From: Prauserella flavalba
Lineage (GTDB): Bacteria; Actinomycetota; Actinomycetes; Mycobacteriales; Pseudonocardiaceae
Direction of reading: 5' to 3'
DNA: 64,000 bases
Assembly (NCBI RefSeq): GCF_003202235.1
Contig: NZ_MASU01000009.1
Span: 250,501 to 314,500 of the forward strand
The notes under the pieces were generated by a model, which saw only the letters and a program-made list of their open reading frames with translations, did not search any database and was not told where the DNA came from. A program made the position numbers and the translations under genes. Shown here piece by piece: positions 1-64,000 of this stretch (position 1 is its first letter; each line of letters begins with the position of its first letter).

Positions 1-488
1 CCGAGCACACGGGCGCCGAGCGCCGTGAGCGCCCCGGCCCCGCCGTCGCACGTGCCCGAGTCTCCGCAGCCGACCACGATCCGGCGGCAGCCCTCGTCGA
101 GAGCCGCGCGGATCAGCTCGCCGACGCCGCGCGTGGTCGTCAGCCCGGGGTCGCGCGCGCCGGGTGGCACGAGCCGCAGCCCCGCCGCGGCGGCCATCTC
201 GACGAACGCCGTTCTGGGCCCGTCCCCGCCGAGCACGGCGAAGTGCGCGTCCACCGGGTCGCCGACGGGGCCCGTGACGGTGACGGGCACGAGCCTGCCG
301 CCAGTCGCGGCGGCGAGGGTGCGTGCGGAGCCCTCACCGCCGTCGACGAGCGGCACGGTGTCGATGACGGCACCGGGCACCACGCGGCGCAGCCCGGCGG
401 CGATCGCCCCGGCCACCACCTCGGCGGTGAGCGACTCCTTGAACCCGCTCGGTGCGACGACGAAACGCAGCGGCATGATCGCGGTCAT
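1..488 (-). CDS. Glycerate kinase, C-terminus cut by window edge
   Basis: Phosphorylates D-glycerate with ATP, feeding glyoxylate/tartronate or serine-type carbon into lower glycolysis. About 162 N-terminal codons are visible. They contain APSGFKESLTA near the start and VPLVDGGEGS around residue 50, both typical of the GlxK/GarK family. The tail runs off the window. The ATG at 488 has GGAG eight bases upstream; an internal ATG four codons later is a weaker alternative. The gene follows the DASS transporter gene by 23 bp on the same strand, so the two probably form one operon in which the transporter supplies the substrate. The family call is firm. The exact 2- or 3-phosphoglycerate product cannot be read from this fragment. 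Confidence 0.9.
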   Translation of the reverse strand, partial: MTAIMPLRFVVAPSGFKESLTAEVVAGAIAAGLRRVVPGAVIDTVPLVDGGEGSARTLAAATGGRLVPVTVTGPVGDPVDAHFAVLGGDGPRTAFVEMAAAAGLRLVPPGARDPGLTTTRGVGELIRAALDEGCRRIVVGCGDSGTCDGGAGALTALGARVL

Positions 489-511
489 CTTCTTGTCTCC
501 CTGGGGTTTTG

Positions 512-1849
512 TCAGCGCAACGGCAGGCCGAGCGCGGGCCAGACGGCCCATGCGAACGCGAGGACGAGCAGGATCGTGAGCGGGCCGAGCACGGCGGAGA
601 GCCGCAGCAGGTCGGTGCGCCGGTACGTCGGTGCGCCCTCCACCGAGGCGAACAGCGCGACGGGTTTGGCCGACGAGGGCAGCGTGTGGCAGAAGCCGGC
701 CGCCGCGGTGGAGGCGAACGCGACGGCCGCCGGGTTCAGTCCCGCCGCGGTCGCGAGCGGGATCAGCAGCGGCACCAGCACCGACGAGCGGGCCGAGCGC
801 GACTGCAGCACGAGGTGTGCCGCCGCGCTGACGCCGACCACGACGGCGAGGAAGGTCAGCTCGTCGGCGGTGTCCCCCGGCAGCGCGCCGCCGAGCCACG
901 CGGCCGCGCCCGACGACGTGAGCGCGATGCCGAGCACCGCCGTGGTGACCATGAACAGCAGCAGCGACCACGGCACCGAGGCGAGCGCGGCACCGAACCC
1001 GGTGGTGCCGAGGCCCGGCGCGGTGATCAGCACGGCCCCGGCGAGCGCGACCAGTGCGGGCGAGGCGCCGTGCAGGGTTTCCGTGCACCAGAGCGTCACC
1101 ACGAGAACGAGCACGGCGAGCGCGCGGCGCTGCGATGGCGTGAGCGGGCCGGTGACGGTCGTCCCGGCGAGCTCGGCGACGTGGGCGGGGTCGAGCTCGA
1201 GCGGGTGCCGCCGGTCGGCGCGGCGGGTCATCAGCAGGAGCACGACCTCGGCCGCGAGGTGGGAGCTCAGCACCGCGAAGGGGAAGCCGAGCAGCAGCCA
1301 GTGCGCGTAGCCGATGCCGGCACCGGTCGCGTCGGCGAGCAGCTGGCTGGTGATCACGTGGGCGCCCGCACCGGTGAGCGTGGCGACGGCCGAGAGCAGC
1401 ACGACGGTGGGGAACAGCAGGGCGAGCGCGCGGACGACCCGCTCGCGGCAGGCGAGCGCCGTCGCCAGCGCGAGGAAGACGGGCAGGGCGAGCGCCGCGC
1501 GTCCCGACGTGGCGGGGATCGCGAGCGCTGTCAGTACCAGTGCGGCGGTGACGCGGTGGGCGAGGCCGCGGACGGTGCGGGCGCGCCCGCACACCGCGAG
1601 CGCGACGCGCGTCGGCAACCCGGTGGCGGAGAGCCCGGCGGCGAGCACGAACGCGGCGATGAGGAGCCAGATCGCCTCGCCGCCGAGCGCGGCGAAGAGG
1701 TCCCCTTCCCGGAGAACGCCCGCGCCGACGAGCACGAGCACGGCCGCGAGCCCGACGAACGTGTCGTCAAGCCGGGTGACCATCCACAGGAGAACGGCGA
1801 CGCCGAACACCCCGAGGGTGACCCAGCCGTGCGCGGAAAGTCCAGCCAT
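512..1849 (-). CDS. DASS/SLC13-type anion permease
   Basis: Integral membrane transporter, about 445 residues, made of repeated hydrophobic segments (for example GWVTLGVFGVAVLLW at the start and ALALLFPTVVLLSAVATLTG in the middle). The second half carries a serine/alanine-rich loop, AAAGFCHTLPSSAKPVALF, resembling the SNT-type substrate motif of sodium-dicarboxylate/sulfate symporters. The start is set at the ATG at 1849, just before the first membrane helix. A GTG at 1894 would add 15 residues, but it lies next to a putative operator. Downstream, 23 bp away, is glycerate kinase, so glycerate, tartronate or a similar small hydroxyacid is a reasonable substrate guess. A general dicarboxylate or sulfate specificity cannot be excluded. 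Confidence 0.8.
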   Translation of the reverse strand: MAGLSAHGWVTLGVFGVAVLLWMVTRLDDTFVGLAAVLVLVGAGVLREGDLFAALGGEAIWLLIAAFVLAAGLSATGLPTRVALAVCGRARTVRGLAHRVTAALVLTALAIPATSGRAALALPVFLALATALACRERVVRALALLFPTVVLLSAVATLTGAGAHVITSQLLADATGAGIGYAHWLLLGFPFAVLSSHLAAEVVLLLMTRRADRRHPLELDPAHVAELAGTTVTGPLTPSQRRALAVLVLVVTLWCTETLHGASPALVALAGAVLITAPGLGTTGFGAALASVPWSLLLFMVTTAVLGIALTSSGAAAWLGGALPGDTADELTFLAVVVGVSAAAHLVLQSRSARSSVLVPLLIPLATAAGLNPAAVAFASTAAAGFCHTLPSSAKPVALFASVEGAPTYRRTDLLRLSAVLGPLTILLVLAFAWAVWPALGLPLR

Positions 1850-1894
1850 GGAAACCAGAATCGGTCGCACCGCTGAACCACGGGTGAAACCCAC

Positions 1895-1910
1895 ATGAGG
1901 CGATCTTCAT
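1895..1910. promoter_or_regulatory. Dyad shared with the two-component operon promoter (copy A)
   Basis: On the minus strand the site reads ATGAAGATCGCCTCAT, an imperfect dyad (ATGA ... TCAT, extended by one base each side). It ends 45 bp upstream of the transporter start codon. A copy identical at 14 of 16 positions lies at 4791-4806, 44 bp upstream of the first gene of the two-component operon. The matching distances suggest one transcription factor, most simply the neighbouring OmpR-type regulator, but this is inference. Confidence 0.4.
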
Positions 1911-1915
1911 GCGCC

Positions 1916-2304
1916 GCGAGTCGTGCACTCAGGTTCGCGAGTCGTACGTTCCGGGGCGCGAGTCGTGCACTCCGGCGCGCGAGTCGTGCATTCCGGACGG
2001 CGAGTCGTGCATTCCGGGGCGCGAGTCGCCCACTCGGGACAACGCAAGGCACCCCCAGGTCGCCCCGAACCCGAACGCAGTGAAGGCCACCTTCACTGCG
2101 TTGAACGCAGGGAGGGTGGCCTTCACTGCAGCGAGCGCGTCCCGGGCGGGCCCCGGTGCCCCAACGGGGAACTCGCGGGCCCGAGCGGGGACTCGCGAAC
2201 CGGAGCGCACGACTCGCGAACGGGAGCGCACAACTCGCGAACGGGAGCGCACAACTCGCGCGCTGGAGTGCACGACTCGCGAACGGGAGTGCACGACTCG
2301 CGGG
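1916..2304. repeat. Convergent 21-bp repeat arrays (locus 1) filling the transporter/response-regulator gap
   Basis: This fills most of a 455-bp gene-free stretch. The left arm has six units with CGAGT at 1917, 1938, 1959, 1980, 2001 and 2022, exactly 21 bp apart. Typical unit core: CGCGAGTCGTGCACTCC. The right arm has seven units in the opposite orientation, with ACTCGCG at 2171, 2191, 2212, 2233, 2254, 2275 and 2296. The last right-arm unit ends directly against the stop codon of the response regulator (2305-2307). Each well-kept unit contains its own dyad, GAGT-CGTGC-ACTC. Between the arms are about 130 bp that hold a separate palindrome. Read as RNA from the minus strand, the arms could pair into one long hairpin. 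The 21-bp period leaves reading frames open by chance, so the apparent ORFs here are not genes. Confidence 0.9.
2077..2129. repeat. Palindromic element with AAGGCCACC core, inside repeat locus 1
   Basis: Perfect 15-bp arms GCAGTGAAGGCCACC (2077-2091) and its complement (2115-2129) enclose a second stem, CTGCG-TTGAA-CGCAG (2096-2110). The AAGGCCACC core and the TGAACGCA loop recur in the ftsZ terminator hairpin at 12362-12414, so this is a small repeat family. There is no T-tract here, so terminator function at this copy is less clear. Confidence 0.8.
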
Positions 2305-2964
2305 TCAGCCCAGGCGGTAGCCCATTCCGCGCACGGTCACGATGTGGTCCTGGCCGATCTTGCGGCGCAGCGTCCGCACGTAGACGTCCACGACGTTGGA
2401 GCCGGGATCGAAGTCGTACCCCCACACGTGCGAGAGGATCTGCTCGCGGGAGAGTACCTGCCCCGGGTGCCGCAGGAACAGCTCGAGCAGCGCGAACTCC
2501 CTCGCCGTGAGGTCCACCATTCCCTCCGGGGTCTCCGCGCGGCGCGTACGGAGATCCAGCGACACGGGTCCGTTGCGCAGCACGGTGACCTCGGGGGTGC
2601 GGTCGGCAGGCCGGAGCCGGAGCCGGACCCGCGCCAGCAGCTCCTCGAAGCGGAACGGCTTGGTCATGTAGTCGTCGGCGCCGCCTTCGAGGCCGGCGAC
2701 GGTGTCGTTCACCGAGCCACGCGCGGTCAGGATGATCACCGGCGTGTTGACCCGCGCCTGCCGCATCGCCTGCAGCACCGCGAAACCGTCCCGCCTCGGC
2801 AGCCCGAGGTCGAGCACGACGAGGTCGAACCCGCCCGCGACGACGTGGGCGAGCGCGGCGTCGCCGTCACCCACCACCGTCGTCACGAAACCGTTGGCGC
2901 GCAAGCCCTTCTCGACGAACGAGGCGATGCGCTGCTCGTCCTCGGCGATCAGGATCCGGCTCAT
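2305..2964 (-). CDS. OmpR/PhoB-family response regulator
   Basis: A 219-residue DNA-binding regulator. The N-terminal receiver domain has the acidic pair AEDE at 7-10, phosphoacceptor Asp52 in LDLGLP and the conserved Lys102 in TKPF. The C-terminal winged helix (about 125-219) ends in VRTLRRKIG...VRGMGYRLG. Its start codon overlaps the histidine kinase stop by four bases (ATGA), so the pair is translationally coupled. The stop codon directly abuts a 21-bp repeat array. The regulator could act on the dyads at 1895-1910 and 4791-4806. The signal and regulon are unknown. Confidence 0.93.
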   Translation of the reverse strand: MSRILIAEDEQRIASFVEKGLRANGFVTTVVGDGDAALAHVVAGGFDLVVLDLGLPRRDGFAVLQAMRQARVNTPVIILTARGSVNDTVAGLEGGADDYMTKPFRFEELLARVRLRLRPADRTPEVTVLRNGPVSLDLRTRRAETPEGMVDLTAREFALLELFLRHPGQVLSREQILSHVWGYDFDPGSNVVDVYVRTLRRKIGQDHIVTVRGMGYRLG

Positions 2965-4469
2965 CCTCGTGCTCCCCCCGCTGGTAGTTCGAGCCCGAAC
3001 GTCGCACCCTGGCCCGGCTGCGACACCACCCGGGCCTGGCCGTGATGCGCCTCGGCGATGGCCTTGACGATCGCCAGGCCGAGGCCGGCGCCGCTCCCGT
3101 CGCGCGCACCGGAGGCGCCGCGCACGAACCGGTCGAAGATCCGCGGAGCGTCCTCATGCGACACTCCGGGTCCCGTGTCGGTGACCCAGAACGACACCGA
3201 TCCGTTGTGGACTGCCGAGCCGATCCTGATCACCGCGCCGTCCTTCGTGTGCTGCACGGCGTTCTGCGCCAGCTGCACCACCGCCTGGGTGACCCGCTGG
3301 CCGTCGATCCAGACCTCGCCCTCGCCGAGCGACTCCAGCACCCACGACCTCGGTGCGATGGCCCTGACCTTCGCGTCGATGTCACTCGTCAGCTCCGGCA
3401 CGGACGTCCACTCGGGACGGAGGAAGTCCGGCTGCTCGGCCTTCGCCAGCAGGAGCAGGTCGTCGACGATGCGCGCCATCCGGTCGAGCTCGTCGGTGCA
3501 CAGCCGCACGACCTCGGCCCGCTCGGCGGGATCGTCGCCCATCACCTCCAGATGCCCCCGGATGATCGTGATCGGGGTGCGCAGCTCGTGGCCGGCGTCA
3601 TCGAGGAACTGCCTGCGCGTGGCGAACGCGCTCTCCAGCCGGTCGAGCATCGCGTTGAACTGCTCGGCGAGCGCGGCGATATCGTCGCGGCCGTGCACGG
3701 GGATCCGGTGGGTGAGGTCCTGTTCGGTCAGTTCCGCCGCCGCGCGGCGCACCGTGTTGACCGGCGCGAGGATCTGCCCGGCGACCACCCACGACACCCC
3801 GGCGGCCAGCACGAGCGCCACGGCGCTGATCGCCAGCAGCGTGCGGACCGTGTCGTTCGCGTCGGCCTTGGCCACGTCGACGAAGTAGCCGCTGACGAAC
3901 CACGCCTGCGGCTGACCGGAGCCCGACGGCGGCAGGACGTCCACCCGCAGCCAGCGCAGCTCGCCGCCCTCGGTCTGCACGGTTCCGGTCGCCTGCGGCG
4001 GGTTCACGATCTCCCGCAGCAGGGCATCGTCGAACGCGACGTGGTCGAGCCCCTGGTCGCTCTGCCGCACGGTCTTGAGGCCCCCGGCCTCGGTCACGAC
4101 ACCCAGCAGCACCTCGGCCCGGTCCGGGTACTGGCCTGCCAGGTGCCGCTCGAACAGCTGGTACGGGTCGGTCAGCAGCTGGTCGGTCGCCGGATCCCTG
4201 CCCATCTGCGCGACCCGGCGGAACTCCTCGACGTCCTGCTCGAGACCGCTGTTGACCCTGCGGTCGATGGCCCGGTACTCGAACTCGGCGACGAGCAGCA
4301 CCACGGTGGCGAGCCCGGCGGTCATCACGAGCACGAGCCAGCCCATGATCTGCACCCTCGCCGGCACGCGCGTGCCGCGCGCCGACGCCGGTTTGCCCGC
4401 GATGGGCTGGTACACGGTCGGCCGGTCGCTCATCGGCGCACCCGGCTGCCGCCCCGGGCCGTCAGCCAT
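2961..4469 (-). CDS. Membrane sensor histidine kinase
   Basis: A 502-residue kinase. It has a cytoplasmic N-terminus, TM1 about 41-62, an extracytoplasmic sensor region of about 145 residues, TM2 about 209-231, HAMP (about 232-285), a HisKA domain with phosphoacceptor His294 in DDAGHELRTP, and an HATPase domain (QNAVQH, DTGPGV, GAGLGLAIVKAI). The start is placed at the ATG at 4469, which overlaps the stop of the upstream small gene (ATGGCTGA). The longer reading-frame start at 4505 would lie inside that gene. It partners with the response regulator downstream. The ligand is unknown; the poly-Asp protein encoded just upstream is a candidate accessory. Confidence 0.93.
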   Translation of the reverse strand: MADGPGRQPGAPMSDRPTVYQPIAGKPASARGTRVPARVQIMGWLVLVMTAGLATVVLLVAEFEYRAIDRRVNSGLEQDVEEFRRVAQMGRDPATDQLLTDPYQLFERHLAGQYPDRAEVLLGVVTEAGGLKTVRQSDQGLDHVAFDDALLREIVNPPQATGTVQTEGGELRWLRVDVLPPSGSGQPQAWFVSGYFVDVAKADANDTVRTLLAISAVALVLAAGVSWVVAGQILAPVNTVRRAAAELTEQDLTHRIPVHGRDDIAALAEQFNAMLDRLESAFATRRQFLDDAGHELRTPITIIRGHLEVMGDDPAERAEVVRLCTDELDRMARIVDDLLLLAKAEQPDFLRPEWTSVPELTSDIDAKVRAIAPRSWVLESLGEGEVWIDGQRVTQAVVQLAQNAVQHTKDGAVIRIGSAVHNGSVSFWVTDTGPGVSHEDAPRIFDRFVRGASGARDGSGAGLGLAIVKAIAEAHHGQARVVSQPGQGATFGLELPAGGARG

Positions 4470-4746
4470 CGTCACGGTCGTCGTCATCACGGTCGTCGTC
4501 GTCATCGTCGTCGTCCACCGGCGGTGGCGGCGGCAGCTTGGTGCGGCTCGGGGTGCTCGTCGGCTCGCCGGACGGCGTGGTCGGCGTGGCGGCGGAGGTG
4601 CCTGCGGGCGCGGACTCGCCGATGCGCACGACCTGGGAGGTCTCCTTCGGCGGGCTCGGTTCCGACAGCAGCAGCGTGGCCAGTACGGCCGCGACGGGCA
4701 GGGCGAGCACCGCCACCAGCGCGACGATTCGCGGTGTTCGGCTCAT
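4462..4746 (-). CDS. Small membrane-anchored protein with poly-Asp tail
   Basis: A 94-residue protein. One hydrophobic N-terminal helix (IVALVAVLALPVAAVLATLLL, about 6-26) acts as a signal anchor. A Ser/Thr/Pro-rich linker follows (PTTPSGEPTSTPSRTKLPPPPP), then a tail of about 17 residues, almost all Asp with a few Arg. The mature part should lie outside the membrane. It overlaps the kinase start by eight bases and is the first gene of the operon. Small secreted hydrophilic proteins are known next to two-component systems in actinomycetes. The Asp run could bind divalent cations or cationic peptides and so shape the signal; that is inference. Confidence 0.8.
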   Translation of the reverse strand: MSRTPRIVALVAVLALPVAAVLATLLLSEPSPPKETSQVVRIGESAPAGTSAATPTTPSGEPTSTPSRTKLPPPPPVDDDDDDDDRDDDDRDDG

Positions 4747-4773
4747 ACCCCCACTCTCCTGCCCGGAGGAAAA

Positions 4774-4823
4774 GGCCGGATGAGCCGAAGATGAGGAAAT
4801 CTTCATCGACGGCTCACCCGGCC
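4774..4823 (-). terminator. Intrinsic terminator of ileS
   Basis: Seven bases past the ileS stop, the minus strand forms a long hairpin. The outer arms GGCCGG/CCGGCC and TGAGCCG/CGGCTCA and the inner stem GAAGAT/ATCTTC are followed by TTTTCC. It overlaps copy B of the 16-bp dyad, so the next operon's promoter and this terminator share sequence. Confidence 0.75.
4791..4806. promoter_or_regulatory. Dyad shared with the transporter promoter (copy B)
   Basis: The minus strand reads ATGAAGATTTCCTCAT, 44 bp upstream of the start of the poly-Asp protein gene and matching 14 of 16 bases of copy A at 1895-1910. It also belongs to the ileS terminator hairpin, so part of its symmetry may serve termination. 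Autoregulation by the two-component system is a plausible but untested reading. Confidence 0.4.
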
Positions 4824-4829
4824 CGGTCC

Positions 4830-7800
4830 TCAGCTTTTCGCGACGGCGACGCTGACCTTCTCGCCCTCGCCCACCGAGCCGGAGAACCCGGCGGGCACCG
4901 GGCCGTACTCGACGGCCGTGGCGAGGGTCTCGGCGGCGAGGAACCGCTCGTGCGCCCTCGCCGCGGCGAGCACGTCCTCCGGCGCGTCGACGGTCAGCGC
5001 GATCCGGTCGGCCACGTCCAGCCCGGCGTCGCGGCGGGCCTGCTGCACCACGCGCACCAGGTCCCTCGCGAGGCCCTCGGCCGCGAGCTCCGGGGTGACG
5101 CCGGTGTCGAGCAGCACGAGGCCGGAGCCGCCGGGCAGCTCGGCGGCCGCGCCGGAGTCCTTCGCGACGAGCTTGCGCTCGTACTCGCCCTCGGCCAGCT
5201 CGATGCCGGCGGCGACGACGGCGCCGTCGGGGGTGGTGCTCCACTCGCCGGCCTTGACCGCCTTGATGACGCGCTGCACGTCCTTGCCGAGCCGGGGCCC
5301 CGCCGCCCGCGCGTTCACCGCGACCTCGAAGCCGCCGTGCGCGGCGACGTCGGTGGTCAGCTCCACCGACTTGACGTTCACCTCGTCGCGGATGATGTCG
5401 GCGAACGGCCGCAGCAGCTCCGAGTCCTCGGCGGCCACCAGCAGCTTGGCCAGCGGGAGCCGCACGCGGAGCTTGTTGGCCTTGCGCAGCGACAGCGCCG
5501 ACGAGCACACCTGGCGCACCCGGTCCATCGCCGTGACGAGCGCGGCGTCGGCGGGCAGCTCGGACACGCTCGGCCAGTCGGTGAGGTGCACGGAACGGCC
5601 GCCGGTGAGCCCCCGCCACACGGCCTCGGTGGTGAGCGGCAGCAGCGGGGCCGCCGTCCGGCAGACCACCTCCAGCACGGTGTGCAGGGTGTCGATGGCG
5701 TCCTGCTCACCCGCCCAGAACCGGTCGCGCGAGCGCCGCACGTACCAGTTGGTCAGCACCTCGAGGAAGTCCCGCAGCGTCGCGCACGCGCCCGCGACGT
5801 CGTAGTGGTCGAGCGCGTACTCGACGTCGGTGACGAGCTCGTGGGTCTTCGCCAGCACGTAGCGGTCGAGCACGTGCCGCGAATCCGTACGGACCTTGCC
5901 CTCCACCCCCTCGGCACCCGCATACAGCGCGAGGAAGTAGTACGAGTTCCACAGCGGCAGCACGGCCTGGCGCACGGCGTCGCGGATGCCCTTGTCGGTG
6001 ACGATCAGGTTCCCGCCGCGCAGGATGGGGCTGGCCATGAGGTACCAGCGCATCGCGTCGGAGCCGTCCCGGTCGAACACCTCGGTGACGTCCGGGTAGT
6101 TGCGCAGCGACTTCGACATCTTCTGCCCGTCGGAGCCGAGCACGATGCCGTGTGAGACGCAGGTCCGGAACGACGGCCGGTCGAACAACGCCGTCGCCAG
6201 CACGTGCAGCGTGTAGAACCAGCCGCGGGTCTGGCCGATGTACTCGACGATGAAGTCGCCCGGGTAGTGGTGCTCGAACCAGTCGGCGTTCTCGAACGGG
6301 TAGTGCACCTGGGCGTACGGCATCGAGCCCGAGTCGAACCACACATCGAGCACGTCCGGCACGCGGCGCATGGTCGACTTCCCGGTGGGGTCGTCCGGGT
6401 TGGGCCTGGTCAGCTCGTCGATGTAAGGCCGGTGCAGGTCGGTCGGGCGCACCCCGAAGTCGCGCTCCAGCTCGTCGAGCGAGCCGTAGACGTCCACGCG
6501 AGGGTGGTTCGGGTCGTCCGAGATCCAGACCGGGATCGGCGTGCCCCAGTAGCGGTTGCGCGAGATCGACCAGTCGCGGGCGTTCTCCAGCCACTTGCCG
6601 AACTGGCCGTCCTTGACGTGCTCCGGGTACCACGTGATCTGCTGGTTGAGCTCGACCATGCGGTCCTTGAACTCGGTGACCGCCACGAACCACGACGAGA
6701 CCGCACGGTAGATCAGCGGGTTGCGGCAGCGCCAGCAGTGCGGGTACGAGTGCTCGTAGGTCTCGTGCCGCAGCAGGATCGCGCCCTGCCGCGCCGGGGA
6801 GCCCGTGCCGTTCTTGAGGTCGCGGATGATGTTCGGGTTGGCTTCGAAGACGTTCTGGCCCTCGTAGTCGGGCACCTGCGCGTCGAAACGCCCCTTGGCG
6901 TCGACCGGCGTGACCGGGGTGATGCCCGCCGCGTCGGTGACGACCTTGTCCTCCTCACCGTAGGCGGGGGCGATGTGGACGATGCCCGTGCCGTCGTCGG
7001 TGGTCACGTAGTCGGCGGCGAGCACGCGGTGGGCGTTCTCGTGGCCGACGAAGTACGGGAACGGCGGCGCGTAGCGGGTGCCGAGCAGGTCGGCGCCCTG
7101 GTACCTGCCGACGACCGACGGCTCCTCGCCGAGCTCTTTCGCGTAGGCGGCGACGCGGGCCTCGGCGAGCACGAACCGCCTGCCCTCGGCGTCGGCCACC
7201 TGGACGTAGTCGACGTCGGGGTGCACGGCGGTGGCCAGGTTGGACGGGACCGTCCACGGCGTGGTGGTCCAGATGAGCAGGTACGCGCCGTCGAGGTCGC
7301 TGTCGTTGCCCTCGACGCGGAAGCCGATGGTGACCGCGGGGTCCTGGCGGCTCTGGTAGACGTCGTCGTCCATCCGCAGCTCGTGGTTGGACAGCGGCGT
7401 CTCGTCGCGCCAGCAGTACGGCAGCACCCGGTAGCCCTCGTACACGAGGCCCTTGTCCCAGAGCTGCTTGAACGCCCAGATCACCGATTCCATGTAGGTG
7501 ACGTCGAGTGTCTTGTAGTCGTGGTCGAAGTCCACCCACCGGGCCTGGCGGGTGACGTACTCCTGCCATTCCTTGGTGTAGCGCAGCACCGACTCACGGC
7601 AGGCGCGGTTGAACTCCGCGATGCCCATCTCGTCGATCTGCGACTTGTCGGTGATGCCCAGCTGGCGCTCGGCCTCCAGCTCGGCCGGCAGGCCGTGGGT
7701 GTCCCAGCCGAAGCGGCGCTCGACGCGCTTGCCGCGCATGGTCTGGTAGCGGGGAACGATGTCCTTGACGTAGCCCGTCAGCAGGTGCCCGTAGTGCGGC

Positions 7801-8000
7801 AGGCCGTTGGCGAAGGGCGGGCCGTCGTAGAACACGTACTCGTTGGCACCGTCGGTGCCGGGCTCGCGGGCCTCCACGGTCGCCGCGAACGTGCGGTCCG
7901 ACTCCCAGTAGGCCAGGACGTCCTTCTCCAGCGCGGGGAACGACGGCTGGGAGGGGACCTGGTCGGCGGGCTGCCCGCCGACGGAAGCCTTGGGGTACAT
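4830..8000 (-). CDS. ileS: Isoleucyl-tRNA synthetase
   Basis: Charges tRNA-Ile. At 1056 residues it belongs to the long, eukaryote-like class found in actinobacteria, rather than the shorter E. coli type. Visible motifs are [13 protein letters not shown] (HIGH-type ATP site), DTHGLPAE, and KMSKS within [16 protein letters not shown]; the CP1 editing insertion lies between. The start at 8000 (MYPKASVG) is supported by GAGGAG about nine bases upstream and by the T-box leader. Members of this class are often naturally insensitive to mupirocin, which is family knowledge, not shown here. It is monocistronic, with an intrinsic terminator directly after the stop. Confidence 0.97.
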
Positions 8001-8236
8001 CCGGGATGCTCCTCGCGGTTCGTCTGCTCTCGTACGGGCTCTGGAGCCCACACGGGGACGACACGGCGCACTGGGCGCACGTTCCGCGGTACCACCCCGC
8101 TTGCCCGCGCCACGCGGCGAGGGCCTCTCGTTCGGCGGCTGTGACGGGCCGCGACCGTCCGGTTCTACTGAGGCACGTACCGCGCCCGTTCTTCCGGAGG
8201 CTCCCCGGTGATGGCCGGATCGACGCCTGTGCCTAC
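8001..8236 (-). promoter_or_regulatory. Translational T-box riboswitch controlling ileS
   Basis: The leader has the actinobacterial ultrashort-Stem-I layout. Stem I is closed by AGGCAC (8229-8234) and GTGCCT (8171-8176). The isoleucine specifier ATC lies at 8210-8212, followed by ACCGGGGAGC. The conserved T-box TGGTACCGCGG, which pairs with the tRNA acceptor end, is at 8084-8094. A sequestering GCTCC at 8043-8047 can pair with the Shine-Dalgarno GGAGC at 8008-8012. Uncharged tRNA-Ile should stabilise the alternative fold and free the ribosome site. No terminator tract is present between T-box and start, so control is at translation. Confidence 0.93.
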
Positions 8237-8282
8237 CAGATTAACGGGTCCCGGCAAACCCTTTGTGCGCGGCTCCTCCGCG

Positions 8283-8849
8283 TCACTTGCGCGACTTGCG
8301 CCTCTCGCGGTGCTCGGCGGCGAGGGTCGCGTCGGGGGTGCAGAGCGCGCACGGCGTGAAGCCGAGGTCGCGGGCCTCCTTGACGGGCAGCGGAATGGTG
8401 TCCTTGCTCTCCAGCCACGTGCACCCGCCGACGTGGTAGCGCGGGTACTCGTCGACCACGAGCACCTCGGACTCGAGTGCGGAGACCACGAGCAGGTCGG
8501 CGGCGTCGGTCTGCTCCTCGGCCGGGTCACCCGCGACGGTCTTGAGCTCGCCGCTCGCGGGCAGCAGCGCCGTCTGGGCCTCACCCGCGGGCTCGTCCGC
8601 CGCGTCCTGCCCGGTGTCCTCGTCCCCTGCCGTGTCGCCGTCACCGTCGCCGGCGCCGTCCGGTTCGGCGTCGGCGGGGCTCTGTGCCCTCGCCGCGGCC
8701 CGCCTGCGCAGCCAGTCGACGACCAGCAGGAGCCCGGCGAGCACCGAGAGGCCGATGGAGATCCAGGCCCACAGCGAGTTGGCGGTGATGAGCGCCGTGA
8801 CCACCAGTCCGAGGGCGGCCAGCACCAGGATGAGGACGAAGTAGAGCAC
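8283..8849 (-). CDS. Membrane protein with C-terminal Cys/His module
   Basis: A 188-residue protein of unknown function. Two hydrophobic helices form the N-terminus (about 1-22 and 26-46). An Asp/Glu/Ala-rich linker (about 55-105) follows. The conserved C-terminal module has YPRYHVGGCTWL and then FTPCALCTPD, suggesting a metal site with one His and three Cys. Similar modules occur in many actinobacterial proteins beside divIVA or ileS, but no activity can be assigned. The stop lies just upstream of the ileS T-box leader. It follows the divIVA terminator, so it probably has its own promoter. Confidence 0.8.
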   Translation of the reverse strand: MLYFVLILVLAALGLVVTALITANSLWAWISIGLSVLAGLLLVVDWLRRRAAARAQSPADAEPDGAGDGDGDTAGDEDTGQDAADEPAGEAQTALLPASGELKTVAGDPAEEQTDAADLLVVSALESEVLVVDEYPRYHVGGCTWLESKDTIPLPVKEARDLGFTPCALCTPDATLAAEHRERRKSRK

Positions 8850-8873
8850 GGTGAATTACAACACGGAAGAGAC

Positions 8874-8920
8874 AGAAAAACGGCTCCGACCCTCCCGCGA
8901 GGAGTGTCGGAACCGTTTCT
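8874..8920 (-). terminator. Intrinsic terminator of divIVA
   Basis: On the minus strand AAACGGTTCCGACACTCC pairs with GGGAGGGTCGGAGCCGTTT around a TCGC loop and ends in a run of five T. It starts 18 bp after the divIVA stop codon and closes the division block. Confidence 0.88.
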
Positions 8921-8938
8921 GAGCGCTACGAGCGGGCG

Positions 8939-9814
8939 TCAGCCCGCCTCGGCACGGGGACCGAACGAGTAACCCTGTCCGCTGCCGCCGCCCGAGCCGC
9001 CGCTGCCGGACTGGCCGGAGCTGGTCGAGGACGCCGAAGCGGGTGCGGCGGAGCCGCGGTCGTCGAGTTCGCGCAGCTGGGACTCGAGGAACCCGCGCAG
9101 GCGCGTGCGGTACTCGCGCTCGATGGTGCGCAGCTCCTCGATCTTCTTGTTCAGCGAGCTCTTCTCGGCGTTCAGGTTGTTCATCGTCTCGGTGTACTTG
9201 CGCTGCGCCTCGCGATCCAGGGTGGTCGCCTTGTCGCGCGCCTGGCGTTCGAGGGTCTCGGTCCTCGTCCGCGCGTCGTTCAGCATGGTCTCGGCACGGG
9301 TGCGTGCCTCGTTGACCATCGAGTCGGCCTTCGAGCGGGCGTCGGAGAGCAACTGCTCGGACTTGGTCCGCGCCTCGGCCAGCATGCCGTCGGACTCGGT
9401 CTTGGCCTCGGCCGTCAGCCGGTCGGCCATCTCCTGCGCGAGCCCCAGAACCTTCGCGGCCTGCACGTTCGGCTCACCGCTGTCCCCCATGAAGCCGTGG
9501 GCCTGCGTCTGCTCCATCGACGACGGCGGGGGAACCGGCGCCAGCCTGCGCGACGGGGTCTCGTCGCGGGGCGGAGCCTGCGGCGGGGCGCCGACACCGG
9601 CCTTCGCGGACTCCAGCTCGCTACGAGTCGATTCCAACTCGGCATCGAGCTGTTCGACCTGCTGCCGCAGCTCGTTATTGTCCTCGATCAACCGGGCAAG
9701 TTCGGTCTCCACCAGGTCGAGGAACGCATCCACCTCGTCCTCGTTGTAGCCCCGCTTGCCGATGGGAGGCTTGCTGAACGCGACGTTATGCACGTCAGCA
9801 GGGGTCAACGACAT
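8939..9814 (-). CDS. wag31: DivIVA/Wag31 polar growth protein
   Basis: A 291-residue scaffold that marks cell poles and new septa and organises apical cell-wall growth in actinobacteria. The N-terminal membrane-binding domain reads [20 protein letters not shown] and [13 protein letters not shown] first coiled coil (about 28-70) follows, then a linker rich in Pro/Gly, then a long coiled coil (about 115-245) with a clear heptad-like pattern of A(R/K)T(K/R) repeats. The tail is Ser/Gly-rich. It is the last gene of the block, 49 bp after yggT, and has a strong terminator. A phosphorylated Thr is known in the mycobacterial homologue; the equivalent here was not assigned. Confidence 0.95.
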
Positions 9815-9863
9815 CTGATCACCTCACGCACTCCATGGCCTGCCGGACAACCCGGGTTCCCCG

Positions 9864-10148
9864 TTACCCGGGATACGCCAGTTGCATCAGTATGAACACA
9901 ACCAACAGCAGCACCATAATCGATAAGTCCAGCCCCACGCCGCCGATCCGCACGATCGGAATAATCCGGCGGACGAGTCGAACCGGTGGGTCCGTCACTG
10001 TGTAGATGGTCTCGAGCGTGACCGCAACCCCTCCCGCGGGCCGCCAATCACGGGCGAACGCTCGAACCAGCTCCACCACGATCCGCGCCGTGAGCAGGAG
10101 CCAGAAGGCAAAGAGCAGCCAATAAAGGATCAACCGGACCGCATCCAC
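9864..10148 (-). CDS. YggT-family membrane protein
   Basis: A 94-residue two-helix membrane protein (first helix LILYWLLFAFWLLLTARIVV, last helix LSIMVLLLVVFILMQLA) with the family signature TDPPVRLVRRIIP between them. YggT proteins follow sepF in most actinobacteria, and this conserved neighbourhood suggests a part in division or envelope homeostasis; the mechanism is unknown. The GTG at 10148 fits the family length. ATG codons at 10175 and 10202 are possible, but the latter would overlap sepF. Gap to divIVA is 49 bp. Confidence 0.85.
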   Translation of the reverse strand: MDAVRLILYWLLFAFWLLLTARIVVELVRAFARDWRPAGGVAVTLETIYTVTDPPVRLVRRIIPIVRIGGVGLDLSIMVLLLVVFILMQLAYPG

Positions 10149-10179
10149 GTCACCACTCTGCCACACCCCGGACATCCGC

Positions 10180-10803
10180 CTAGTGGCGGAGGAACAAGCC
10201 ACCCTCGGCGATGCGCCTGCGGTCCTCGGCGGTCACGTCGACATCCGGCGGTGAGAGCAAGAACACCTTGTTGGTGACCTTGTCCATGGAGCCCCTGAGC
10301 GCGAACGCGAGCCCCGCCGCGAAGTCGACAAGTCGCTTCGCGTCGGCGTTCTCCATCTGGGTCAGGTTGATGATCACCGGGGCACCGTCGCGGTACGCCT
10401 CGCCGATCTCGCGCGCCTCGTGGTAGCTCTTCGGGTGCAGCGTGGTGATCCGGCTCAGCGGATCGCGGCCGGCCGCCGCCGACGACGACACCGCACGCAC
10501 CGGCTCCGGCGCCGGCCGCAGACGCGCCACCGGGTCGGGCTGCCGGTCGACCGCGAGCGCTCCGTGTGTCGCGGGCTCGCTCGGCGTGACCGGACGGCGG
10601 GTGCGCACCGGCTCGACCTCGTCGAACTCGTCCATCACGTGGTAGCGGGGCCTCGATCGGCGCGGCTGCGCGTCGCGGGGCTCGTCGTAGCCGTCGTAGT
10701 CGTCCTCGTCGGAGTAACCGCGCCGGTAGTCGTCGTCGAAGTCGTACTCGTCCTCGGCTGGGACCATCCCGAAGTAGGCCTTCAGCTTCTGCAGCGCGCT
10801 CAT
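10180..10803 (-). CDS. sepF: SepF, FtsZ-binding division protein
   Basis: A 207-residue protein that anchors FtsZ to the membrane and organises Z-rings, the main FtsZ tether in actinobacteria lacking FtsA. The N-terminus [13 protein letters not shown] is the amphipathic membrane helix. A long acidic, Arg/Pro-rich linker (about 15-120) follows, then the SepF domain with [19 protein letters not shown] and a glycine-rich end. The ATG at 10803 has GGAGG seven bases upstream and leaves out 18 upstream codons. It follows yggS by 78 bp and precedes yggT. Confidence 0.95.
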
Positions 10804-10881
10804 GCCCCTCCTTCGCCCTTCACGGCCGTCCCCACCCTGACGCTGAGTCACGCGCACGGACGCCGCTGTGGGTGAACCTCT

Positions 10882-11610
10882 CTATGGCGAGGCTAGACCG
10901 CGACCCCCGAGCAACGCAGTTCCGACACGCACACACGTCGAGCCGTGCGCGATGGCATCCTCCAGGTCGCCGCTCATACCAGCGGAAATCTCGGTCGCCT
11001 CGGGATGATCACGACGAAGCGACGCGGCGGCCTCCGCGAGCCGCGCGAACGCGGGCGCCGGTTCGGCGCCCAGCGGCGCGACCGCCATGAGCCCCCGCAA
11101 GTGGAAAATGTCACCCTTCCGAGCGACCTGCTCGGCGAGCGCCGGCAACTCTCCGAGCGGGCAGCCGCCCCTGGCCGGGTCGTCGTCGAGACTCGCCTGC
11201 ACCAGCACGTCGAGGGGCCGGTCGCGCTCGCCGGCGTCGCGCGCGGCGGTGACCGCCTTCGCGAGCGCGTCGGCCAGCCGGGGCGAGTCGACGGTCTGCA
11301 CCTCGGCCGCCCATCTGGCGACGGAGCGGGCCTTGTTCCGCTGGAGCCTGCCGACCATGTGCCAGCGGACCGCCGCCTCCGGCCGCAGCCGCGCGACCTC
11401 ACCGGTCTTGGCCGCCGCCTCCTGGTCCCGGTTCTCCGCGAGCTCGGTCACCCCGAGGTCGGTCAGGAGCGCGGCGTCCCCGGCGGGGAACGTCTTGGTG
11501 ACGGCCAGCAGCCGGACCTCGCTCTCGGGGCGGCCCGCGGCCTCGCACGCGGCGGCGATCCTGGCGCGGACGGCGGCGAGGTTCTCGGCGAGCTCGGCGC
11601 GGCGGTCCAT
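10882..11610 (-). CDS. YggS/PROSC-type PLP homeostasis protein
   Basis: A 242-residue fold-type III PLP-binding protein that buffers pyridoxal phosphate and affects amino/keto acid balance. Motifs: LLAVTKTFPAG with the PLP lysine, HMVGRLQRNKAR, and C-terminal ISAGMSGDLEDAIAHGSTCVRVGTA. One departure from the usual ELGENYVQE motif is LAENRDQEAAAK, a clear variant. Start ATG at 11610, two bases after the pgeF stop, so translation is probably coupled. It is a standard member of the ftsZ-to-divIVA stretch in actinobacteria. Confidence 0.93.
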   Translation of the reverse strand: MDRRAELAENLAAVRARIAAACEAAGRPESEVRLLAVTKTFPAGDAALLTDLGVTELAENRDQEAAAKTGEVARLRPEAAVRWHMVGRLQRNKARSVARWAAEVQTVDSPRLADALAKAVTAARDAGERDRPLDVLVQASLDDDPARGGCPLGELPALAEQVARKGDIFHLRGLMAVAPLGAEPAPAFARLAEAAASLRRDHPEATEISAGMSGDLEDAIAHGSTCVRVGTALLGGRGLASP

Positions 11611-11612
11611 GT

Positions 11613-12314
11613 TCAGTCCTCGATCCACGTGATGCCGGCCAGCCGCCCGGTCGGGGCCTGCCTGCGGTGACTGAACAGCGTGTCGTCCTCGAACGTGCAC
11701 CGGGGGTCGACGCCGATCTTGCCCACGCCGGCGTCGGCGAGCTGGCGCCACAACCCGGCCCGCAGGTCGAGCGCCGCGGTGCCCTTGCGGCTGCGGCACC
11801 GGCTGCCCGGCAGGTGGGCCTCGACGTCGGCGGCCATCTCGGGCGGCACCTCGTAGCACTCCCCGCACACCGACGGTCCCAGCAGCGCCTCGATGCGGTG
11901 GGGCTCCGCGCCGAGCGAGCGCATGGCCTCCAGCGCGGCGGGCACCACGCCGACCCTCGCGCCGACGCGGCCGGCGTGGACGGCGGCGACGACCCCGGCC
12001 TCGGCGTCGCCGAGCAGCACGGGCACGCAGTCGGCGACGAGCACGACCAGCGCGACGCCCGCCCGCGCGGTCACGAGCGCGTCGGTGGCCTCGGCGGGCT
12101 CGCGCTCGGTGCCGTCGACGATCGTCGCGGTGCGGCCGTGGACCTGCTCCATCCAGGCGATGCGGTCCAGGCCCAGCTCGGTGGCGAGCCGCTCGCGGTT
12201 GGCGGCGACGGCGGCCGGGTCGTCACCGACGTGGTCGCCGAGGTTGAAGGAGTCGTACGGCGGCTTGGACGCACCGCCAGCCCTGGTCGTGACCACCCGC
12301 CGGATGCGCAACAC
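11613..12314 (-). CDS. pgeF: PgeF/YfiH multicopper-type purine nucleosidase / peptidoglycan editing factor
   Basis: A 233-residue laccase-domain protein. Homologues either phosphorolyse purine nucleosides or clear wrongly built peptidoglycan precursors (the E. coli role); its place after ftsZ favours a cell-wall link. Visible pieces are FNLGDHVGDD, MEQVHG, ADCVPVLL with the metal Cys, and AVHAGRVGA, which stands where many homologues have HAGWRG. The GTG at 12314 is chosen because an ATG at 12398 would place the ftsZ terminator hairpin inside the coding region. Confidence 0.88.
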   Translation of the reverse strand: MLRIRRVVTTRAGGASKPPYDSFNLGDHVGDDPAAVAANRERLATELGLDRIAWMEQVHGRTATIVDGTEREPAEATDALVTARAGVALVVLVADCVPVLLGDAEAGVVAAVHAGRVGARVGVVPAALEAMRSLGAEPHRIEALLGPSVCGECYEVPPEMAADVEAHLPGSRCRSRKGTAALDLRAGLWRQLADAGVGKIGVDPRCTFEDDTLFSHRRQAPTGRLAGITWIED

Positions 12315-12361
12315 GCCACCCTTTCCGTCAGTGCGAAGTCTTCCCGGAGAGCCTAATAAAA

Positions 12362-12414
12362 GCCCCCAAGGCCACCTTCGGTGCGCTGAACGCACCAAAG
12401 GTGGCCTTGGGGGC
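12362..12414 (-). terminator. ftsZ terminator, member of the AAGGCCACCTT palindrome family
   Basis: A 23-bp stem with one C-A mismatch: GCCCCCAAGGCCACCTT and GGTGCG against their complements, loop of five (CTGAA on the plus strand). On the minus strand it is followed by TTTTATTA. It begins 13 bp after the ftsZ stop. The core and loop match the element at 2077-2129. Confidence 0.88.
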
Positions 12415-12427
12415 AGTTGTCAGTGGG

Positions 12428-13741
12428 TCAGCGGCGCATGAAGGGCGGGACGTCGACGTCGTCGTCGGACGGGTCGTCGGTCACCGGGAAGGCGCGGCTG
12501 GGTAGGCTGCCCTGCGGGCGCTGCGCCGACGACGCCGGCTGGTAGCCGCCGCGCGCGCCCGTGCCCGCCTGCGGCGGGAGGGAGCCCGACTGTGACCCGT
12601 GCCCGTTGCCGGCCGCGGGCGGCTGGGTGCGGTTCACCGGCGGCGTCGGGTGCCCGTTGCCGCCGTTGCCCGCGGGCGGCGGGGTGCCGGGCGCGGGAGC
12701 CTGGGCGGAGCCGCCGCCGACCTGTCCGGCCTCGGCGCTCGCCGTGGAGCCGCGCGAACCGAACGTGCCGGGGTCGAGCTTCTTGTGGGTGGGCGCGCCC
12801 GCGTCGAACCCGGCCGCGATCACGGTGACCCGCACCTCGTCGCCGAGCGAGTCGTCGATGATCGTGCCGAAGATGATGTTCGCCTCGGGGTGCGCGGACT
12901 CCTGCACCAGCGAGGCCGCCTCGTTGATCTCGAAGAGCCCCAGGTCGGAGCCGCCCGCGATCGAGAGGAGCGCGCCGTGCGCGCCGTCCATTGACGCCTC
13001 GAGCAGCGGCGAGTTGATCGCCTTCTCCGCGGCCTGCACGGCGCGACCCTCACCACGCGCCGAGCCGATGCCCATCAGAGCGCTGCCCGCACCCGACATC
13101 ACGCTCTTGACGTCGGCGAAGTCCAGGTTGATCAGACCGGGCGTGGTGATGAGGTCCGTGATGCCCTGCACACCGGAGAGCAGCACCTCGTCGGCCGAGC
13201 GGAACGCGTCCATGAGCGACACGCCGATGTCGCCGAGCTGCAGGAGCCGGTCGTTGGGGATCACGATCAGCGTGTCGCACTCGTTGCGCAGCGCCTGGAT
13301 GCCCTCCTCGGCCTGGCGGCCGCGGCGCTTGCCCTCGAACGAGAACGGGCGCGTGACGACACCGATCGTGAGCGCACCGAGCTTGCGCGCGATCTGCGCG
13401 ACGACGGGCGCGCCGCCGGTGCCGGTGCCACCGCCCTCGCCCGCGGTCACGAACACCATGTCGGCGCCCTTGAGGACCTCCTCGATCTCCTCGCGGTGGT
13501 CCTCCGCGGCCTTCTGCCCGACCTCGGGGGCGGCGCCTGCGCCGAGGCCACGGGTGAGCTCGCGGCCGATGTCCAGCTTGACGTCGGCGTCGGACATCAG
13601 CAGCGCCTGCGCGTCGGTGTTCACCGCGATGAACTCGACGCCTTTGAGGCCGACCTCGATCATCCGGTTCACGGCGTTCACGCCGCCGCCGCCGATACCG
13701 ACGACCTTGATCACCGCGAGGTAATTGTGCGGGGGCGTCAT
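12428..13741 (-). CDS. ftsZ: FtsZ, tubulin-like division protein
   Basis: A 437-residue GTPase that polymerises into the Z-ring. It has the glycine-rich [13 protein letters not shown] near the start, the tubulin signature [14 protein letters not shown], the T7-type synergy loop region ([13 protein letters not shown]), a conserved core to about residue 315, then a Pro/Gly/Asn/Gln-rich linker of about 100 residues. The C-terminal tail is [12 protein letters not shown], which binds SepF and FtsW. It has its own likely promoter (13827-13855) and a strong terminator, so it can be transcribed apart from the genes around it. Confidence 0.98.
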
Positions 13742-13826
13742 CGGGTTCGCCTTCCTGATCGTGGTGCTGTTCCTGCCTCCGCCGGAGGTCGACGACCGGG
13801 TGGTGTGCTCCCCCTGAAACTCTCAA

Positions 13827-13855
13827 CCTCTAGTCGAGGCTTAGAGTTATGTCAA
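13827..13855 (-). promoter_or_regulatory. Probable ftsZ promoter with overlapping dyad
   Basis: The minus strand shows TTGACA (13850-13855), a 17-bp spacer and TAGAGG (13827-13832), about 85 bp before the ftsZ start. AACTCT ... AGAGTT and CCTC-GACTA-GAGG form a dyad spanning the spacer and -10 region, which could be an operator. Confidence 0.6.
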
Positions 13856-13914
13856 CTCCAACGTTGCTGTAGGACGGTAGGCATCGCGAAGGCCCGAATC
13901 CAGGAGCCACGCCG

Positions 13915-13939
13915 TGTGTCGCGGACGTCATTCGACACA
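13915..13939 (-). terminator. Weak hairpin after rskA
   Basis: Arms TGTGTCG (13915-13921) and CGACACA (13933-13939) lie 20 bp past the rskA stop. There is no T-run, so it may be a Rho-type end, an operator for the ftsZ promoter just downstream, or chance. Confidence 0.3.
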
Positions 13940-13959
13940 ACGTGTTCCGGCGTTCGCCC

Positions 13960-14721
13960 TCACGCCGGCATGTCGACCTGGAGGATCGGCGCTCCGGACG
14001 GCGCGCCCGTCGGCGATCCGCCCGCCTGCTCCACCGTCACGGCCATCGCCCTCGCCGTGTCCACCCCCTCCGCCGGACCGGCCAGCAGCATCTCGTCCGA
14101 GGGCAGCACCCCGGCCGAATGCATCTCGCCGTCCGGCTGGAGCAGCCACAGCTCGTAGTCGCGGCCCGGTTCCCTCGGCGGCAGGCCACCGCCGAGCACC
14201 ATCATCGACTCCCGCGCGCGCGACACCAGCACCGTGGCCGAGCCCCCGATGGTCGACGGCGCGCGTTCCACCCGCACGTCGGGCGCGGCGAGCAGCTCCG
14301 CCACGGGGCCGTAGCGGCGCGTGGCCTGGTCGATCCGCTCCTGCGCGGCCTCGTACCGGTCCTGCGTGTGCAGCGCGATCCCGCCCGCGACGCCGGCCAG
14401 CGCGAGCCCGACGACGGCGGCCGCGATGGCGGCGATCAGCGCCCAGCGCGGCTCGCGCCCCGCGCGCCTCGGCTTCTCCCCGGCCGACGGCGGCAGCTGG
14501 CGGGTGTTGCGGAGCTCGGCGAGCACGCGGTCCTTCAGGTGCTCGGGCGGCGTCTGCGCGGCGGCCTCGCCGAGCCGCGCGGCCGTGGCCCTCAGCTCGC
14601 GCACCTCCTGGGCGCACGCCGCGCACTCGCCGAGGTGACGGTGAAAGCGGGCGCTCTCGTGCTCGTCGAGCGCGTCCAGCGCGTAGGCCCCCGCGAGGGT
14701 GTGGAGATCGGGCGAGGTCAT
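13960..14721 (-). CDS. rskA: RskA-type anti-sigma factor
   Basis: A 253-residue membrane protein that holds its cognate ECF sigma factor inactive. The N-terminal zinc-associated anti-sigma domain has His29, Cys33 and Cys36 (HLGECAAC). A single membrane helix follows (about 95-117, WALIAAIAAAVVGLALAGVAGG). The extracytoplasmic C-terminal RskA domain contains GRDYELWLLQPDG. The start overlaps the sigma stop by four bases (ATGA). Release should require regulated proteolysis, as known for the mycobacterial pair. Its location between ftsQ and ftsZ is unusual. Confidence 0.93.
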   Translation of the reverse strand: MTSPDLHTLAGAYALDALDEHESARFHRHLGECAACAQEVRELRATAARLGEAAAQTPPEHLKDRVLAELRNTRQLPPSAGEKPRRAGREPRWALIAAIAAAVVGLALAGVAGGIALHTQDRYEAAQERIDQATRRYGPVAELLAAPDVRVERAPSTIGGSATVLVSRARESMMVLGGGLPPREPGRDYELWLLQPDGEMHSAGVLPSDEMLLAGPAEGVDTARAMAVTVEQAGGSPTGAPSGAPILQVDMPA

Positions 14722-15311
14722 GCGGTCACCCCCAGGCAGTCACGCAGCCGGATGAGCCCGTCGCGCAGGCGGGTCTTGATCGTCCCCTGCGGGGTCGAGA
14801 GCACCTCGGCGACCTCGCGGTAGGTGTAGCCCCGGTAGTAGGCCAGCAGCACGGACTCCCGCTGCAGTTCGGTGAGGTGGGACAGGCAGCGGCGCACCTG
14901 CCTGCGCTCCCAGCGGTTGCCGACCTCCTCGGCCACCTCGTCGTAGGGCCTGCCCCGGCCTGCCTCGAAGGTGGCCCGGCGTTCGCGTTCGGTGCCCGCG
15001 CGGGTGGAGCGCACCCGGTCGACGGCACGCCGGTGCGCGAGCGTCAGCGCCCAGTTGAGCGCGCTGCCGCGCTCGGGCGAGTACCTCGGCGCGGTGCGCC
15101 ACAGCTCGACGAGCACCTCCTGCGCGACCTCCTCCGACTGCGCCGTGTCGCGCAGGACGCGGCGCACCAGTCCGAAGACCGGGCCCGCGAGGCGCTGGTA
15201 GAGCCGTTCGAAGGCGCGCTCGTCGCCCTTCGCGACCTCGCCCATGAGTTCCTCGCTGGTCGGCTCCGCGGGGTCGGGCATGGCTCCGGCCGCCCTCACC
15301 GGCTCGTCCAT
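14718..15311 (-). CDS. sigK: ECF sigma factor, SigK type
   Basis: A 197-residue ECF sigma factor. Region 2 has ERLYQRLAGPVFGLVRRVL, EEVAQEVLVELWR and the -10 recognition stretch ALTLAHRRAVDRVR. Region 4 has LTELQRESVLLAYYRGYTYREVAEVL...GTIKTRLRDGL. The start at 15311 (MDEPVRA) follows GGGGAGGG; an ATG-like start at 15347 adds 12 residues. The 172-bp gap after ftsQ must carry its promoter, and autoregulation is usual in the family. In mycobacteria SigK controls secreted redox-sensitive antigens; targets here are unknown. Confidence 0.93.
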   Translation of the reverse strand: MDEPVRAAGAMPDPAEPTSEELMGEVAKGDERAFERLYQRLAGPVFGLVRRVLRDTAQSEEVAQEVLVELWRTAPRYSPERGSALNWALTLAHRRAVDRVRSTRAGTERERRATFEAGRGRPYDEVAEEVGNRWERRQVRRCLSHLTELQRESVLLAYYRGYTYREVAEVLSTPQGTIKTRLRDGLIRLRDCLGVTA

Positions 15312-15483
15312 CGAGCCCTCCCCGCCTCGCCCGCTCTTCGTGTGCACGCTAGTCCTTCGGAGCCACCGTGCCCGCGGATTGCCCGCCCGATCGTGCCCGC
15401 GATGATGACGCTCGTCGGCAGGCCGGCGTGGTGGTTCCCCGCGTACCGCCCAATGTGGACGTCAAGGACGAGGTACCGCGGAG

Positions 15484-16290
15484 CTACGAGACGGTCGGCA
15501 GCTCCGGGCTGGAGACGTCGTAGATCCTGCCCTCGCGGGTCATGAGCGCGGCGAGCACCTTGCCCTTGCGGTCGGCCTGCTCGGCGTCGCCCCAGCGCAC
15601 CACCTTGCCGTCGGCCAGCGTGAACTCCACGCTGCCCGGCGACTCCGCGCGCAGCACGGTCACGCGCTCACGCAGCTGCCCCGGCAGCGAGGCGAGCACC
15701 TCGGTCACGGCGCGCGTCGCCGGATCACGCGGGCCCACCTCGGAGAGCTTCAGCTCGGGAAAACCCTGGGGCGGCTCGGAGATCTCCTTGTACACCACGC
15801 CACCGGTGTCCACGAGGAACAGCGCGTCGCCCGTGTTGTAGAAGCCGATCGGGGTCCGCTCGGTCACCGCGATCTCGATCGTCGAGGGCCACGAGCGGGA
15901 CACGTCGACCGTGGCCACGCCCGGCAGCGTCGCGACGCGCGCGGCGATCTCGTCGGTGTCCACCCGCAACATCGCGCGCCGGTCGGGCACCTGCGCGACC
16001 TCCCGCACCTGCTCGGCCGGGATGCTCTCCGCGCCGACCACCTCCACCGAACGCACACCCAGCAGCGAGGTGAAGAACAGCACGTAGCCGAGTCCGGCGA
16101 CCGTCAGCACGCTCAGCAGCGCGACCCAGCGCCGCCGCAGCGCCTTGCGCCGCGTGACCCCCGTGCCCGTGCGGGCCCTCGCCGACTCGGGCCTGCGGCC
16201 ACGACTGCTGCGCAGCTGCTCGGTGGTGCGCCGCCGCGACCGCGTCCGCCGCTCCGGGCCCCGGCCGGCGCGCTGCCTCGTGGTGGTCAT
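15484..16290 (-). CDS. ftsQ: FtsQ, divisome protein
   Basis: A 268-residue bitopic protein linking early and late divisome parts. The N-terminal 50 residues are cytoplasmic and very Arg-rich. One membrane helix lies at about 54-74 (WVALLSVLTVAGLGYVLFF). A POTRA domain starts at SLLGVRSVEVVGAESIPAEQV, followed by the FtsQ beta domain. It lies 12 bp after murC. Unlike the usual order, ftsZ does not come next. Confidence 0.95.
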   Translation of the reverse strand: MTTTRQRAGRGPERRTRSRRRTTEQLRSSRGRRPESARARTGTGVTRRKALRRRWVALLSVLTVAGLGYVLFFTSLLGVRSVEVVGAESIPAEQVREVAQVPDRRAMLRVDTDEIAARVATLPGVATVDVSRSWPSTIEIAVTERTPIGFYNTGDALFLVDTGGVVYKEISEPPQGFPELKLSEVGPRDPATRAVTEVLASLPGQLRERVTVLRAESPGSVEFTLADGKVVRWGDAEQADRKGKVLAALMTREGRIYDVSSPELPTVS

Positions 16291-16302
16291 GGGCAGCGCC
16301 GC

Positions 16303-17706
16303 CTAGGCGCCGCGGCGGTCGAGCTCGGCGAGGATCTCGGGGCCGAGCTGGGTGACGTCCCCCGCGCCCATGGTGACCAGCAGGTCCCCGGGCTTGACCA
16401 GGTCGGCGGCGAGCGCGGCCGCCCGGTCGAACGCGGGCTCGTAGTGCACGGTCGCACCGGTGATCCGCTCGGCGATCAGCTCACCGGTGACGCCGGGCTG
16501 CGGCTCCTCGCGCGCGCCATAGACGTCGAGCATGATCACCTCGTCGGCGAGCCCGAGCGCGGCGGCGAACTCGTCGGCGAAGGTTCGCGTGCGCGAGTAC
16601 AGGTGCGGCTGGAACACCACCAGGACGCGGCCGAGTCCCGCCGCGTGCCGCACGGCCTTCAGCTGCGCGGCGACCTCCGTGGGGTGGTGGGCGTAGTCGT
16701 CGTACACGCGCACGTCACCGGCGCGGCCCTTGAACTCGAAGCGCCTGCGCACCCCGCCGAACGCGGCGAGGCCCTCGGCGAGGCCGTCAACGGGCGCGCC
16801 CAGCTCCAGCCCGGCCAGCAGCGCGGCGACGGCGTTGAGCGCCATGTGCTCGCCCGGCACCGCCACCCGCACGTCGCGCTCCTCGCCGGCGAGCGCGATC
16901 CGCACGGTCCCGCCGTCCTCGCCGGGCGTGTAGCCGAGCACGCGGGCGTCCTGCTCGCCGGTGGCCGCGCGGCCGTAGCGGCGCACGCGCACGCCACCGG
17001 CCTCCGCGCGGGCGGCGAGCTCGGCCGCGGGCGCGTCGTCGGCGCACACGACGAGCACCCCGCCCGGCTCGATGCGCTGGACGAACTGCGCGAACACCGC
17101 GACGTAGGCCTCGGCGGTGCCGTGGTGGTCGAGGTGGTCCGGTTCGACGTTGGTCACCACGGCGACCGACGGGGTGTAGGTCAAAAACGAGCCGTCGCTC
17201 TCGTCGGCCTCGGCGACGAACAGACCGCCCTCACCGTGGTGGGCGTTGGCCCCCGACTCGTTGAGGTCGCCGCCGATCGCGAACGACGGGTCGAGCCTGC
17301 AGTGCTGGAGCGCGACCGTGAGCATCGAGGTGGTCGACGTCTTGCCGTGGGTGCCCGCGATGCACGCGGTGCGGTGGCCCGCCATCAGCGCGGCGAGTGC
17401 CTGCGCGCGGTGCAGCACCGGCACCCCACGCTCCCTGGCGGCGGCCAGCTCCGGGTTGGTGTCCTTGATCGCGGTCGACACGATCACGGCCGACGGCCCG
17501 CCCTCGAAGGCGTCGAGGTTCTCCGCGCGCTGGCCCACCTCGATGCGGGCGCCCTGCGCGCGCAGCGTGAGGAACGCGCGGGAGTCCTTCGCGTCGGAGC
17601 CGGACACCTCCGCGCCGCGGGCGAGGAGGATGCGGGCGATGCCGCTCATCCCGGCACCGCCGATGCCGATCAGATGGGCGCGCCGCAGCTCATCGGGAAG
17701 TTCCAT
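16303..17706 (-). CDS. murC: UDP-N-acetylmuramate-L-alanine ligase
   Basis: Adds L-Ala to UDP-MurNAc, the first peptide step of cytoplasmic peptidoglycan synthesis. A 467-residue Mur ligase: N-terminal nucleotide fold [13 protein letters not shown], central ATPase with [12 protein letters not shown], and [11 protein letters not shown] in the linker to the C-terminal domain. The start overlaps the end of murG by 17 bp. Confidence 0.97.
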
Positions 17707-18826
17707 GTCCCCCAGCCTCCAGAACGAGTTTCGCCAGCACCTCGTCGGCCTCGCGGTGCCCCAGCGCCACCGCGGCCGCGCTCATCTTCGCGAGCCGCTC
17801 CGGGTCGGTGACGAGCGGCAGCACCAGCTCCGCGACCTTCTCCGGGGTCAGCTCGGCGTCGGGCACGAGCAGGGCCGCACCGGCGTCGACGGCGGGCTCG
17901 GCGTTGAGCGCCTGCTCGCCGTTGCCGTGGGGCAGCGGCACGAACACCGACGGCAGGCCCACGGCCGACACCTCGGCCACGGTCATCGCGCCCGAGCGGC
18001 ACAGCACCATGTCGGCGGTGGCGTAGGCGAGGTCCATGCGCTCCAGGTACGGCACCGGCACGTACGCGGGGCGGCCGGGGTACTCGCGCACCGCCACGGT
18101 GTTCTTCGGCCCGTGCGCGTGCAGCACGCCGACCCCGGCGTCGGCGAACTCCTTCGCCGCGCCGGACACGGCGGTGTTGATCGAGCGGGCACCCTGCGAA
18201 CCGCCGAAGACCAGCAGCGTCGGCGCGTCCGGGTCCAGGCCGAAGTGCTCGCGCGCCTCGACCCGCAGCGCGGCCCGGTCGAGCGCCGTGATCGAGCGGC
18301 GCAGCGGGATGCCGACGACGTCGGCGCCGGGCAGGGTCGTCCCCGGCACGGCGACCGCGACCTTCTTCGCGAACCGGGCGCCCACCTTGTTGGCGAGGCC
18401 CGCGTGCTTGTTCGCCTCGTGCACCACGATCGGCACGCGGCCGCGCGCGGCCAGGTAGGCGGGCAGCGCGACATAGCCGCCGAAGCCGACCACCACGTCG
18501 GCGCCGACGCGGTCCAGCACCTCGCGGGTGCGGCGCACGGCGTCGCGGACCTTCAGCGGAAGCCGCAGCAGCTCCGCGGTGGGCTTGCGCGGCAGCGGCA
18601 CGGGCGGGATGAGCTCCAGCGGGTAGCCCCTCGCGGGAACGAGCCGGTTCTCCAGACCGCGCTCGGTGCCCAGCGCGACCACCCTGGCGTCCGGCCGCAG
18701 CCGCTTGACGGCGTCGGCCAGCGCGAGCGCCGGTTCGATGTGGCCGGCCGTTCCCCCACCGGCGACGACCACCGTCGGTGCCGCCGCAGCAGCGGCCTTC
18801 TCGCCCCCAGGTACGGGCTGGCTCAC
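17690..18826 (-). CDS. murG: MurG, lipid II-forming GlcNAc transferase
   Basis: Transfers GlcNAc to lipid I on the inner membrane face. A 378-residue GT28 enzyme with [17 protein letters not shown] near the N-terminus, the hydrophobic membrane patch region, and C-terminal [14 protein letters not shown] and [14 protein letters not shown] for UDP-GlcNAc binding. It overlaps ftsW by four bases and murC by 17. The N-terminus (about 15 residues before VVVAGGG) is slightly extended. Confidence 0.97.
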
Positions 18827-20292
18827 CTGTGTCCTCTCCGCGTCGAACTTCCTCGCTGGGTGCCGCCTCGCGGCGTGCTCCGTCGACCGTACTCCGGGGC
18901 CGCCCGCCTGCGGTCGGGCGCCGCCGCCGAACGCGCGCTGCGGGGAGCGGGCCTGCCGCCCTTGGACTGGCCGCTCCGGCCGCTGCCCCTGCGCTTCGAG
19001 GGGGGCCGGTACGGGTCCGGCGCGGGCAGCCTCATCAGGCGCCCGAACTTACCGGGGCCCTGGGTGCGCAGTGCCGCCACCGCCTCGGGCTCGTGCCGGG
19101 CGCAGTTGGCCAGGATGCCGAACAGCAGCATCGTCACCAGCAGCGACGTCCCGCCGTAGGAGATCATCGGCAGCGTCACGCCGGTGACGGGCAGCAGGCC
19201 GACGACGTAGCCGATGTTGATGGCCGCCTGCGCCACCAGCCACACCGTGAGCGTGCCCGCGACGATGCGGATCCACGGGTCGAGGTTGCGCACGGCGATC
19301 CGCAGCCCGACGAAGGCGAGCAGCCCGAACAGGCCGATCACCACGAGGCAGCCGACGAAACCGAGCTCCTCGCCGATGAGCGCGAAGATGAAGTCGTGCT
19401 GCACGTTCGGCAGGTACATCCACTTCGACTGGCCCTGCCCGAGGCCCTTGCCGAACAGCCCGCCGTCGGCGAGCGCGTAGAGCGCCTGATTGGCCTGCAG
19501 CCCCTTGCCCAGCGGGTCGGAGTCGGGGTTGAGGAACGACATGATGCGGTCGAGCCGGTACTGCGCGACCAGCGCGAGCGCGATGGCCCCCGCGACACCC
19601 CCCGCGAAGATCACCGCGAACAGCCGTTTCGGCGCGCCGGCGAACCACAGCAGCGCCACGAGCACCACGCCGAGGGTGATCGTGCCGCCGAGGTCGGGCT
19701 GGGCCATCACCAGCGCGAACATCAGCAGCGCCACCGGCACCAGCGGCACGAGCAGGTGCCGCCACTGGTGCAGCACCTGGTACTTCACCACGAGGATGTG
19801 GGCGCCCCACAGGGCGAGCGCGACCTTCGCGACCTCCACGGGCTGCAGCGAGAGCGGGCCGATCACGAACCAGCCCTGCGAGCCGTTGACCTGGCTGCCG
19901 AGCGGGGTGAGCACGAGCGCCAGGAGGCCGAGGCACACGACGACGCCGGTGGACGACAGCGCGCGGATGCGTTTCAGCGGCACGCGCACGCCCAGCCAGA
20001 AGACGATCGCGCCGAGCACGCAGAACAGCAGGTGCCGCTGGAAGAGCGCGTAGACGCTGGAGTCGCTGCCCGGGCTGTACGACGAGACCGACGACGCCGA
20101 CAGCACCATCACGATGCCGATCGCGCCGAGCGTGCCGCACGTGGCGAGGATCAGGTGGAAGTCGGCCAGCGGGCGGGACAGCCACGCCGTGAGCGCCGTG
20201 CGCACCGCCGTGAAGCCGCGCTCGGCCCGTTCCCTCCTGCGGCGGGGGCCCCGCTCGCCGGTGCTGTCCCGGACCTCGTCAACCGCCGTCAC
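18823..20292 (-). CDS. ftsW: FtsW, SEDS peptidoglycan polymerase
   Basis: A 489-residue polytopic SEDS glycosyltransferase that polymerises septal glycan with its partner class B PBP. It shows about ten membrane segments, [21 protein letters not shown], the catalytic-loop region, and [19 protein letters not shown] basic, Ser/Arg/Gly-rich cytoplasmic tail of about 80 residues follows [17 protein letters not shown] and is the likely FtsZ-contact region. It overlaps murD by 14 bp and murG by four. Its usual partner gene ftsI is not in this window. Confidence 0.96.
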
Positions 20293-21694
20293 GCTCGTGC
20301 TGCCCTCTCAGCGCGGCCACGGCCGCGGCGAACGCGTCCCCGCGTGCCGCGTAGTCGCGGAACATGTCCAGCGACGCGGCAGCGGGCGCGAGCAGCACCG
20401 CGTCACCGGGTTGCGCCAGGGCGCGGGCCGCGCTCACCGCCGAAGTCATGGGTTCATGGTCACCCGGACCCAGCCGCTTCACCGGGACATCCGGCGCGTG
20501 TCGCGCAACAGCGGCGGCGATCACGTCGGCGTCGGCGCCCAGCAGCACCACCCCGCGGAGCCGTCCCGCGACCGTCGCGACCAGCTCCTCCACCGACGCG
20601 CCCTTGAGCAGGCCGCCCGCGATCCACACCACGGAGGGGTGCGCGAGCAGGGAACCCACGGCGGCGTGCGGGTTCGTGGCCTTCGAGTCGTTGATGTAGC
20701 GGACGCCGCCGAGCTCGGCGACCTCGACGGCCCGGTGCGCACCGGGCCGGAACGCGCGCAGCCCCTGCGCGACCGCCTCGGTACCGACGCCGTACGCCCT
20801 GGCCAGCGCCGCGGCGGCCAGCGCGTTGGCCACGTTGTGCGGCCCGGCCGGGCGCACGTCGGCGAGCGTGGCGAGCTCCTCGGCGTGGTGCGCCGGATCG
20901 GCGACGAACGCGCGGTCGACCAGCAGGTCCTCCACCACGCCGAGCTCACCGGGCCTGGGCGTGTCCAGGCGGAAGCCGACGCGCGCGGCGCCCTCCGGCG
21001 CGTGCTCCCCTGCCAGCCGCACGGACGTCGCGTCACCGGCGTTGTGCACCACGGTCGCCGAGTGCGCGTGGATCGTGCCCTTGGCCTCGGCGTAGGCGTC
21101 GAAGCCGCCGTGCCAGTCCAGGTGGTCCTCGGCGACGTTGAGCACCACGGACGCCGTCGGCGCGAGCGTGCTCGACCAGTGCAGCTGGAAGCTCGACAGC
21201 TCCACGGCCAGCGCCTCGTGCCCCGCGAGCACGGCGTCGAGCACGGCGAAGCCGACGTTGCCGCAGGCCACCGCGTCCACCCCGCCCGCACGCAGCATCG
21301 ACTCCAGCATGCCGACCGTGGTGGTCTTGCCGTTGGTGCCGGTGACCGCGAGCCACGCCGGCGGGCGGTCGAGGTCCCGGGAGATCCGCCAGGCCAGCTC
21401 GACGTCGCCGATCACCTCGACGCCTCGCGCGGCCGCCGCCGCGAGCAGCGGGGCGCCCGGCCGCCAGCCGGGGCTGGTCACGACCAGGGACGTGCCTTCG
21501 GGCGGCTCGGTGAGGCCGGGGACGAGCGTGGCGCCGAGCCCGTCGAGCTCGGCGAGCCGCTCCGCGTTGCCGTCGGTGACGGTGACCTCGGCGCCCAGCC
21601 CGGTCAGCGCGGTGGTCACCGACCTGCCGGTCACCCCGGCACCCGCGACGAGCACTCGCATCCCGGCTGTGTCCACGCGGTCCGCGCGGTCCAT
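20279..21694 (-). CDS. murD: UDP-MurNAc-L-Ala:D-glutamate ligase
   Basis: Adds D-Glu to the growing stem peptide. A 471-residue Mur ligase: N-terminal Rossmann part VLVAGAGVTGRSVTTAL, the ATPase loop AVTGTNGKTTTVGML, HLDWHG in the central domain, and YINDSKATNPHAA in the C-terminal domain. It starts 5 bp after mraY and overlaps ftsW by 14 bp. Confidence 0.96.
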   Translation of the reverse strand: MDRADRVDTAGMRVLVAGAGVTGRSVTTALTGLGAEVTVTDGNAERLAELDGLGATLVPGLTEPPEGTSLVVTSPGWRPGAPLLAAAAARGVEVIGDVELAWRISRDLDRPPAWLAVTGTNGKTTTVGMLESMLRAGGVDAVACGNVGFAVLDAVLAGHEALAVELSSFQLHWSSTLAPTASVVLNVAEDHLDWHGGFDAYAEAKGTIHAHSATVVHNAGDATSVRLAGEHAPEGAARVGFRLDTPRPGELGVVEDLLVDRAFVADPAHHAEELATLADVRPAGPHNVANALAAAALARAYGVGTEAVAQGLRAFRPGAHRAVEVAELGGVRYINDSKATNPHAAVGSLLAHPSVVWIAGGLLKGASVEELVATVAGRLRGVVLLGADADVIAAAVARHAPDVPVKRLGPGDHEPMTSAVSAARALAQPGDAVLLAPAAASLDMFRDYAARGDAFAAAVAALRGQHERDGG

Positions 21695-21699
21695 GCCTT

Positions 21700-22785
21700 C
21701 TAGCCTCCTCCGAGCCCGAGCTGCTCGCTGTAGAACAGGCCGAGTCCGAACATGCAGCAGATCGCCGCGAGCAGCCAGAACCGGATGATCACCGTGGTCT
21801 CGGCCCAGCCTGCCAGCTCGAAGTGATGATGAAACGGCGCCATCCGGAACAGCCTGCGCCGCGTCGTGCGGAACACCGCGATCTGCAGCACCACCGAGAT
21901 CATCTCGACCACGAACAGGCCGCCGATCACGATCGCGAGCAGCTCGGTGCGGGTGGTCATCGACAGCCCGGCGACCAGGCCACCGAGCGCGAGCGAACCG
22001 GTGTCACCCATGAAGATCTTCGCGGGCGCGGCGTTCCACCACAGGAACCCGACGCACGCACCGGCCCCGGCCGCGGCCACCACCGCGAGGTCGAGCGGGT
22101 CGCGCACGTCGTAGCAGGCGGCCTGCGGCGACTCCACGCAGCTGAGCCGCGCCTGCCAGAACGCGATCACGACGTAGGTGGACAGCACCATCGCGGCGGC
22201 GCCGCCCGCGAGCCCGTCGAGGCCGTCGGTGAAGTTCACCGCGTTCGACCACGCCGAGATCAGCAGGTAGCAGAAGAGGATGAACACCGGCACCGGGAAG
22301 AAGATCAGCGCCAGGTCCCGCACATAGGAGAGGTTCTGCGACGCCGGGGTGAGCCCGTTCTCGTCGGCGAACTGCAGCGCGAGGATGCCGAAGCCGAGCG
22401 CGACGACGAGCTGGCCCACCAGCTTCGCCGTCTTGTTCAGCCCGAGGTTGCGCTGCTTGCGGATCTTGATGAAGTCGTCGAGGAAGCCGACGATCCCGAG
22501 CCCCACCGACAATCCGAGCACCAGCAGTCCCGACGCCGTCGGCCCGTCGTTGCTGGAGCTGCGCAGCCAGTCCGCGAGGTGGGCGACGAAGTACGCGACC
22601 ACCATCGCGACGATGATCGCCACGCCGCCCATCGTCGGCGTGCCGCGCTTGGACTTGTGCCCCTCCGGGCCCTCCTCGCGGATCTCCTGGCCGAAGCCCT
22701 GCTTGGAGAAGAACCGGATCAGGTACGGCGTGAGCAGGATGGAGACCAGCAGCCCCACCGAGGCTGCGATCATGATGCTGATCAC
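21700..22785 (-). CDS. mraY: MraY, phospho-MurNAc-pentapeptide translocase
   Basis: Makes lipid I from UDP-MurNAc-pentapeptide and undecaprenyl phosphate. A 361-residue enzyme with about ten membrane helices. Conserved pieces are [18 protein letters not shown]-type motif [25 protein letters not shown] and the loop [14 protein letters not shown]. Its start overlaps the murF stop by four bases. Confidence 0.97.
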
Positions 22786-24242
22786 GCGTTATCGCCTTCC
22801 AGTAGCGAATCGGCCACGCGCCACAGCTCGGCGACCTTCGAGGCCTTCACCAGAACGACGTCGTCGGGACGCAGCTCGCCGCGCAGCAGCGCGACGGCGG
22901 CGTCGGTGTCGGGCACCAGGACCGACTCCTCTCCCCAAGAACCCTCGTGGCTCGCGCCGTGATGCATGGCCGCGGCCTCCTGGCCGACCACGACGAGCCT
23001 GCTGATGTTGAGCCGGACGGCGAGCCTGCCGATCTCGTCGTGCGCGGACACGGTATCCGCCCCGAGCTCGCCCATCACACCGAGTACCGCCCACGAGCGG
23101 CGCTGCTTCGCCATCGACGCCAGCGTCTTGAGCGCGGCCCGCATCGACTCCGGGTTGGCGTTGTAGGAGTCGTTGAGGACGGTCACGCCGTCCGCGCGGG
23201 TCGTGACCTCCATGCGGCGCGCGGAGCGGCGCTGCGCGGCGGACAGCCGCCGCGCGACGTCGGCGATCGGCGAACCCAGCTCCAGCGCCACGGCGGCGGC
23301 CGACAGCGCGTTGCCGACGTGGTGCTCCCCGAACAGGCCGAGCGTCACGTCGGCCTCGCCCTGCGGGCTGACCAGCCGGAACGACGCGCGGGCCTGCTCG
23401 TCGAGGCGCACGTCCTCGGCGCGCACGGTGGCGTCCGGGTGCTCGCCGACCCCGACGATCCTGGCCTTCGTGCGCGCCGCCATCGCGGCGACGAGCGGGT
23501 CGTCGAGGTTGAGCACCGCGACGCCGTCGGCGGGAAGCGCCTCGACGAGCTCGCCCTTGGTCTTGGCGATGCCCTCGCGGGAGCCGAACTCACCGACGTG
23601 CGCGCTGCCGACGTTGAGCACCACGCCGATGCGCGGGGGCGCGACGGCCGCCAGCTCGGCGATGTGACCGGGCCCGCGCGCGGAGAGCTCCAGCACCAGG
23701 TGGCGGGTGCTCTCGTCGGCGCGCAGCGCCGTCCACGGGTGGCCGAGCTCGTTGTTGAACGAACCCGGCGGGGCGATGGTCGGCCCGAGCGGCTCCAGCA
23801 GCTGCGCGATCAGGTCCTTGGTGGACGTCTTGCCCGACGAGCCCGTGACGCCGACGACCGTGAGCCCGCCCTCGGCGAGCCGGGTGACCACGTGCCGGGC
23901 GAGCTTGCCCAGCGCGGCGAGCACGGCGGCGCCGGAGCCGTCGGTGTCGCCCGCCAGCGCGACCGAGCGCTCGTGGGCCGCGCCCGGCGGCAGCGGCGGC
24001 ACGATCACGGCGGGCGCGTCGACCTCGCGGGCGGCCAGCACCCCGGCGGCGCCCACCTCGATCGCGCGCGCGGCGAACGTGTGCCCGTCCACCCGCTCGC
24101 CGGGCAGCGCGACGAACAGCCCGCCCTCGGTGAGCTGCCGGGAGTCGAACTCGACCGACCCGGTGACGCGCTCGCCGCCGTCGGTGTTGTGCAGCCTGCC
24201 GCCGACGACGTCGGCGATCTCGGCCAGGCTCAGCGCGATCAC
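22782..24242 (-). CDS. murF: UDP-MurNAc-tripeptide:D-Ala-D-Ala ligase
   Basis: Adds D-Ala-D-Ala to complete the pentapeptide. A 486-residue ligase: N-terminal substrate domain with [37 protein letters not shown] for [12 protein letters not shown], and [15 protein letters not shown] in the C-terminal part. It overlaps murE and mraY by four bases each, so translation is coupled. Confidence 0.97.
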
Positions 24243-25834
24243 ACGGTCACCTCGAGTTTGTCGCGGATGGCTGCCTCCAGCTCGTCGCGGTCGGAGAAGG
24301 GGTGGACCACACCGGCGACCTCCTGGCCGGTCTCGTGGCCCTTGCCCGCCACGAGCACCACGTCGCCGGGGCGGGCGCGCTCGACGGCGGTGACGATGGC
24401 CTCGCGACGGTCGCCGATCTCCAGCACCTCACCGCCTCGGGCGGGGCTGACGGCGCGCGCGCCGTGCAGCATCGCGGCCCTGATGGCGGCGGGATCCTCG
24501 CTGCGGGGGTTGTCGTCGGTGACGATCACCAGGTCGCTGCCCCTGACCGCGGCCTCGCCCATCATCGGGCGCTTGGCGGTGTCGCGGTCGCCGCCGCAGC
24601 CGAGGACGGTGATGATGCGGCCCTCGGTGCGGGCGCGCAGCGCCTGCAGCGCCTGGGTGACGGCGGCGGGCTTGTGGGCGTAGTCGACGACGGCCGTGAA
24701 CTCCTGGCCGAGGTAGACGCGCTCCATGCGGCCGGGCACCTCGACGCTCGCGAGTCCCTCGACGATGTGCTCCAGCGGCACGCCCGTGGTGTCGAGGATC
24801 GCGGCGGCCAGCGCGGCGTTGGCGACGTTGAACTCGCCCGGCAGCGGCAGCGTCGCGGTCGCGGTGCGGCCGTCGGGGTGGTGCAGCACGAAGGACTGCT
24901 CGCCCGTGCCCGTGATCGCGATGTCGGAGGCACGCCACACGGCCTTGGTGCCGGGCTCGGTCGACACGGTCACGGTCTGCGGGGTCACCAGCTGCTGGCC
25001 CCACGCGCTGTCGACCACCACGGCCTCGTGCGTGGACCGGCCGTCGAACAGCAGCGACTTGGCGGCGAAGTACTCCTCCATGTCGCGGTGGAAGTCCAGG
25101 TGGTCCTGGGAGAGGTTCGTGAAGGCGCCGACGGCGAAGCGGGTGCCGTTGACGCGGCCCAGCGCGAGGGCGTGGCTGGAGACCTCCATCGGCACGTGCG
25201 TGACGCCCTGCTCGGCCATCACCGCGAACAGCGCCTGCAGGTCGGGGGCCTCGGGGGTGGTGAAGGCGCTGGCGAGGCGCTCGCCCGCGATACGTGTCTC
25301 GACCGTGCCGATGAGGCCGGTGATCCGGCCCGCCGCGCGCAGACCCGACTCGACGAGGTAGGCGGTGGTGGTCTTGCCGGAGGTGCCGGTGATGCCCAGC
25401 ACGGCGAGTTGCAGCGACGGCTCGCCGTAGATCCACGCGGCGATCTCGCCGAGGACCGCGCGCGGATCGCTGTGGACGAGCACGGGGAGGTCGGTGTCGC
25501 GCAGCGCGGGGCGCTCCGCGCCCGCCTCGTCGGTGAGGATCGCGGCGGCGCCCGCGGAGATCGCGTCGGCGGCGAAGTCGGCGCCGTGCGCGCGGGCGCC
25601 GGGCAGCGCGGCGAAGAGGTCACCGGGGATCACGTGCTGCGCACGCAGCGTCGCACCGGTCAGCGCGATCTCGGCGGCGGCCGGGTCGGCGATCAGGCGG
25701 GCATCGGCGCGCGCGACCAACGTCGTCAGCGGCACCGGTTCGATGCGGTGCGGACGCGGCGGCGCGACGACGGCCTTGGCCGGGCTGTCCGGAACCCGCC
25801 CTGCCTGGGCGGACTCGTCCTTGTTGACAGACAC
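24239..25834 (-). CDS. murE: UDP-MurNAc-tripeptide synthetase, meso-DAP type
   Basis: Adds the third stem-peptide residue. A 531-residue ligase with GITGTSGKTTTAYLVESGL for ATP and, decisively, the TDDNPRSEDP motif that recognises meso-diaminopimelate, so the wall is DAP-type. The extra N-terminal 30 residues before IEPVPLTTL are low complexity. It is the first cell-wall gene of the block. Upstream, where mraZ-mraW-ftsL-ftsI would be expected, lie a repeat array and the end of the Mce4 operon. Confidence 0.97.
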   Translation of the reverse strand: MSVNKDESAQAGRVPDSPAKAVVAPPRPHRIEPVPLTTLVARADARLIADPAAAEIALTGATLRAQHVIPGDLFAALPGARAHGADFAADAISAGAAAILTDEAGAERPALRDTDLPVLVHSDPRAVLGEIAAWIYGEPSLQLAVLGITGTSGKTTTAYLVESGLRAAGRITGLIGTVETRIAGERLASAFTTPEAPDLQALFAVMAEQGVTHVPMEVSSHALALGRVNGTRFAVGAFTNLSQDHLDFHRDMEEYFAAKSLLFDGRSTHEAVVVDSAWGQQLVTPQTVTVSTEPGTKAVWRASDIAITGTGEQSFVLHHPDGRTATATLPLPGEFNVANAALAAAILDTTGVPLEHIVEGLASVEVPGRMERVYLGQEFTAVVDYAHKPAAVTQALQALRARTEGRIITVLGCGGDRDTAKRPMMGEAAVRGSDLVIVTDDNPRSEDPAAIRAAMLHGARAVSPARGGEVLEIGDRREAIVTAVERARPGDVVLVAGKGHETGQEVAGVVHPFSDRDELEAAIRDKLEVTV

Positions 25835-25889
25835 GCGGGAAGGTTACCGGCGCGGCACTCGGCTCCTGGAAGCGGTGCAGCCCCTCGCG

Positions 25890-26204
25890 CGAGTCCCCCG
25901 CTCCTGCCCGCGAGCCCCCCACTCGGAGCAGCGAGTTCCCCGCTCCAGCGCGCGAGTCGTGCACTCCCGTTCGCGAGTCGTGCGTTCCCGCTCGCGAGTC
26001 GTGCACTCCCGTTCACGAGTCGTGCACTGGAGACGGCGAGTTGTGCGTTCACGGTGGCCCGCGGATTTCGCGGCGGCTCCGAACGCACAACTCGCGCGCC
26101 CGAACGCACGACTCGCGGTCCCGAACGCACGACTCGCGGTCCCGAACGCACAACTCGCGGTCCCGAACGCACGACTCGCGCGCTGGAGCGGGCGACTCGC
26201 GGGG
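25890..26204. repeat. Convergent 21-bp repeat arrays (locus 2) between the Mce4 operon and murE
   Basis: This fills most of a 370-bp gene-free stretch. The left arm has eight units, with the CGAG step at 25890, 25911, 25932, 25953, 25974, 25995, 26016 and 26037, all exactly 21 bp apart. The right arm has six inverted units, with ACTCGCG at 26090, 26111, 26132, 26153, 26174 and 26195, also exactly 21 bp apart. The final unit touches the stop codon of the last Mce4 gene (26205-26207). A short GC-rich dyad, CCGCG-GATTT-CGCGG, lies between the arms. Units share the core CGCGAGTCGTGCACTCC with locus 1. Units nearest murE are most decayed. Confidence 0.92.
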
Positions 26205-27029
26205 TCAGAGGCCCGCCAGGGCCGCGATCCTCCACTCGCCGCCGACGCGCTTGGCGACCACGGCCAGCGCGGCGCTCGTGGTCTCCTGGCGGCCGGCGTC
26301 ACCCGGATGGAGGGTCTGCTGGTCGACGAGGGCCAGCACGCGCGCCTCGTCGCCGGTCAGCTCCTGCACGCCGATCGAGCGCACCGTGGTGGTGCGCACC
26401 AGGCGCTGTTCGCGCGCCTGCGCCGACGCCGCCGCGAAGCTCGCCTCGTACTGGCCCACCGCCCGCTCCACCAGCACGCGGCCGGCCGCGCGCTCGGTGC
26501 GCTCGAGGTTGTTGTAGTCGTAGGAGAAAATCGCCTTGAGTCCCGTGCTCACCTGGTCGGCGACCTCGCGCGTCGCGGCGTCGTCCGCCAGCGCGACGTT
26601 GCCGCCCGGGTCCCGCAGCCGCTGCGCCTCCAGCGCCGACCACACCGCCACGCCCACCGCCAGCACCAGCACCGCGGCCAGCACCGCCATGATCGTCGCC
26701 CGCCTGGCCGGCATCCCCGCGACCCGCCCGGCCGCGGCGGCACCGGCAGTCGGCTCGCGGTCCCGCTCCGGCTCCGCGGCGTGCTCGGCCGCCGGATCCA
26801 GGTCCCGCTCCCGCTCCGGTTCGGGGTTCCGCTCCGAGGCCGGGTCTCGCTCCGCTTCGGGTTCCCGCTCGGCCGCCTCCGGCTCCCGCGCCCGTGCGGC
26901 ATCGCTCGCCGACGCCGCGAGGCCCTCCCGGTCCGCAGGACGGGAGCCCGCGGCGCCCCGCGCGAACGGCGACGGCACCCGCCGCCGCACCATCTCCTCC
27001 GCTCCGGCCTCGGTACCCGGCTCGCTCAT
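26205..27029 (-). CDS. Mce-associated membrane protein (Mam4B-like)
   Basis: A 274-residue bitopic protein. The cytoplasmic N-terminus contains an unusual Glu/Arg/Pro stretch of about 45 residues (48-92, repeats of the type EPE-R-E). A membrane helix follows (about 112-130, TIMAVLAAVLVLAVGVAVW), then an extracytoplasmic domain (about 135-274) of the Mce-associated fold. Homologues stabilise Mce transport complexes, and its place as the last gene corresponds to mam4B of mycobacteria. It overlaps the previous gene by four bases. Identity rests on position and fold more than on motifs. Confidence 0.83.
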   Translation of the reverse strand: MSEPGTEAGAEEMVRRRVPSPFARGAAGSRPADREGLAASASDAARAREPEAAEREPEAERDPASERNPEPERERDLDPAAEHAAEPERDREPTAGAAAAGRVAGMPARRATIMAVLAAVLVLAVGVAVWSALEAQRLRDPGGNVALADDAATREVADQVSTGLKAIFSYDYNNLERTERAAGRVLVERAVGQYEASFAAASAQAREQRLVRTTTVRSIGVQELTGDEARVLALVDQQTLHPGDAGRQETTSAALAVVAKRVGGEWRIAALAGL

Positions 27030-27508
27030 CGGCCCGCCGCCTGCACGTCGCTGACCTTCCAGCCCTGTTCCGTCCGCTCGGCGCGCACGGTCAGCCTGCT
27101 GCGCTGCGGCGCCGCGGGCTGCCCCTGCGTGCCCAGCCGCACCTCCAGCACCGCGACGAGCCGGGCGCTGCCCGCCTGGAGGTCCAGCTCGGTCACCGCC
27201 GCCTGCAGCAGGGTCGCCGACGCGACCGTCCGCGTCCCCGCCGCGCGGTCGAGCTGCAGCTGCCGGTCCCGCTCGAGGTCGTCGCCGAGCTTGCCCGTGG
27301 TGACGTCGAGCCAGCGGCCCACGTCGCGCTCGGCGGTGCGGTGGTCGATCGTGTGCAGCGTGACCAGCCCGTCGGAGACGGCCGCGAGCACGGCGTCACG
27401 CTCCCGCGACACCTCCAGCGCGTCGTCGTTCGCCGCGCTCACCCACGACCAGCCGAACCACGCGGCCGCGGCCACGGCGAGCGCCGTCAGCACCGCGAGC
27501 ACCCTCAT
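27026..27508 (-). CDS. Mce-associated protein (Mam4A-like)
   Basis: A 160-residue protein with a single N-terminal anchor (VLAVLTALAVAAAAWFGWSWV) and an outer domain with the same Mce-associated fold as its neighbour. The ATG at 27508 overlaps the mce4F stop by four bases; the long frame running upstream is only read-through in the same frame. Expected to support the Mce4 complex. Confidence 0.83.
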   Translation of the reverse strand: MRVLAVLTALAVAAAAWFGWSWVSAANDDALEVSRERDAVLAAVSDGLVTLHTIDHRTAERDVGRWLDVTTGKLGDDLERDRQLQLDRAAGTRTVASATLLQAAVTELDLQAGSARLVAVLEVRLGTQGQPAAPQRSRLTVRAERTEQGWKVSDVQAAGR

Positions 27509-28749
27509 CGGGGCAACCCCAGCAGCGAGCCGACACCACCGGACCCGGACCCGCCGAGCAACCCGAGCAGACCGGGCAGCGCGTCGTCGCGCGGCTGCCC
27601 GTCCGTGGGCTGCGTGGAGCTCTGTTCGGGCACGTCCACCGGCACGCCCGCGTACGGCGCGTTCTGCGCGCCGCGCACACTGCTCGGGCTGCCGGGCGGC
27701 TCCGCGCAGTACGCCTCGGTGTTGGCGGGCAGTTCCCGGGTGTCCTCGGCGCGCCGCTGCTGCGTGCCCTCGTAGCCGCGCGTACACGAATAGGGGTCGA
27801 ACAGGTTCAGCACGAATCCGAGGTGGCCTTCGCCGCCCGAGGTCACCGAGCGCGTGAACGCCGAGATCACCGGGTAGGCGACGAGCAGCTGCTCGATCGC
27901 GTCGACACGGGCCGTGGTGATCGTGGACGTCGTGAGCAGATTGGCGATCACGACGCCGAGGTCGGTGCCGGACACGGCGAGCACGTCGCTGACCTCTCGG
28001 CTGAGCTTGGGCGCCTCGTCGATCACCTTCCGCAGGTCCGGGTCGGCGCCCTTGAGCTGCCCCGCGATGGTGCGCAGCCCCTCGGCGATGGCCATGATGT
28101 CGCCGCTCTGCCGCCGCTGCGTGTCGAGCACGACGCGGCCGTCGGCGAGCAGTGCCCGTGTCTGGGGCAGGTTCTCGGTGGCCGTGGCGGTGAACGAGCC
28201 CGCCGCGTCGAGCAGCTGCTGCAGCTCGGGGCCCGCGCCCGCGAACGCGTCGTAGGTCTCGTCGACGACCGTGCGCAGGGAGCCGGGATCGACGCTGGCC
28301 ACCAGCTTGTCGAGGTTGGCCAGCACGGTGTCGGGCGCGAGCGGGATGGACGTGCGTTCCTGCGTGATCACCGAGCCGTCCTCGAGGTAGGGGCCGTTCT
28401 GGTGACGCGGGACGAGGTCGACGTACTGCTCGCCGACCGCCGACCGGTTCGACACCCTCGCCTCGGTGTCGGCCGGGATCGGCTCCGCCCCGGACTCGAC
28501 GTCGAGGGTCAGCTCGACGCCGTGCTCGGTGAGGTTCATCGCCACGACCCTGCCGACCGCTACACCCCGGTAGGTCACCTCCGCGTTCACGAAGATGCCA
28601 CCGGAGTCGACCAGCCGCACGGTCACCGCGTAACCGCGCGTGCCGAAGAGCCGGTCCAGCCCCGCGTAGCTGATGCCCGCGTAGAGCACGGACACCACGG
28701 CGATGACCACGAACGCGAGGAGCTTGATCCGGTGCCGTCCGGTGAGCAT
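27505..28749 (-). CDS. mce4F: Mce-family protein, MceF
   Basis: A 414-residue subunit of the hetero-oligomeric Mce tunnel. Signal anchor IKLLAFVVIAVVSVLYAGISY, then an MlaD/Mce domain (VRLVDSGGIFVNAEVTYRGVAVGRV ending in GEQYVDLVP), then long helices (about 140-310). The last 90 residues are rich in Pro, Gln and Gly. Position sixth in the mce series fixes the F assignment. Confidence 0.92.
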   Translation of the reverse strand: MLTGRHRIKLLAFVVIAVVSVLYAGISYAGLDRLFGTRGYAVTVRLVDSGGIFVNAEVTYRGVAVGRVVAMNLTEHGVELTLDVESGAEPIPADTEARVSNRSAVGEQYVDLVPRHQNGPYLEDGSVITQERTSIPLAPDTVLANLDKLVASVDPGSLRTVVDETYDAFAGAGPELQQLLDAAGSFTATATENLPQTRALLADGRVVLDTQRRQSGDIMAIAEGLRTIAGQLKGADPDLRKVIDEAPKLSREVSDVLAVSGTDLGVVIANLLTTSTITTARVDAIEQLLVAYPVISAFTRSVTSGGEGHLGFVLNLFDPYSCTRGYEGTQQRRAEDTRELPANTEAYCAEPPGSPSSVRGAQNAPYAGVPVDVPEQSSTQPTDGQPRDDALPGLLGLLGGSGSGGVGSLLGLPR

Positions 28750-29903
28750 CAGCCACCACCTCCCAGCAGCCCGCCGAGCAACCCGCCCAGCACGCCGCCC
28801 TCCCGTGACTCGGTGGCGGGCGGGTTCGTCTCCGGCAGCGGCAGCGCGGGCGGCGCGGGGCCGCCGAGGTCGAGGGACGGCGGCTGGATCGGCGGCTGGG
28901 AGGAGTTGGTGAAGTTCTGCAGTAGCAGGTCGAGGTTGAGGTCGACGCGCGCGGTCACGTTCGCGTAGTCGCCCCTGATCACCGCGCCCGCCGCGTCCGG
29001 GAACGGGTAGGTGGGCAGGATCTTCAGCGCGGTCGGCAGGTCGGTGCCCGCCTCGGCGAGCTTCTCCAGCGTCGGCGCGAGCGCGTGCAGGTTGGCGACC
29101 AGTTCCTCGCGGCTGGCGTTGATGGTGTCGGTGGCGACGCCGGAGAGCGTGTCGAGCGACCGCAGCATCCCGACGAGCTGGTCGCGCTGCGCGGTCACCA
29201 CCCGCAGCCCCGGTTCGAGGTGGTCGAGGGCGGTGGTGAGATTGCCGGTCTGCGCGACGAGGGTGCTGGAGAGCCGGTTGAGCCCGTCGATCGCGCGGAT
29301 GATCTCCCCCTTCTGCCCGTCCAGCTCGGTCGCGAGCTCGTCGACGCGCGAGAGCAACGCCCGCACCTCGGCCTCGTTGCCGGACAACGCCGCGTTGAGC
29401 TCCTCGGTGATCGTGGACAGCTGCTCGATGCCGCCGCCGTTCAGCAGCAGCGACAGCGCCCCGAGCACCTCCTCGACCTCGGGGTTGCGGTTGGTGCGCC
29501 CCAGCGGGATGCGCGCGCCGTCGGCGAGCGTGCCGGTGGCCCGTTCGCTCGAGGGCGGGCCCAGCTCGACGAACTTCTCCCCCAGCAGGCTCGACTGGCG
29601 CAGCCGGGCGTCGGCGTTGGCGGGCAGCACCACGTCGCCGTTGACGGCGAGGGTGACGATCGCCGACTTGGTGTCCTTCGCCAGCTCCACCTTCTCCACG
29701 CGGCCCACGGCCACGTCGTTGACCTTCACGGCGGCCTGCGGCACCAGGTCGAGCACGTCGGCGAACTGCGCCGTGACGCGGTACGGGTGGTCGCCGAGGT
29801 CGGCGCCGCCGGGCAGGGGCGTGTTGTAGAGCCCGCCGAAGCCGCCGTCACCGCAGCCGGCGAGCAGCACGCAGGCGGCGAGGGCGGGGAGCAGTCGTCT
29901 CAT
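28749..29903 (-). CDS. mce4E: Mce-family lipoprotein, MceE
   Basis: A 384-residue lipoprotein: signal peptide with lipobox LLAGC (acylated Cys17), Mce domain (about 45-120, AAVKVNDVAVGRVEKVEL, GEKFVELGP), helical region and a Pro/Gly-rich C-terminus. Start ATG at 29903, sharing one base with the mce4D stop (TGATG). In mycobacteria MceE (LprN-like) is the lipid-anchored member. Its stop shares one base with mce4F. Confidence 0.93.
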   Translation of the reverse strand: MRRLLPALAACVLLAGCGDGGFGGLYNTPLPGGADLGDHPYRVTAQFADVLDLVPQAAVKVNDVAVGRVEKVELAKDTKSAIVTLAVNGDVVLPANADARLRQSSLLGEKFVELGPPSSERATGTLADGARIPLGRTNRNPEVEEVLGALSLLLNGGGIEQLSTITEELNAALSGNEAEVRALLSRVDELATELDGQKGEIIRAIDGLNRLSSTLVAQTGNLTTALDHLEPGLRVVTAQRDQLVGMLRSLDTLSGVATDTINASREELVANLHALAPTLEKLAEAGTDLPTALKILPTYPFPDAAGAVIRGDYANVTARVDLNLDLLLQNFTNSSQPPIQPPSLDLGGPAPPALPLPETNPPATESREGGVLGGLLGGLLGGGG

Positions 29904-31087
29904 CAGCCCGTCTCCAGCGGTGTCGTCAGCAGGTCGACCACCGGCAGCGGCAGGGGCGGCAGCTTGCCGTTCTGCAGCGCGTTGAGCGTCTCCGGCAGCG
30001 AGGGCAGCCGCAGGGTCTCGTCGAAGAACGGCGCGAGGCCGCGGCACAGGTCGCCGAGCGTGTCGGGCAGCTGAGCCGGGGAGCCCGCGCTGACGAGCCT
30101 GCACAGGGTCTCCATCAGCGGGTGCGCGAGCTCGTTGGCGTTGTAGCGCACCTGGATGCTGCCGGACGCCGCGTCGTAGGTGTTGATGAAGTTGGTCATG
30201 CCGGTCGGGCCCACGTCGAGCACCTCGGCGAGCGCGGCCCGCTGGTCCACGAGCACGCCGGTGATCCCCGCGAGCTTGTCCACATTGGAGGAGAGAAGGT
30301 CCCTGTTGTCCTCGACGAACCGCCGCACCTCGGTGAGCGATCCGCCCAATGCGGACAGTGCGGCCGCCACGTCGCCGGAGTCCTCGGCGAGGAAACCGGT
30401 CACCTGCGCGAGCCGATCGTAGAACTCGGTGAGCTGCGCGTCGCTCTGCGCGAGGGTCGAGGTGAACGTCTGCAGGTTCCGCACGGTGGCGAAGAGGTCA
30501 CCCTTGGAACTGTCCAATGTGGTCGCCAGCTCGGCGAGCCGGGTGATGGTGGTGTTGAGGTTCTTGCCGTTGCCGTCCAGATTGGCCGCGGCGGTGTCGA
30601 GCACGTCGGACAGTGCGCCGCCCGAGTTGGCGCCGTCGGGGCCGAGGCTCGTGGACAGCTCGTTGAGGCTGTCGTAGAGATCGTCGAGCTCCACCGGGGT
30701 CGCGGTGCGCTCGCGCGGGATCACGGCCCCGGCCGCCAGCGCGGGCCCGGTGTCGTAGGCGGGGGTCAGCTGCACGTACCGGTCGCTCACGAGGCTCGGC
30801 GCGACCACGACGGCGCCCGCCCCCTCGGGGACCGGGACGTCCACCTCCATGTCCACGCGCACCGCGCCGCCCTCGGGCTTGACCTCCGTGATCTGCCCGA
30901 CGGGGACACCCAGCACGCGCACCGACGAGCCCGCGTAGAGCCCGACGGTGCGGTCGAAGTAGGCGGTGATCCTCGTGCCGCCCTCGCGCGTGAGCCACCA
31001 CAGCGCGGAGGCGAGCACGAGCACGGCCACGCACGCCATCGCGAGCCAACTGTAGAGGCTGCGCCGGGCTCTCGTGTCGACGGTCAT
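29903..31087 (-). CDS. mce4D: Mce-family protein, MceD
   Basis: A 394-residue Mce subunit. Anchor helix WLAMACVAVLVLASALWWL, Mce domain ITAYFDRTVGLYAGSSVRVLGVPVGQI to SDRYVQLTP, then a helical barrel-forming stretch with heptad-like repeats and a Cys pair late in the helical part (ETLCRLV, GDLCRGL). It shares one base with both neighbours, so translation is tightly coupled. Confidence 0.92.
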   Translation of the reverse strand: MTVDTRARRSLYSWLAMACVAVLVLASALWWLTREGGTRITAYFDRTVGLYAGSSVRVLGVPVGQITEVKPEGGAVRVDMEVDVPVPEGAGAVVVAPSLVSDRYVQLTPAYDTGPALAAGAVIPRERTATPVELDDLYDSLNELSTSLGPDGANSGGALSDVLDTAAANLDGNGKNLNTTITRLAELATTLDSSKGDLFATVRNLQTFTSTLAQSDAQLTEFYDRLAQVTGFLAEDSGDVAAALSALGGSLTEVRRFVEDNRDLLSSNVDKLAGITGVLVDQRAALAEVLDVGPTGMTNFINTYDAASGSIQVRYNANELAHPLMETLCRLVSAGSPAQLPDTLGDLCRGLAPFFDETLRLPSLPETLNALQNGKLPPLPLPVVDLLTTPLETG

Positions 31088-32118
31088 CAGTTGCCTCCGA
31101 CACCCTGGTTCGGCGCCGCGACCGGCGGCTCGCAGCCCCCTCGGTTGAGCTGCGCGCCGTTCACGGTGATCGTGGGCGGCAGCAGGCCGCAGATGTAGCC
31201 CTCGAACCAGCGGCCGTTGCCCGTGGCGTTGGCGCCGATGCGGGTGAACGGCGCGAGCAGCTCCAGGCTGCGGTTGAGGTTGTCCTGGTTGCGCTGCAAC
31301 AGGTCCGTGACCACACCGAGCTGCCGCAGCGCGGGCGTGAGCTGCTCGCGGTTGTCGGCGACGAGCCCGGTGAGCTGCTCGGAGAGCTGCTGCGCGCCCG
31401 TGAGCAGCCGGTCGATGGCGTCCTCGCGGTGCTGCAGCTCGGTCAGCAGCAGGTTGCCGTCGTCGATCACACGCCGCAGCTGCGTGTTGCGGTCGGCGAG
31501 CACCTTCGACACACCGCTGGTGCTGGACAACAGGCGGGCCAGCTCGTCGTCGCGGGAGGACACCGTCTGCGCGAGCGCGGACATGCCGCTGAGCGCGTCC
31601 TTCAGGTGCTGCGGGGTGTTCTCCAGCGAGTCGGCGATCACCTCGAAGCTGTGGGCGAGCTGCCCGGTGTCGATGTCGCCGACGGTCCGGTCGAGATCGG
31701 AGAAGACGTCCTGGATCTGGTACGGCGCCCTGGTGCGCTCCAGCGGGATCGGCTCGTTCGGGTCGAGCACGCCCTCGCCCATCGGCCGCAGGGAGAGGAA
31801 CTTCTCGCCCAGCAGGGTCTTCACCTCGATCGAGGCCTCGGTCTGCCTGCCGAGCCGGACGTTCTCGACGGCGAAGGTCACGTGCACCTTCCTGCCCTCC
31901 AGCGTCACCTCGTCCACCTCGCCGACCTTGACGCCCGCGACCTGCACCTCGTTGCCGGAGGACAGGTCGGCGGACTCGGCGAAGTAGGCGGAGTAGGTGG
32001 TGCTGTTGCTGAACAGCGGCAGCTGGTCGGCGTTGTAGGCGACCAGCCCGGCGAGCGCGATGAGCACGAGCGTCACGGCGCCCACCGCGGCCTGGTTGCG
32101 TTCCTTGAGTGGCTTCAT
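31087..32118 (-). CDS. mce4C: Mce-family protein, MceC
   Basis: A 343-residue Mce subunit with anchor AAVGAVTLVLIALAGLVAY, Mce domain YSAYFAESADLSSGNEVQVAG to GEKFLSLRP, a helical segment and a short cysteine-containing end (GYICGLLPP). The ATG at 32118 overlaps mce4B by four bases; upstream codons in the same frame belong to mce4B read in another frame. Confidence 0.92.
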   Translation of the reverse strand: MKPLKERNQAAVGAVTLVLIALAGLVAYNADQLPLFSNSTTYSAYFAESADLSSGNEVQVAGVKVGEVDEVTLEGRKVHVTFAVENVRLGRQTEASIEVKTLLGEKFLSLRPMGEGVLDPNEPIPLERTRAPYQIQDVFSDLDRTVGDIDTGQLAHSFEVIADSLENTPQHLKDALSGMSALAQTVSSRDDELARLLSSTSGVSKVLADRNTQLRRVIDDGNLLLTELQHREDAIDRLLTGAQQLSEQLTGLVADNREQLTPALRQLGVVTDLLQRNQDNLNRSLELLAPFTRIGANATGNGRWFEGYICGLLPPTITVNGAQLNRGGCEPPVAAPNQGVGGN

Positions 32119-33176
32119 GGTCCTGTCGGTGCTCCCGTCGGCTTGCACCGCTCCGGTTGTTCGGTGGCCGGCAACGGCAGGAAGGGCAGCGTGATGTTGA
32201 GCGAGGAGACGCCGATGGTGCCGGTGAGCCCGCAGAGGTAGTAGTTGAACCAGCTGCCGTAGCTCAGCGTGCGCGTGAACTTCTCCAGGTTGCCCGGCAT
32301 CACCTGCAGCAGGTGTTCGAGCAGTTCCTCCGAGCCGGCGAGATTGCCGGACAGCGCGCCGAGCGCGGCGATGTCGCGTCGCAGCGGGGGCCGCGCCTCG
32401 GTCAGCAGCCCCGACGTGACGGTGGTCAGGTCGCCGAGCGCCGACACCGCCTCGCCGATCGGCTGCCGCTGCTCGGAAAGCCCCGTGACGAGCTGCTGCG
32501 TGGCGTCGATGAGCCCGCCGAGCTGGGGGCCGCGCTGGTTGACGGTGCCGAGCACGGTGTTGAGGTTGCCGATGACCTGACCGATCACCTCGTCCCTGCT
32601 CGCGATGGTGGACGTGAGCGACGCGGTGTGCGACAGCAGGCTCTCGATCGTGCCGCCCTCCCCTTGCAGCACCTGGATGATCTCGTAGGAGAGCTGGTTG
32701 ACCTGCTCGGGATCGAGCGCGTCGAACAGCGGCTTGAACCCGTTGAACAGCACGGTGAGGTCGAGCGCGGGCTGCGTGCGCTCGACGGGGATCCGCGCCC
32801 CCGGCTCCAGCACGCCCTCGCCCGCGACGTCGGTGCCGAGCGACAGGTAACGCTGCCCGACGAGGTTGCGGTACTTGATCGTCGCGGTCACCCCGGACGG
32901 CAGCTCCCGCACCGACTCGACGTCGAAGTGCACCTCCGCGAGGTTCACTCCGCCCTCCTCGGACACCGTGATCTCGGAGACCTGCCCGACCTTGACGCCG
33001 ACGATGCGCACGTCGTCGCCGCGCTGCAGCCCGGAGGCGTTGGTGAACAGCGCCGTGTAGCCGGACGTGGGGCCGAAGTTGGTGTTGGCGATGGTCGCGC
33101 CGAGGATCCCGGTGAGCAGAACGGTGACGGCCGCGAACACGAGGATCTTCAGCAGCGAGGGAACGAAACTCCTCAC
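32115..33176 (-). CDS. mce4B: Mce-family protein, MceB
   Basis: A 353-residue Mce subunit. The GTG at 33176 forms a GTGA overlap with the mce4A stop and begins VRSFVPSLLKILVFAAVTVL, the anchor. The Mce domain runs from YTALFTNASGLQRGDDVRIVG to GQRYLSLG, followed by helices and YYLCGLTG near the C-terminus. Confidence 0.92.
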   Translation of the reverse strand: MRSFVPSLLKILVFAAVTVLLTGILGATIANTNFGPTSGYTALFTNASGLQRGDDVRIVGVKVGQVSEITVSEEGGVNLAEVHFDVESVRELPSGVTATIKYRNLVGQRYLSLGTDVAGEGVLEPGARIPVERTQPALDLTVLFNGFKPLFDALDPEQVNQLSYEIIQVLQGEGGTIESLLSHTASLTSTIASRDEVIGQVIGNLNTVLGTVNQRGPQLGGLIDATQQLVTGLSEQRQPIGEAVSALGDLTTVTSGLLTEARPPLRRDIAALGALSGNLAGSEELLEHLLQVMPGNLEKFTRTLSYGSWFNYYLCGLTGTIGVSSLNITLPFLPLPATEQPERCKPTGAPTGP

Positions 33177-34477
33177 TCGAGCACCACCTCCGCACCGCGA
33201 TAGAGCGGCCCGACGAGCAGGCTCCCCCAGCCCGGCGCGTCCTCGGGCGCGATGCCCGTGGACGGTGCGAGCAGCTCGGCAAGCAGCTGGTGCTCGGCGT
33301 GGGAGTTCGCCACCTGCGGCACCCCCGCCGTCGTCCCGCCGCCGTAGCCGGCCCGCTTGGGTGGCGGCGGATGCGTGGAGCCGTCCTGGATCGGGCCGTC
33401 GGGCGGGTACTGCGGCCACGCGCCCGGCGGCTCCACCTGCGGGTAGCAGCGGGGACCGCGTTTGTCGTCGTAGCGCGGCTCGTCCTGCCCCGGCAGGTAC
33501 TTGCCGCGGCTAGCCGTGATCCGGATCGTCACGTGGTTCATCTCGTCGGTGCCCTTGCCGAACGCCTCCTCCGCGCGGGGCACGGCCTCGGCGAGCTGGC
33601 GCAGCAGGCACGGGTACTCGGGCGCGTACCTGGCGAGCACGTCGAGCGTCGGCTGCACGGTGCTGGTGAGCGCGATCAGGTTGTCCTGGTTGACCTCCAG
33701 GAAGCGGCCGAGGTCCACCGACGCGGTACCGACGCTCGCGTACAGCTCGCCCAGCGCCTGCTGCTTCTCCACGATCGTGCGCGTGGTGGTGGTGAGGTCG
33801 GACAGTGCCTGCAGGAAGTCCGGCGCCGCACGGTCGTAGGTGTCCGCGACGTCGGCGAGACCCGTGATGTCGGCCTTGAGGTCCGGCAGCGACGGGTTCA
33901 GCTGGCCGAGGTAGTCCGACAGCCGCACGAGCGTCTCGCCGAACTGTTCGCCGCGGCCCTCTAGTGCCGTCGACACGGCGTTGAGCGTGGACGAGAGCTT
34001 CTGCGGCTGCACGGCCTGCAGGAGCGGCAGCACGTTGTTCAGCACCTGCTCCAGCTCGATCGCCGAGCTGGAGCGGTCCTGCCCGATCACGGCGCCGGCC
34101 GCGATCGGCCCGGCCGCCCGTTCCGGCAACTGCAGCGCCACGTACCGCTCACCGAAGAGCGTCTTGGGCAGCAGCCGCGCGGAGACGTTCGCGGGGATCA
34201 CGCCCACCTTGTCCGGCTGCAGCGCCAGTTCCAGCGCCGCGCCGTCGCCGGTGGTCTCGATGGCACGGACCTCGCCGACGAGCATCCCGCGCACCTTCAC
34301 GTCGGCACCCACGCGCATCTGGTTGCCGACGTGGCCGGTCTCCAGCCGCACGCCCACGTAGTCGGTGAACGCCTTGTTGTAGATCGCCACGCACAGCGCG
34401 AGCAGCAACGCCGCCACGATCAGGAACACCAGGCCGAGTACCTGGTGCCAGAGCCTGCGCAGCAGCGTCGCCCTCAC
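33173..34477 (-). CDS. mce4A: Mce-family protein, MceA
   Basis: A 434-residue first Mce subunit. Anchor LGLVFLIVAALLLALCVAIY, Mce domain VRLETGHVGNQMRVGADVKVRGMLVGEV to GERYVALQ, helical stretch to about 300 and a Pro/Gly-rich tail. The A subunit of Mce4 is reported as the steroid-contacting part in mycobacteria (family knowledge). Confidence 0.92.
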   Translation of the reverse strand: MRATLLRRLWHQVLGLVFLIVAALLLALCVAIYNKAFTDYVGVRLETGHVGNQMRVGADVKVRGMLVGEVRAIETTGDGAALELALQPDKVGVIPANVSARLLPKTLFGERYVALQLPERAAGPIAAGAVIGQDRSSSAIELEQVLNNVLPLLQAVQPQKLSSTLNAVSTALEGRGEQFGETLVRLSDYLGQLNPSLPDLKADITGLADVADTYDRAAPDFLQALSDLTTTTRTIVEKQQALGELYASVGTASVDLGRFLEVNQDNLIALTSTVQPTLDVLARYAPEYPCLLRQLAEAVPRAEEAFGKGTDEMNHVTIRITASRGKYLPGQDEPRYDDKRGPRCYPQVEPPGAWPQYPPDGPIQDGSTHPPPPKRAGYGGGTTAGVPQVANSHAEHQLLAELLAPSTGIAPEDAPGWGSLLVGPLYRGAEVVLE

Positions 34478-35325
34478 CCGGAGATCCTCACCGTCGTCGA
34501 CGAGCCCCAGATCGCGAGGCTCAGGAAGAAGTCGATCACCACGATCAGCACGATCGACGTCCGCACGGCTCTGCCCACCGCGACGCCGACGCCGGCCGGT
34601 CCCCCGCTCGCCGTGTAGCCGTAGTAGCAGTGGGACAGGATCACGAGCGCGCTGAACACGATCACCTTGAGGAACGACCAGAGCACGTCCTCAGGTGGCA
34701 GGAACAGGTTGAAGTAGTGGTCGTAGGTGCCGGCCGACTGCCCGTAGAACCACACGGTGATCTGCCGCGACGCCAGGTACGACGACAGCAGCCCGACGGC
34801 GTAGAGCGGGATCACGGCGGTGATCCCGGCGAGCACGCGCGTGGTGACGAGGTAGGGCATGCTCGGCACGCCCATCACCTCCAGCGCGTCGATCTCCTCC
34901 GAGATGCGCATGGCGCCCAGCTGGGCGGTGAACCCGCAGCCCACGGTCGCCGACAGCGCGAGCCCCGCCGCGAGCGGCGCGACCTCACGGGTGTTGAAGT
35001 ACGCGGAGATGAAGCCGGTCAGCGCGGCGGTGCCGAGCTGGTCAAGCGCGGAATAGCCCTGCAGGCCGACGATGAGGCCGGTGAACAGGGTCATGCCGAT
35101 CATCACGCCGAGGGTCCCGCCGATCACGGCGAGCGCGCCCGTGCCGAAGCTGACCTCGGTGAGCAGGCGCAGCATCTCGCGGCGATAGCGGCGCACGGTA
35201 CGCGGAGCCCACGCGAGCGCCCTGGCGTAGAAGGAGAGCTGCCTGCCGAAGCCCTCGAGGCTCGCGCCGGGCCGCGCGATGATCTCCAGGGTCCGGTCGG
35301 ACACCGTCGGCTGCCCGCTCATCAC
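34474..35325 (-). CDS. yrbE4B: Mce4 permease subunit YrbE4B
   Basis: A 283-residue MlaE-type ABC permease, with five to six membrane helices and the conserved LGAMRISEEIDALEVMGVPSM stretch that couples to the ATPase. Together with YrbE4A it forms the membrane core. The MceG ATPase that powers such systems is not encoded nearby, as is normal. It overlaps yrbE4A and mce4A by four bases each. Confidence 0.95.
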   Translation of the reverse strand: MMSGQPTVSDRTLEIIARPGASLEGFGRQLSFYARALAWAPRTVRRYRREMLRLLTEVSFGTGALAVIGGTLGVMIGMTLFTGLIVGLQGYSALDQLGTAALTGFISAYFNTREVAPLAAGLALSATVGCGFTAQLGAMRISEEIDALEVMGVPSMPYLVTTRVLAGITAVIPLYAVGLLSSYLASRQITVWFYGQSAGTYDHYFNLFLPPEDVLWSFLKVIVFSALVILSHCYYGYTASGGPAGVGVAVGRAVRTSIVLIVVIDFFLSLAIWGSSTTVRISG

Positions 35326-36116
35326 AGGGCCTTCGGCGGGACGATCTGGAGGTAGATCGCGGTCAGCGCGACGTTGATGAGGAACAGCAGCAGGAAGGTG
35401 ATGACCACCGCCTGGTTCACCGCGTCACCCACCCCCTTCGGCCCTCCCTCCGGGTTGAGCCCTCGGAACGCGGCCACCACCCCGGCGACGAAGCCGTACA
35501 GGAACGCCTTGATCTCACTGATGACGAGGTCCGGCAGCTGCGCGAGCGCGTTGAAGCTCGCGAGGTACGCGCCGGGGGTGCCGCCCTGCATGACGACGTT
35601 GAAGAAGTAGCCGCCCAGCACGCCGACCACGCTGACGAGGCCGTTGAGCAGCACCGACACGACGATCGCCGCGAGCACCCTCGGCACGATCAGCCGCTGG
35701 ATGGGATTGACGCCGAGCACCTCCATGGCGTCGATCTCCTCGCGGATCTTGCGCGCCCCGATGTCAGCACAGACGGCGCTTCCTCCGGCACCGGCCACGA
35801 GCAGCGCCGTGATCAGCGGGCTCGCCTGCTGCACGATCGCGAGCGCGCTCGCCGCCCCGGTGAACGACTGCGCGCCGATCTGCTGGGTCAGCGAGCCGAG
35901 TTGCAGTGCGATCACCGCGCCGAACGGGATCGCGACCAGTGCGGTGGGCAGGATCGTCACGCTGGCGAAGAACCAGCACTGCTGGATCCACTCCCTGGTC
36001 TGGAACGGCCTGCGCGGGATCGCGCGCAACACCTCCCAGGCCAATGTCGCGAGCCTGCCCACCTGCGCCAGCGCGGCGGTGCCGGGGATCGTCATCGACC
36101 CCTGCTGGGCTCCCAT
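35322..36116 (-). CDS. yrbE4A: Mce4 permease subunit YrbE4A
   Basis: A 264-residue MlaE-type permease with the coupling motif IGARKIREEIDAMEVLGVNP and several hydrophobic helices. First gene of the mce4 core, 24 bp after the upstream SDR. The whole order (yrbE4A-yrbE4B-mce4A-F-two associated proteins) equals that of the mycobacterial steroid importer. Confidence 0.95.
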   Translation of the reverse strand: MGAQQGSMTIPGTAALAQVGRLATLAWEVLRAIPRRPFQTREWIQQCWFFASVTILPTALVAIPFGAVIALQLGSLTQQIGAQSFTGAASALAIVQQASPLITALLVAGAGGSAVCADIGARKIREEIDAMEVLGVNPIQRLIVPRVLAAIVVSVLLNGLVSVVGVLGGYFFNVVMQGGTPGAYLASFNALAQLPDLVISEIKAFLYGFVAGVVAAFRGLNPEGGPKGVGDAVNQAVVITFLLLFLINVALTAIYLQIVPPKAL

Positions 36117-36140
36117 CAGACCTCCGGCCGCTCTACTCGG

Positions 36141-36902
36141 TCACAGCTTCAGCGCGTGTGTGGCCGTGGCGCCCCCGTCCGCCACGAACTCGCCCCCCGT
36201 GCAGTACGAGCTCTCGTCGCCGGCCAGGAACAAGGCCACCTCGGCGATCTCCTCCGGCCGCCCGACCCGCTGCAGTGCGAGCCTGCGGGCCACCCGCGAG
36301 AAGTCCACCTCGGCGCCCCCGGCCGCGTCGCTCACCATCTGGGTGTCGATCATGCCGGGATGCAGTGAATTGACCCTGATGCCGCGTTCCCCGAGCTCGA
36401 GCGCGGCCACCTTGGTCATTCCCCTGATCGCGAACTTACTCGCCGTGTAGGCGACCAGGAACGGCATACCCGCGAGTCCCTCCACAGAGGACACGTTGAC
36501 GATCGAACCGCCACCCGCGTTCGACATGGGTTCAACGACCGAGCGCATGCCGAGAAACGCCCCGACCTGGTTGATTCTGATCACCCGCTCGTAGTCGGCG
36601 AGCGTGGTCTGGCCCAGCGGCGAGAAGTGCAGCACCCCGGCGTTGTTGACCAGGACCGTGAGCGAGCCGAACTCGGCGACCGTGCGGTCCACGACCCGCG
36701 CCCAGTCGTCCTCCTCGGCCACGTCGAGGTGCACGTAGGCGGCCGAGTCGCCGAGCTCACCGGCGAGCGCCTTGCCCTCGGCGTCGTTGACGTCGGCGAT
36801 CATGATCTTGGCGCCCTCGGCGGCGAACCGGCGCGCCGCGGCGGCGCCCTGGCCGCGCGCGGCTCCGGTGATCAGGGCGACCTTTCCCGTCAGCCTGCCC
36901 AT
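36141..36902 (-). CDS. SDR oxidoreductase, hydroxysteroid dehydrogenase-like
   Basis: A 253-residue classical short-chain dehydrogenase. Cofactor site TGAARGQG, NNAG at about 87-90, catalytic Ser in VNVSSVEG, and YTASK for the Tyr/Lys pair. It resembles the FabG3/20-beta-hydroxysteroid type. It lies between the aldehyde dehydrogenase and yrbE4A with tiny gaps (7 and 24 bp), so oxidation or reduction of a steroid hydroxyl is likely. This gene is an addition relative to the minimal mycobacterial order. Confidence 0.88.
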   Translation of the reverse strand: MGRLTGKVALITGAARGQGAAAARRFAAEGAKIMIADVNDAEGKALAGELGDSAAYVHLDVAEEDDWARVVDRTVAEFGSLTVLVNNAGVLHFSPLGQTTLADYERVIRINQVGAFLGMRSVVEPMSNAGGGSIVNVSSVEGLAGMPFLVAYTASKFAIRGMTKVAALELGERGIRVNSLHPGMIDTQMVSDAAGGAEVDFSRVARRLALQRVGRPEEIAEVALFLAGDESSYCTGGEFVADGGATATHALKL

Positions 36903-36909
36903 GCCCGTG

Positions 36910-38418
36910 TCACATCATCTCGTCGGTCAGCGGCAGGAACACCGACTTCAGCTCGGTGTAGGCCTCGATCGCCGACAGCCCGCCCTCGCGGCCGAGCCCG
37001 GACTGCTTGAACCCGCCGAACGGCAGGTGCGGTTCGATCTGGAAGCCGTTGACGCCCACCGTGCCCGCCTTGAGCGCGCGCGTGACCCGGAAGGCCCGCT
37101 GCACGTCGGCGGTGAACAGGCCCGCGCCGAGCCCGTATTCGGTGTCGTTGGCGAGCGCGATCGCCTCGTCCTCGTCGTCGAAGGGCACCACGGCGAGCAC
37201 GGGACCGAAGATCTCCTCCTGCGCGATGGTCGCCGAGTTGGCGACGTCGGCGAAGATCGTCGGTGCCACGAAGTTGCCGCCCGCGAGGTCGCCGCCGAGC
37301 CGCTCGCCGCCGGTGACGAGCCTGCCCTCGGTCTTGCCCTGCTCGATGTAGCCGAGCACCCGGTCGAGCTGGCGCCCGTTGATGAGCGGCGCCGAGATCA
37401 CGGTGGGGTCGAACGGGTCGCCGTAGGTCACCGCGGCGGCCATGCCCTGCGCGGCGCCGAGGAACTCGTCGTAGACGTCGCGGTGCACGAGCGCCCGCGT
37501 GTTGGCCACGCACGCCTGCCCGGACAGGCCCATCGTCACGGCGCCGACCACGGTCGCGGCGGCGACCCCGACGTTGGGCGCGTCGGCGAACACCACGGCC
37601 GGGCTCTTGCCGCCCAGCTCCAGCGAGACCCGCTTGAGGGTGCCCGCCGACGCCTCGACGATGTGCTTGCCGACGGCGCGGCTGCCGGTGAAGCTCACCT
37701 TGTCGACGTCCCGGTGGTTGATCAGCGCCTCGCCCACCTGCTCGCCCGTGCCCGTCACAACGTTGAGCACGCCCTCGGGCAGGCCCGCCTCGATGAGCAG
37801 CTCCACCATGCGCAGCACGGAGAACGTGCAGTACTCCGAGGGCTTGAGCACGATCGTGCAGCCCGCCGCGAGCGCGGGGGCGACCTTCTGCGCGAACAGC
37901 AGGAACGGCGCGTTCCACGGCAGGATCGCCGCGACCACGCCGATCGGCTCGCGGAACGTCATGGCGAGGTGGTCGCCGCCCTGGTACGGCGGCAGCGTCT
38001 GGCCGCCGAGCTTGTCGACCCACCCGGCGTGGTGGTCGAAGACGTCGGCCGCGGCGCCCACCGAGGTCGCGTAGATGCCGCCGAACGACAGCGGCACCGA
38101 GTTGTCGAGCGCCTGCAGTGCGCGCAGCTCGTCGGCGTGCTTGCGCAGCAGCTCGGCATAGCGGTGCAGCAGCCCGATCCGCACGCCCGCGCGGGGCCGC
38201 GACCACGTGCCCGAGTCGAATGCCTTCCTCGCGGCGGCGACGGCGGCGTCCACGTCGGCCGCGGTGCCTTTGGCGAACTCGCCGACCTCCTCGCCGGTGG
38301 CCGGGTGATGGTGGGTCCAGGTGGCGCCGCTCTCGGACGGGCACCAGGTGCCGCCGATGAGGAGCTGGCCTGCCTTGAGCCCCACCGACTCGCGGTGCGG
38401 CTGCACGGTGAGCGTCAT
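36910..38418 (-). CDS. NAD(P)-dependent aldehyde dehydrogenase
   Basis: A 502-residue ALDH. The catalytic Glu is in SLELGGKSP, the catalytic Cys in MGLSGQACVANTRA, and the cofactor loop in FTGSRAVGKHI. In an Mce4 operon, together with a zinc alcohol dehydrogenase, it could oxidise the sterol side-chain aldehyde (C26) to the acid before CoA activation. That role is inference; the family call is secure. It lies 9 bp after hsd4A and 7 bp before the SDR. Confidence 0.93.
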   Translation of the reverse strand: MTLTVQPHRESVGLKAGQLLIGGTWCPSESGATWTHHHPATGEEVGEFAKGTAADVDAAVAAARKAFDSGTWSRPRAGVRIGLLHRYAELLRKHADELRALQALDNSVPLSFGGIYATSVGAAADVFDHHAGWVDKLGGQTLPPYQGGDHLAMTFREPIGVVAAILPWNAPFLLFAQKVAPALAAGCTIVLKPSEYCTFSVLRMVELLIEAGLPEGVLNVVTGTGEQVGEALINHRDVDKVSFTGSRAVGKHIVEASAGTLKRVSLELGGKSPAVVFADAPNVGVAAATVVGAVTMGLSGQACVANTRALVHRDVYDEFLGAAQGMAAAVTYGDPFDPTVISAPLINGRQLDRVLGYIEQGKTEGRLVTGGERLGGDLAGGNFVAPTIFADVANSATIAQEEIFGPVLAVVPFDDEDEAIALANDTEYGLGAGLFTADVQRAFRVTRALKAGTVGVNGFQIEPHLPFGGFKQSGLGREGGLSAIEAYTELKSVFLPLTDEMM

Positions 38419-38427
38419 GTGTTCTCC

Positions 38428-39321
38428 CTAGGGAAGTGACAGAACGTCGTTGGCTGCGAACATCCGATCGGGGTCACGCCCGGCGAAGTACCCGCCGACG
38501 TGCTCGGCGAGCTCGGCGGTGGTCCACGTGCCGCCCGCCGTGTCGAAGCGCCGCTCCACCTCCGGCGGCTTGAGGAGGGCGACCATGCCGCCGTGCACCA
38601 CGAACACCTGGCCGTTGATCGCGGCGGCGGCGGGCGAGGCGAGGTAGGCGACGAACGGGGCGACGTGGTCCACCGACAGCGGGTCGGCGCCCTCGGCGGG
38701 CGCGTCGCCGAAAACCGACTCGGTCATGGCGGTGCGGGCCCGGGGGCAGATGGCGTTGGCGCAGACGCCGTAGCGGGCGAGTGCCCGGGCGCTCGACACG
38801 GTGAGCGCGGCGATGCCCGCCTTGGCGGCGCTGTAGTTGGGCTGGCCGGGCGAGCCGACGAGGAACGCCTCCGACGCGGTGTTGACGATCCGGCCGTACA
38901 CCGGTCCGCCCTCCACTTTGGACTTCCCTCGCCAGTACGCGGCGGCGCCGCGGCACAGCAGGAAGTGCCCGCGCAGGTGGACGCGGAGCACGGTGTCCCA
39001 CTCCTCGTCCGACATCGAGAACAGCATCCGGTCGCGCAGCACGCCCGCGTTGTTGACGAGCACGTCCAGCCCGCCGAAGTGCTCGGTCGCCGCGGCGAGC
39101 AGCGCGTCGGCGGTCTCGCGCTCGCCGACGTCGCCGGTGACCGCGAGCGCCTTGCCCCCGGCGGCCTCGATGTCGGCGACGGTCCGCGCGGCGCCCTCGC
39201 CGACGTCGTTGACCACCACCGCCGCACCGGCCGACGCGAGCGCGAGCGCCTCCGCGCGCCCGAGCCCCGCGCCCGCCCCGGTGACGACGGCGGTCCTGCC
39301 CTCCAGGCTGACCGGGCTCAC
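38428..39321 (-). CDS. hsd4A: Hsd4A-like 17-beta-hydroxysteroid dehydrogenase / beta-hydroxyacyl-CoA dehydrogenase
   Basis: A 297-residue SDR with TGAGAGLGRAEALALA, NNAGVLRD and the catalytic NYSAAKAG. A C-terminal extension of about 40 residues (TTAELAEHVGGYF) is typical of the Rv3502c group, which acts on the steroid side chain or 17-hydroxyl. The GTG at 39321 gives a GTGA overlap with the preceding alcohol dehydrogenase gene. The mycobacterial homologue lies at the same place in the Mce4 locus. Confidence 0.88.
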   Translation of the reverse strand: MSPVSLEGRTAVVTGAGAGLGRAEALALASAGAAVVVNDVGEGAARTVADIEAAGGKALAVTGDVGERETADALLAAATEHFGGLDVLVNNAGVLRDRMLFSMSDEEWDTVLRVHLRGHFLLCRGAAAYWRGKSKVEGGPVYGRIVNTASEAFLVGSPGQPNYSAAKAGIAALTVSSARALARYGVCANAICPRARTAMTESVFGDAPAEGADPLSVDHVAPFVAYLASPAAAAINGQVFVVHGGMVALLKPPEVERRFDTAGGTWTTAELAEHVGGYFAGRDPDRMFAANDVLSLP

Positions 39322-40406
39322 CCGAGGGTCACCACCTGGCGGATGACGTCGCTGGTGCCCTGGCGCAGCACGCCGAGGCCGTCGTTGATCTCGCTGAAGC
39401 CGAGGCGGCGGGAGATCATGCCGTCGAGATCGAGCAGGCCGGCCCGCCAGAACCTGAGCATCCGCGCGGTGTCGCGGTGCACGTGCGCGGAGCCGTAGAA
39501 CGAGCCGAGGATCTTCTTGTCGTGCAGGAACAGCTCCTGCGCGCTGAACTGCACCATCGCGTCGGCCTTGCCCGCACCGACGATGATCACGGAGCCGCCG
39601 CGGCGGGCGTTGTCCCACGCGGAGCGGATCGTGGCGGGCAGGCCGACCACGTCGAAGGCGTGGTCGAAGCCCTCGGCGGCGGTCAGCGACTCCTTGAGCC
39701 CGGCAAGACCTTCCGGCGTGGTCGCGTGGGTGGCGCCGAAGCGGAGGGCGACGTCGTGCTTGGCCTCGACCGGATCCACGGCGACGATCGTGGTGGCACC
39801 GGCGATGCGCGCGCCCTGGAGCACCGAGATGCCGACGCCGCCGCACCCGATCACCGCCACCGTGGAGCCCGGCGTGACCTTCGCGGTGTTGAGCACGGCC
39901 CCGACGCCGGTGAGCACGCCGCACGCGATGAGCGCGGCGGTCTCGAACGGCACGTCCTGGTCCACTTTGACCGCGCCCGAGGCGGGCACCACCACCTCCT
40001 CGGCGAACGTGCCGAGCCCGGCGTAGCCGAAGATCGGGCTGTCGCCCTGCTTGAACCGGGGCGTGGTGAACGCCGCGATCGCGTGGACCGCGCACAGGTT
40101 CGGCTCGCCGCGCAGGCAGCTCGGGCAGCTGCCGCACGGCGGCACGAACGACACGGTGACGTGGTCGCCGGGCGCGAGATGCTCGACGCCCTGGCCCACC
40201 TGGAGCACCTCACCGGCGCCCTCGTGGCCGATGATGCCGGGCGCGAGCGCCGGCAGGGTGCCGTCCATCGCGGACAGGTCGCTGTGGCAGATGCCCGATG
40301 CGCGCACGCGGATCCGGACCTCGTGGGGACCCGGGTCCACCGTCGTGACGTCGTCGCGCAGCTCGAGCTTCTCGTCGCCGATCGCGTTCAGTACGGCTGC
40401 TCTCAC
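39318..40406 (-). CDS. Zinc-dependent alcohol dehydrogenase
   Basis: A 362-residue MDR-family enzyme. Catalytic zinc site: Cys in ASGICHSDL, GHEGAGEV and its His, and a later Cys. The structural zinc has four Cys in PPCGSCPSCLRGEPNLCA. NAD site VIGCGGVGISVLQ. The GTG at 40406 follows GGAGG by eight bases; an ATG at 40490 adds 28 residues of poor quality. A weak KstR-like site lies 60-73 bp upstream. With the ALDH it could form a sterol alcohol-to-acid pair. Confidence 0.92.
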   Translation of the reverse strand: MRAAVLNAIGDEKLELRDDVTTVDPGPHEVRIRVRASGICHSDLSAMDGTLPALAPGIIGHEGAGEVLQVGQGVEHLAPGDHVTVSFVPPCGSCPSCLRGEPNLCAVHAIAAFTTPRFKQGDSPIFGYAGLGTFAEEVVVPASGAVKVDQDVPFETAALIACGVLTGVGAVLNTAKVTPGSTVAVIGCGGVGISVLQGARIAGATTIVAVDPVEAKHDVALRFGATHATTPEGLAGLKESLTAAEGFDHAFDVVGLPATIRSAWDNARRGGSVIIVGAGKADAMVQFSAQELFLHDKKILGSFYGSAHVHRDTARMLRFWRAGLLDLDGMISRRLGFSEINDGLGVLRQGTSDVIRQVVTLG

Positions 40407-40465
40407 TCCGGCTGCCTCCCGCCAGGTCACCGCGAGCCGCCCTTGGCCCGCGTTTCCCGCAAGAC

Positions 40466-40479
40466 TAGAATCTGTTCTT
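40466..40479. promoter_or_regulatory. Imperfect KstR-like site upstream of the alcohol dehydrogenase
   Basis: TAGAATCTGTTCTT fits the KstR pattern TNNAACNNGTTNNA with two departures. It lies in the 91-bp gap between fdxD and the alcohol dehydrogenase, 60 bp from the start. It may be a weak or degenerate operator. Confidence 0.3.
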
Positions 40480-40497
40480 GTTGAGGGCAAGCCTCAA

Positions 40498-40689
40498 TCA
40501 GTCGCTCTTGAACAGGGCATTCCTGGGGCAAGCGTCGATTGCTTGGGAAACAAGTTCTACTTTGTCGTCCGACACCTCGGCCCGGCTGATGAGCAGCTCG
40601 TCGTCGTCATCGAGCTCGAACACCCCTGGCGCGATCCCCGCGCAGACCGCGTTGGCCTCGCACAGGTCCCGGTCGACCTCCACCCGCAT
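40498..40689 (-). CDS. fdxD: Small 3Fe-4S ferredoxin (FdxD-like)
   Basis: A 63-residue ferredoxin with CEANAVC (Cys10, Cys16) and a later ACPRNAL that together make the three-cysteine cluster site; the fourth usual Cys is replaced by an Ala, as in 3Fe-4S types that serve P450s. Such proteins feed electrons to steroid hydroxylases such as CYP125. It stands divergently from fadE26 across the KstR operator, exactly as fdxD does in mycobacteria. Confidence 0.92.
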   Translation of the reverse strand: MRVEVDRDLCEANAVCAGIAPGVFELDDDDELLISRAEVSDDKVELVSQAIDACPRNALFKSD

Positions 40690-40708
40690 TCCGACCTCCT
40701 CGAAGAAC

Positions 40709-40722
40709 TAGAACCTGTTCTA
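40709..40722. promoter_or_regulatory. KstR operator in the divergent fdxD/fadE26 promoter
   Basis: TAGAACCTGTTCTA fits TNNAACNNGTTNNA at every fixed position and is a near-perfect palindrome. It lies 20 bp upstream of the fdxD start and 57 bp upstream of fadE26. KstR is the TetR-family repressor of cholesterol catabolism in actinobacteria and is released by a cholesterol-derived CoA thioester. Its gene is not in this window. Confidence 0.85.
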
Positions 40723-40778
40723 CACTAGCCCGGCGGGCGAGCCCGGCACCATGTCCAACGCGCGAGCGGGAGGATCAG

Positions 40779-41960
<1,182 letters not shown>

Positions 41961-41968
41961 GGGCAACC

Positions 41969-43033
41969 ATGGACTTCACCCTCACCGAAGCACAGCAGGA
42001 CCTCGCGGCGCTCACCCGCCGCATCGCGAACGACCACGTCACCCCCGAGTCGCTCGGGCCGGCGGGCGCGGGCGGCTTCGACCGTGCACTGTGGACGGCC
42101 CTGGCCAGGGCGGGCGTGCTCGACGCCGCGCTGCCCTCGGCGGTCGGCGGCGGCGGGTTCGGGCTGCTCGAACAGTGCTCGATCCTGATCGAGCTGGGCC
42201 GGGCCGTCGCCCCGGTGCCCTACCTGCCGGGCATCGCCGCGGCGGCCGCCACGCTCGCCGAATTCGGCACCCCCGAGCAGACGGAACGCTGGCTCGTTCC
42301 CGTGCTGCGCGGCGAGCGCGTGCTCGCCGTGGCCCTGCCCGACACCGGCGCGCCCACCGGGTTCACCGCCGAACGCGACGACGCCGGCGTGCGGATCACC
42401 GGTGCGCAGTCGGCGGTGCCCTTCGGTGCGTTCGCCGACGGCTTCCTCGTGCAGGCCACGTCCGCCGACGGCGAGCTCGTCGCCGTGGTGGACGCGAACG
42501 ACCTCACGGTGTCCCCGCAGTCGGCCGTGGACCACGCCGACGCCGCGCTCGCCGAGGCCACCGACGCGCGCGCGAGCGCCGTGCTGCCCGCACGGGCGGT
42601 CCCGTGGCTGCGAGCGCGCGCCACGGCCGGGCTCTGCGCGTTCCAGCTCGGGGTGCTGGAACGGGCCGTGGAGCTCACGGCGGAGTACGCGCGCGAGCGC
42701 ACGCAGTTCGGGCAGCCCATCGGCGGGTTCCAGGCCGTGCGGCACCGCCTCGCGGACGCACACCTCGATGTCGAGGCGGTGCGGCTGACCCTGTGGCAGG
42801 CCGCGTGGCGGCTCACCGAACGAGAGGACGCCGCCGAGGAGGTCGCCACGGCCAAGTACTGGGCGGCCGAAGCCGGACACCGCGTCGCCCATACCGTCGT
42901 GCACGTCCACGGCGGCGTCGGCATCGACGTCGACCACCCGGTGCACCGCTACTTCGTCGCGGCCAAGCGCACCGAGTTCGCGCTCGGCGGCGCGACCGCG
43001 CACCTGCGTGAGCTCGGCTCGCAGCTCGCATGA
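41969..43033 (+). CDS. fadE27: Acyl-CoA dehydrogenase, FadE27/ChsE5-like partner
   Basis: A 354-residue ACAD, shorter than FadE26. It shows FTLTEAQQDLAAL at the N-terminus, YARERTQFGQPIGGFQAV, and HVHGGVGIDVDHPVHRYF in place of the usual terminal motif. The ATG at 41969 lies 8 bp after fadE26; a longer frame to 41288 only overlaps that gene. The usual reading is the second subunit of the ChsE4-ChsE5 enzyme. Confidence 0.9.
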   Translation: MDFTLTEAQQDLAALTRRIANDHVTPESLGPAGAGGFDRALWTALARAGVLDAALPSAVGGGGFGLLEQCSILIELGRAVAPVPYLPGIAAAAATLAEFGTPEQTERWLVPVLRGERVLAVALPDTGAPTGFTAERDDAGVRITGAQSAVPFGAFADGFLVQATSADGELVAVVDANDLTVSPQSAVDHADAALAEATDARASAVLPARAVPWLRARATAGLCAFQLGVLERAVELTAEYARERTQFGQPIGGFQAVRHRLADAHLDVEAVRLTLWQAAWRLTEREDAAEEVATAKYWAAEAGHRVAHTVVHVHGGVGIDVDHPVHRYFVAAKRTEFALGGATAHLRELGSQLA

Positions 43034-44628
43034 ACGCCGTTCCCACCGTCACCGAGCTGCTGCTGGCCCGCACCGGCGACGAGCACGCCGGGCTGCGGTT
43101 CGCCGACCGCGCGTGGACGTGGGCGGAGTGCGTACGGCGGAGCGCAGCGCACGGCGCGCTCCTGCGCACGCTGCTGCGTCCCGGCCCGCCGCCGCACGTC
43201 GGAGTGCTCGCGGACAACGTGCCGTCGTTCGCCTTCCTGCTCGGCGGCGCCGCGCTGTCGGGCACGGTGCTGGCCGGGCTGAACCCGACCCGCCGGGGCG
43301 AGGCGCTGGCGCGCGACGTCCGGCTCGCCGACTGCCAGTTCGTGCTCGCCGAGGCGAAGTACGTGCCGCTGCTGGCCGACGTGGGCGTGCCCGTACTCGA
43401 CCTCGACGGTCCGGAGTGGACGGAACTGCTCGCCGCGCACGCCCGCGCCGAGCCCAAGCCAGTGCCCGCCCGCCCTGACGACCTGCTGATGCTCATCTAC
43501 ACCTCCGGCACGAGCGGCGACCCGAAGGCGGTGCGCTGCACCCACGGCAAGATCGCGTTCCCCGGCCGGATGCTCGCCGAGCGGTTCGCGCTGTCCACGG
43601 CGGACACCGTGTACGTCGCGATGCCGATGTTCCACTCCAACGCGATCATGGCGGGCTGGGCGGTCGGGCTGGCGGCCGGTGCCACGATCGCGCTGCGCCG
43701 CCGGTTCTCCGCGTCGGGCTTCCTCCCCGACGTGCGCCGGTTCGGCGCCACGTACGCGAACTACGTCGGCACACCGCTGTCCTACGTGCTCAGCACGCCA
43801 AGGCTGGCCGACGACGCCGACAACCCGCTGCGCGTCGTGTACGGCAACGAGGGCGCCGAGGCCGACCTCGCCGCGTTCGCCGAGCGGTTCGGCTGCCGCG
43901 TGGTGGACGCGTTCGGCTCCACCGAGGGGGGCGTCGGGTTCGCGCGCACCCCGGACACCCCGCCCGGCTCGCTCGGCAGGCCCACCCCCGGTGTCGAGGT
44001 GCTGCACCCCGGCACTGGCGCGCCGTGCCCGCCCGCGCGGTTCGGCGCGGACGGCACGCTGCTCAACGCCGCCGACGCCGTGGGCGAACTGGTCAACACC
44101 ACCGGCGCCGGCTGGTTCGCGGGCTACTACGGCGACGACGCCGCGACCGAGGAGCGGCTGCGCGACGGCCGGTACCACACGGGCGATCTCGCCTACACCG
44201 ACGAGCGGGGCTTCTGCTACTTCGCGGGACGGCACGGCGACTGGCTGCGCGTCGACGGCGAGAACCTCGGCACGGCACCGATCGAACGGGTACTACTGCG
44301 CCACCCCGCGGTCGCGGAGGCCGCCGTGTACGCGGTGCCGGGGCGCGTCGGCGACGACGTGATGGCCGCGCTCGTGCCCGAGCCCGGCGCCACGCTCACT
44401 CCCGCCGAGTTCGGCGCTTTCCTGGCCGCGCAGCCCGATCTCGGCCCCAAGCAGCTACCACGCTTCGTGCGGATCGTCGACCAACTGCCGAGGACGGCCA
44501 CGTTCAAAGTGGTGAAACGCCGGCTTGCCGCCGAGGGCGTGGACTGCTCCGATCCGGTGTGGTCCAGACCGAATGCGGCGCCGATGTACGAAACCCGCCC
44601 CACGCGGGACGAATCTGCCCTACCGTGA
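43030..44628 (+). CDS. fadD17: Steroid acid-CoA ligase, FadD17-like
   Basis: A 532-residue ANL-superfamily ligase: LLMLIYTSGTSGDPKAVRC (P-loop-like), DAFGSTEGGVGF, YHTGDLAYTDERGFCYFAGR, and the catalytic-Lys region TATFKVVKRRL. It overlaps fadE27 by four bases. FadD17 of mycobacteria activates steroid side-chain acids of shorter (C24) type; the same substrate is likely here. Confidence 0.9.
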   Translation: MNAVPTVTELLLARTGDEHAGLRFADRAWTWAECVRRSAAHGALLRTLLRPGPPPHVGVLADNVPSFAFLLGGAALSGTVLAGLNPTRRGEALARDVRLADCQFVLAEAKYVPLLADVGVPVLDLDGPEWTELLAAHARAEPKPVPARPDDLLMLIYTSGTSGDPKAVRCTHGKIAFPGRMLAERFALSTADTVYVAMPMFHSNAIMAGWAVGLAAGATIALRRRFSASGFLPDVRRFGATYANYVGTPLSYVLSTPRLADDADNPLRVVYGNEGAEADLAAFAERFGCRVVDAFGSTEGGVGFARTPDTPPGSLGRPTPGVEVLHPGTGAPCPPARFGADGTLLNAADAVGELVNTTGAGWFAGYYGDDAATEERLRDGRYHTGDLAYTDERGFCYFAGRHGDWLRVDGENLGTAPIERVLLRHPAVAEAAVYAVPGRVGDDVMAALVPEPGATLTPAEFGAFLAAQPDLGPKQLPRFVRIVDQLPRTATFKVVKRRLAAEGVDCSDPVWSRPNAAPMYETRPTRDESALP

Positions 44629-44633
44629 CCGGC

Positions 44634-45806
44634 ATGCGAAGCCGAGGACCGCTCTGCGCTCTCTCCGCACTCAGCCTGGTCGCCGCCGTGTCGGTGGTGT
44701 CCGCACCCGCGGCGAGCGCCGCGCCGGTCACGCTCACGGCGAGCGACTTCCGCCTCGCCGAGGGCGCCTACAACGCCGTGATCGCGAAACTCGACGACGC
44801 CCTGCCGAACGCGTCGCTGCCCGCCGTGCTGGACAGCGCCAACCGCACCGGCACCACGAGCGGGTGCGACCCCTCCGCGACCGGGCAGGTGGCGGCGTTC
44901 TGCTGGCAGTCGGGCGACAACGGCACCGCCGACTGGTACCCGCAGGGCATCAGCACCACCGCCGACGCCTACGGCAGCGGCACCTACGAGGGCCGCACCG
45001 CGCTGTTCGTCAGCTGGTACTACAACGGCTCCGGCACCAACAAGGGCGTCCGTGTGTCCTTCGTGGACTACGCGACCCCATCCGCGCCGAAGTACCGCCA
45101 CGTGCTGCTCGTCGAGCCGTACACCAACTCGGCGGGCCTGCCCGACTTCCGCCCGGTGACCGTGCACGCCGGCGGCATCTTCACCTACGGCCACTACCTC
45201 TACTCGGCCGACACGTGGGGCGGGTTCCGGGCCTTCGACCTGCGGCACCTGTGGAAGGTCTCGACCGGGGACGAGTCGAAGATCGGCAGGCAGTCCGACG
45301 GCAGCTACCACGCCTTCAACTACGCCTACGTGCTCCCGCAGGCGCAGAAGTTCACGGCGTCCACCACGAACGGCGTCGCGCGGCTGCGCTACTCGGCGGC
45401 CTCGCTGGACCGCACCAGCTCGCCCGACAGCGTGGTCGTGCCCGAGTACAACGCCGACGGCACCGGCTCGCGCGTCGTGCGGTTCCCGATCGACTACACC
45501 GACCGCAAGTTCAAGGAGTCGGCCGACGGCTACACCCACGCCACCGAGGCCTACCGCACCGACATCGCCAGCATGCAGGGCGCGACGGCGATCAACGGCG
45601 AGTTCCTCGTGTCGGCGAGCGCGGGCTCGGGCTCGCGCGGCTCGGTGTACACGTTCACGGCGAGCAGCGGACCGGCCAAGCACAGCGGAGCCCAGCCGAT
45701 CGGCCCCGAGGACCTCTCCTACCGGGGCCCGCAGCAACAGCTGTGGGGGCTCACCGAGTACCCCGGCAAGCGCTACGTCTACGCGATGAAACCCTCGGCG
45801 TTCTAG
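44634..45806 (+). CDS. Secreted protein, propeller-like
   Basis: A 390-residue exported protein. Signal peptide LCALSALSLVAAVSVVSAPAASAAPV. The mature part has repeats rich in Tyr, Trp, Gly and Asp (VHAGGIFTYGHYLYSADTWGGFRAFDLRHLW, given here in pieces: GGIFTYGHYLYSAD and GGFRAFDL), which resemble beta-propeller blades. Function unknown. It starts five bases past fadD17, but the product does not fit steroid import, so it may have its own promoter. Confidence 0.82.
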   Translation: MRSRGPLCALSALSLVAAVSVVSAPAASAAPVTLTASDFRLAEGAYNAVIAKLDDALPNASLPAVLDSANRTGTTSGCDPSATGQVAAFCWQSGDNGTADWYPQGISTTADAYGSGTYEGRTALFVSWYYNGSGTNKGVRVSFVDYATPSAPKYRHVLLVEPYTNSAGLPDFRPVTVHAGGIFTYGHYLYSADTWGGFRAFDLRHLWKVSTGDESKIGRQSDGSYHAFNYAYVLPQAQKFTASTTNGVARLRYSAASLDRTSSPDSVVVPEYNADGTGSRVVRFPIDYTDRKFKESADGYTHATEAYRTDIASMQGATAINGEFLVSASAGSGSRGSVYTFTASSGPAKHSGAQPIGPEDLSYRGPQQQLWGLTEYPGKRYVYAMKPSAF

Positions 45807-45870
45807 GCCGGAGCGGTGGCGCTCGGGCCTTCGCGGCAACCGGCCGGGCCGCCGCCGGACGGCACGCGGA

Positions 45871-48570
45871 TCAGTCCTCCGGCGCGGTGATTGGGCGCAG
45901 CCTGCGCGGTCCCGAGTCCGGGCGCGACGGCGGCGGTCCCAGTACCATGCGCGCGTTGGTGACGAAGGCGCCGTCGGGCGAGGCGAGGATCGGGTCGAGC
46001 GACAGCGAGCGCACCTCGGGGTTGTCCTCGGCCAGCGCCGCCACGCGCAGCACCAGGTCCTGCAACGCCGCCAGGTCGGCGGGCTCGTCGCCGCGGTAGC
46101 CGGTGAGCAGCGGCGCCGTCTTGGGCTCGCGCACGATCGTCGCGGCGTCGACGTCGGTGAGCGGCACCGCGCGGAACGCCTGGTCGCCGAGCAGCGTGCT
46201 CACCACACCGGAGAGGCCGAAGGCGACGAGCGTGCCGAACGACGGGTCGTCCTGCAGCCCGATCACGCACGACACTCCCTTCGGTGCCATGCGCTGCACG
46301 TACACCTCGTCGGCGCCCGAGACCTCCCGCAGATCGCGGTAGCTGACGCGCACCGAGTCCTCCGACGTGAGGTCCAGCCGCACGCCCGCGAGGTCCGGCC
46401 TGCCGCGCAGCCGGTCGTCGAACGCCTTGAGCGTCACCGGGTAGCCCAGCTCCGCCGCGGCCGCCACGGCGTCGTCGGCGCCCGCGACGAGCCGGAACGG
46501 CACCACCTCGATGCCGTAGCACGCAAGCAGCCGCACCACCTCGTCGTCGGTCAGGACCCGGTTGTGGTCGTCGGCCAGCAGCTCCCGGACCATGCCCCGC
46601 GCCTGCTCCGCGTGCAGGCCCGCGGGCCGCACGAGCGTGCCTTGTGGCCGCTGCCGCCACGCGGCGTAGCGCACCACGCGCGCGAGCGCGTTCACCGCGC
46701 GCTCCGGGCTCGGGTAGCTCGGGATCGACCCCGCCGAGGGCGCCCCGTCCTCGCCCGGCACCGCCAGCTCGGCGGGCACCCCCTCGGCGGCGAGGAACGT
46801 CGAGACGATCGGCTTCTGGACCGTGTCCTTCCGCGCCGTGACGGTCTCCCGCAGCGACCGCGCGTAGGCCGTGCCGGGAATCGCCACCGGGGGCACGAAC
46901 ACGGCGACGAGGGCGTCCACGTCCGGCGAGTCCAGCGCCTCCCCCACGGCTGCCGCGAACTGCTCGGGCGAGGCCTGCGGGCCGACGTCCACCGGATCGA
47001 TGCCGAGCCGCAGCCCCTGCGCCCGCGCGGTGTCCGCGGCGAGCAGCCCGATCGCGCTCGAGTTGCCGACGATCGCGATCCGCGAACCCGTGGGCAGCGG
47101 CTGGTGGGCGAAGACCAGCGCGGTGTCGAACAGCTGCGCCAGCGAGTCCACCCGCACGACCCCGGCCTGCTCGAACAGTGCCTGCACGCTCGACTCGTCG
47201 ATCTCGGTCGAGGTGGCCGCCAGCTGCGGGCGCACCGCGTGCCGCCCGGACTTCACCGCCACGATCGGCTTGCTGCGCGCGAGCCTGCGCGCGAGGCGCG
47301 CGAACTTGCGCGGGTTGCCGAACGACTCCAGGTACAGCAGCACGAGATCGGTCCTCGGGTCGGTCTCCCAGTACTGCAGCAGGTCGTTGCCGGAGACGTC
47401 GGCGCGGTTACCGGCCGACACGAACGTCGAGAGCCCGAGCCCGCGCGCCTCGGCGTCGGCGAGGATCGCGGTGCCCAGCGCACCGGACTGGCAGAAGAAG
47501 CCCGTGCGCCCGCGTTTGGGCAGCCGGGGCGCGAGCGTGGCGTTGAGCCGCACGCGCGGGTCGGTGTTGAGCACGCCGAGCGCGTTCGGGCCCACCACGC
47601 GCATGCCGTGTGCCCTGGCCTCGCCGACGAGCCGCAGCTCGGCGTGCTGCCCGTGCGGGCCCGCCTCACCGAAGCCCGCCGACACGATCACGAGCGTCTT
47701 GACGCCTTTGGCCAGCGCGCCGTCGAGCACCGACTCCACCTGGTCGGCGGGCACGGCGACGATCGCGAGCTCCACCGGGTCGGGGATCTCCAGCACCGAT
47801 TTGTACGCGCGCACGCCGCGCACGGAGGCGTGCTCGGGGTTGACCGGGTAGACCGTGCCCGCGAAGTCGGCCGCGAGCAGGTTGCTCAGCACCGCGTACC
47901 CGATCTTGGTCGGGTCGGTGGACGCGCCGATGACGGCGACCGAGCGCGGGTGCAGCAGGTTGTGCACGCTGCGCGCCTCGGCGGCCTGCTCGCGGGCACG
48001 CGCCACGGCCAGCGACTCCTCGGTGGGGTCGATGTCGAACTCCAGGTGCACCACGCCCTCCTCGAACGCGCGGCTCACCTGGTAGCCGGCGTCGCGGAAG
48101 ACCCGGATCATGGCCGAGTTCTCGGCGAGCACCTCGGCGACGAACCGGCGTAGGCCCCGCTCCGACGCGGCGGCGGCGAGGTGCTCCAGCAGGATCGACC
48201 CGAGGCCACGGCCCTGGTGCGCGTCGTCGACCACGAACGCGACCTCGGCCGATTCGGCGTCCAGCCGCTCGTACCGGCCCACGGCCACCACGTCGTCGCC
48301 GAGCAGCGCCACGAACGCCACGCGGTCGTGGTGGTCGACCGTGGAAAAGCGCTCCAGGTCCCGCGCCGGGATGCGCGGGTAGGCGCCGAAGTAGCGCAGG
48401 TAGCGCGTGCGGTCGGACAATCTGCCGTGCAGCGCCACGAGCCCGTCGGCGTCCGTCGGCACCACGGGTCGCAAGTGGACGGTTCCGCCGTCGGAGAGCA
48501 GGACGTCGGCCTCCCACTGGCGCGGGTAGTCGAAGGGATCGAAGTTCCGCTCGCCGGTGTCGCTCGTCAT
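45871..48570 (-). CDS. Protein lysine acetyltransferase: GNAT fused to inactive acyl-CoA synthetase-like sensor
   Basis: An 899-residue PatA-type protein. The GNAT domain comes first (about 25-180, acetyl-CoA loop QGRGLG at 119-124), then a CoA-binding Rossmann domain (from about 205, VAVIGASTDPTKIGYAVLSN), succinyl-CoA ligase-like parts and an ATP-grasp end. In active ADP-forming synthetases the segment near 452-458 carries a phosphorylated His (AASHTG); here it reads AATSTEID, so the fused domain should bind ligands without catalysis and regulate the GNAT. ATG at 48570 follows the deacetylase stop by 5 bp. Targets are likely acyl-CoA synthetases. Confidence 0.88.
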   Translation of the reverse strand: MTSDTGERNFDPFDYPRQWEADVLLSDGGTVHLRPVVPTDADGLVALHGRLSDRTRYLRYFGAYPRIPARDLERFSTVDHHDRVAFVALLGDDVVAVGRYERLDAESAEVAFVVDDAHQGRGLGSILLEHLAAAASERGLRRFVAEVLAENSAMIRVFRDAGYQVSRAFEEGVVHLEFDIDPTEESLAVARAREQAAEARSVHNLLHPRSVAVIGASTDPTKIGYAVLSNLLAADFAGTVYPVNPEHASVRGVRAYKSVLEIPDPVELAIVAVPADQVESVLDGALAKGVKTLVIVSAGFGEAGPHGQHAELRLVGEARAHGMRVVGPNALGVLNTDPRVRLNATLAPRLPKRGRTGFFCQSGALGTAILADAEARGLGLSTFVSAGNRADVSGNDLLQYWETDPRTDLVLLYLESFGNPRKFARLARRLARSKPIVAVKSGRHAVRPQLAATSTEIDESSVQALFEQAGVVRVDSLAQLFDTALVFAHQPLPTGSRIAIVGNSSAIGLLAADTARAQGLRLGIDPVDVGPQASPEQFAAAVGEALDSPDVDALVAVFVPPVAIPGTAYARSLRETVTARKDTVQKPIVSTFLAAEGVPAELAVPGEDGAPSAGSIPSYPSPERAVNALARVVRYAAWRQRPQGTLVRPAGLHAEQARGMVRELLADDHNRVLTDDEVVRLLACYGIEVVPFRLVAGADDAVAAAAELGYPVTLKAFDDRLRGRPDLAGVRLDLTSEDSVRVSYRDLREVSGADEVYVQRMAPKGVSCVIGLQDDPSFGTLVAFGLSGVVSTLLGDQAFRAVPLTDVDAATIVREPKTAPLLTGYRGDEPADLAALQDLVLRVAALAEDNPEVRSLSLDPILASPDGAFVTNARMVLGPPPSRPDSGPRRLRPITAPED

Positions 48571-48575
48571 CTCGA

Positions 48576-49748
48576 TCAGTCCCTCGGATCGTCCGGATCC
48601 AGGCCGTGCAGCGGGAAGACCGCCCTGCGGGTGTCGCGGATCGCCACGTCGACGGCGTCGTCGAGCCCGTCCCCCCACGGCGCGAACCCGGTGTCGCCGC
48701 CGTCGGTCATGCGCAGCGGCAGCTCCGCCCTCGGCGCCGCCTCGCGCACCAGATCCGACCACTCGGCGGGCAGCGGGGTGTCCGGATCGACGTCGCGGTC
48801 GAGCACCGTCGCGATCAGGTGGGTCCACGACCGCGGCACCACGCGGATCAGCTGGTAGCCACCGCCGCCGACCGCGAGCCACTTGCCGTCGGCGTGGGTG
48901 TCGGCGAGCTCGCGCAGCGCGCGGTAGATCGTGCGGTGACCGTCGACGGTCAGGGACAGGTCGGCGAGCGGGTCCTCCTCGTGGGAGTCCACGCCGCACT
49001 GGGTCACCAGCAGCTGCGGACGGAACTCGGCCAGCAGCGACGGCACCACGGCGTGGAACGCCCGCAGCCAGCCCGCGTCCTTCGTCCTCGGCGGCAACGG
49101 GATGTTCACGGCGCTGCCCTCGGCGCCCTCGACCCCGGTCTCGCCGGAGTACCCGGTGCCGGGGAACAACGTGAAGGGGTGCTGGTGCAGAGAGATCGTG
49201 AGCACGCGCGGGTCGCCGTAGAAGGCGGCCTGCACGCCGTCGCCGTGGTGCACGTCGGTGTCGATGTAGGCGATGCGGTCGAACCCGTTGTCCAGCAGCC
49301 ACGAGATCGCCACCGACAGGTCGTTGTACACGCAGAAGCCGGACGCGTGGTCGCGCATGGCGTGGTGCAGCCCGCCCGCGATGTTCACCGCCCGCAGTGC
49401 CCTGCCCTCGGCGATGCGGCGCGCGCCGAGCATCGTCGAGCCGACGACCAGCGACGACGCCTCGTGCATGTTCGTGAAGATCGGGTTGTCGCTGGTGCCG
49501 AGCCCGTGCCCGACGTCCCAGCTCGCCATCGGCGCCTGCTTCACCGCTTCGAGGTACTCCGCGGCGTGCGCGCGGTACAGCTCGACCTCGGTCGCCGGCT
49601 CCGGCACCAGCAGGGGCACGTCCTTCAGCACCCCCAGCGCGGTCGCGAGCTTGACCGTCAGGTGCAGGCGGACCGGGTTGAACGGGTGCTCGCCACCAAG
49701 GTCGTAGCCGAGCAGTGCGGGGTCCCAGACGACGGCGGAGGACGACAT
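48576..49748 (-). CDS. acuC: AcuC-type class I lysine deacetylase
   Basis: A 390-residue HDAC-fold enzyme with GGLHHAMRDHASGFCVYND, the catalytic DTDVHHGDGVQ and SLHQHPFTLFPG. It removes acetyl from Lys of acyl-CoA synthetase, opposite to the neighbouring acetyltransferase, so the pair forms an on/off switch for acetate use. The ATG at 49748 begins MSSSAVVWDPALLG; longer frames read into the 54-bp repeats. It begins just after those repeats (minus strand). Confidence 0.93.
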   Translation of the reverse strand: MSSSAVVWDPALLGYDLGGEHPFNPVRLHLTVKLATALGVLKDVPLLVPEPATEVELYRAHAAEYLEAVKQAPMASWDVGHGLGTSDNPIFTNMHEASSLVVGSTMLGARRIAEGRALRAVNIAGGLHHAMRDHASGFCVYNDLSVAISWLLDNGFDRIAYIDTDVHHGDGVQAAFYGDPRVLTISLHQHPFTLFPGTGYSGETGVEGAEGSAVNIPLPPRTKDAGWLRAFHAVVPSLLAEFRPQLLVTQCGVDSHEEDPLADLSLTVDGHRTIYRALRELADTHADGKWLAVGGGGYQLIRVVPRSWTHLIATVLDRDVDPDTPLPAEWSDLVREAAPRAELPLRMTDGGDTGFAPWGDGLDDAVDVAIRDTRRAVFPLHGLDPDDPRD

Positions 49749-49758
49749 GAAAAGAGAG

Positions 49759-49915
49759 TACTGCCGCGCGCAGCGCGTCCTTGGGGGGCGGCGGCCGGGT
49801 GACGGGAGGGCGTACTGCCGCGCGCAGCGCGTCCTTGGGGGGCGGCGGCCGGGTGACGGGAGGGCGTACCGCCGCGCGCAGCGCCTCCTGGGGGCCGCGG
49901 CCGCACGCCAGGAGG
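49759..49915. repeat. 54-bp tandem repeat between sulfurtransferase and acuC
   Basis: Three copies begin at 49759, 49813 and 49867 (TACTGCCGCGCGCAGCGCG, last copy TACCGCC). The first two are identical, 54 bp apart; the third is partial and decays into the hairpin that abuts the sulfurtransferase stop. The 166-bp gap holds little else. On the minus strand the last bases lead into the acuC start, so promoter or leader function is likely. Confidence 0.9.
49884..49915 (-). terminator. Hairpin directly after the sulfurtransferase stop
   Basis: CCTCCTGG (49884-49891) and CCAGGAGG (49908-49915) form an 8-bp stem starting at the base after the stop codon, with a GC-rich 16-base loop that itself holds CCGCGG. 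No T-run. Likely transcript end or 3' protection. Confidence 0.5.
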
Positions 49916-50764
49916 CTAACCGGGTTCGGGACCCGTCGCCGCGGGCCTGGCCGGATCGGCCGACCAGTTCGACCACGACCCCGCGTAGAGGGCCACCGGC
50001 TCACGCCTGCCCGCGACCTCCATCGCCAGCACGATCGAGCTGGCGGTGATGCCCGAGCCGCAGTAGGCGCCCACCGGCACCCCGTCACCCACGCCGAGCC
50101 TCGCGAAATGCTCGGCGAGCTCCCGGGGCGAACGCCAGCGCCCTTCGGACCCGACATGCGCGGCGAACGGGGCGTTGCGGGCGCCAGGGATATGACCGGC
50201 GCGAGGGTCGACGGGCTCCGTCTCACCCGTGTAGCGCTGCGGTGCCCTCGCGTCGAGCAGCACGCCCTCCCGGGCGAGCGCCGCGGCCTCGTCGGCGTCG
50301 AGCACGGGCAGGCCGCCGGGGCGGACCTCGAGGTCGCCCTCGGCGGGCTCCGGCTCCTCCGTCGTGACGGGCCTGCCCTCGGCCTCCCAGGCCGCGAAGC
50401 CGCCGTCGAGCACGGCGACCTCGGTGTGGCCCGCCCAGCGCAGCAGCCACCACGCCCGCGCGGCCACCGACGAGTCCGCGTCGTCGTAGGCCACGACGGG
50501 ACGACCGGCGCGCACGCCCGCGGCGCGCAGCACGCGCTGCAGCGCGGCCGGGTCAGGCAGCGGGTGCCTGCCGCCCGGCCCGGGCGGTGCGGCGAGCTCG
50601 GTGTCCACGTCGACGTAGACGGCGCCCGGCAGGTGCCCGGCCCGGTAGGACTCCGCGCCCGGCGGACCGGTGAGGCGCCAGCGGACGTCGAGGACCGTGG
50701 GGCGGTCCGCGGCCGGCGCGTCGAGCAGGTCCGCGAGTTCGGCGGTCGTGATGACGGAACGCAT
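49916..50764 (-). CDS. Thiosulfate/3-mercaptopyruvate sulfurtransferase
   Basis: A 282-residue tandem rhodanese. The N-terminal domain has VLDVRWRL and ends in WLLRWAGHTEVAVLDGG. The C-terminal domain carries the active-site loop YCGSGITAS with Cys, the CGSG(I/V) type of the mercaptopyruvate group. The ATG at 50764 has GGAAAGG nine bases upstream; an ATG at 50773 would sit directly on that site. Divergent from ideR. Confidence 0.92.
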   Translation of the reverse strand: MRSVITTAELADLLDAPAADRPTVLDVRWRLTGPPGAESYRAGHLPGAVYVDVDTELAAPPGPGGRHPLPDPAALQRVLRAAGVRAGRPVVAYDDADSSVAARAWWLLRWAGHTEVAVLDGGFAAWEAEGRPVTTEEPEPAEGDLEVRPGGLPVLDADEAAALAREGVLLDARAPQRYTGETEPVDPRAGHIPGARNAPFAAHVGSEGRWRSPRELAEHFARLGVGDGVPVGAYCGSGITASSIVLAMEVAGRREPVALYAGSWSNWSADPARPAATGPEPG

Positions 50765-50831
50765 GCGGCTCATCCTTTCCCGGCCCCGGCCGGTCACGCA
50801 CCGTGGGCGGCCCGCCGGCCAATACGCCGTC

Positions 50832-50854
50832 GTTACGTGATCGCCTGCCGTAAC
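50832..50854. promoter_or_regulatory. Inverted repeat between sulfurtransferase and ideR
   Basis: GTTACG (50832-50837) and CGTAAC (50849-50854) are separated by 11 bp in the divergent promoter. It does not match the known iron-box sequence. Could bind an unidentified regulator. Confidence 0.3.
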
Positions 50855-50902
50855 TGTCCGGCACAACGACTACCATGAGCAACGCGAACAAAGGGGACAG
50901 GC

Positions 50903-51598
50903 GTGAACGATCTCATCGACACCACCGAGATGTACTTGCGCACCATCTACGAGCTCGAGGAAGAGGGTGTCGTGCCGCTGCGCGCGCGTATCGCGGAGCG
51001 GTTGCAGCAGAGCGGCCCGACCGTGAGCCAGACGGTGGCGCGAATGGAGCGTGACGGGCTGGTGGTGGTGGCCGACGACCGGCACCTCCAGCTGACGGAC
51101 CACGGCCGCGAGCTCGCCATCGCCGTGATGCGCAAGCACCGCCTCGCCGAGCGGCTGCTCGTGGACGTCATCGGCCTGGAGTGGGAGCACGTGCACAACG
51201 AGGCGTGCCGCTGGGAGCACGTCATGAGCGAGGCCGTCGAGCGCAAGCTCGTGCAGCTGCTCGACCACCCGACCACCTCTCCGTACGGCAACCCGATCCC
51301 CGGCCTCGACAAGCTGGGCGAGGGCGAGCCCGCGCCGCCGGCCGAGGCCGACCTGGTGCGCCTGGACGAGGTGGCCCGCTCGGGCGGCGGCAAGGTGGAG
51401 ATCCGGCGCATCGCCGAGCACGTGCAGCTCGACGAGTCGCTGATGACCGAGCTGAAGTCCGTGGGCATCGTGCCCGGCCAGACGGTGCACGTCGGCAAGA
51501 TCAACGGCGGTGGCTCCACCGTCGAGGTCTCCGACGACCACAACTCGGCTCAGGTCGCGGCGTCGGTGTTGCACGCCGTGCTGGCGCAGGCGCGGTGA
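50903..51598 (+). CDS. ideR: Iron-dependent regulator IdeR (DtxR family)
   Basis: A 231-residue metalloregulator. Winged helix 1-73 with recognition helix [12 protein letters not shown], dimer domain with every iron ligand of the family in register: Met10, Cys102, Glu105, His106 (site 2) and His79, Glu83, His98 (site 1). SH3-like C-terminal domain from about 150. Represses iron uptake and controls storage when bound to Fe2+. GTG start at 50903 after AAAGGGGAC. GTGA overlap with galK. Confidence 0.93.
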
Positions 51599-52767
51599 CC
51601 TCTGCCGCAGCGGCGGCGGGCGCGTTCCGCACCCTGCACGGCGCCGAGCCGCGCGGGGTGTGGTCGGCGCCCGGGCGCGTCAACCTGATCGGCGAGCACA
51701 CCGACTACAACGACGGCTTCGTGCTGCCGTTCGCCCTGCCCCATCGCCTCGCCGCCGCGGGCTCCCCGCGTGACGACAAGGTGCTCACCCTGGCGACGCT
51801 CGGCTCGGACGGCCGCATCCAGCAGGCCGGCCCCGTGCGGATTCCCGACCTGCGCCCCGGCGAGCCGGAGGGCTGGGCCGCCTACCCCGCCGGTGTCGCG
51901 TGGGTACTGCGCGAGCACGGCATCGACGGCGGCGCCGACCTGGTGATCGCCGGTGACGTGCCCACGGGCGCGGGCCTGTCGTCGTCGGCCGCGATCGAGT
52001 GCGCCGTGGCGCTCGCCCTGCTCGGCCTCGCGGGCCACGGCGAGCCGGACCAGGCCCGCCGCGCCGAAATCGCCCGCTGGGCGCAGCGCGCCGAGAACGA
52101 GTTCGTCGGCGTGCCGACCGGCGTGCTCGACCAGACCGCGTCGCTGTGCTGCGTCGAGGGCCACGTGCTGTTCCTCGACGTGCGCACCGGCGAGACCGAG
52201 CAGGTGCCGTTCAACGCCGAGGGCGCCGGCCTGCGCGTCCTCGTGATCGACACCCGCGTCAAGCACGCGCACAGCGAGTCCGGCTACGGCGAGCGCAGGC
52301 GCGGCACCGAGCGGGCCGCCGAGCTGCTCGGCGTCGGGGCGCTACGCGACGTCACCGGCGACGGCCTGGCCGCGGTGCTCGACACGCTGCCCGCCGAGCT
52401 GGCCCCGCTCGTGCGCCACGTCGTCACCGAGAACGACCGCGTGGTCGAGGTCGGCCGGCTCCTGCGGGAAGGCCGGATCGCCGACATCGGTCCCGTGCTC
52501 GACACCTCGCACGTCAGCATGCGCGACGACTACCGCATCTCCTGCCCCGAGCTCGACCTCGCCGTCGACACCGCCCGCGCGGCGGGCGCACTCGGCGCGC
52601 GCATGACCGGCGGCGGCTTCGGCGGCTCGGCGATCGCGCTCGTCCGCGACACCGACCAGCGGGCCGTGGAGAACGCGGTGAACGCCGCGTTCGAGCAGGC
52701 CGGGTACCGCAGACCCCGGTTGTTCACCGCGGTGCCCTCGGCGGGTGCGGGCCAGGACAGACCCTGA
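51595..52767 (+). CDS. galK: Galactokinase
   Basis: A 390-residue GHMP kinase. Family signature [19 protein letters not shown] near the N-terminus, ATP loop [14 protein letters not shown] and terminal [16 protein letters not shown]. Phosphorylates galactose. The GTG at 51595 overlaps the ideR stop by four bases; the long frame upstream only runs inside ideR. galE lies 226 bp downstream, so the Leloir pathway genes cluster; no galT is seen here. Confidence 0.93.
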
Positions 52768-52993
52768 TCCCGGCCCGCCACGGGCGGGGTGCACACTGTG
52801 CTCCGTGCCCGCGTCCGGCGATCACCGGTGGCGGGTGTCACCATCGGGGAAGCCCGCACCGGCACCCCGGTTCCCGGAACCCGCCGGGCACAGCGGCACA
52901 CCAGCCCGCGCCCGGCTCCGGCACAGGCCCCGCTCGTAGCGTGGCCGCCGAGCACCCCCGATCCGCAGTCGCAACGAGGAAGGCCCCGAGCAG

Positions 52994-53998
52994 ATGCCCA
53001 CCGACACGGCACCGTCCGCCAAGCCCATGAAACTGGTCGTCACGGGTGGAGCCGGTTACATCGGCAGCGTGTGCGCGGCCCGGCTTGTCGAGGCCGGCCA
53101 CGCCGTCACCGTGGTGGACGACCTGTCCACCGGCCACGAGGACGCCGTGCCCGAGGGCGCCGAGTTCGTCCGCGGTGACGCGGCCGAGGTCGCCGCAACG
53201 TTGCTGGGTCAGGGTTTCGACGGGGTACTGCACTTCGCGGCGAAGTCGCTCGTCGGCGAGTCGATGCAGGATCCGGGCACCTACTGGCGCGGCAACGTGC
53301 TCACCTCCCTCCGGTTGCTCGACGCGATGCGCACGCACGGCACACCGCGCCTGGTCTTCTCCTCCACCGCCGCGACCTACGGCGAGCCCGACACGAGCCC
53401 CATCCCGGAGACCGCGCCCACCCGGCCCACCAACACCTACGGCGCGACCAAGCTCGCCATCGACCACGCGATCACCAGCTACGCGCGGGCCCACGGACTG
53501 GCCGCGGTGAGCCTGCGCTACTTCAACGTCGCGGGCGCGTACGGCCGCTACGGCGAGCGGCACGCCACCGAGACGCACCTGATCCCGCTCGTGCTGCAGG
53601 TCGCCACCGGAGACCGCGCCCAGGCGCAGATCTACGGCGACGACTACCCCACCGACGACGGCACGGCGGTGCGCGACTACATCCACGTCACCGACCTCGC
53701 CGACGCCCACCTGCTGGCGGTGGAGCACGCCCGGGCCGGCGAGCACCAGATCTACAATCTGGGCAACGGCACCGGTTTCTCGGTGCGCCAGGTGATCGAG
53801 GCCTGCCGTGAAGTGACCGGCCACCCGATCCCCGCCGTGGTCGGCCAGCGCCGGGCCGGTGACCCGGCCGTGCTGGTGGCGTCGAGCGAGGGCGCCAGGA
53901 CCGCGCTGGGCTGGAAGCCCGAGCGCACCGACCTCACCGGGATGGTCGCCGACGCGTGGCGCTTCACCCAGGACCGCAGGGCGGCGAACCCCGCGTAG
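52994..53998 (+). CDS. galE: UDP-glucose 4-epimerase
   Basis: A 334-residue SDR-type epimerase with [24 protein letters not shown] and catalytic YGATK, and RYFNVAGA. Interconverts UDP-galactose and UDP-glucose, here likely also for arabinogalactan precursors. ATG at 52994 is preceded by GAGGAAGG; a second ATG at 53027 has no ribosome site. Its 3' end overlaps the oppositely oriented DUF4192 gene by 35 bp. Nothing gene-like was seen in the 226 bp before it. Confidence 0.94.
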
Positions 53999-55064
53999 GC
54001 GGCTCCTCCTCGTCCTCGGGCCCCCACAACGCCGAGGCGTCGCAGGTGCCGCCGAGCTTGGCGAGCTTCGCGGGCGGCATCGCGTGGGCCAGCGCCCGCG
54101 CCAGCAGCCCGGCCAGCACGTGGTCGGGATGGGCCTCCAGCGCCCTCTCGACGGCCATGCCCGCCAGCGGACCGTCTCCCCTCACGTAGGCGGAGTAGGC
54201 GAGCAGGCTCGCCACCTGAGCGCGCTCCGGTTTCGGGGTGGCCCGCACGAGCGCGAGCCACAGCCGCTCCGCCGTGGCCGCGCGCGGCCCGCCCGGAGGC
54301 AGTGCCGTCGCCAGGCAGGCGTCCCTGACGTCGGCGAGCTCGAGCGCGATGGCCAGCTCGGCGATCTCCTGGTCGGAGAACGTCAGCTCGCCGCGGGCGG
54401 CTCTCGCCAGCGCCGCCCGCACCGCCGTGAACGCGCGGCCGAGCAGCGCGGGACCCGGCTCCGCCGTCACCCCGAGCAGGTCGACCGCGACGTCGAGCAG
54501 CGCGGCCCGGCGGGAAAGTGCCGGCTCGTCGTCGGGAGCGAGCTGCTCGGCCATCTCCTCCCTGCTGGCGAAGGTGACCAGGCCCGCGTGCGCGGACACG
54601 GCCGCCATGACGGACGAGTCCGGGTCGGGTAGCCGTCCGCCGCAGCCCGGTTCGTCGTAGCAGCGCCACCGCGCGCCCTCCCGGATCTCGGGTACCCACA
54701 GGGCGTGCACGAGCGGGATACCGCGCTCGCCGAGCACGGCCGTGAGGGCGCCGACCAGCGTGGCGTACGGCGGCCCGGTGCCCTGTTCCGGCGGGTCCCC
54801 GCCGACGACGGCGATGGTGACGCCGCCGGGTTCCCCGGCCAGCAGCGGTTGTTCGAGCTGGAGCGCGAAGCCGGTCTCGTGGCCCGGTTCGGGCAGGTCC
54901 GCACGGAGCACGCAGCCGACGCGGCTCGCGGACGATCCACTGTGGACGACCGCGAGTACCGAGTCGGCGGGGCGGAATCCGATGAGGTGCGGGAGCGCCG
55001 CGAGCAGTTGCCCCGGCGCGCGGAGGTCGACCGTGGTGATGCCGGTCGTGGATGAGGTGGTCAT
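53964..55064 (-). CDS. DUF4192 protein
   Basis: A 366-residue actinobacterial DUF4192 protein with N-terminal [27 protein letters not shown], the family hallmark, and a Cys-containing middle part CYDEPGCGG. No activity is known for the family. ATG at 55064; an ATG at 55142 would add a low-complexity Pro stretch. Overlaps galE tail to tail by 35 bp. A G-rich stretch lies just upstream. Confidence 0.85.
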
Positions 55065-55182
55065 GGATCCACGATGGCGTGGGGAGGGCGGGGGTGGCGG
55101 GGGTGGGAGGAATCTGTGGACGGGTGGGGGTGAGTTGAACAAGGGGGCCGGAGGGGCGGCGGTGGAGCGGGTTGGTGTCGGT

Positions 55183-55213
55183 GGGCGGGGCTAAGGTGGT
55201 GCGGGCCCCGCCC
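55183..55213 (-). terminator. GC-rich hairpin after the S15 peptidase gene
   Basis: GGGCGGGGC (55183-55191) pairs with GCCCCGCCC (55205-55213), loop of 13. It lies 12 bp past the stop codon on the minus strand; no T-run. Confidence 0.5.
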
Positions 55214-55224
55214 GCCGACCGCGC

Positions 55225-56994
55225 TCAGAACGCCGCGCGCAGGGCCGCCTTCCCGCCGACGACCGGCACCTCCACCGCCGTGTTCCGCACGTCGATCGCC
55301 AGCCCCGCGCCGGGCTCGGGCCGCAACGTGAAGTCGTGGTCACTGGACAGCAGCACGAACTCCAGGCGGTGTCCCGCGGCGAGCACGTAGTCGTCCGGCT
55401 GCAGGCCGAACGACACGTCGTACGGCACCCCGGGCCGGATCGGCTGCGTGCGCCACGGGCTCGTGCGGTTCTGCGGATCCGTCCAGCCGCGCGTGATCAC
55501 GGTCGACGTGCCGTCGGGCGCCCGGTCCACCAGCACGCCGGTGACGTTCGCGGCGGGCCGGTCGAACGCGACCTTCAGCTCCACCGACGCCGTTCCGCTC
55601 AACCGCACGGGGTTCCGCGCCGGACCGGTGGAGTAGGCGAGCCGGTTCGCCGACGACGGCGCGTCGACGAGCTGTTCCACGGTCTTGGTCGCGTCGTCGG
55701 TGAACCGCTCGACGACGGGCCGTCCGCGCAGCGGGCCGGACACGTCGAGCCCGCCGCGTGCGGAGCCGCCCGGCCTCGGATACAGCGTCACGTCCCGGGT
55801 CCCGGGCGCAGGCCAGTCGGCCTCGTCGGTCCACGACAGGTCCTCGCGCTGCACCGTGGACCTCGGCTCGTCCTCGATCCCGTTGTCGACGCCGTACAGG
55901 TAGTGGGAGAACCAGCGGTTGAGCGTGCGCAGCCATTCCTGCTGCCGCAGCCCGTACGGGTCGGCGTGGCCGGACTGGTGCCACCAGATCCTGCGTTCCA
56001 CGCCCGCCTTGCCCAGCGCCTCGTACCACCTGGCCGCCTGGCTCGTGGTGACGTTCCAGTCGTTGAGGCCGTGCACCACGAGCACCGAGGCACGCACGTC
56101 GCGGGCGTCGTCGAGGTAGTTGCGCTCGTGCCAGAAGGCGCTGTAGTCGCCGGTGACGCGGTCCTGTTCCCTGGCGAGCTCGTCGATCATCGGACGGCAG
56201 ATCGCCCGGTCGTCGCGTGTGTACACGTATTCGGCGAGCACGTCCGCGTCCTCGCCCTGGAAACCGCCGGGCGCCACGACGGCGCCGTCCTCACGGTAGT
56301 AGTCGTACCAGTCCGAGATCGCCGCGATCGGCACGATCGTCTCGAGCCCCTCGACGCCGGTGCTCGCGACCGCGTTGGGCAGGGTTCCGTTGTAGGACAC
56401 GCCCATCATGGCCGTCTTGCCAGTGGTCCAGTCCGCCGTGACGGGTGTGCCCTCGGCGTCCCTGGCCTTCGCCCTTCCGCCCAGCCAGTCCACGACGGAC
56501 TTGGCGCCGATCGTCTCGTTCTCGCCGCCGGTGGTGGGGCAGCCGGTGGAGGCGCCGCTGCCGAGCGACTCGGCGTAGACGACCGCGAACCCGCGCGAGA
56601 CGAGGTACTGCTCGTAGCGCCAGGTGATCTGCGGCTGGGGCTTGCCGTGCCCGTCCGGGACGTACAGCTCCACGTCGACGTTGTGGTTGACGACGTCGTT
56701 GCCGCCCGCGTAGTACGGGCTCGCCTGGTAGACCACCGGCACCCGCAGGCCCTGCTCGGTGGCCCTGGGTCGGACGATCTCGACGTGCACCTCGTCGTCG
56801 GCGCCGTCGCGGTCGCTGTCCACCGGCGCCGTCACCCAGAGACTCTCGCGTACCACGTCGGCGGGATCGAACACCGGCTGCGCCTGCCCGTCCTCGAACA
56901 CCGGCCCCGGCGGCGGCTCCGCCTGCGCCGCGGCGGGAACCAGCGGCAGCGCGATGACGGCGGTGAGCAGGACGGCGAGGCGTGCGGCTCTCAC
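55225..56994 (-). CDS. Secreted Xaa-Pro dipeptidyl-peptidase (S15)
   Basis: A 589-residue exported serine peptidase. Signal peptide LAVLLTAVIALPLVPAAAQA. Catalytic Ser in GVSYNGTLP, Asp in HGLNDWN and His in HQSGHADP, so the triad is complete. C-terminal beta-jelly-roll domain from about 400 (VERFTDDATKTV onward). Cuts dipeptides from proline-containing N-termini. Monocistronic; divergent from the methyltransferase. Confidence 0.92.
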   Translation of the reverse strand: MRAARLAVLLTAVIALPLVPAAAQAEPPPGPVFEDGQAQPVFDPADVVRESLWVTAPVDSDRDGADDEVHVEIVRPRATEQGLRVPVVYQASPYYAGGNDVVNHNVDVELYVPDGHGKPQPQITWRYEQYLVSRGFAVVYAESLGSGASTGCPTTGGENETIGAKSVVDWLGGRAKARDAEGTPVTADWTTGKTAMMGVSYNGTLPNAVASTGVEGLETIVPIAAISDWYDYYREDGAVVAPGGFQGEDADVLAEYVYTRDDRAICRPMIDELAREQDRVTGDYSAFWHERNYLDDARDVRASVLVVHGLNDWNVTTSQAARWYEALGKAGVERRIWWHQSGHADPYGLRQQEWLRTLNRWFSHYLYGVDNGIEDEPRSTVQREDLSWTDEADWPAPGTRDVTLYPRPGGSARGGLDVSGPLRGRPVVERFTDDATKTVEQLVDAPSSANRLAYSTGPARNPVRLSGTASVELKVAFDRPAANVTGVLVDRAPDGTSTVITRGWTDPQNRTSPWRTQPIRPGVPYDVSFGLQPDDYVLAAGHRLEFVLLSSDHDFTLRPEPGAGLAIDVRNTAVEVPVVGGKAALRAAF

Positions 56995-57144
56995 GGTGCC
57001 CCCAGTCGGTCGGCGATCGGAGTGGTTCGACCTTTCCGGCGCCGTCCCACGGTGTCAAGGAAGGCGGTGCGGATCCCGACGAAAGGTTGTGCCCGCGGGG
57101 ATCGCGCCCGGTAAACCGGTGGCGGGCGCTGAGACGATCGGAGT

Positions 57145-57897
57145 ATGTCTCGTTCGTTCGACGATCTGGTGGTCGAGGCCGCGACCGCTCCGGTCGACGG
57201 CTGGGACTTCTCGTGGCTCGGGGGCCGGGCCACCGAGCAGCGCCCGTCCTGGGGGTACCAGCGGCAGCTGGGCCGGCGGCTGGCCCGGGCGTCGGCGGCG
57301 CTGGACGTGCAGACCGGCGGCGGGGAGGTGCTGGCCGGGGTGCCGCGGTTCCCGCCGGTGCTGGTGGCGACGGAGTCGTGGCCGCCGAACGTGGCCGCGG
57401 CGGCGCGGTCGTTGCGGCCACGGGGCGCGGTCGTCGTCGAGACCACGGACGAGCCGCCGCTGCCGTTCGCCGGCGCGGCGTTCGACCTGGTGACCAGCCG
57501 CCACCCGGCGACGGTGTGGTGGGAGGAGATCGCGAGGGTGCTCCGGCCGGGCGGGACGTACTTCGCCCAGCACGTGGGCCCGGGCACCATGTGGGAGCTG
57601 GTGGAGTACTTCCTCGGCCCGCAGCCGGAGGCGCGCCGGAAACGCGATCCCGAGCGGGAGGCCGCGGACGCGCGGGCCGCCGGCCTGGAGGTCGTGGACG
57701 TGCGGTCGGAGCGCCTGCGCGTGGAGTTCTTCGACATCGGCGCCGTGATCTGGTTCCTGCGCAAGGTGATCTGGACCGTGCCCGGCTTCACCGTGGACGC
57801 CCACCTCGGCCGGCTGCGCGAGCTGCACGAGCTGATCCGGCGCGACGGCGTGTTCACCGCCCACTCGGCCCGCACCCTGATCGAGGCGAGGAGATGA
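57145..57897 (+). CDS. SAM-dependent methyltransferase-like protein
   Basis: A 250-residue class I methyltransferase. Motif I-like region DVQTGGGEVLAGV and motif IV-like FDLVTSRHPATVWWEEIARVLRPGG (core: FDLVTSRHPATVWW) are clear. The substrate is unknown. It has 150 bp of divergent promoter space with the S15 gene. Followed after 77 bp by the beta-lactamase-fold gene. Confidence 0.82.
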   Translation: MSRSFDDLVVEAATAPVDGWDFSWLGGRATEQRPSWGYQRQLGRRLARASAALDVQTGGGEVLAGVPRFPPVLVATESWPPNVAAAARSLRPRGAVVVETTDEPPLPFAGAAFDLVTSRHPATVWWEEIARVLRPGGTYFAQHVGPGTMWELVEYFLGPQPEARRKRDPEREAADARAAGLEVVDVRSERLRVEFFDIGAVIWFLRKVIWTVPGFTVDAHLGRLRELHELIRRDGVFTAHSARTLIEARR

Positions 57898-57974
57898 CCA
57901 ACTGAGAACCCGGTGCGCCTGATGTTCACACCGAGTTGACCGGCAACGTACCGATCGGGTGATTCGCTGGTCCG

Positions 57975-58904
57975 GTGAAGCGTCGGGCGATCGGCCTCAG
58001 TGCGCTGGCGGCGGGACTCGTCGCGACCGTGATCACCGTGTCGGCGGTGACCAGGGCCGACACCGTGGCGTCTCCCGAGCCGGAGGCGCCCACCCGTGCC
58101 CCGGTCACCGAGGAGGCGTTCACACGGCCGCCGCTGACACCCACCACCGAGGCCCCGGCGCCGGAGCGGGAACGCGCGGAGCTGGCGCGGGCGGTCTCCG
58201 GGGCCGTGACCGCGGTGGTGCCGGGCACGCGCATCGGCCTCGCCGTCCACGACCGGCTCACCGACTCGATGCTCACGAGCCTCAACGCCGACGCGCAGTT
58301 CTACACGGCCTCGGTGGTCAAGCTGCTGATCGCCACCGAGGTGCTGCGCGAGGCGGACTGGCAGGTCCCCGGCGGCGCCGAGCGCGAGGAACTGCACGCG
58401 ATGCTGGCAGGCAGCGCCGACGGGGTGGCGTCCGCGCTGTGGGGTGCTTATGGCGGCACCGAGATCGACCGGAACGTCGCGGAGCTGATGGGCCTCACCG
58501 GTACGAGCCCGCCCCGCGAGCCAGGCCAGTGGGAGCTGACGCGGATGAGCGCGCGCGACGTGGTGACCGTCTACGAGTACCTCGACGACGAGCTGCCTCG
58601 GCCCGCGAGCGACTTCGTGCTCAGCGCGCTGGCGGACGCGAGGCGCGTGGCGGTGGACGGCTTCGACCAGTACTTCGGGATCCCCGCCGTGTTGCCGGAC
58701 GGCGAATGGGCCGTCAAGCAGGGCTGGATGGAGGTGCGCGACGGGCTCGTGCTCAACACCACCGGCATCGTCGGCTCCGACCAGCGCTACATCGTGTCGC
58801 TGCTCGCGCACCTGCCCGGCGGCACCGGCTTCGCCGAGGCGAGGACGGCGCTCACGGCCGGTGTCGCAGCGCTCGCGCCGAGCCTGGAGGAACAGGCAGG
58901 CTAG
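57975..58904 (+). CDS. Exported beta-lactamase-fold serine hydrolase
   Basis: A 309-residue protein with an N-terminal hydrophobic helix (about 7-26), a Thr/Pro-rich linker (30-65) and a penicillin-binding-like domain. Catalytic SxxK at Ser113-Lys116 (TASVVKLL). The KTG-like motif reads VKQGWM. The SxN motif is not obvious, so activity on beta-lactams is uncertain. The GTG at 57975 is the start. May act in peptidoglycan binding or signalling. Confidence 0.8.
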   Translation: MKRRAIGLSALAAGLVATVITVSAVTRADTVASPEPEAPTRAPVTEEAFTRPPLTPTTEAPAPERERAELARAVSGAVTAVVPGTRIGLAVHDRLTDSMLTSLNADAQFYTASVVKLLIATEVLREADWQVPGGAEREELHAMLAGSADGVASALWGAYGGTEIDRNVAELMGLTGTSPPREPGQWELTRMSARDVVTVYEYLDDELPRPASDFVLSALADARRVAVDGFDQYFGIPAVLPDGEWAVKQGWMEVRDGLVLNTTGIVGSDQRYIVSLLAHLPGGTGFAEARTALTAGVAALAPSLEEQAG

Positions 58905-58916
58905 GCTGTCGGCGCC

Positions 58917-59990
58917 ATGACGAAGCTGCGCCAGCGGGTGATCGACGCCGCCGAGACCGCCCTCGCCCGACAGCACTACGTTGCGCCGATCGAGTTGTTC
59001 TCCGCGCTCGGCTGGCTGCCCGTTTCCCGAGCCGAGGAGTGGCGCTCCGGCCGCGTTCCCTGCCTCGAGCACGCCCTCCCGGTGGACGCGCGCAAGGTCA
59101 CCGACGCCGTGGCCCACCTGCGCGACTGGGCCGCGGCCCGTGGCCTGACGGCCAGCGACACCGCCTACCTCGCCCGTACCCGTGACAAAAGGCCCCTGCG
59201 CTTCACCGCCGACGGCGGCGAAACGGTCGAGCGTCTCTGCCGCACGCACTGGATGTCACCTGAGCTGTCCCCGAAACGCCTCGAACGGCTGCGGGAACGG
59301 CAGAACAAGGCACCGGACCTCACAGTGACCACCGCGGAGCAGGCGTGGACGTGCGCGGGCTGTGGCGCGAACGCCGGCGCGGGCGAGTTCCAGCTCGTCG
59401 AGGACACCGGCCCGCTGTGCCTGACCTGCGCCGACTTCGACCACCTCGCGTTCCTGCCCTCGGGCGACGCCGCGCTGTCCCGCCGCGCGAGGAAGGAGAG
59501 CACGTTGTGCGTGCTCGTCGTGCGGCTCAACCGCAGGCGCAAGCGGTACGAGCGGCAGGGCATCCTCGTGGAGCCGGCCGCGCTCGACCGGGCCGAGGAG
59601 CAGTGCCTCGCCGACGAGGACCTGCGCGCCCGCCGCCGGGTCCGCGACGCCGAGCGGCGCGCCGTCCAGGACGTGGAGTTCCAGGCCCGGTTCGCGGCCG
59701 AGATCGTGCGGCTCTTCCCCGGCTGCCCCCGCGAGCGGGCGCGGGCGATCGCCGAACACGCCGCCACCAGGGGCAGCGGCCGTGTCGGACGTTCGGCCGA
59801 GGGCCGGGCACTCGGCGAGGACGCCGTGCGACTGGCCGTGATCGCGTCGGTGCGGCACCTCGACACCGCCTACGACGACCTGCTGATGTCCGGAATGCCG
59901 AGAGTGGACGCGCGCGAGCGCATCCGCTCCGACATCGACCGGGTGCTGCGCGGCTGGGAGTCAGCCGGTGGCGTTGAACGTCCCGCCTGA
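58917..59990 (+). CDS. DUF2293 protein with zinc-ribbon-like cysteines
   Basis: A 357-residue protein. The N-terminal half is helical and Arg-rich. Two CxxC pairs (CAGCGA and CLTC, about 144-172) suggest a zinc ribbon. The C-terminal DUF2293 part carries FPGCPRERARAIAEHAATRGSGRVGRSAEGRAL (core: FPGCPRERARAIAEHA). Function unknown; nucleic-acid binding is plausible. Starts 12 bp after the previous gene; its 3' end overlaps the CBS gene by 30 bp, tail to tail. Confidence 0.83.
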   Translation: MTKLRQRVIDAAETALARQHYVAPIELFSALGWLPVSRAEEWRSGRVPCLEHALPVDARKVTDAVAHLRDWAAARGLTASDTAYLARTRDKRPLRFTADGGETVERLCRTHWMSPELSPKRLERLRERQNKAPDLTVTTAEQAWTCAGCGANAGAGEFQLVEDTGPLCLTCADFDHLAFLPSGDAALSRRARKESTLCVLVVRLNRRRKRYERQGILVEPAALDRAEEQCLADEDLRARRRVRDAERRAVQDVEFQARFAAEIVRLFPGCPRERARAIAEHAATRGSGRVGRSAEGRALGEDAVRLAVIASVRHLDTAYDDLLMSGMPRVDARERIRSDIDRVLRGWESAGGVERPA

Positions 59991-60410
59991 GATGTAGGCC
60001 TCCAGCTGTTCCTGGTTCTGCTCCAGCTCGTCCATCCGGGACTTCACCACGTCGCCGATGCTGACGATGCCGCCGAGCCTGCCGTCGACGAGCACCGGAA
60101 CGTGCCGGATCCTGCGCTCGGTCATCACGGCGCTGAGCTGGTCGACCGAGTCCTGGGGGGTGCACGTGGCCACGACCGTGGTCATGATGGCGGCGACGGG
60201 CCGGTCGAGCAGGCCGGGACCGTGTTCGTGCAGGCGGCGCACGACGTCGCGCTCGGACACGATGCCGGCCACCTCGTCGTGGTCGTCGACGACCACCAGC
60301 GCGCCGACGTTGTGCTGGGCGAGTCGGGCGAGCAGCTCTCTGACGGTCGTCTCCGGAGCAACGGTGGCCACCATCGCCCCCTTGCTCCGCAGCAGATCGG
60401 CAATGCGCAT
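59961..60410 (-). CDS. Tandem CBS-domain protein
   Basis: A 149-residue protein made of two CBS motifs (about 1-62 and 70-130), with DEVAGIVSERDVVRRL and GGIVSIGDVVKSR as the hallmark loops. Such stand-alone proteins bind adenosine nucleotides and act as energy sensors. ATG at 60410 with GGGAGGAGAC before it. Overlaps the DUF2293 gene end by 30 bp. Confidence 0.9.
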   Translation of the reverse strand: MRIADLLRSKGAMVATVAPETTVRELLARLAQHNVGALVVVDDHDEVAGIVSERDVVRRLHEHGPGLLDRPVAAIMTTVVATCTPQDSVDQLSAVMTERRIRHVPVLVDGRLGGIVSIGDVVKSRMDELEQNQEQLEAYISGGTFNATG

Positions 60411-60502
60411 GAATGTCTCCTCCCGCCGAGAACCGTGAGCTGCCTCACACCAGGTTAGTGGTCGGGTGGGCAGCGTGAAAGCTCTCGGCCGGGGCGCCGA
60501 CC

Positions 60503-61411
60503 TCAGGCGACCTCCGCGGCGGGCGCGGTCCACGTGTTGCACGCGGAGGGACCGTCGGCCGCGAACCCGGTCTCCGCCCAGCGGACCTGGTTCTCCAGCG
60601 TCCCGTGGGTGTCGCTGTCGATGCTGTTCGCGAAGTCGCCGACCCCGCTGCGGGCCTCCTCCCAGCTGATCTCCCCGCGACCGGCGACGGCGGCGAGGAA
60701 GAGCCCCGCGAAGCAGTTGGCCTGCAGCTCGGTGCGCCGCGTCAGCTCCAGCTCGCCGGGCGACCCCGGGTCCAGCCCGGCCATCAGCTCCGCCATGGCC
60801 GCGAGCGTGCCGCTGAGCTTCTGCACGTGGTGGCCGTACTCGTGCGCGAGCACGGCGAGGTGCGCGGGACGGTACAGCCCCAGGTACTCGATCAGGCGTT
60901 CCCTCGGCATGTAGATGATCCCGTCGGCGCCGCAGTAGAACGCGGTGGCCTCGTCCTCGCCGGGCATCGCGCCGCAGCGGCTCGACGCGTCCGACGCGAT
61001 CTCCAGCCCCGCCTCGGCGAACCGGGACCCGGTACCGGTCAGCACCGGCTCCCAGGCGGCGTCGAGGCAGGTCAGCGCCGCTGAGTAGAACGTGCGAAGC
61101 CGCTCGGGGGAGCCGTCGAGCCCGGGCAGGTCGCAGGTGACGCCCGGCAACGTGACGCCCTCACCCAGCAGCGGGCCGGCACCCGGGTCCGCGGCGGGCT
61201 CGTTCGCGGGAGCCCTCGGCGGCGACTCCACCGACGGCGTCGCCACGAGTCCGTGGACGGCGTCCGGGGACGGCAGCGCGACACCTTTCACGGGCGCGGC
61301 CGCCCTGCCCGCGAGCGCGACCACGCCGACGACCCCCAGCACGAGCACGAGCACGCCCAGCACCGCGAAGGGGTTGTTCCTGGCGGGGCGGACATCGTCG
61401 ATTCTGTCCAC
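60503..61411 (-). CDS. Membrane-anchored neutral zinc metallopeptidase (YpfJ type)
   Basis: A 302-residue protein. Anchor FAVLGVLVLVLGVVGVVALAG near the N-terminus, Pro/Ala linker, then a zinc-peptidase domain with HExxH in LAHEYGHHVQ and the third ligand region RTELQANCFAGLFLA. Substrate unknown. The outer domain holds several Cys (CDLPG, RCGAMP, YCGADG, ACNTW) likely disulfide-bonded. Confidence 0.9.
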   Translation of the reverse strand: MDRIDDVRPARNNPFAVLGVLVLVLGVVGVVALAGRAAAPVKGVALPSPDAVHGLVATPSVESPPRAPANEPAADPGAGPLLGEGVTLPGVTCDLPGLDGSPERLRTFYSAALTCLDAAWEPVLTGTGSRFAEAGLEIASDASSRCGAMPGEDEATAFYCGADGIIYMPRERLIEYLGLYRPAHLAVLAHEYGHHVQKLSGTLAAMAELMAGLDPGSPGELELTRRTELQANCFAGLFLAAVAGRGEISWEEARSGVGDFANSIDSDTHGTLENQVRWAETGFAADGPSACNTWTAPAAEVA

Positions 61412-61491
61412 AGTGCACGTCAGCCTATCGGCGCGGCACCGCGTCCCGGATCACGAAACGGGAACCGATGCGCGCTGGCAGACTGGAGGCC

Positions 61492-63540
61492 ATGACCGAC
61501 GCAACACCCCCTGTGGACGACGACCCGTACCTCTGGCTGGAGGACGTCACCGGCGAGCGTGCGCTGGACTGGGTGCGGGCCCGCAACGCCGAGACGGTCG
61601 CGCGGCTCACGGGCGGTGAGCGGTTCGACCGGGTCCGCGGCGAGCTGCGCGAGGTGCTCGACGCCGACAACCGCATCCCCTACGTACGCCGTCGCGGGGA
61701 GCATCTCTACAACTTCTGGCGCGACGCCACCCAGCCGAGGGGACTGTGGCGGCGCACCACGCTGGAGGAGTACCGCAAGGCCGAACCGGACTGGCAGGTG
61801 CTCATCGACGTCGACGCGCTCGCGGAGGCCGAGGGCGAGAACTGGGTGTGGCAGGGCGCCGAGGTACTGCGGCCCGGGCTGCGGCGCTGCCTCGTGGAGC
61901 TGTCCCGCGGCGGCGCGGACGCGACCGTGGTGCGCGAGTTCGACCTGGAGCGGCTCGAGTTCAGGGGCGTCGCGGACGGCGGCTTCGAGCTTCCCGAGGC
62001 GAAGAGCTCCGTCGGCTGGATCGACGAGGACCACATCTACGTCGGCACCGACTTCGGCGAGGGCTCGCTCACCAGCTCCGGCTACCCGCGCGTGGTGAGG
62101 GAATGGCGGCGCGGGACCCCGCTCGCCGAGGCGCCCGTGGTGTTCGAGGGCAAGCCCGACGACGTGTCGGTGCGCGCCTACCACGACTCCACCGAGGGCT
62201 GGGAACGCGACTTCGTGCGCCGCAACGTCGACTTCTACCGCTCGGAGCTGTACCTGCGCACGGCGGACGGGCTCGTGCGCATCGACGTCCCCGAGGACGC
62301 GAACGCCTCCGTGCACCGGGAGTGGCTACTGGTGCGCACGCGCACGCCGTGGGGCGAGTACCCGGCCGGCGCGCTGCTCGCCGCGAGACTCGACGCCTTC
62401 CTCGCCGGTGAGCGCACCATGACCGTGTTGTTCGAGCCGGACGCGCACACCTCGCTCGACTACTACGCGTGGACCCGCAACCACCTGGTGCTGGGCACGC
62501 TGAGCGACGTGAAGACCAGGCTGCGTGTGCTCACCCCGGCGGACGGCGGCTGGCTGGACGAGCCGCTCGCGGGCGTTCCCGAGGTCGGCAGCGTCGACCT
62601 CGTCGGCACCGATCCCCATGGCGGCGACGAGTTCTTCCTCGACGTCACCGGGTTCACCGAGCCGTCGACGCTGGTGCGCGGCGTGGTGGGCGGCACACTG
62701 GAGACGCTGCGGCAGGCGCCCCCGTTCTTCGACAGCGCGGGGCTGGTGGCCGAACAGTTCTTCGCGACGTCGGCCGACGGCACGCGGATCCCGTACTTCG
62801 TGGTCGGCGCCCACGAGAACCGGCCGGGGCCGACGCTGCTCACCGGCTACGGCGGGTTCGAGGTGTCGCAGACGCCGTACTACAGCGGCATGACCGGCAG
62901 GGGCTGGCTCGCCAGGGGCGGAACCTACGTGCTGGCGAACATCCGCGGCGGCGGGGAGTACGGCCCGGACTGGCACAACCAGGCGATCAAGGCCAACCGC
63001 CACCGCGTCTACGAGGACTTCGCCGCCGTGGCGGCGGACCTGGTGGAGCGCGGCATCACCACGCCGGCCCGGCTCGGTATCCAGGGCGGCAGCAACGGCG
63101 GGCTGCTGATGGGCGTCATGCTCACCCGCTACCCCGAGCTGTTCGGCGCCATCGTCAGCCAGGTGCCGCTGCTCGACATGCGCCGCTACCACAAGCTGCT
63201 CGCCGGAGCGTCGTGGATGGCCGAGTACGGCGATCCCGACGATCCCGCCGACTGGGCCTACCTCTCCCGGTACTCGCCGTACCATAACGTCCACAGTGGA
63301 CGATCTTATCCTCCGGCGCTGTTCGTGACGTCCACGCGCGACGACCGGGTGCACCCGGCGCACGCGCGCAAGATGGTGGCCCGGATGCGGGAGCAGGGCT
63401 ATGCCGCCGCGGACGTCGGCTACTACGAGAACATCGAGGGCGGGCACGGCGCGGCGGCCGACAACGCGCAGCTGGCGTTCAAGTGGGCGCTGGTCTTCGA
63501 GTTCCTCTGGGAGCGGCTGGCCGGCGATCAGCGGCGCTGA
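61492..63540 (+). CDS. Prolyl oligopeptidase (S9A)
   Basis: A 682-residue serine peptidase cutting after proline in short peptides. N-terminal DDPYLWLEDVTGE, seven-blade propeller to about 400, then a hydrolase domain. Catalytic Ser in QGGSNGGLLMG, Asp in STRDDRVHP, His in EGGHGAAAD. No signal peptide. The ATG at 61492 sits after GGAGG; an ATG at 61468 is possible. The 3' end overlaps the next gene by 13 bp. Confidence 0.92.
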   Translation: MTDATPPVDDDPYLWLEDVTGERALDWVRARNAETVARLTGGERFDRVRGELREVLDADNRIPYVRRRGEHLYNFWRDATQPRGLWRRTTLEEYRKAEPDWQVLIDVDALAEAEGENWVWQGAEVLRPGLRRCLVELSRGGADATVVREFDLERLEFRGVADGGFELPEAKSSVGWIDEDHIYVGTDFGEGSLTSSGYPRVVREWRRGTPLAEAPVVFEGKPDDVSVRAYHDSTEGWERDFVRRNVDFYRSELYLRTADGLVRIDVPEDANASVHREWLLVRTRTPWGEYPAGALLAARLDAFLAGERTMTVLFEPDAHTSLDYYAWTRNHLVLGTLSDVKTRLRVLTPADGGWLDEPLAGVPEVGSVDLVGTDPHGGDEFFLDVTGFTEPSTLVRGVVGGTLETLRQAPPFFDSAGLVAEQFFATSADGTRIPYFVVGAHENRPGPTLLTGYGGFEVSQTPYYSGMTGRGWLARGGTYVLANIRGGGEYGPDWHNQAIKANRHRVYEDFAAVAADLVERGITTPARLGIQGGSNGGLLMGVMLTRYPELFGAIVSQVPLLDMRRYHKLLAGASWMAEYGDPDDPADWAYLSRYSPYHNVHSGRSYPPALFVTSTRDDRVHPAHARKMVARMREQGYAAADVGYYENIEGGHGAAADNAQLAFKWALVFEFLWERLAGDQRR

Positions 63541-64000
63541 GCGAGGAACTCCTCGAACGTGACGCGGCCCTCGGCGTGCCCGGGCGCGAGGTGCAGACCA
63601 TCGCGGTAGGCCCGGTAGGACCGGCCCGCCAGCGGGACGCTCACGATCTTGCGCGCGCGCCCGGCCGTGTCGAGGTAGGCGCGGGCGAGGTCGCTGAGCT
63701 CGCGGACCTCCGGCCCGCCGAAGTCCGGCACGCGGCCCGAGGGCGCCCCGGTGGCCAGCTCGGCGAGCCGCGCGCCGACCTCGCCGGAGTCGACGGGCTG
63801 CACGCGCACGCCCTGGGGCAGCACGAGCACGGGCGGCCGGGCCAGTGCGGACAGGATGCGGTACACGAGGTCGTGGAACTGCGTGGCGCGCAGGACGGTC
63901 CACCCGACGCCGGAGTCGGCGACCACGCGCTCGGCCGCGAGCTTGCCGCGGTAGTACGGCAGCGGGTGCCGATCGACGCCGGCGATCGAGATGTAGACGA
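63528..64000 (-). CDS. NmrA/atypical-SDR NAD(P)-binding protein, N-terminus beyond window
   Basis: About 157 C-terminal codons. Visible: PYYRGKLAAERVVADSGVGWTVLRATQFHD, which in pieces (YYRGKLAAE, WTVLRATQFHD) marks the NmrA-type atypical SDR group, followed by a helical domain. The cofactor-binding glycine loop lies outside the window. Often linked to redox or ubiquinone-type partners; role here unknown. Tail overlap of 13 bp with the prolyl oligopeptidase gene. Confidence 0.82.
   Translation of the reverse strand, partial: VYISIAGVDRHPLPYYRGKLAAERVVADSGVGWTVLRATQFHDLVYRILSALARPPVLVLPQGVRVQPVDSGEVGARLAELATGAPSGRVPDFGGPEVRELSDLARAYLDTAGRARKIVSVPLAGRSYRAYRDGLHLAPGHAEGRVTFEEFLAQRR

What the first reader, a model, noticed from the sequence alone, without database searches (positions are those of the whole stretch)
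25890..26204. Second copy of the facing 21-bp array at the Mce4/murE junction
Eight plus six units at exactly 21 bp, the same inverted layout, and the same abutment to a stop codon (26205). Two independent loci with one architecture argue against chance. Here it separates a large catabolic operon from essential cell-wall genes on the same strand, so it may insulate transcription.
Basis: partly seen in the sequence, partly recalled or inferred. Interest (0 to 1): 0.8.

Follow-up and report, generated by a model that had tools for sequence, protein, structure and literature searches.

The report
Phased repeat arrays at operon ends
Many operons in this actinobacterium and some relatives end in a short DNA repeat array close behind the stop codon, whose place and spacing are kept while its letters differ between species, and which may act as a barrier that ends transcription.

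Summary
The array is real: eight units (25889-26050) face six (26081-26200) at exactly 21 bp, 4 nt from a stop codon. It is not a second copy of one element but one of 37 arrays found in 2.06 Mb of this Prauserella genome; the family reaches other genera (57 of 249 sampled Pseudonocardiaceae genomes match, 23 with ten or more matches). Of 100 arrays placed in seven genomes, 58 lie between convergent genes, 41 between tandem genes at operon boundaries, 0 in divergent gaps, 1 inside a gene call (not checked). Positions are kept (8 of 8 testable arrays also in P. endophytica); the unit's middle triplet is species-specific. Distances between facing arms cluster at multiples of 10.5 bp, strongly in this genome and P. 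endophytica, weakly elsewhere; nine held-out cases agree overall. Arms of one array do not pair better than swapped arms (worse in this genome), and many arrays have one arm, so a long RNA hairpin is not what is kept. Best explanation: phased protein-binding arrays acting on DNA as transcription-end barriers; no protein, binding or transcript was seen. Here the array separates the Mce operon from a conserved promoter-like stretch of murE, so insulation is plausible but untested.

The parts
25889..26050 (+). Left arm: eight 21-bp units (core GCGAGTYNNNCRYTC), pointing right
26051..26080 (.). 30-bp centre (near 3 x 10.5) with a possible 5-bp-stem hairpin; a similar centre is seen in P. endophytica (by eye)
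26081..26200 (-). Right arm: six 21-bp units, sense-oriented to the Mce operon, starting 4 nt after its last stop codon
26205..27029 (-). Last gene of the Mce operon before the array, Mce-associated by position only (274 aa; its one Pfam match is far below the cut-off)
24239..25834 (-). MurE-type Mur ligase downstream (531 aa, three Mur ligase domains)
25835..25870 (-). Promoter-like stretch of murE with TAACCT (25841-25846) six bases before the GTG start; conserved by eye in the four Prauserella genomes, so murE may be leaderless with its own promoter
1916..2035 (+). First array of the window, left arm, six units
2203..2301 (-). First array, right arm, five units, 3 nt after the stop of a response-regulator gene (2305-2964)

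Best explanation
The arrays are a dispersed family of DNA elements at the 3' ends of operons. Each unit (GCGAGTYNNNCRYTC plus six spacer bases) holds two inverted half-sites (GARY, five bases, RYTC) and repeats every 21 bp, two helical turns, so all copies of an arm lie on one face of the DNA; the two arms also tend to keep a fixed helical relation. Most likely a sequence-tolerant DNA-binding protein covers the array and acts as a barrier to RNA polymerase: between convergent genes it separates opposing transcripts, and between tandem operons (as here, Mce operon and murE) it keeps readthrough off the downstream promoter. Shown: anatomy, location, positional conservation, species-specific turnover, arm phasing (firm in the close pair of genomes, weak beyond). 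Inferred: the protein, its binding, the barrier effect.
For: Location: 58 convergent, 41 tandem, 0 divergent, 1 inside of 100 arrays; divergent gaps are 148 of 424 gaps of 80 bp or more in the first G000 set. First unit within 12 nt of the stop in 71 of 103 sense-facing ends and 5 of 8 in the held-out stretch. In 39 of 41 tandem pairs the array ends 38-508 nt before the next start (the other two: 1 and 16), against a median tandem gap of 16 in G000. Maintenance: 8 of 8 G000 arrays with an orthologous adjacent pair in P. endophytica have an array there; of 166 comparable pairs one more has an array, in P. endophytica alone. DNA level: distances between facing arms give best period 10.5 in a 6-26 bp scan in G000 (n=17, R=0.78) and in the other genomes (n=25, R=0.60); all 51 R=0.66; without the G002 set 43, R=0.62 (best period 10.6), reached by 0 of 2000 jittered sets; held-out nine, V-test p=0.004. 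Two clusters modulo 21 (near 0 and near 10) are not what decayed units in register would give. In G237 half-sites vary coherently within themselves and nearly independently of each other. Own arms pair worse than swapped arms in G000 (16 arrays, counted).
Against: No protein, binding or transcript data. Only a minority of operon ends carry arrays, so they are no general terminator. In G153 arms mostly point outward and the unit next to a stop is antisense in 7 of 8 ends. Outward gaps in G237 (17, 6, 21, 9, 59) and G153 (28, 8, 7, 7) do not share the inward phase. Phasing outside the close pair G000/G002 is weak: 17 distances from G001, G237 and G067 give R=0.47, p=0.022, best period 10.75; G001 alone (4) shows none. 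Held-out 120 and 213 fit badly. Arrays may share descent, so p-values are too small. The middle triplet changes between species, unusual for a fixed binding site. Arm lengths correlate in G000 (Spearman 0.54, p=0.024), not clearly in G002 or G237, which could hint at pairing.
Confidence: 0.37

Rival explanations
1. RNA-level terminator or 3'-end protector: the transcribed arms fold into a long stem, or the sense arm is a C-rich Rho loading site just behind the last ribosome.
For: The arms here fold far better than shuffles; 17 of 29 G000 arrays have two facing arms; the unit next to a gene end is sense-oriented in 97 of 123 ends within 60 nt; one-arm arrays in tandem pairs are sense in 15 of 20; last units are T-richer at position 7 than first ones.
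Against: Own arms pair worse than swapped arms in G000 (inner units -79.7 against -88.6 kcal/mol, p=0.004; outer p=0.058), same sign in G237 (p=0.25 and 0.039), no difference in G002. 12 of 29 G000 and 17 of 19 G067 arrays are not facing two-arm arrays. The unit's halves hardly covary as an RNA stem in G237 (p=0.04 in the pairing direction, and 0.27). 10.5-bp phasing has no obvious meaning for RNA. G153 ends are antisense.
Confidence: 0.27
2. Neutral or selfish tandem repeats that slip, spread by recombination and survive only in 3' gaps.
For: Patchy distribution: G237 has 292 matches, 15 other sampled members of its genus at most 2; units are homogenised per species; arm lengths vary widely.
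Against: 0 of 99 placed arrays in divergent gaps; kept positions; first-to-last gradient at position 7 (C in 129 of 134 first units, T in 79 of 134 last units); phasing; no match in plasmid or phage records; no Y1 (REP-type) transposase in 10 of 10 array-rich genomes.
Confidence: 0.2
3. Topological element: DNA wrapped by gyrase or a nucleoid protein to absorb positive supercoils between converging genes, as discussed for BIMEs.
For: Convergent ends preferred; arm spacing near one helical turn; E. coli gyrase sites show phased 10-bp G/C variation, lie downstream of active operons and are enriched in BIME-2 (PMC6379681, abstract and passages). A/T bases of the centres hint at the lattice of the arms (n=391, p=0.059).
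Against: A/T content inside the unit has no significant 10.5-bp component in any of seven genomes (permutation p 0.09 to 0.64). The same paper finds gyrase placement downstream of operons not hard-wired in sequence.
Confidence: 0.13

Closest known systems
REP/BIME elements
   Same: Dispersed, extragenic, in facing pairs; proposed roles in supercoiling, termination and mRNA stability (PMC3733652, abstract in the listing); preference for 3' ends recalled
   Different: Those are 20-40 bp palindromes; here tandem 21-bp units with phased arms and no Y1 transposase in 10 of 10 array-rich genomes
Sal-box/TTF-I and Reb1 terminators of eukaryotic rDNA (recalled)
   Same: Repeated short oriented sites behind a transcription unit that a DNA-binding protein turns into a roadblock
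   Different: Eukaryotic rDNA; here many bacterial loci and no protein known
Intergenic TAACTGA direct repeats of Beggiatoaceae (PMC4679880, abstract in the listing)
   Same: Many dispersed sets of short direct repeats between genes of a bacterium
   Different: 7-bp units, other lineage, proposed as post-transcriptional
LexA (SOS) box of Gram-positive bacteria (recalled)
   Same: G237 units often read CGAAC-N5-GTTC
   Different: LexA boxes have N4 and lie in promoters; resemblance only

Membership tests
REP/BIME | 20-40 bp palindromic unit forming a hairpin | tested here: not met
   Units are direct 21-bp repeats; the two halves hardly covary as a stem in G237
REP/BIME | Associated RAYT (Y1) transposase | tested here: not met
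   PF01797 in 0 of 10 array-rich and 1 of 9 array-poor genomes
REP/BIME | Dispersed and extragenic, at 3' ends | tested here: met
   58 convergent, 41 tandem, 0 divergent, 1 inside of 100
Intrinsic (hairpin plus U-tract) terminator | Paired stem followed by a T run | tested here: not met
   No T run after the arms at this locus (by eye); arms not kept for pairing in G000; other loci not scanned for T runs
Known Rfam RNA | Match above gathering score | tested here: not met
   0 matches in the window; three weak ones, E 0.33 or more, around the array
Gyrase site | Phased ~10-bp G/C variation | tested here: inconclusive
   Not significant within units (p 0.09-0.64); borderline in centres (p=0.059)
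Protein roadblock terminator | A protein binds the repeats and stops polymerase | not testable with these tools
   No binding or transcript data

The most novel reading that the evidence does not exclude
A bacterial counterpart of oriented roadblock terminators: helically phased binding-site arrays that close operons across Pseudonocardiaceae, read by a DNA-binding factor, with the sites rewritten genome-wide in step within each species while their places stay put.
Probability: 0.25. Interest if true: 0.85.

Novelty: new variant of a known kind. Interest (0 to 1): 0.6.

Why it matters
How high-GC actinobacteria keep neighbouring operons apart is not well understood (recalled). A family of phased arrays, kept in place at operon ends, would give a directly testable DNA-based answer. 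The species-wide change of the unit's middle triplet at many unlinked loci is also a striking case of concerted evolution in bacteria that needs a mechanism.

Tried and rejected
Long hairpin as the kept structure: not supported by the arm-swap test. Small hairpin in each unit (GAGU/RYUC): variation in G000 looked wobble-compatible, but in G237, where both halves vary, they are nearly independent. Gyrase-type signal: not significant in the unit, borderline in centres. Coding role of the 7-codon period: variation not synonymous in a frame (by eye, no call). REP/RAYT: no transposase. Rfam: nothing. Plasmids and phages: no match (the low-complexity filter may hide arrays). Literature: nine searches; judged by their listings none is about these arrays. 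One search (six literal strings) listed 11 papers with unrelated titles; I looked into one (PMC4785625): a primer. Only open-licence PMC papers were searched.

Sampling and limits: regions of G237, G067 and G153, and C3 and C5:120-240 kb of G000, were fetched because arrays were listed there; C2:1-400 kb, C9:190-314 kb and C5:240-1440 kb were taken as runs. Gene calls come from my own codon-usage caller. Arrays in the eight short loci were used for phasing only; three of the eight gave no two-arm array under my rule. I had seen unit positions of some of those loci in earlier listings, so that part of the held-out test was not blind.

Full report
Observation. The array is as described: eight units at 21-bp steps (25889-26050), a 30-bp centre, six units on the other strand (26081-26200), and a stop codon that starts 4 nt further on. 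The first array of the window (1916-2301) has the same plan with other letters. The upstream gene (26205-27029, minus strand) ends an Mce operon (MlaD and Mce4_CUP1 domains in the protein at 28749-30104), and the downstream gene is a Mur ligase of MurE type.

A family, not a second copy. The exact 15-base core occurs 443 times in the 8.09-Mb genome and never in the reversed control. In 2.064 Mb read in stretches I found 37 arrays: 29 in 1.264 Mb and 8 in 0.8 Mb. A wider two-unit pattern with a free middle triplet matches in 57 of 249 genomes sampled from the family, 23 of them with ten or more matches, and in none as control. Nine genomes in five genera have more than 190 matches. The distribution is patchy: G237 has 292, while the 15 other sampled members of its genus have at most 2.

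Placement. Of 100 arrays in seven genomes, 58 lie between convergent genes, 41 between tandem genes, 1 inside a called gene (not checked) and 0 between divergent genes. Stop codon to first sense-facing unit is 12 nt or less in 26 of 36 ends in G000, 11 of 15 in G002, 2 of 5 in G001, 0 of 1 in G003, 12 of 24 in G237, 19 of 21 in G067 and 1 of 1 in G153. In tandem pairs the array marks an operon boundary: in 39 of 41 the gap left to the next start is 38-508 nt, against a median tandem gap of 16. Before murE, a stretch with GGTAACCTTCC(C/G)GC-GTG is conserved in all four Prauserella genomes, also the one without an array (by eye); it looks like the promoter of a leaderless murE transcript.

Place kept, letters not. 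Between G000 and G002 (P. endophytica), 8 of 8 G000 arrays whose flanking genes are adjacent in both have an array in G002; G002 has one more (166 comparable pairs). With G001 it is 2 of 4. Positions 8-10 of the unit are species-specific: GTG in 181 of 229 units of G000, CTG in 76 of 77 of G067, CCA in 196 of 367 of G237 and 32 of 51 of G153, CCC in 39 of 102 of G002 and 14 of 44 of G001. At the murE junction G002 has GCG or GCC in both arms where most G000 units have GTG, while the CCC units at the murE side are shared. The first unit of an arm has C at position 7 in 129 of 134 arms, the last has T in 79 of 134.

RNA or DNA. The unit reads GARY-N5-RYTC. In G237, where both halves vary, bases within a half are tightly coupled (p about 2e-50 and 9e-22), and the two halves nearly independent (p=0.04, in the pairing direction, and 0.27). 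Arms of one array pair less well than arms exchanged between arrays in G000 (16 arrays; inner units p=0.004, outer 0.058), with the same sign in G237 (9 arrays; 0.25, 0.039) and no difference in G002 (6 arrays). In G000 12 of 29 arrays and in G067 17 of 19 are not facing two-arm arrays. So a long stem is not what is kept. The number of bases between facing arms instead clusters at multiples of 10.5: the best period of a 6-26 bp scan is 10.5 in G000 (n=17, R=0.78) and in the other genomes (n=25, R=0.60), while 21 is weak. With the phase noted beforehand, four new G000 arrays gave 0, 11, 21 and 22; with five more from G002 and G001 (65, 94, 105, 120, 213) the V-test gives p=0.004. All 51 give R=0.66; the 43 without the G002 set, many of them orthologues of G000 arrays, give R=0.62 at 10.5 (best 10.6), reached by 0 of 2000 jittered sets. 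Exact-unit positions read by hand outside the fetched runs give 127, 97, 33 (G000) and 10, 20, 61, 33 (G002): six of seven within 2 bp of the phase, 61 off by 2.5 (that locus reads 65).

Limits of the phasing. Outside the close pair it is weak: 17 distances from G001, G237 and G067 give R=0.47, p=0.022, best period 10.75; G237 alone p=0.011 (two values from one array); G001 alone nothing. Outward-pointing arms in G237 and G153 do not share the phase. Shared descent makes p-values optimistic. In G153, 7 of 8 gene ends see antisense units first, so a polar model fails there. A/T content in the unit has no clear 10.5-bp component; in centres it is borderline.

Mechanism. I take the arrays as phased binding sites for an unknown DNA-binding protein that forms a barrier at operon ends (0.37). 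Shown: anatomy, placement, maintenance, phasing in the close pair. Inferred: binding and barrier. RNA-level termination, neutral repeats and a topological role remain.

Known systems. REP/BIME elements share dispersion and placement, not unit structure or transposase. No Rfam family matches. Nine paper searches listed nothing on these arrays. PMC6379681 was seen as abstract and passages, PMC4785625 as one passage; all others as listings.

Noticed in passing
window 2073-2129: Centre of the first array holds 1.9 copies (81% alike) of a 30-bp hairpin-like repeat, consensus GAACGCAGGGAAGGCCACCTTCACTGCGTT.
   Followed up: no
window 25835-25870: Promoter-like stretch with TAACCT directly before the murE GTG start, conserved by eye in four Prauserella genomes: murE may be leaderless.
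   Followed up: partly
G237 loci L136-L155: Array-bearing genes end in TAA in 14 of 18 ends (background of that genome not computed), and units often read CGAAC-N5-GTTC, one base longer than a LexA box (recalled).
   Followed up: no
G000 C5:640001-1440000: Array density falls to 8 in 800 kb against 16 in the 520 kb before it, though part of the latter was chosen for its arrays.
   Followed up: no
window 49758-49903: 54-bp tandem repeat, 2.7 copies, 94% alike, in the gap between two gene calls on the minus strand.
   Followed up: no
L172-L175 (G153): Arrays with arms pointing outward, gaps 7, 7, 8 and 28 bp between them.
   Followed up: partly
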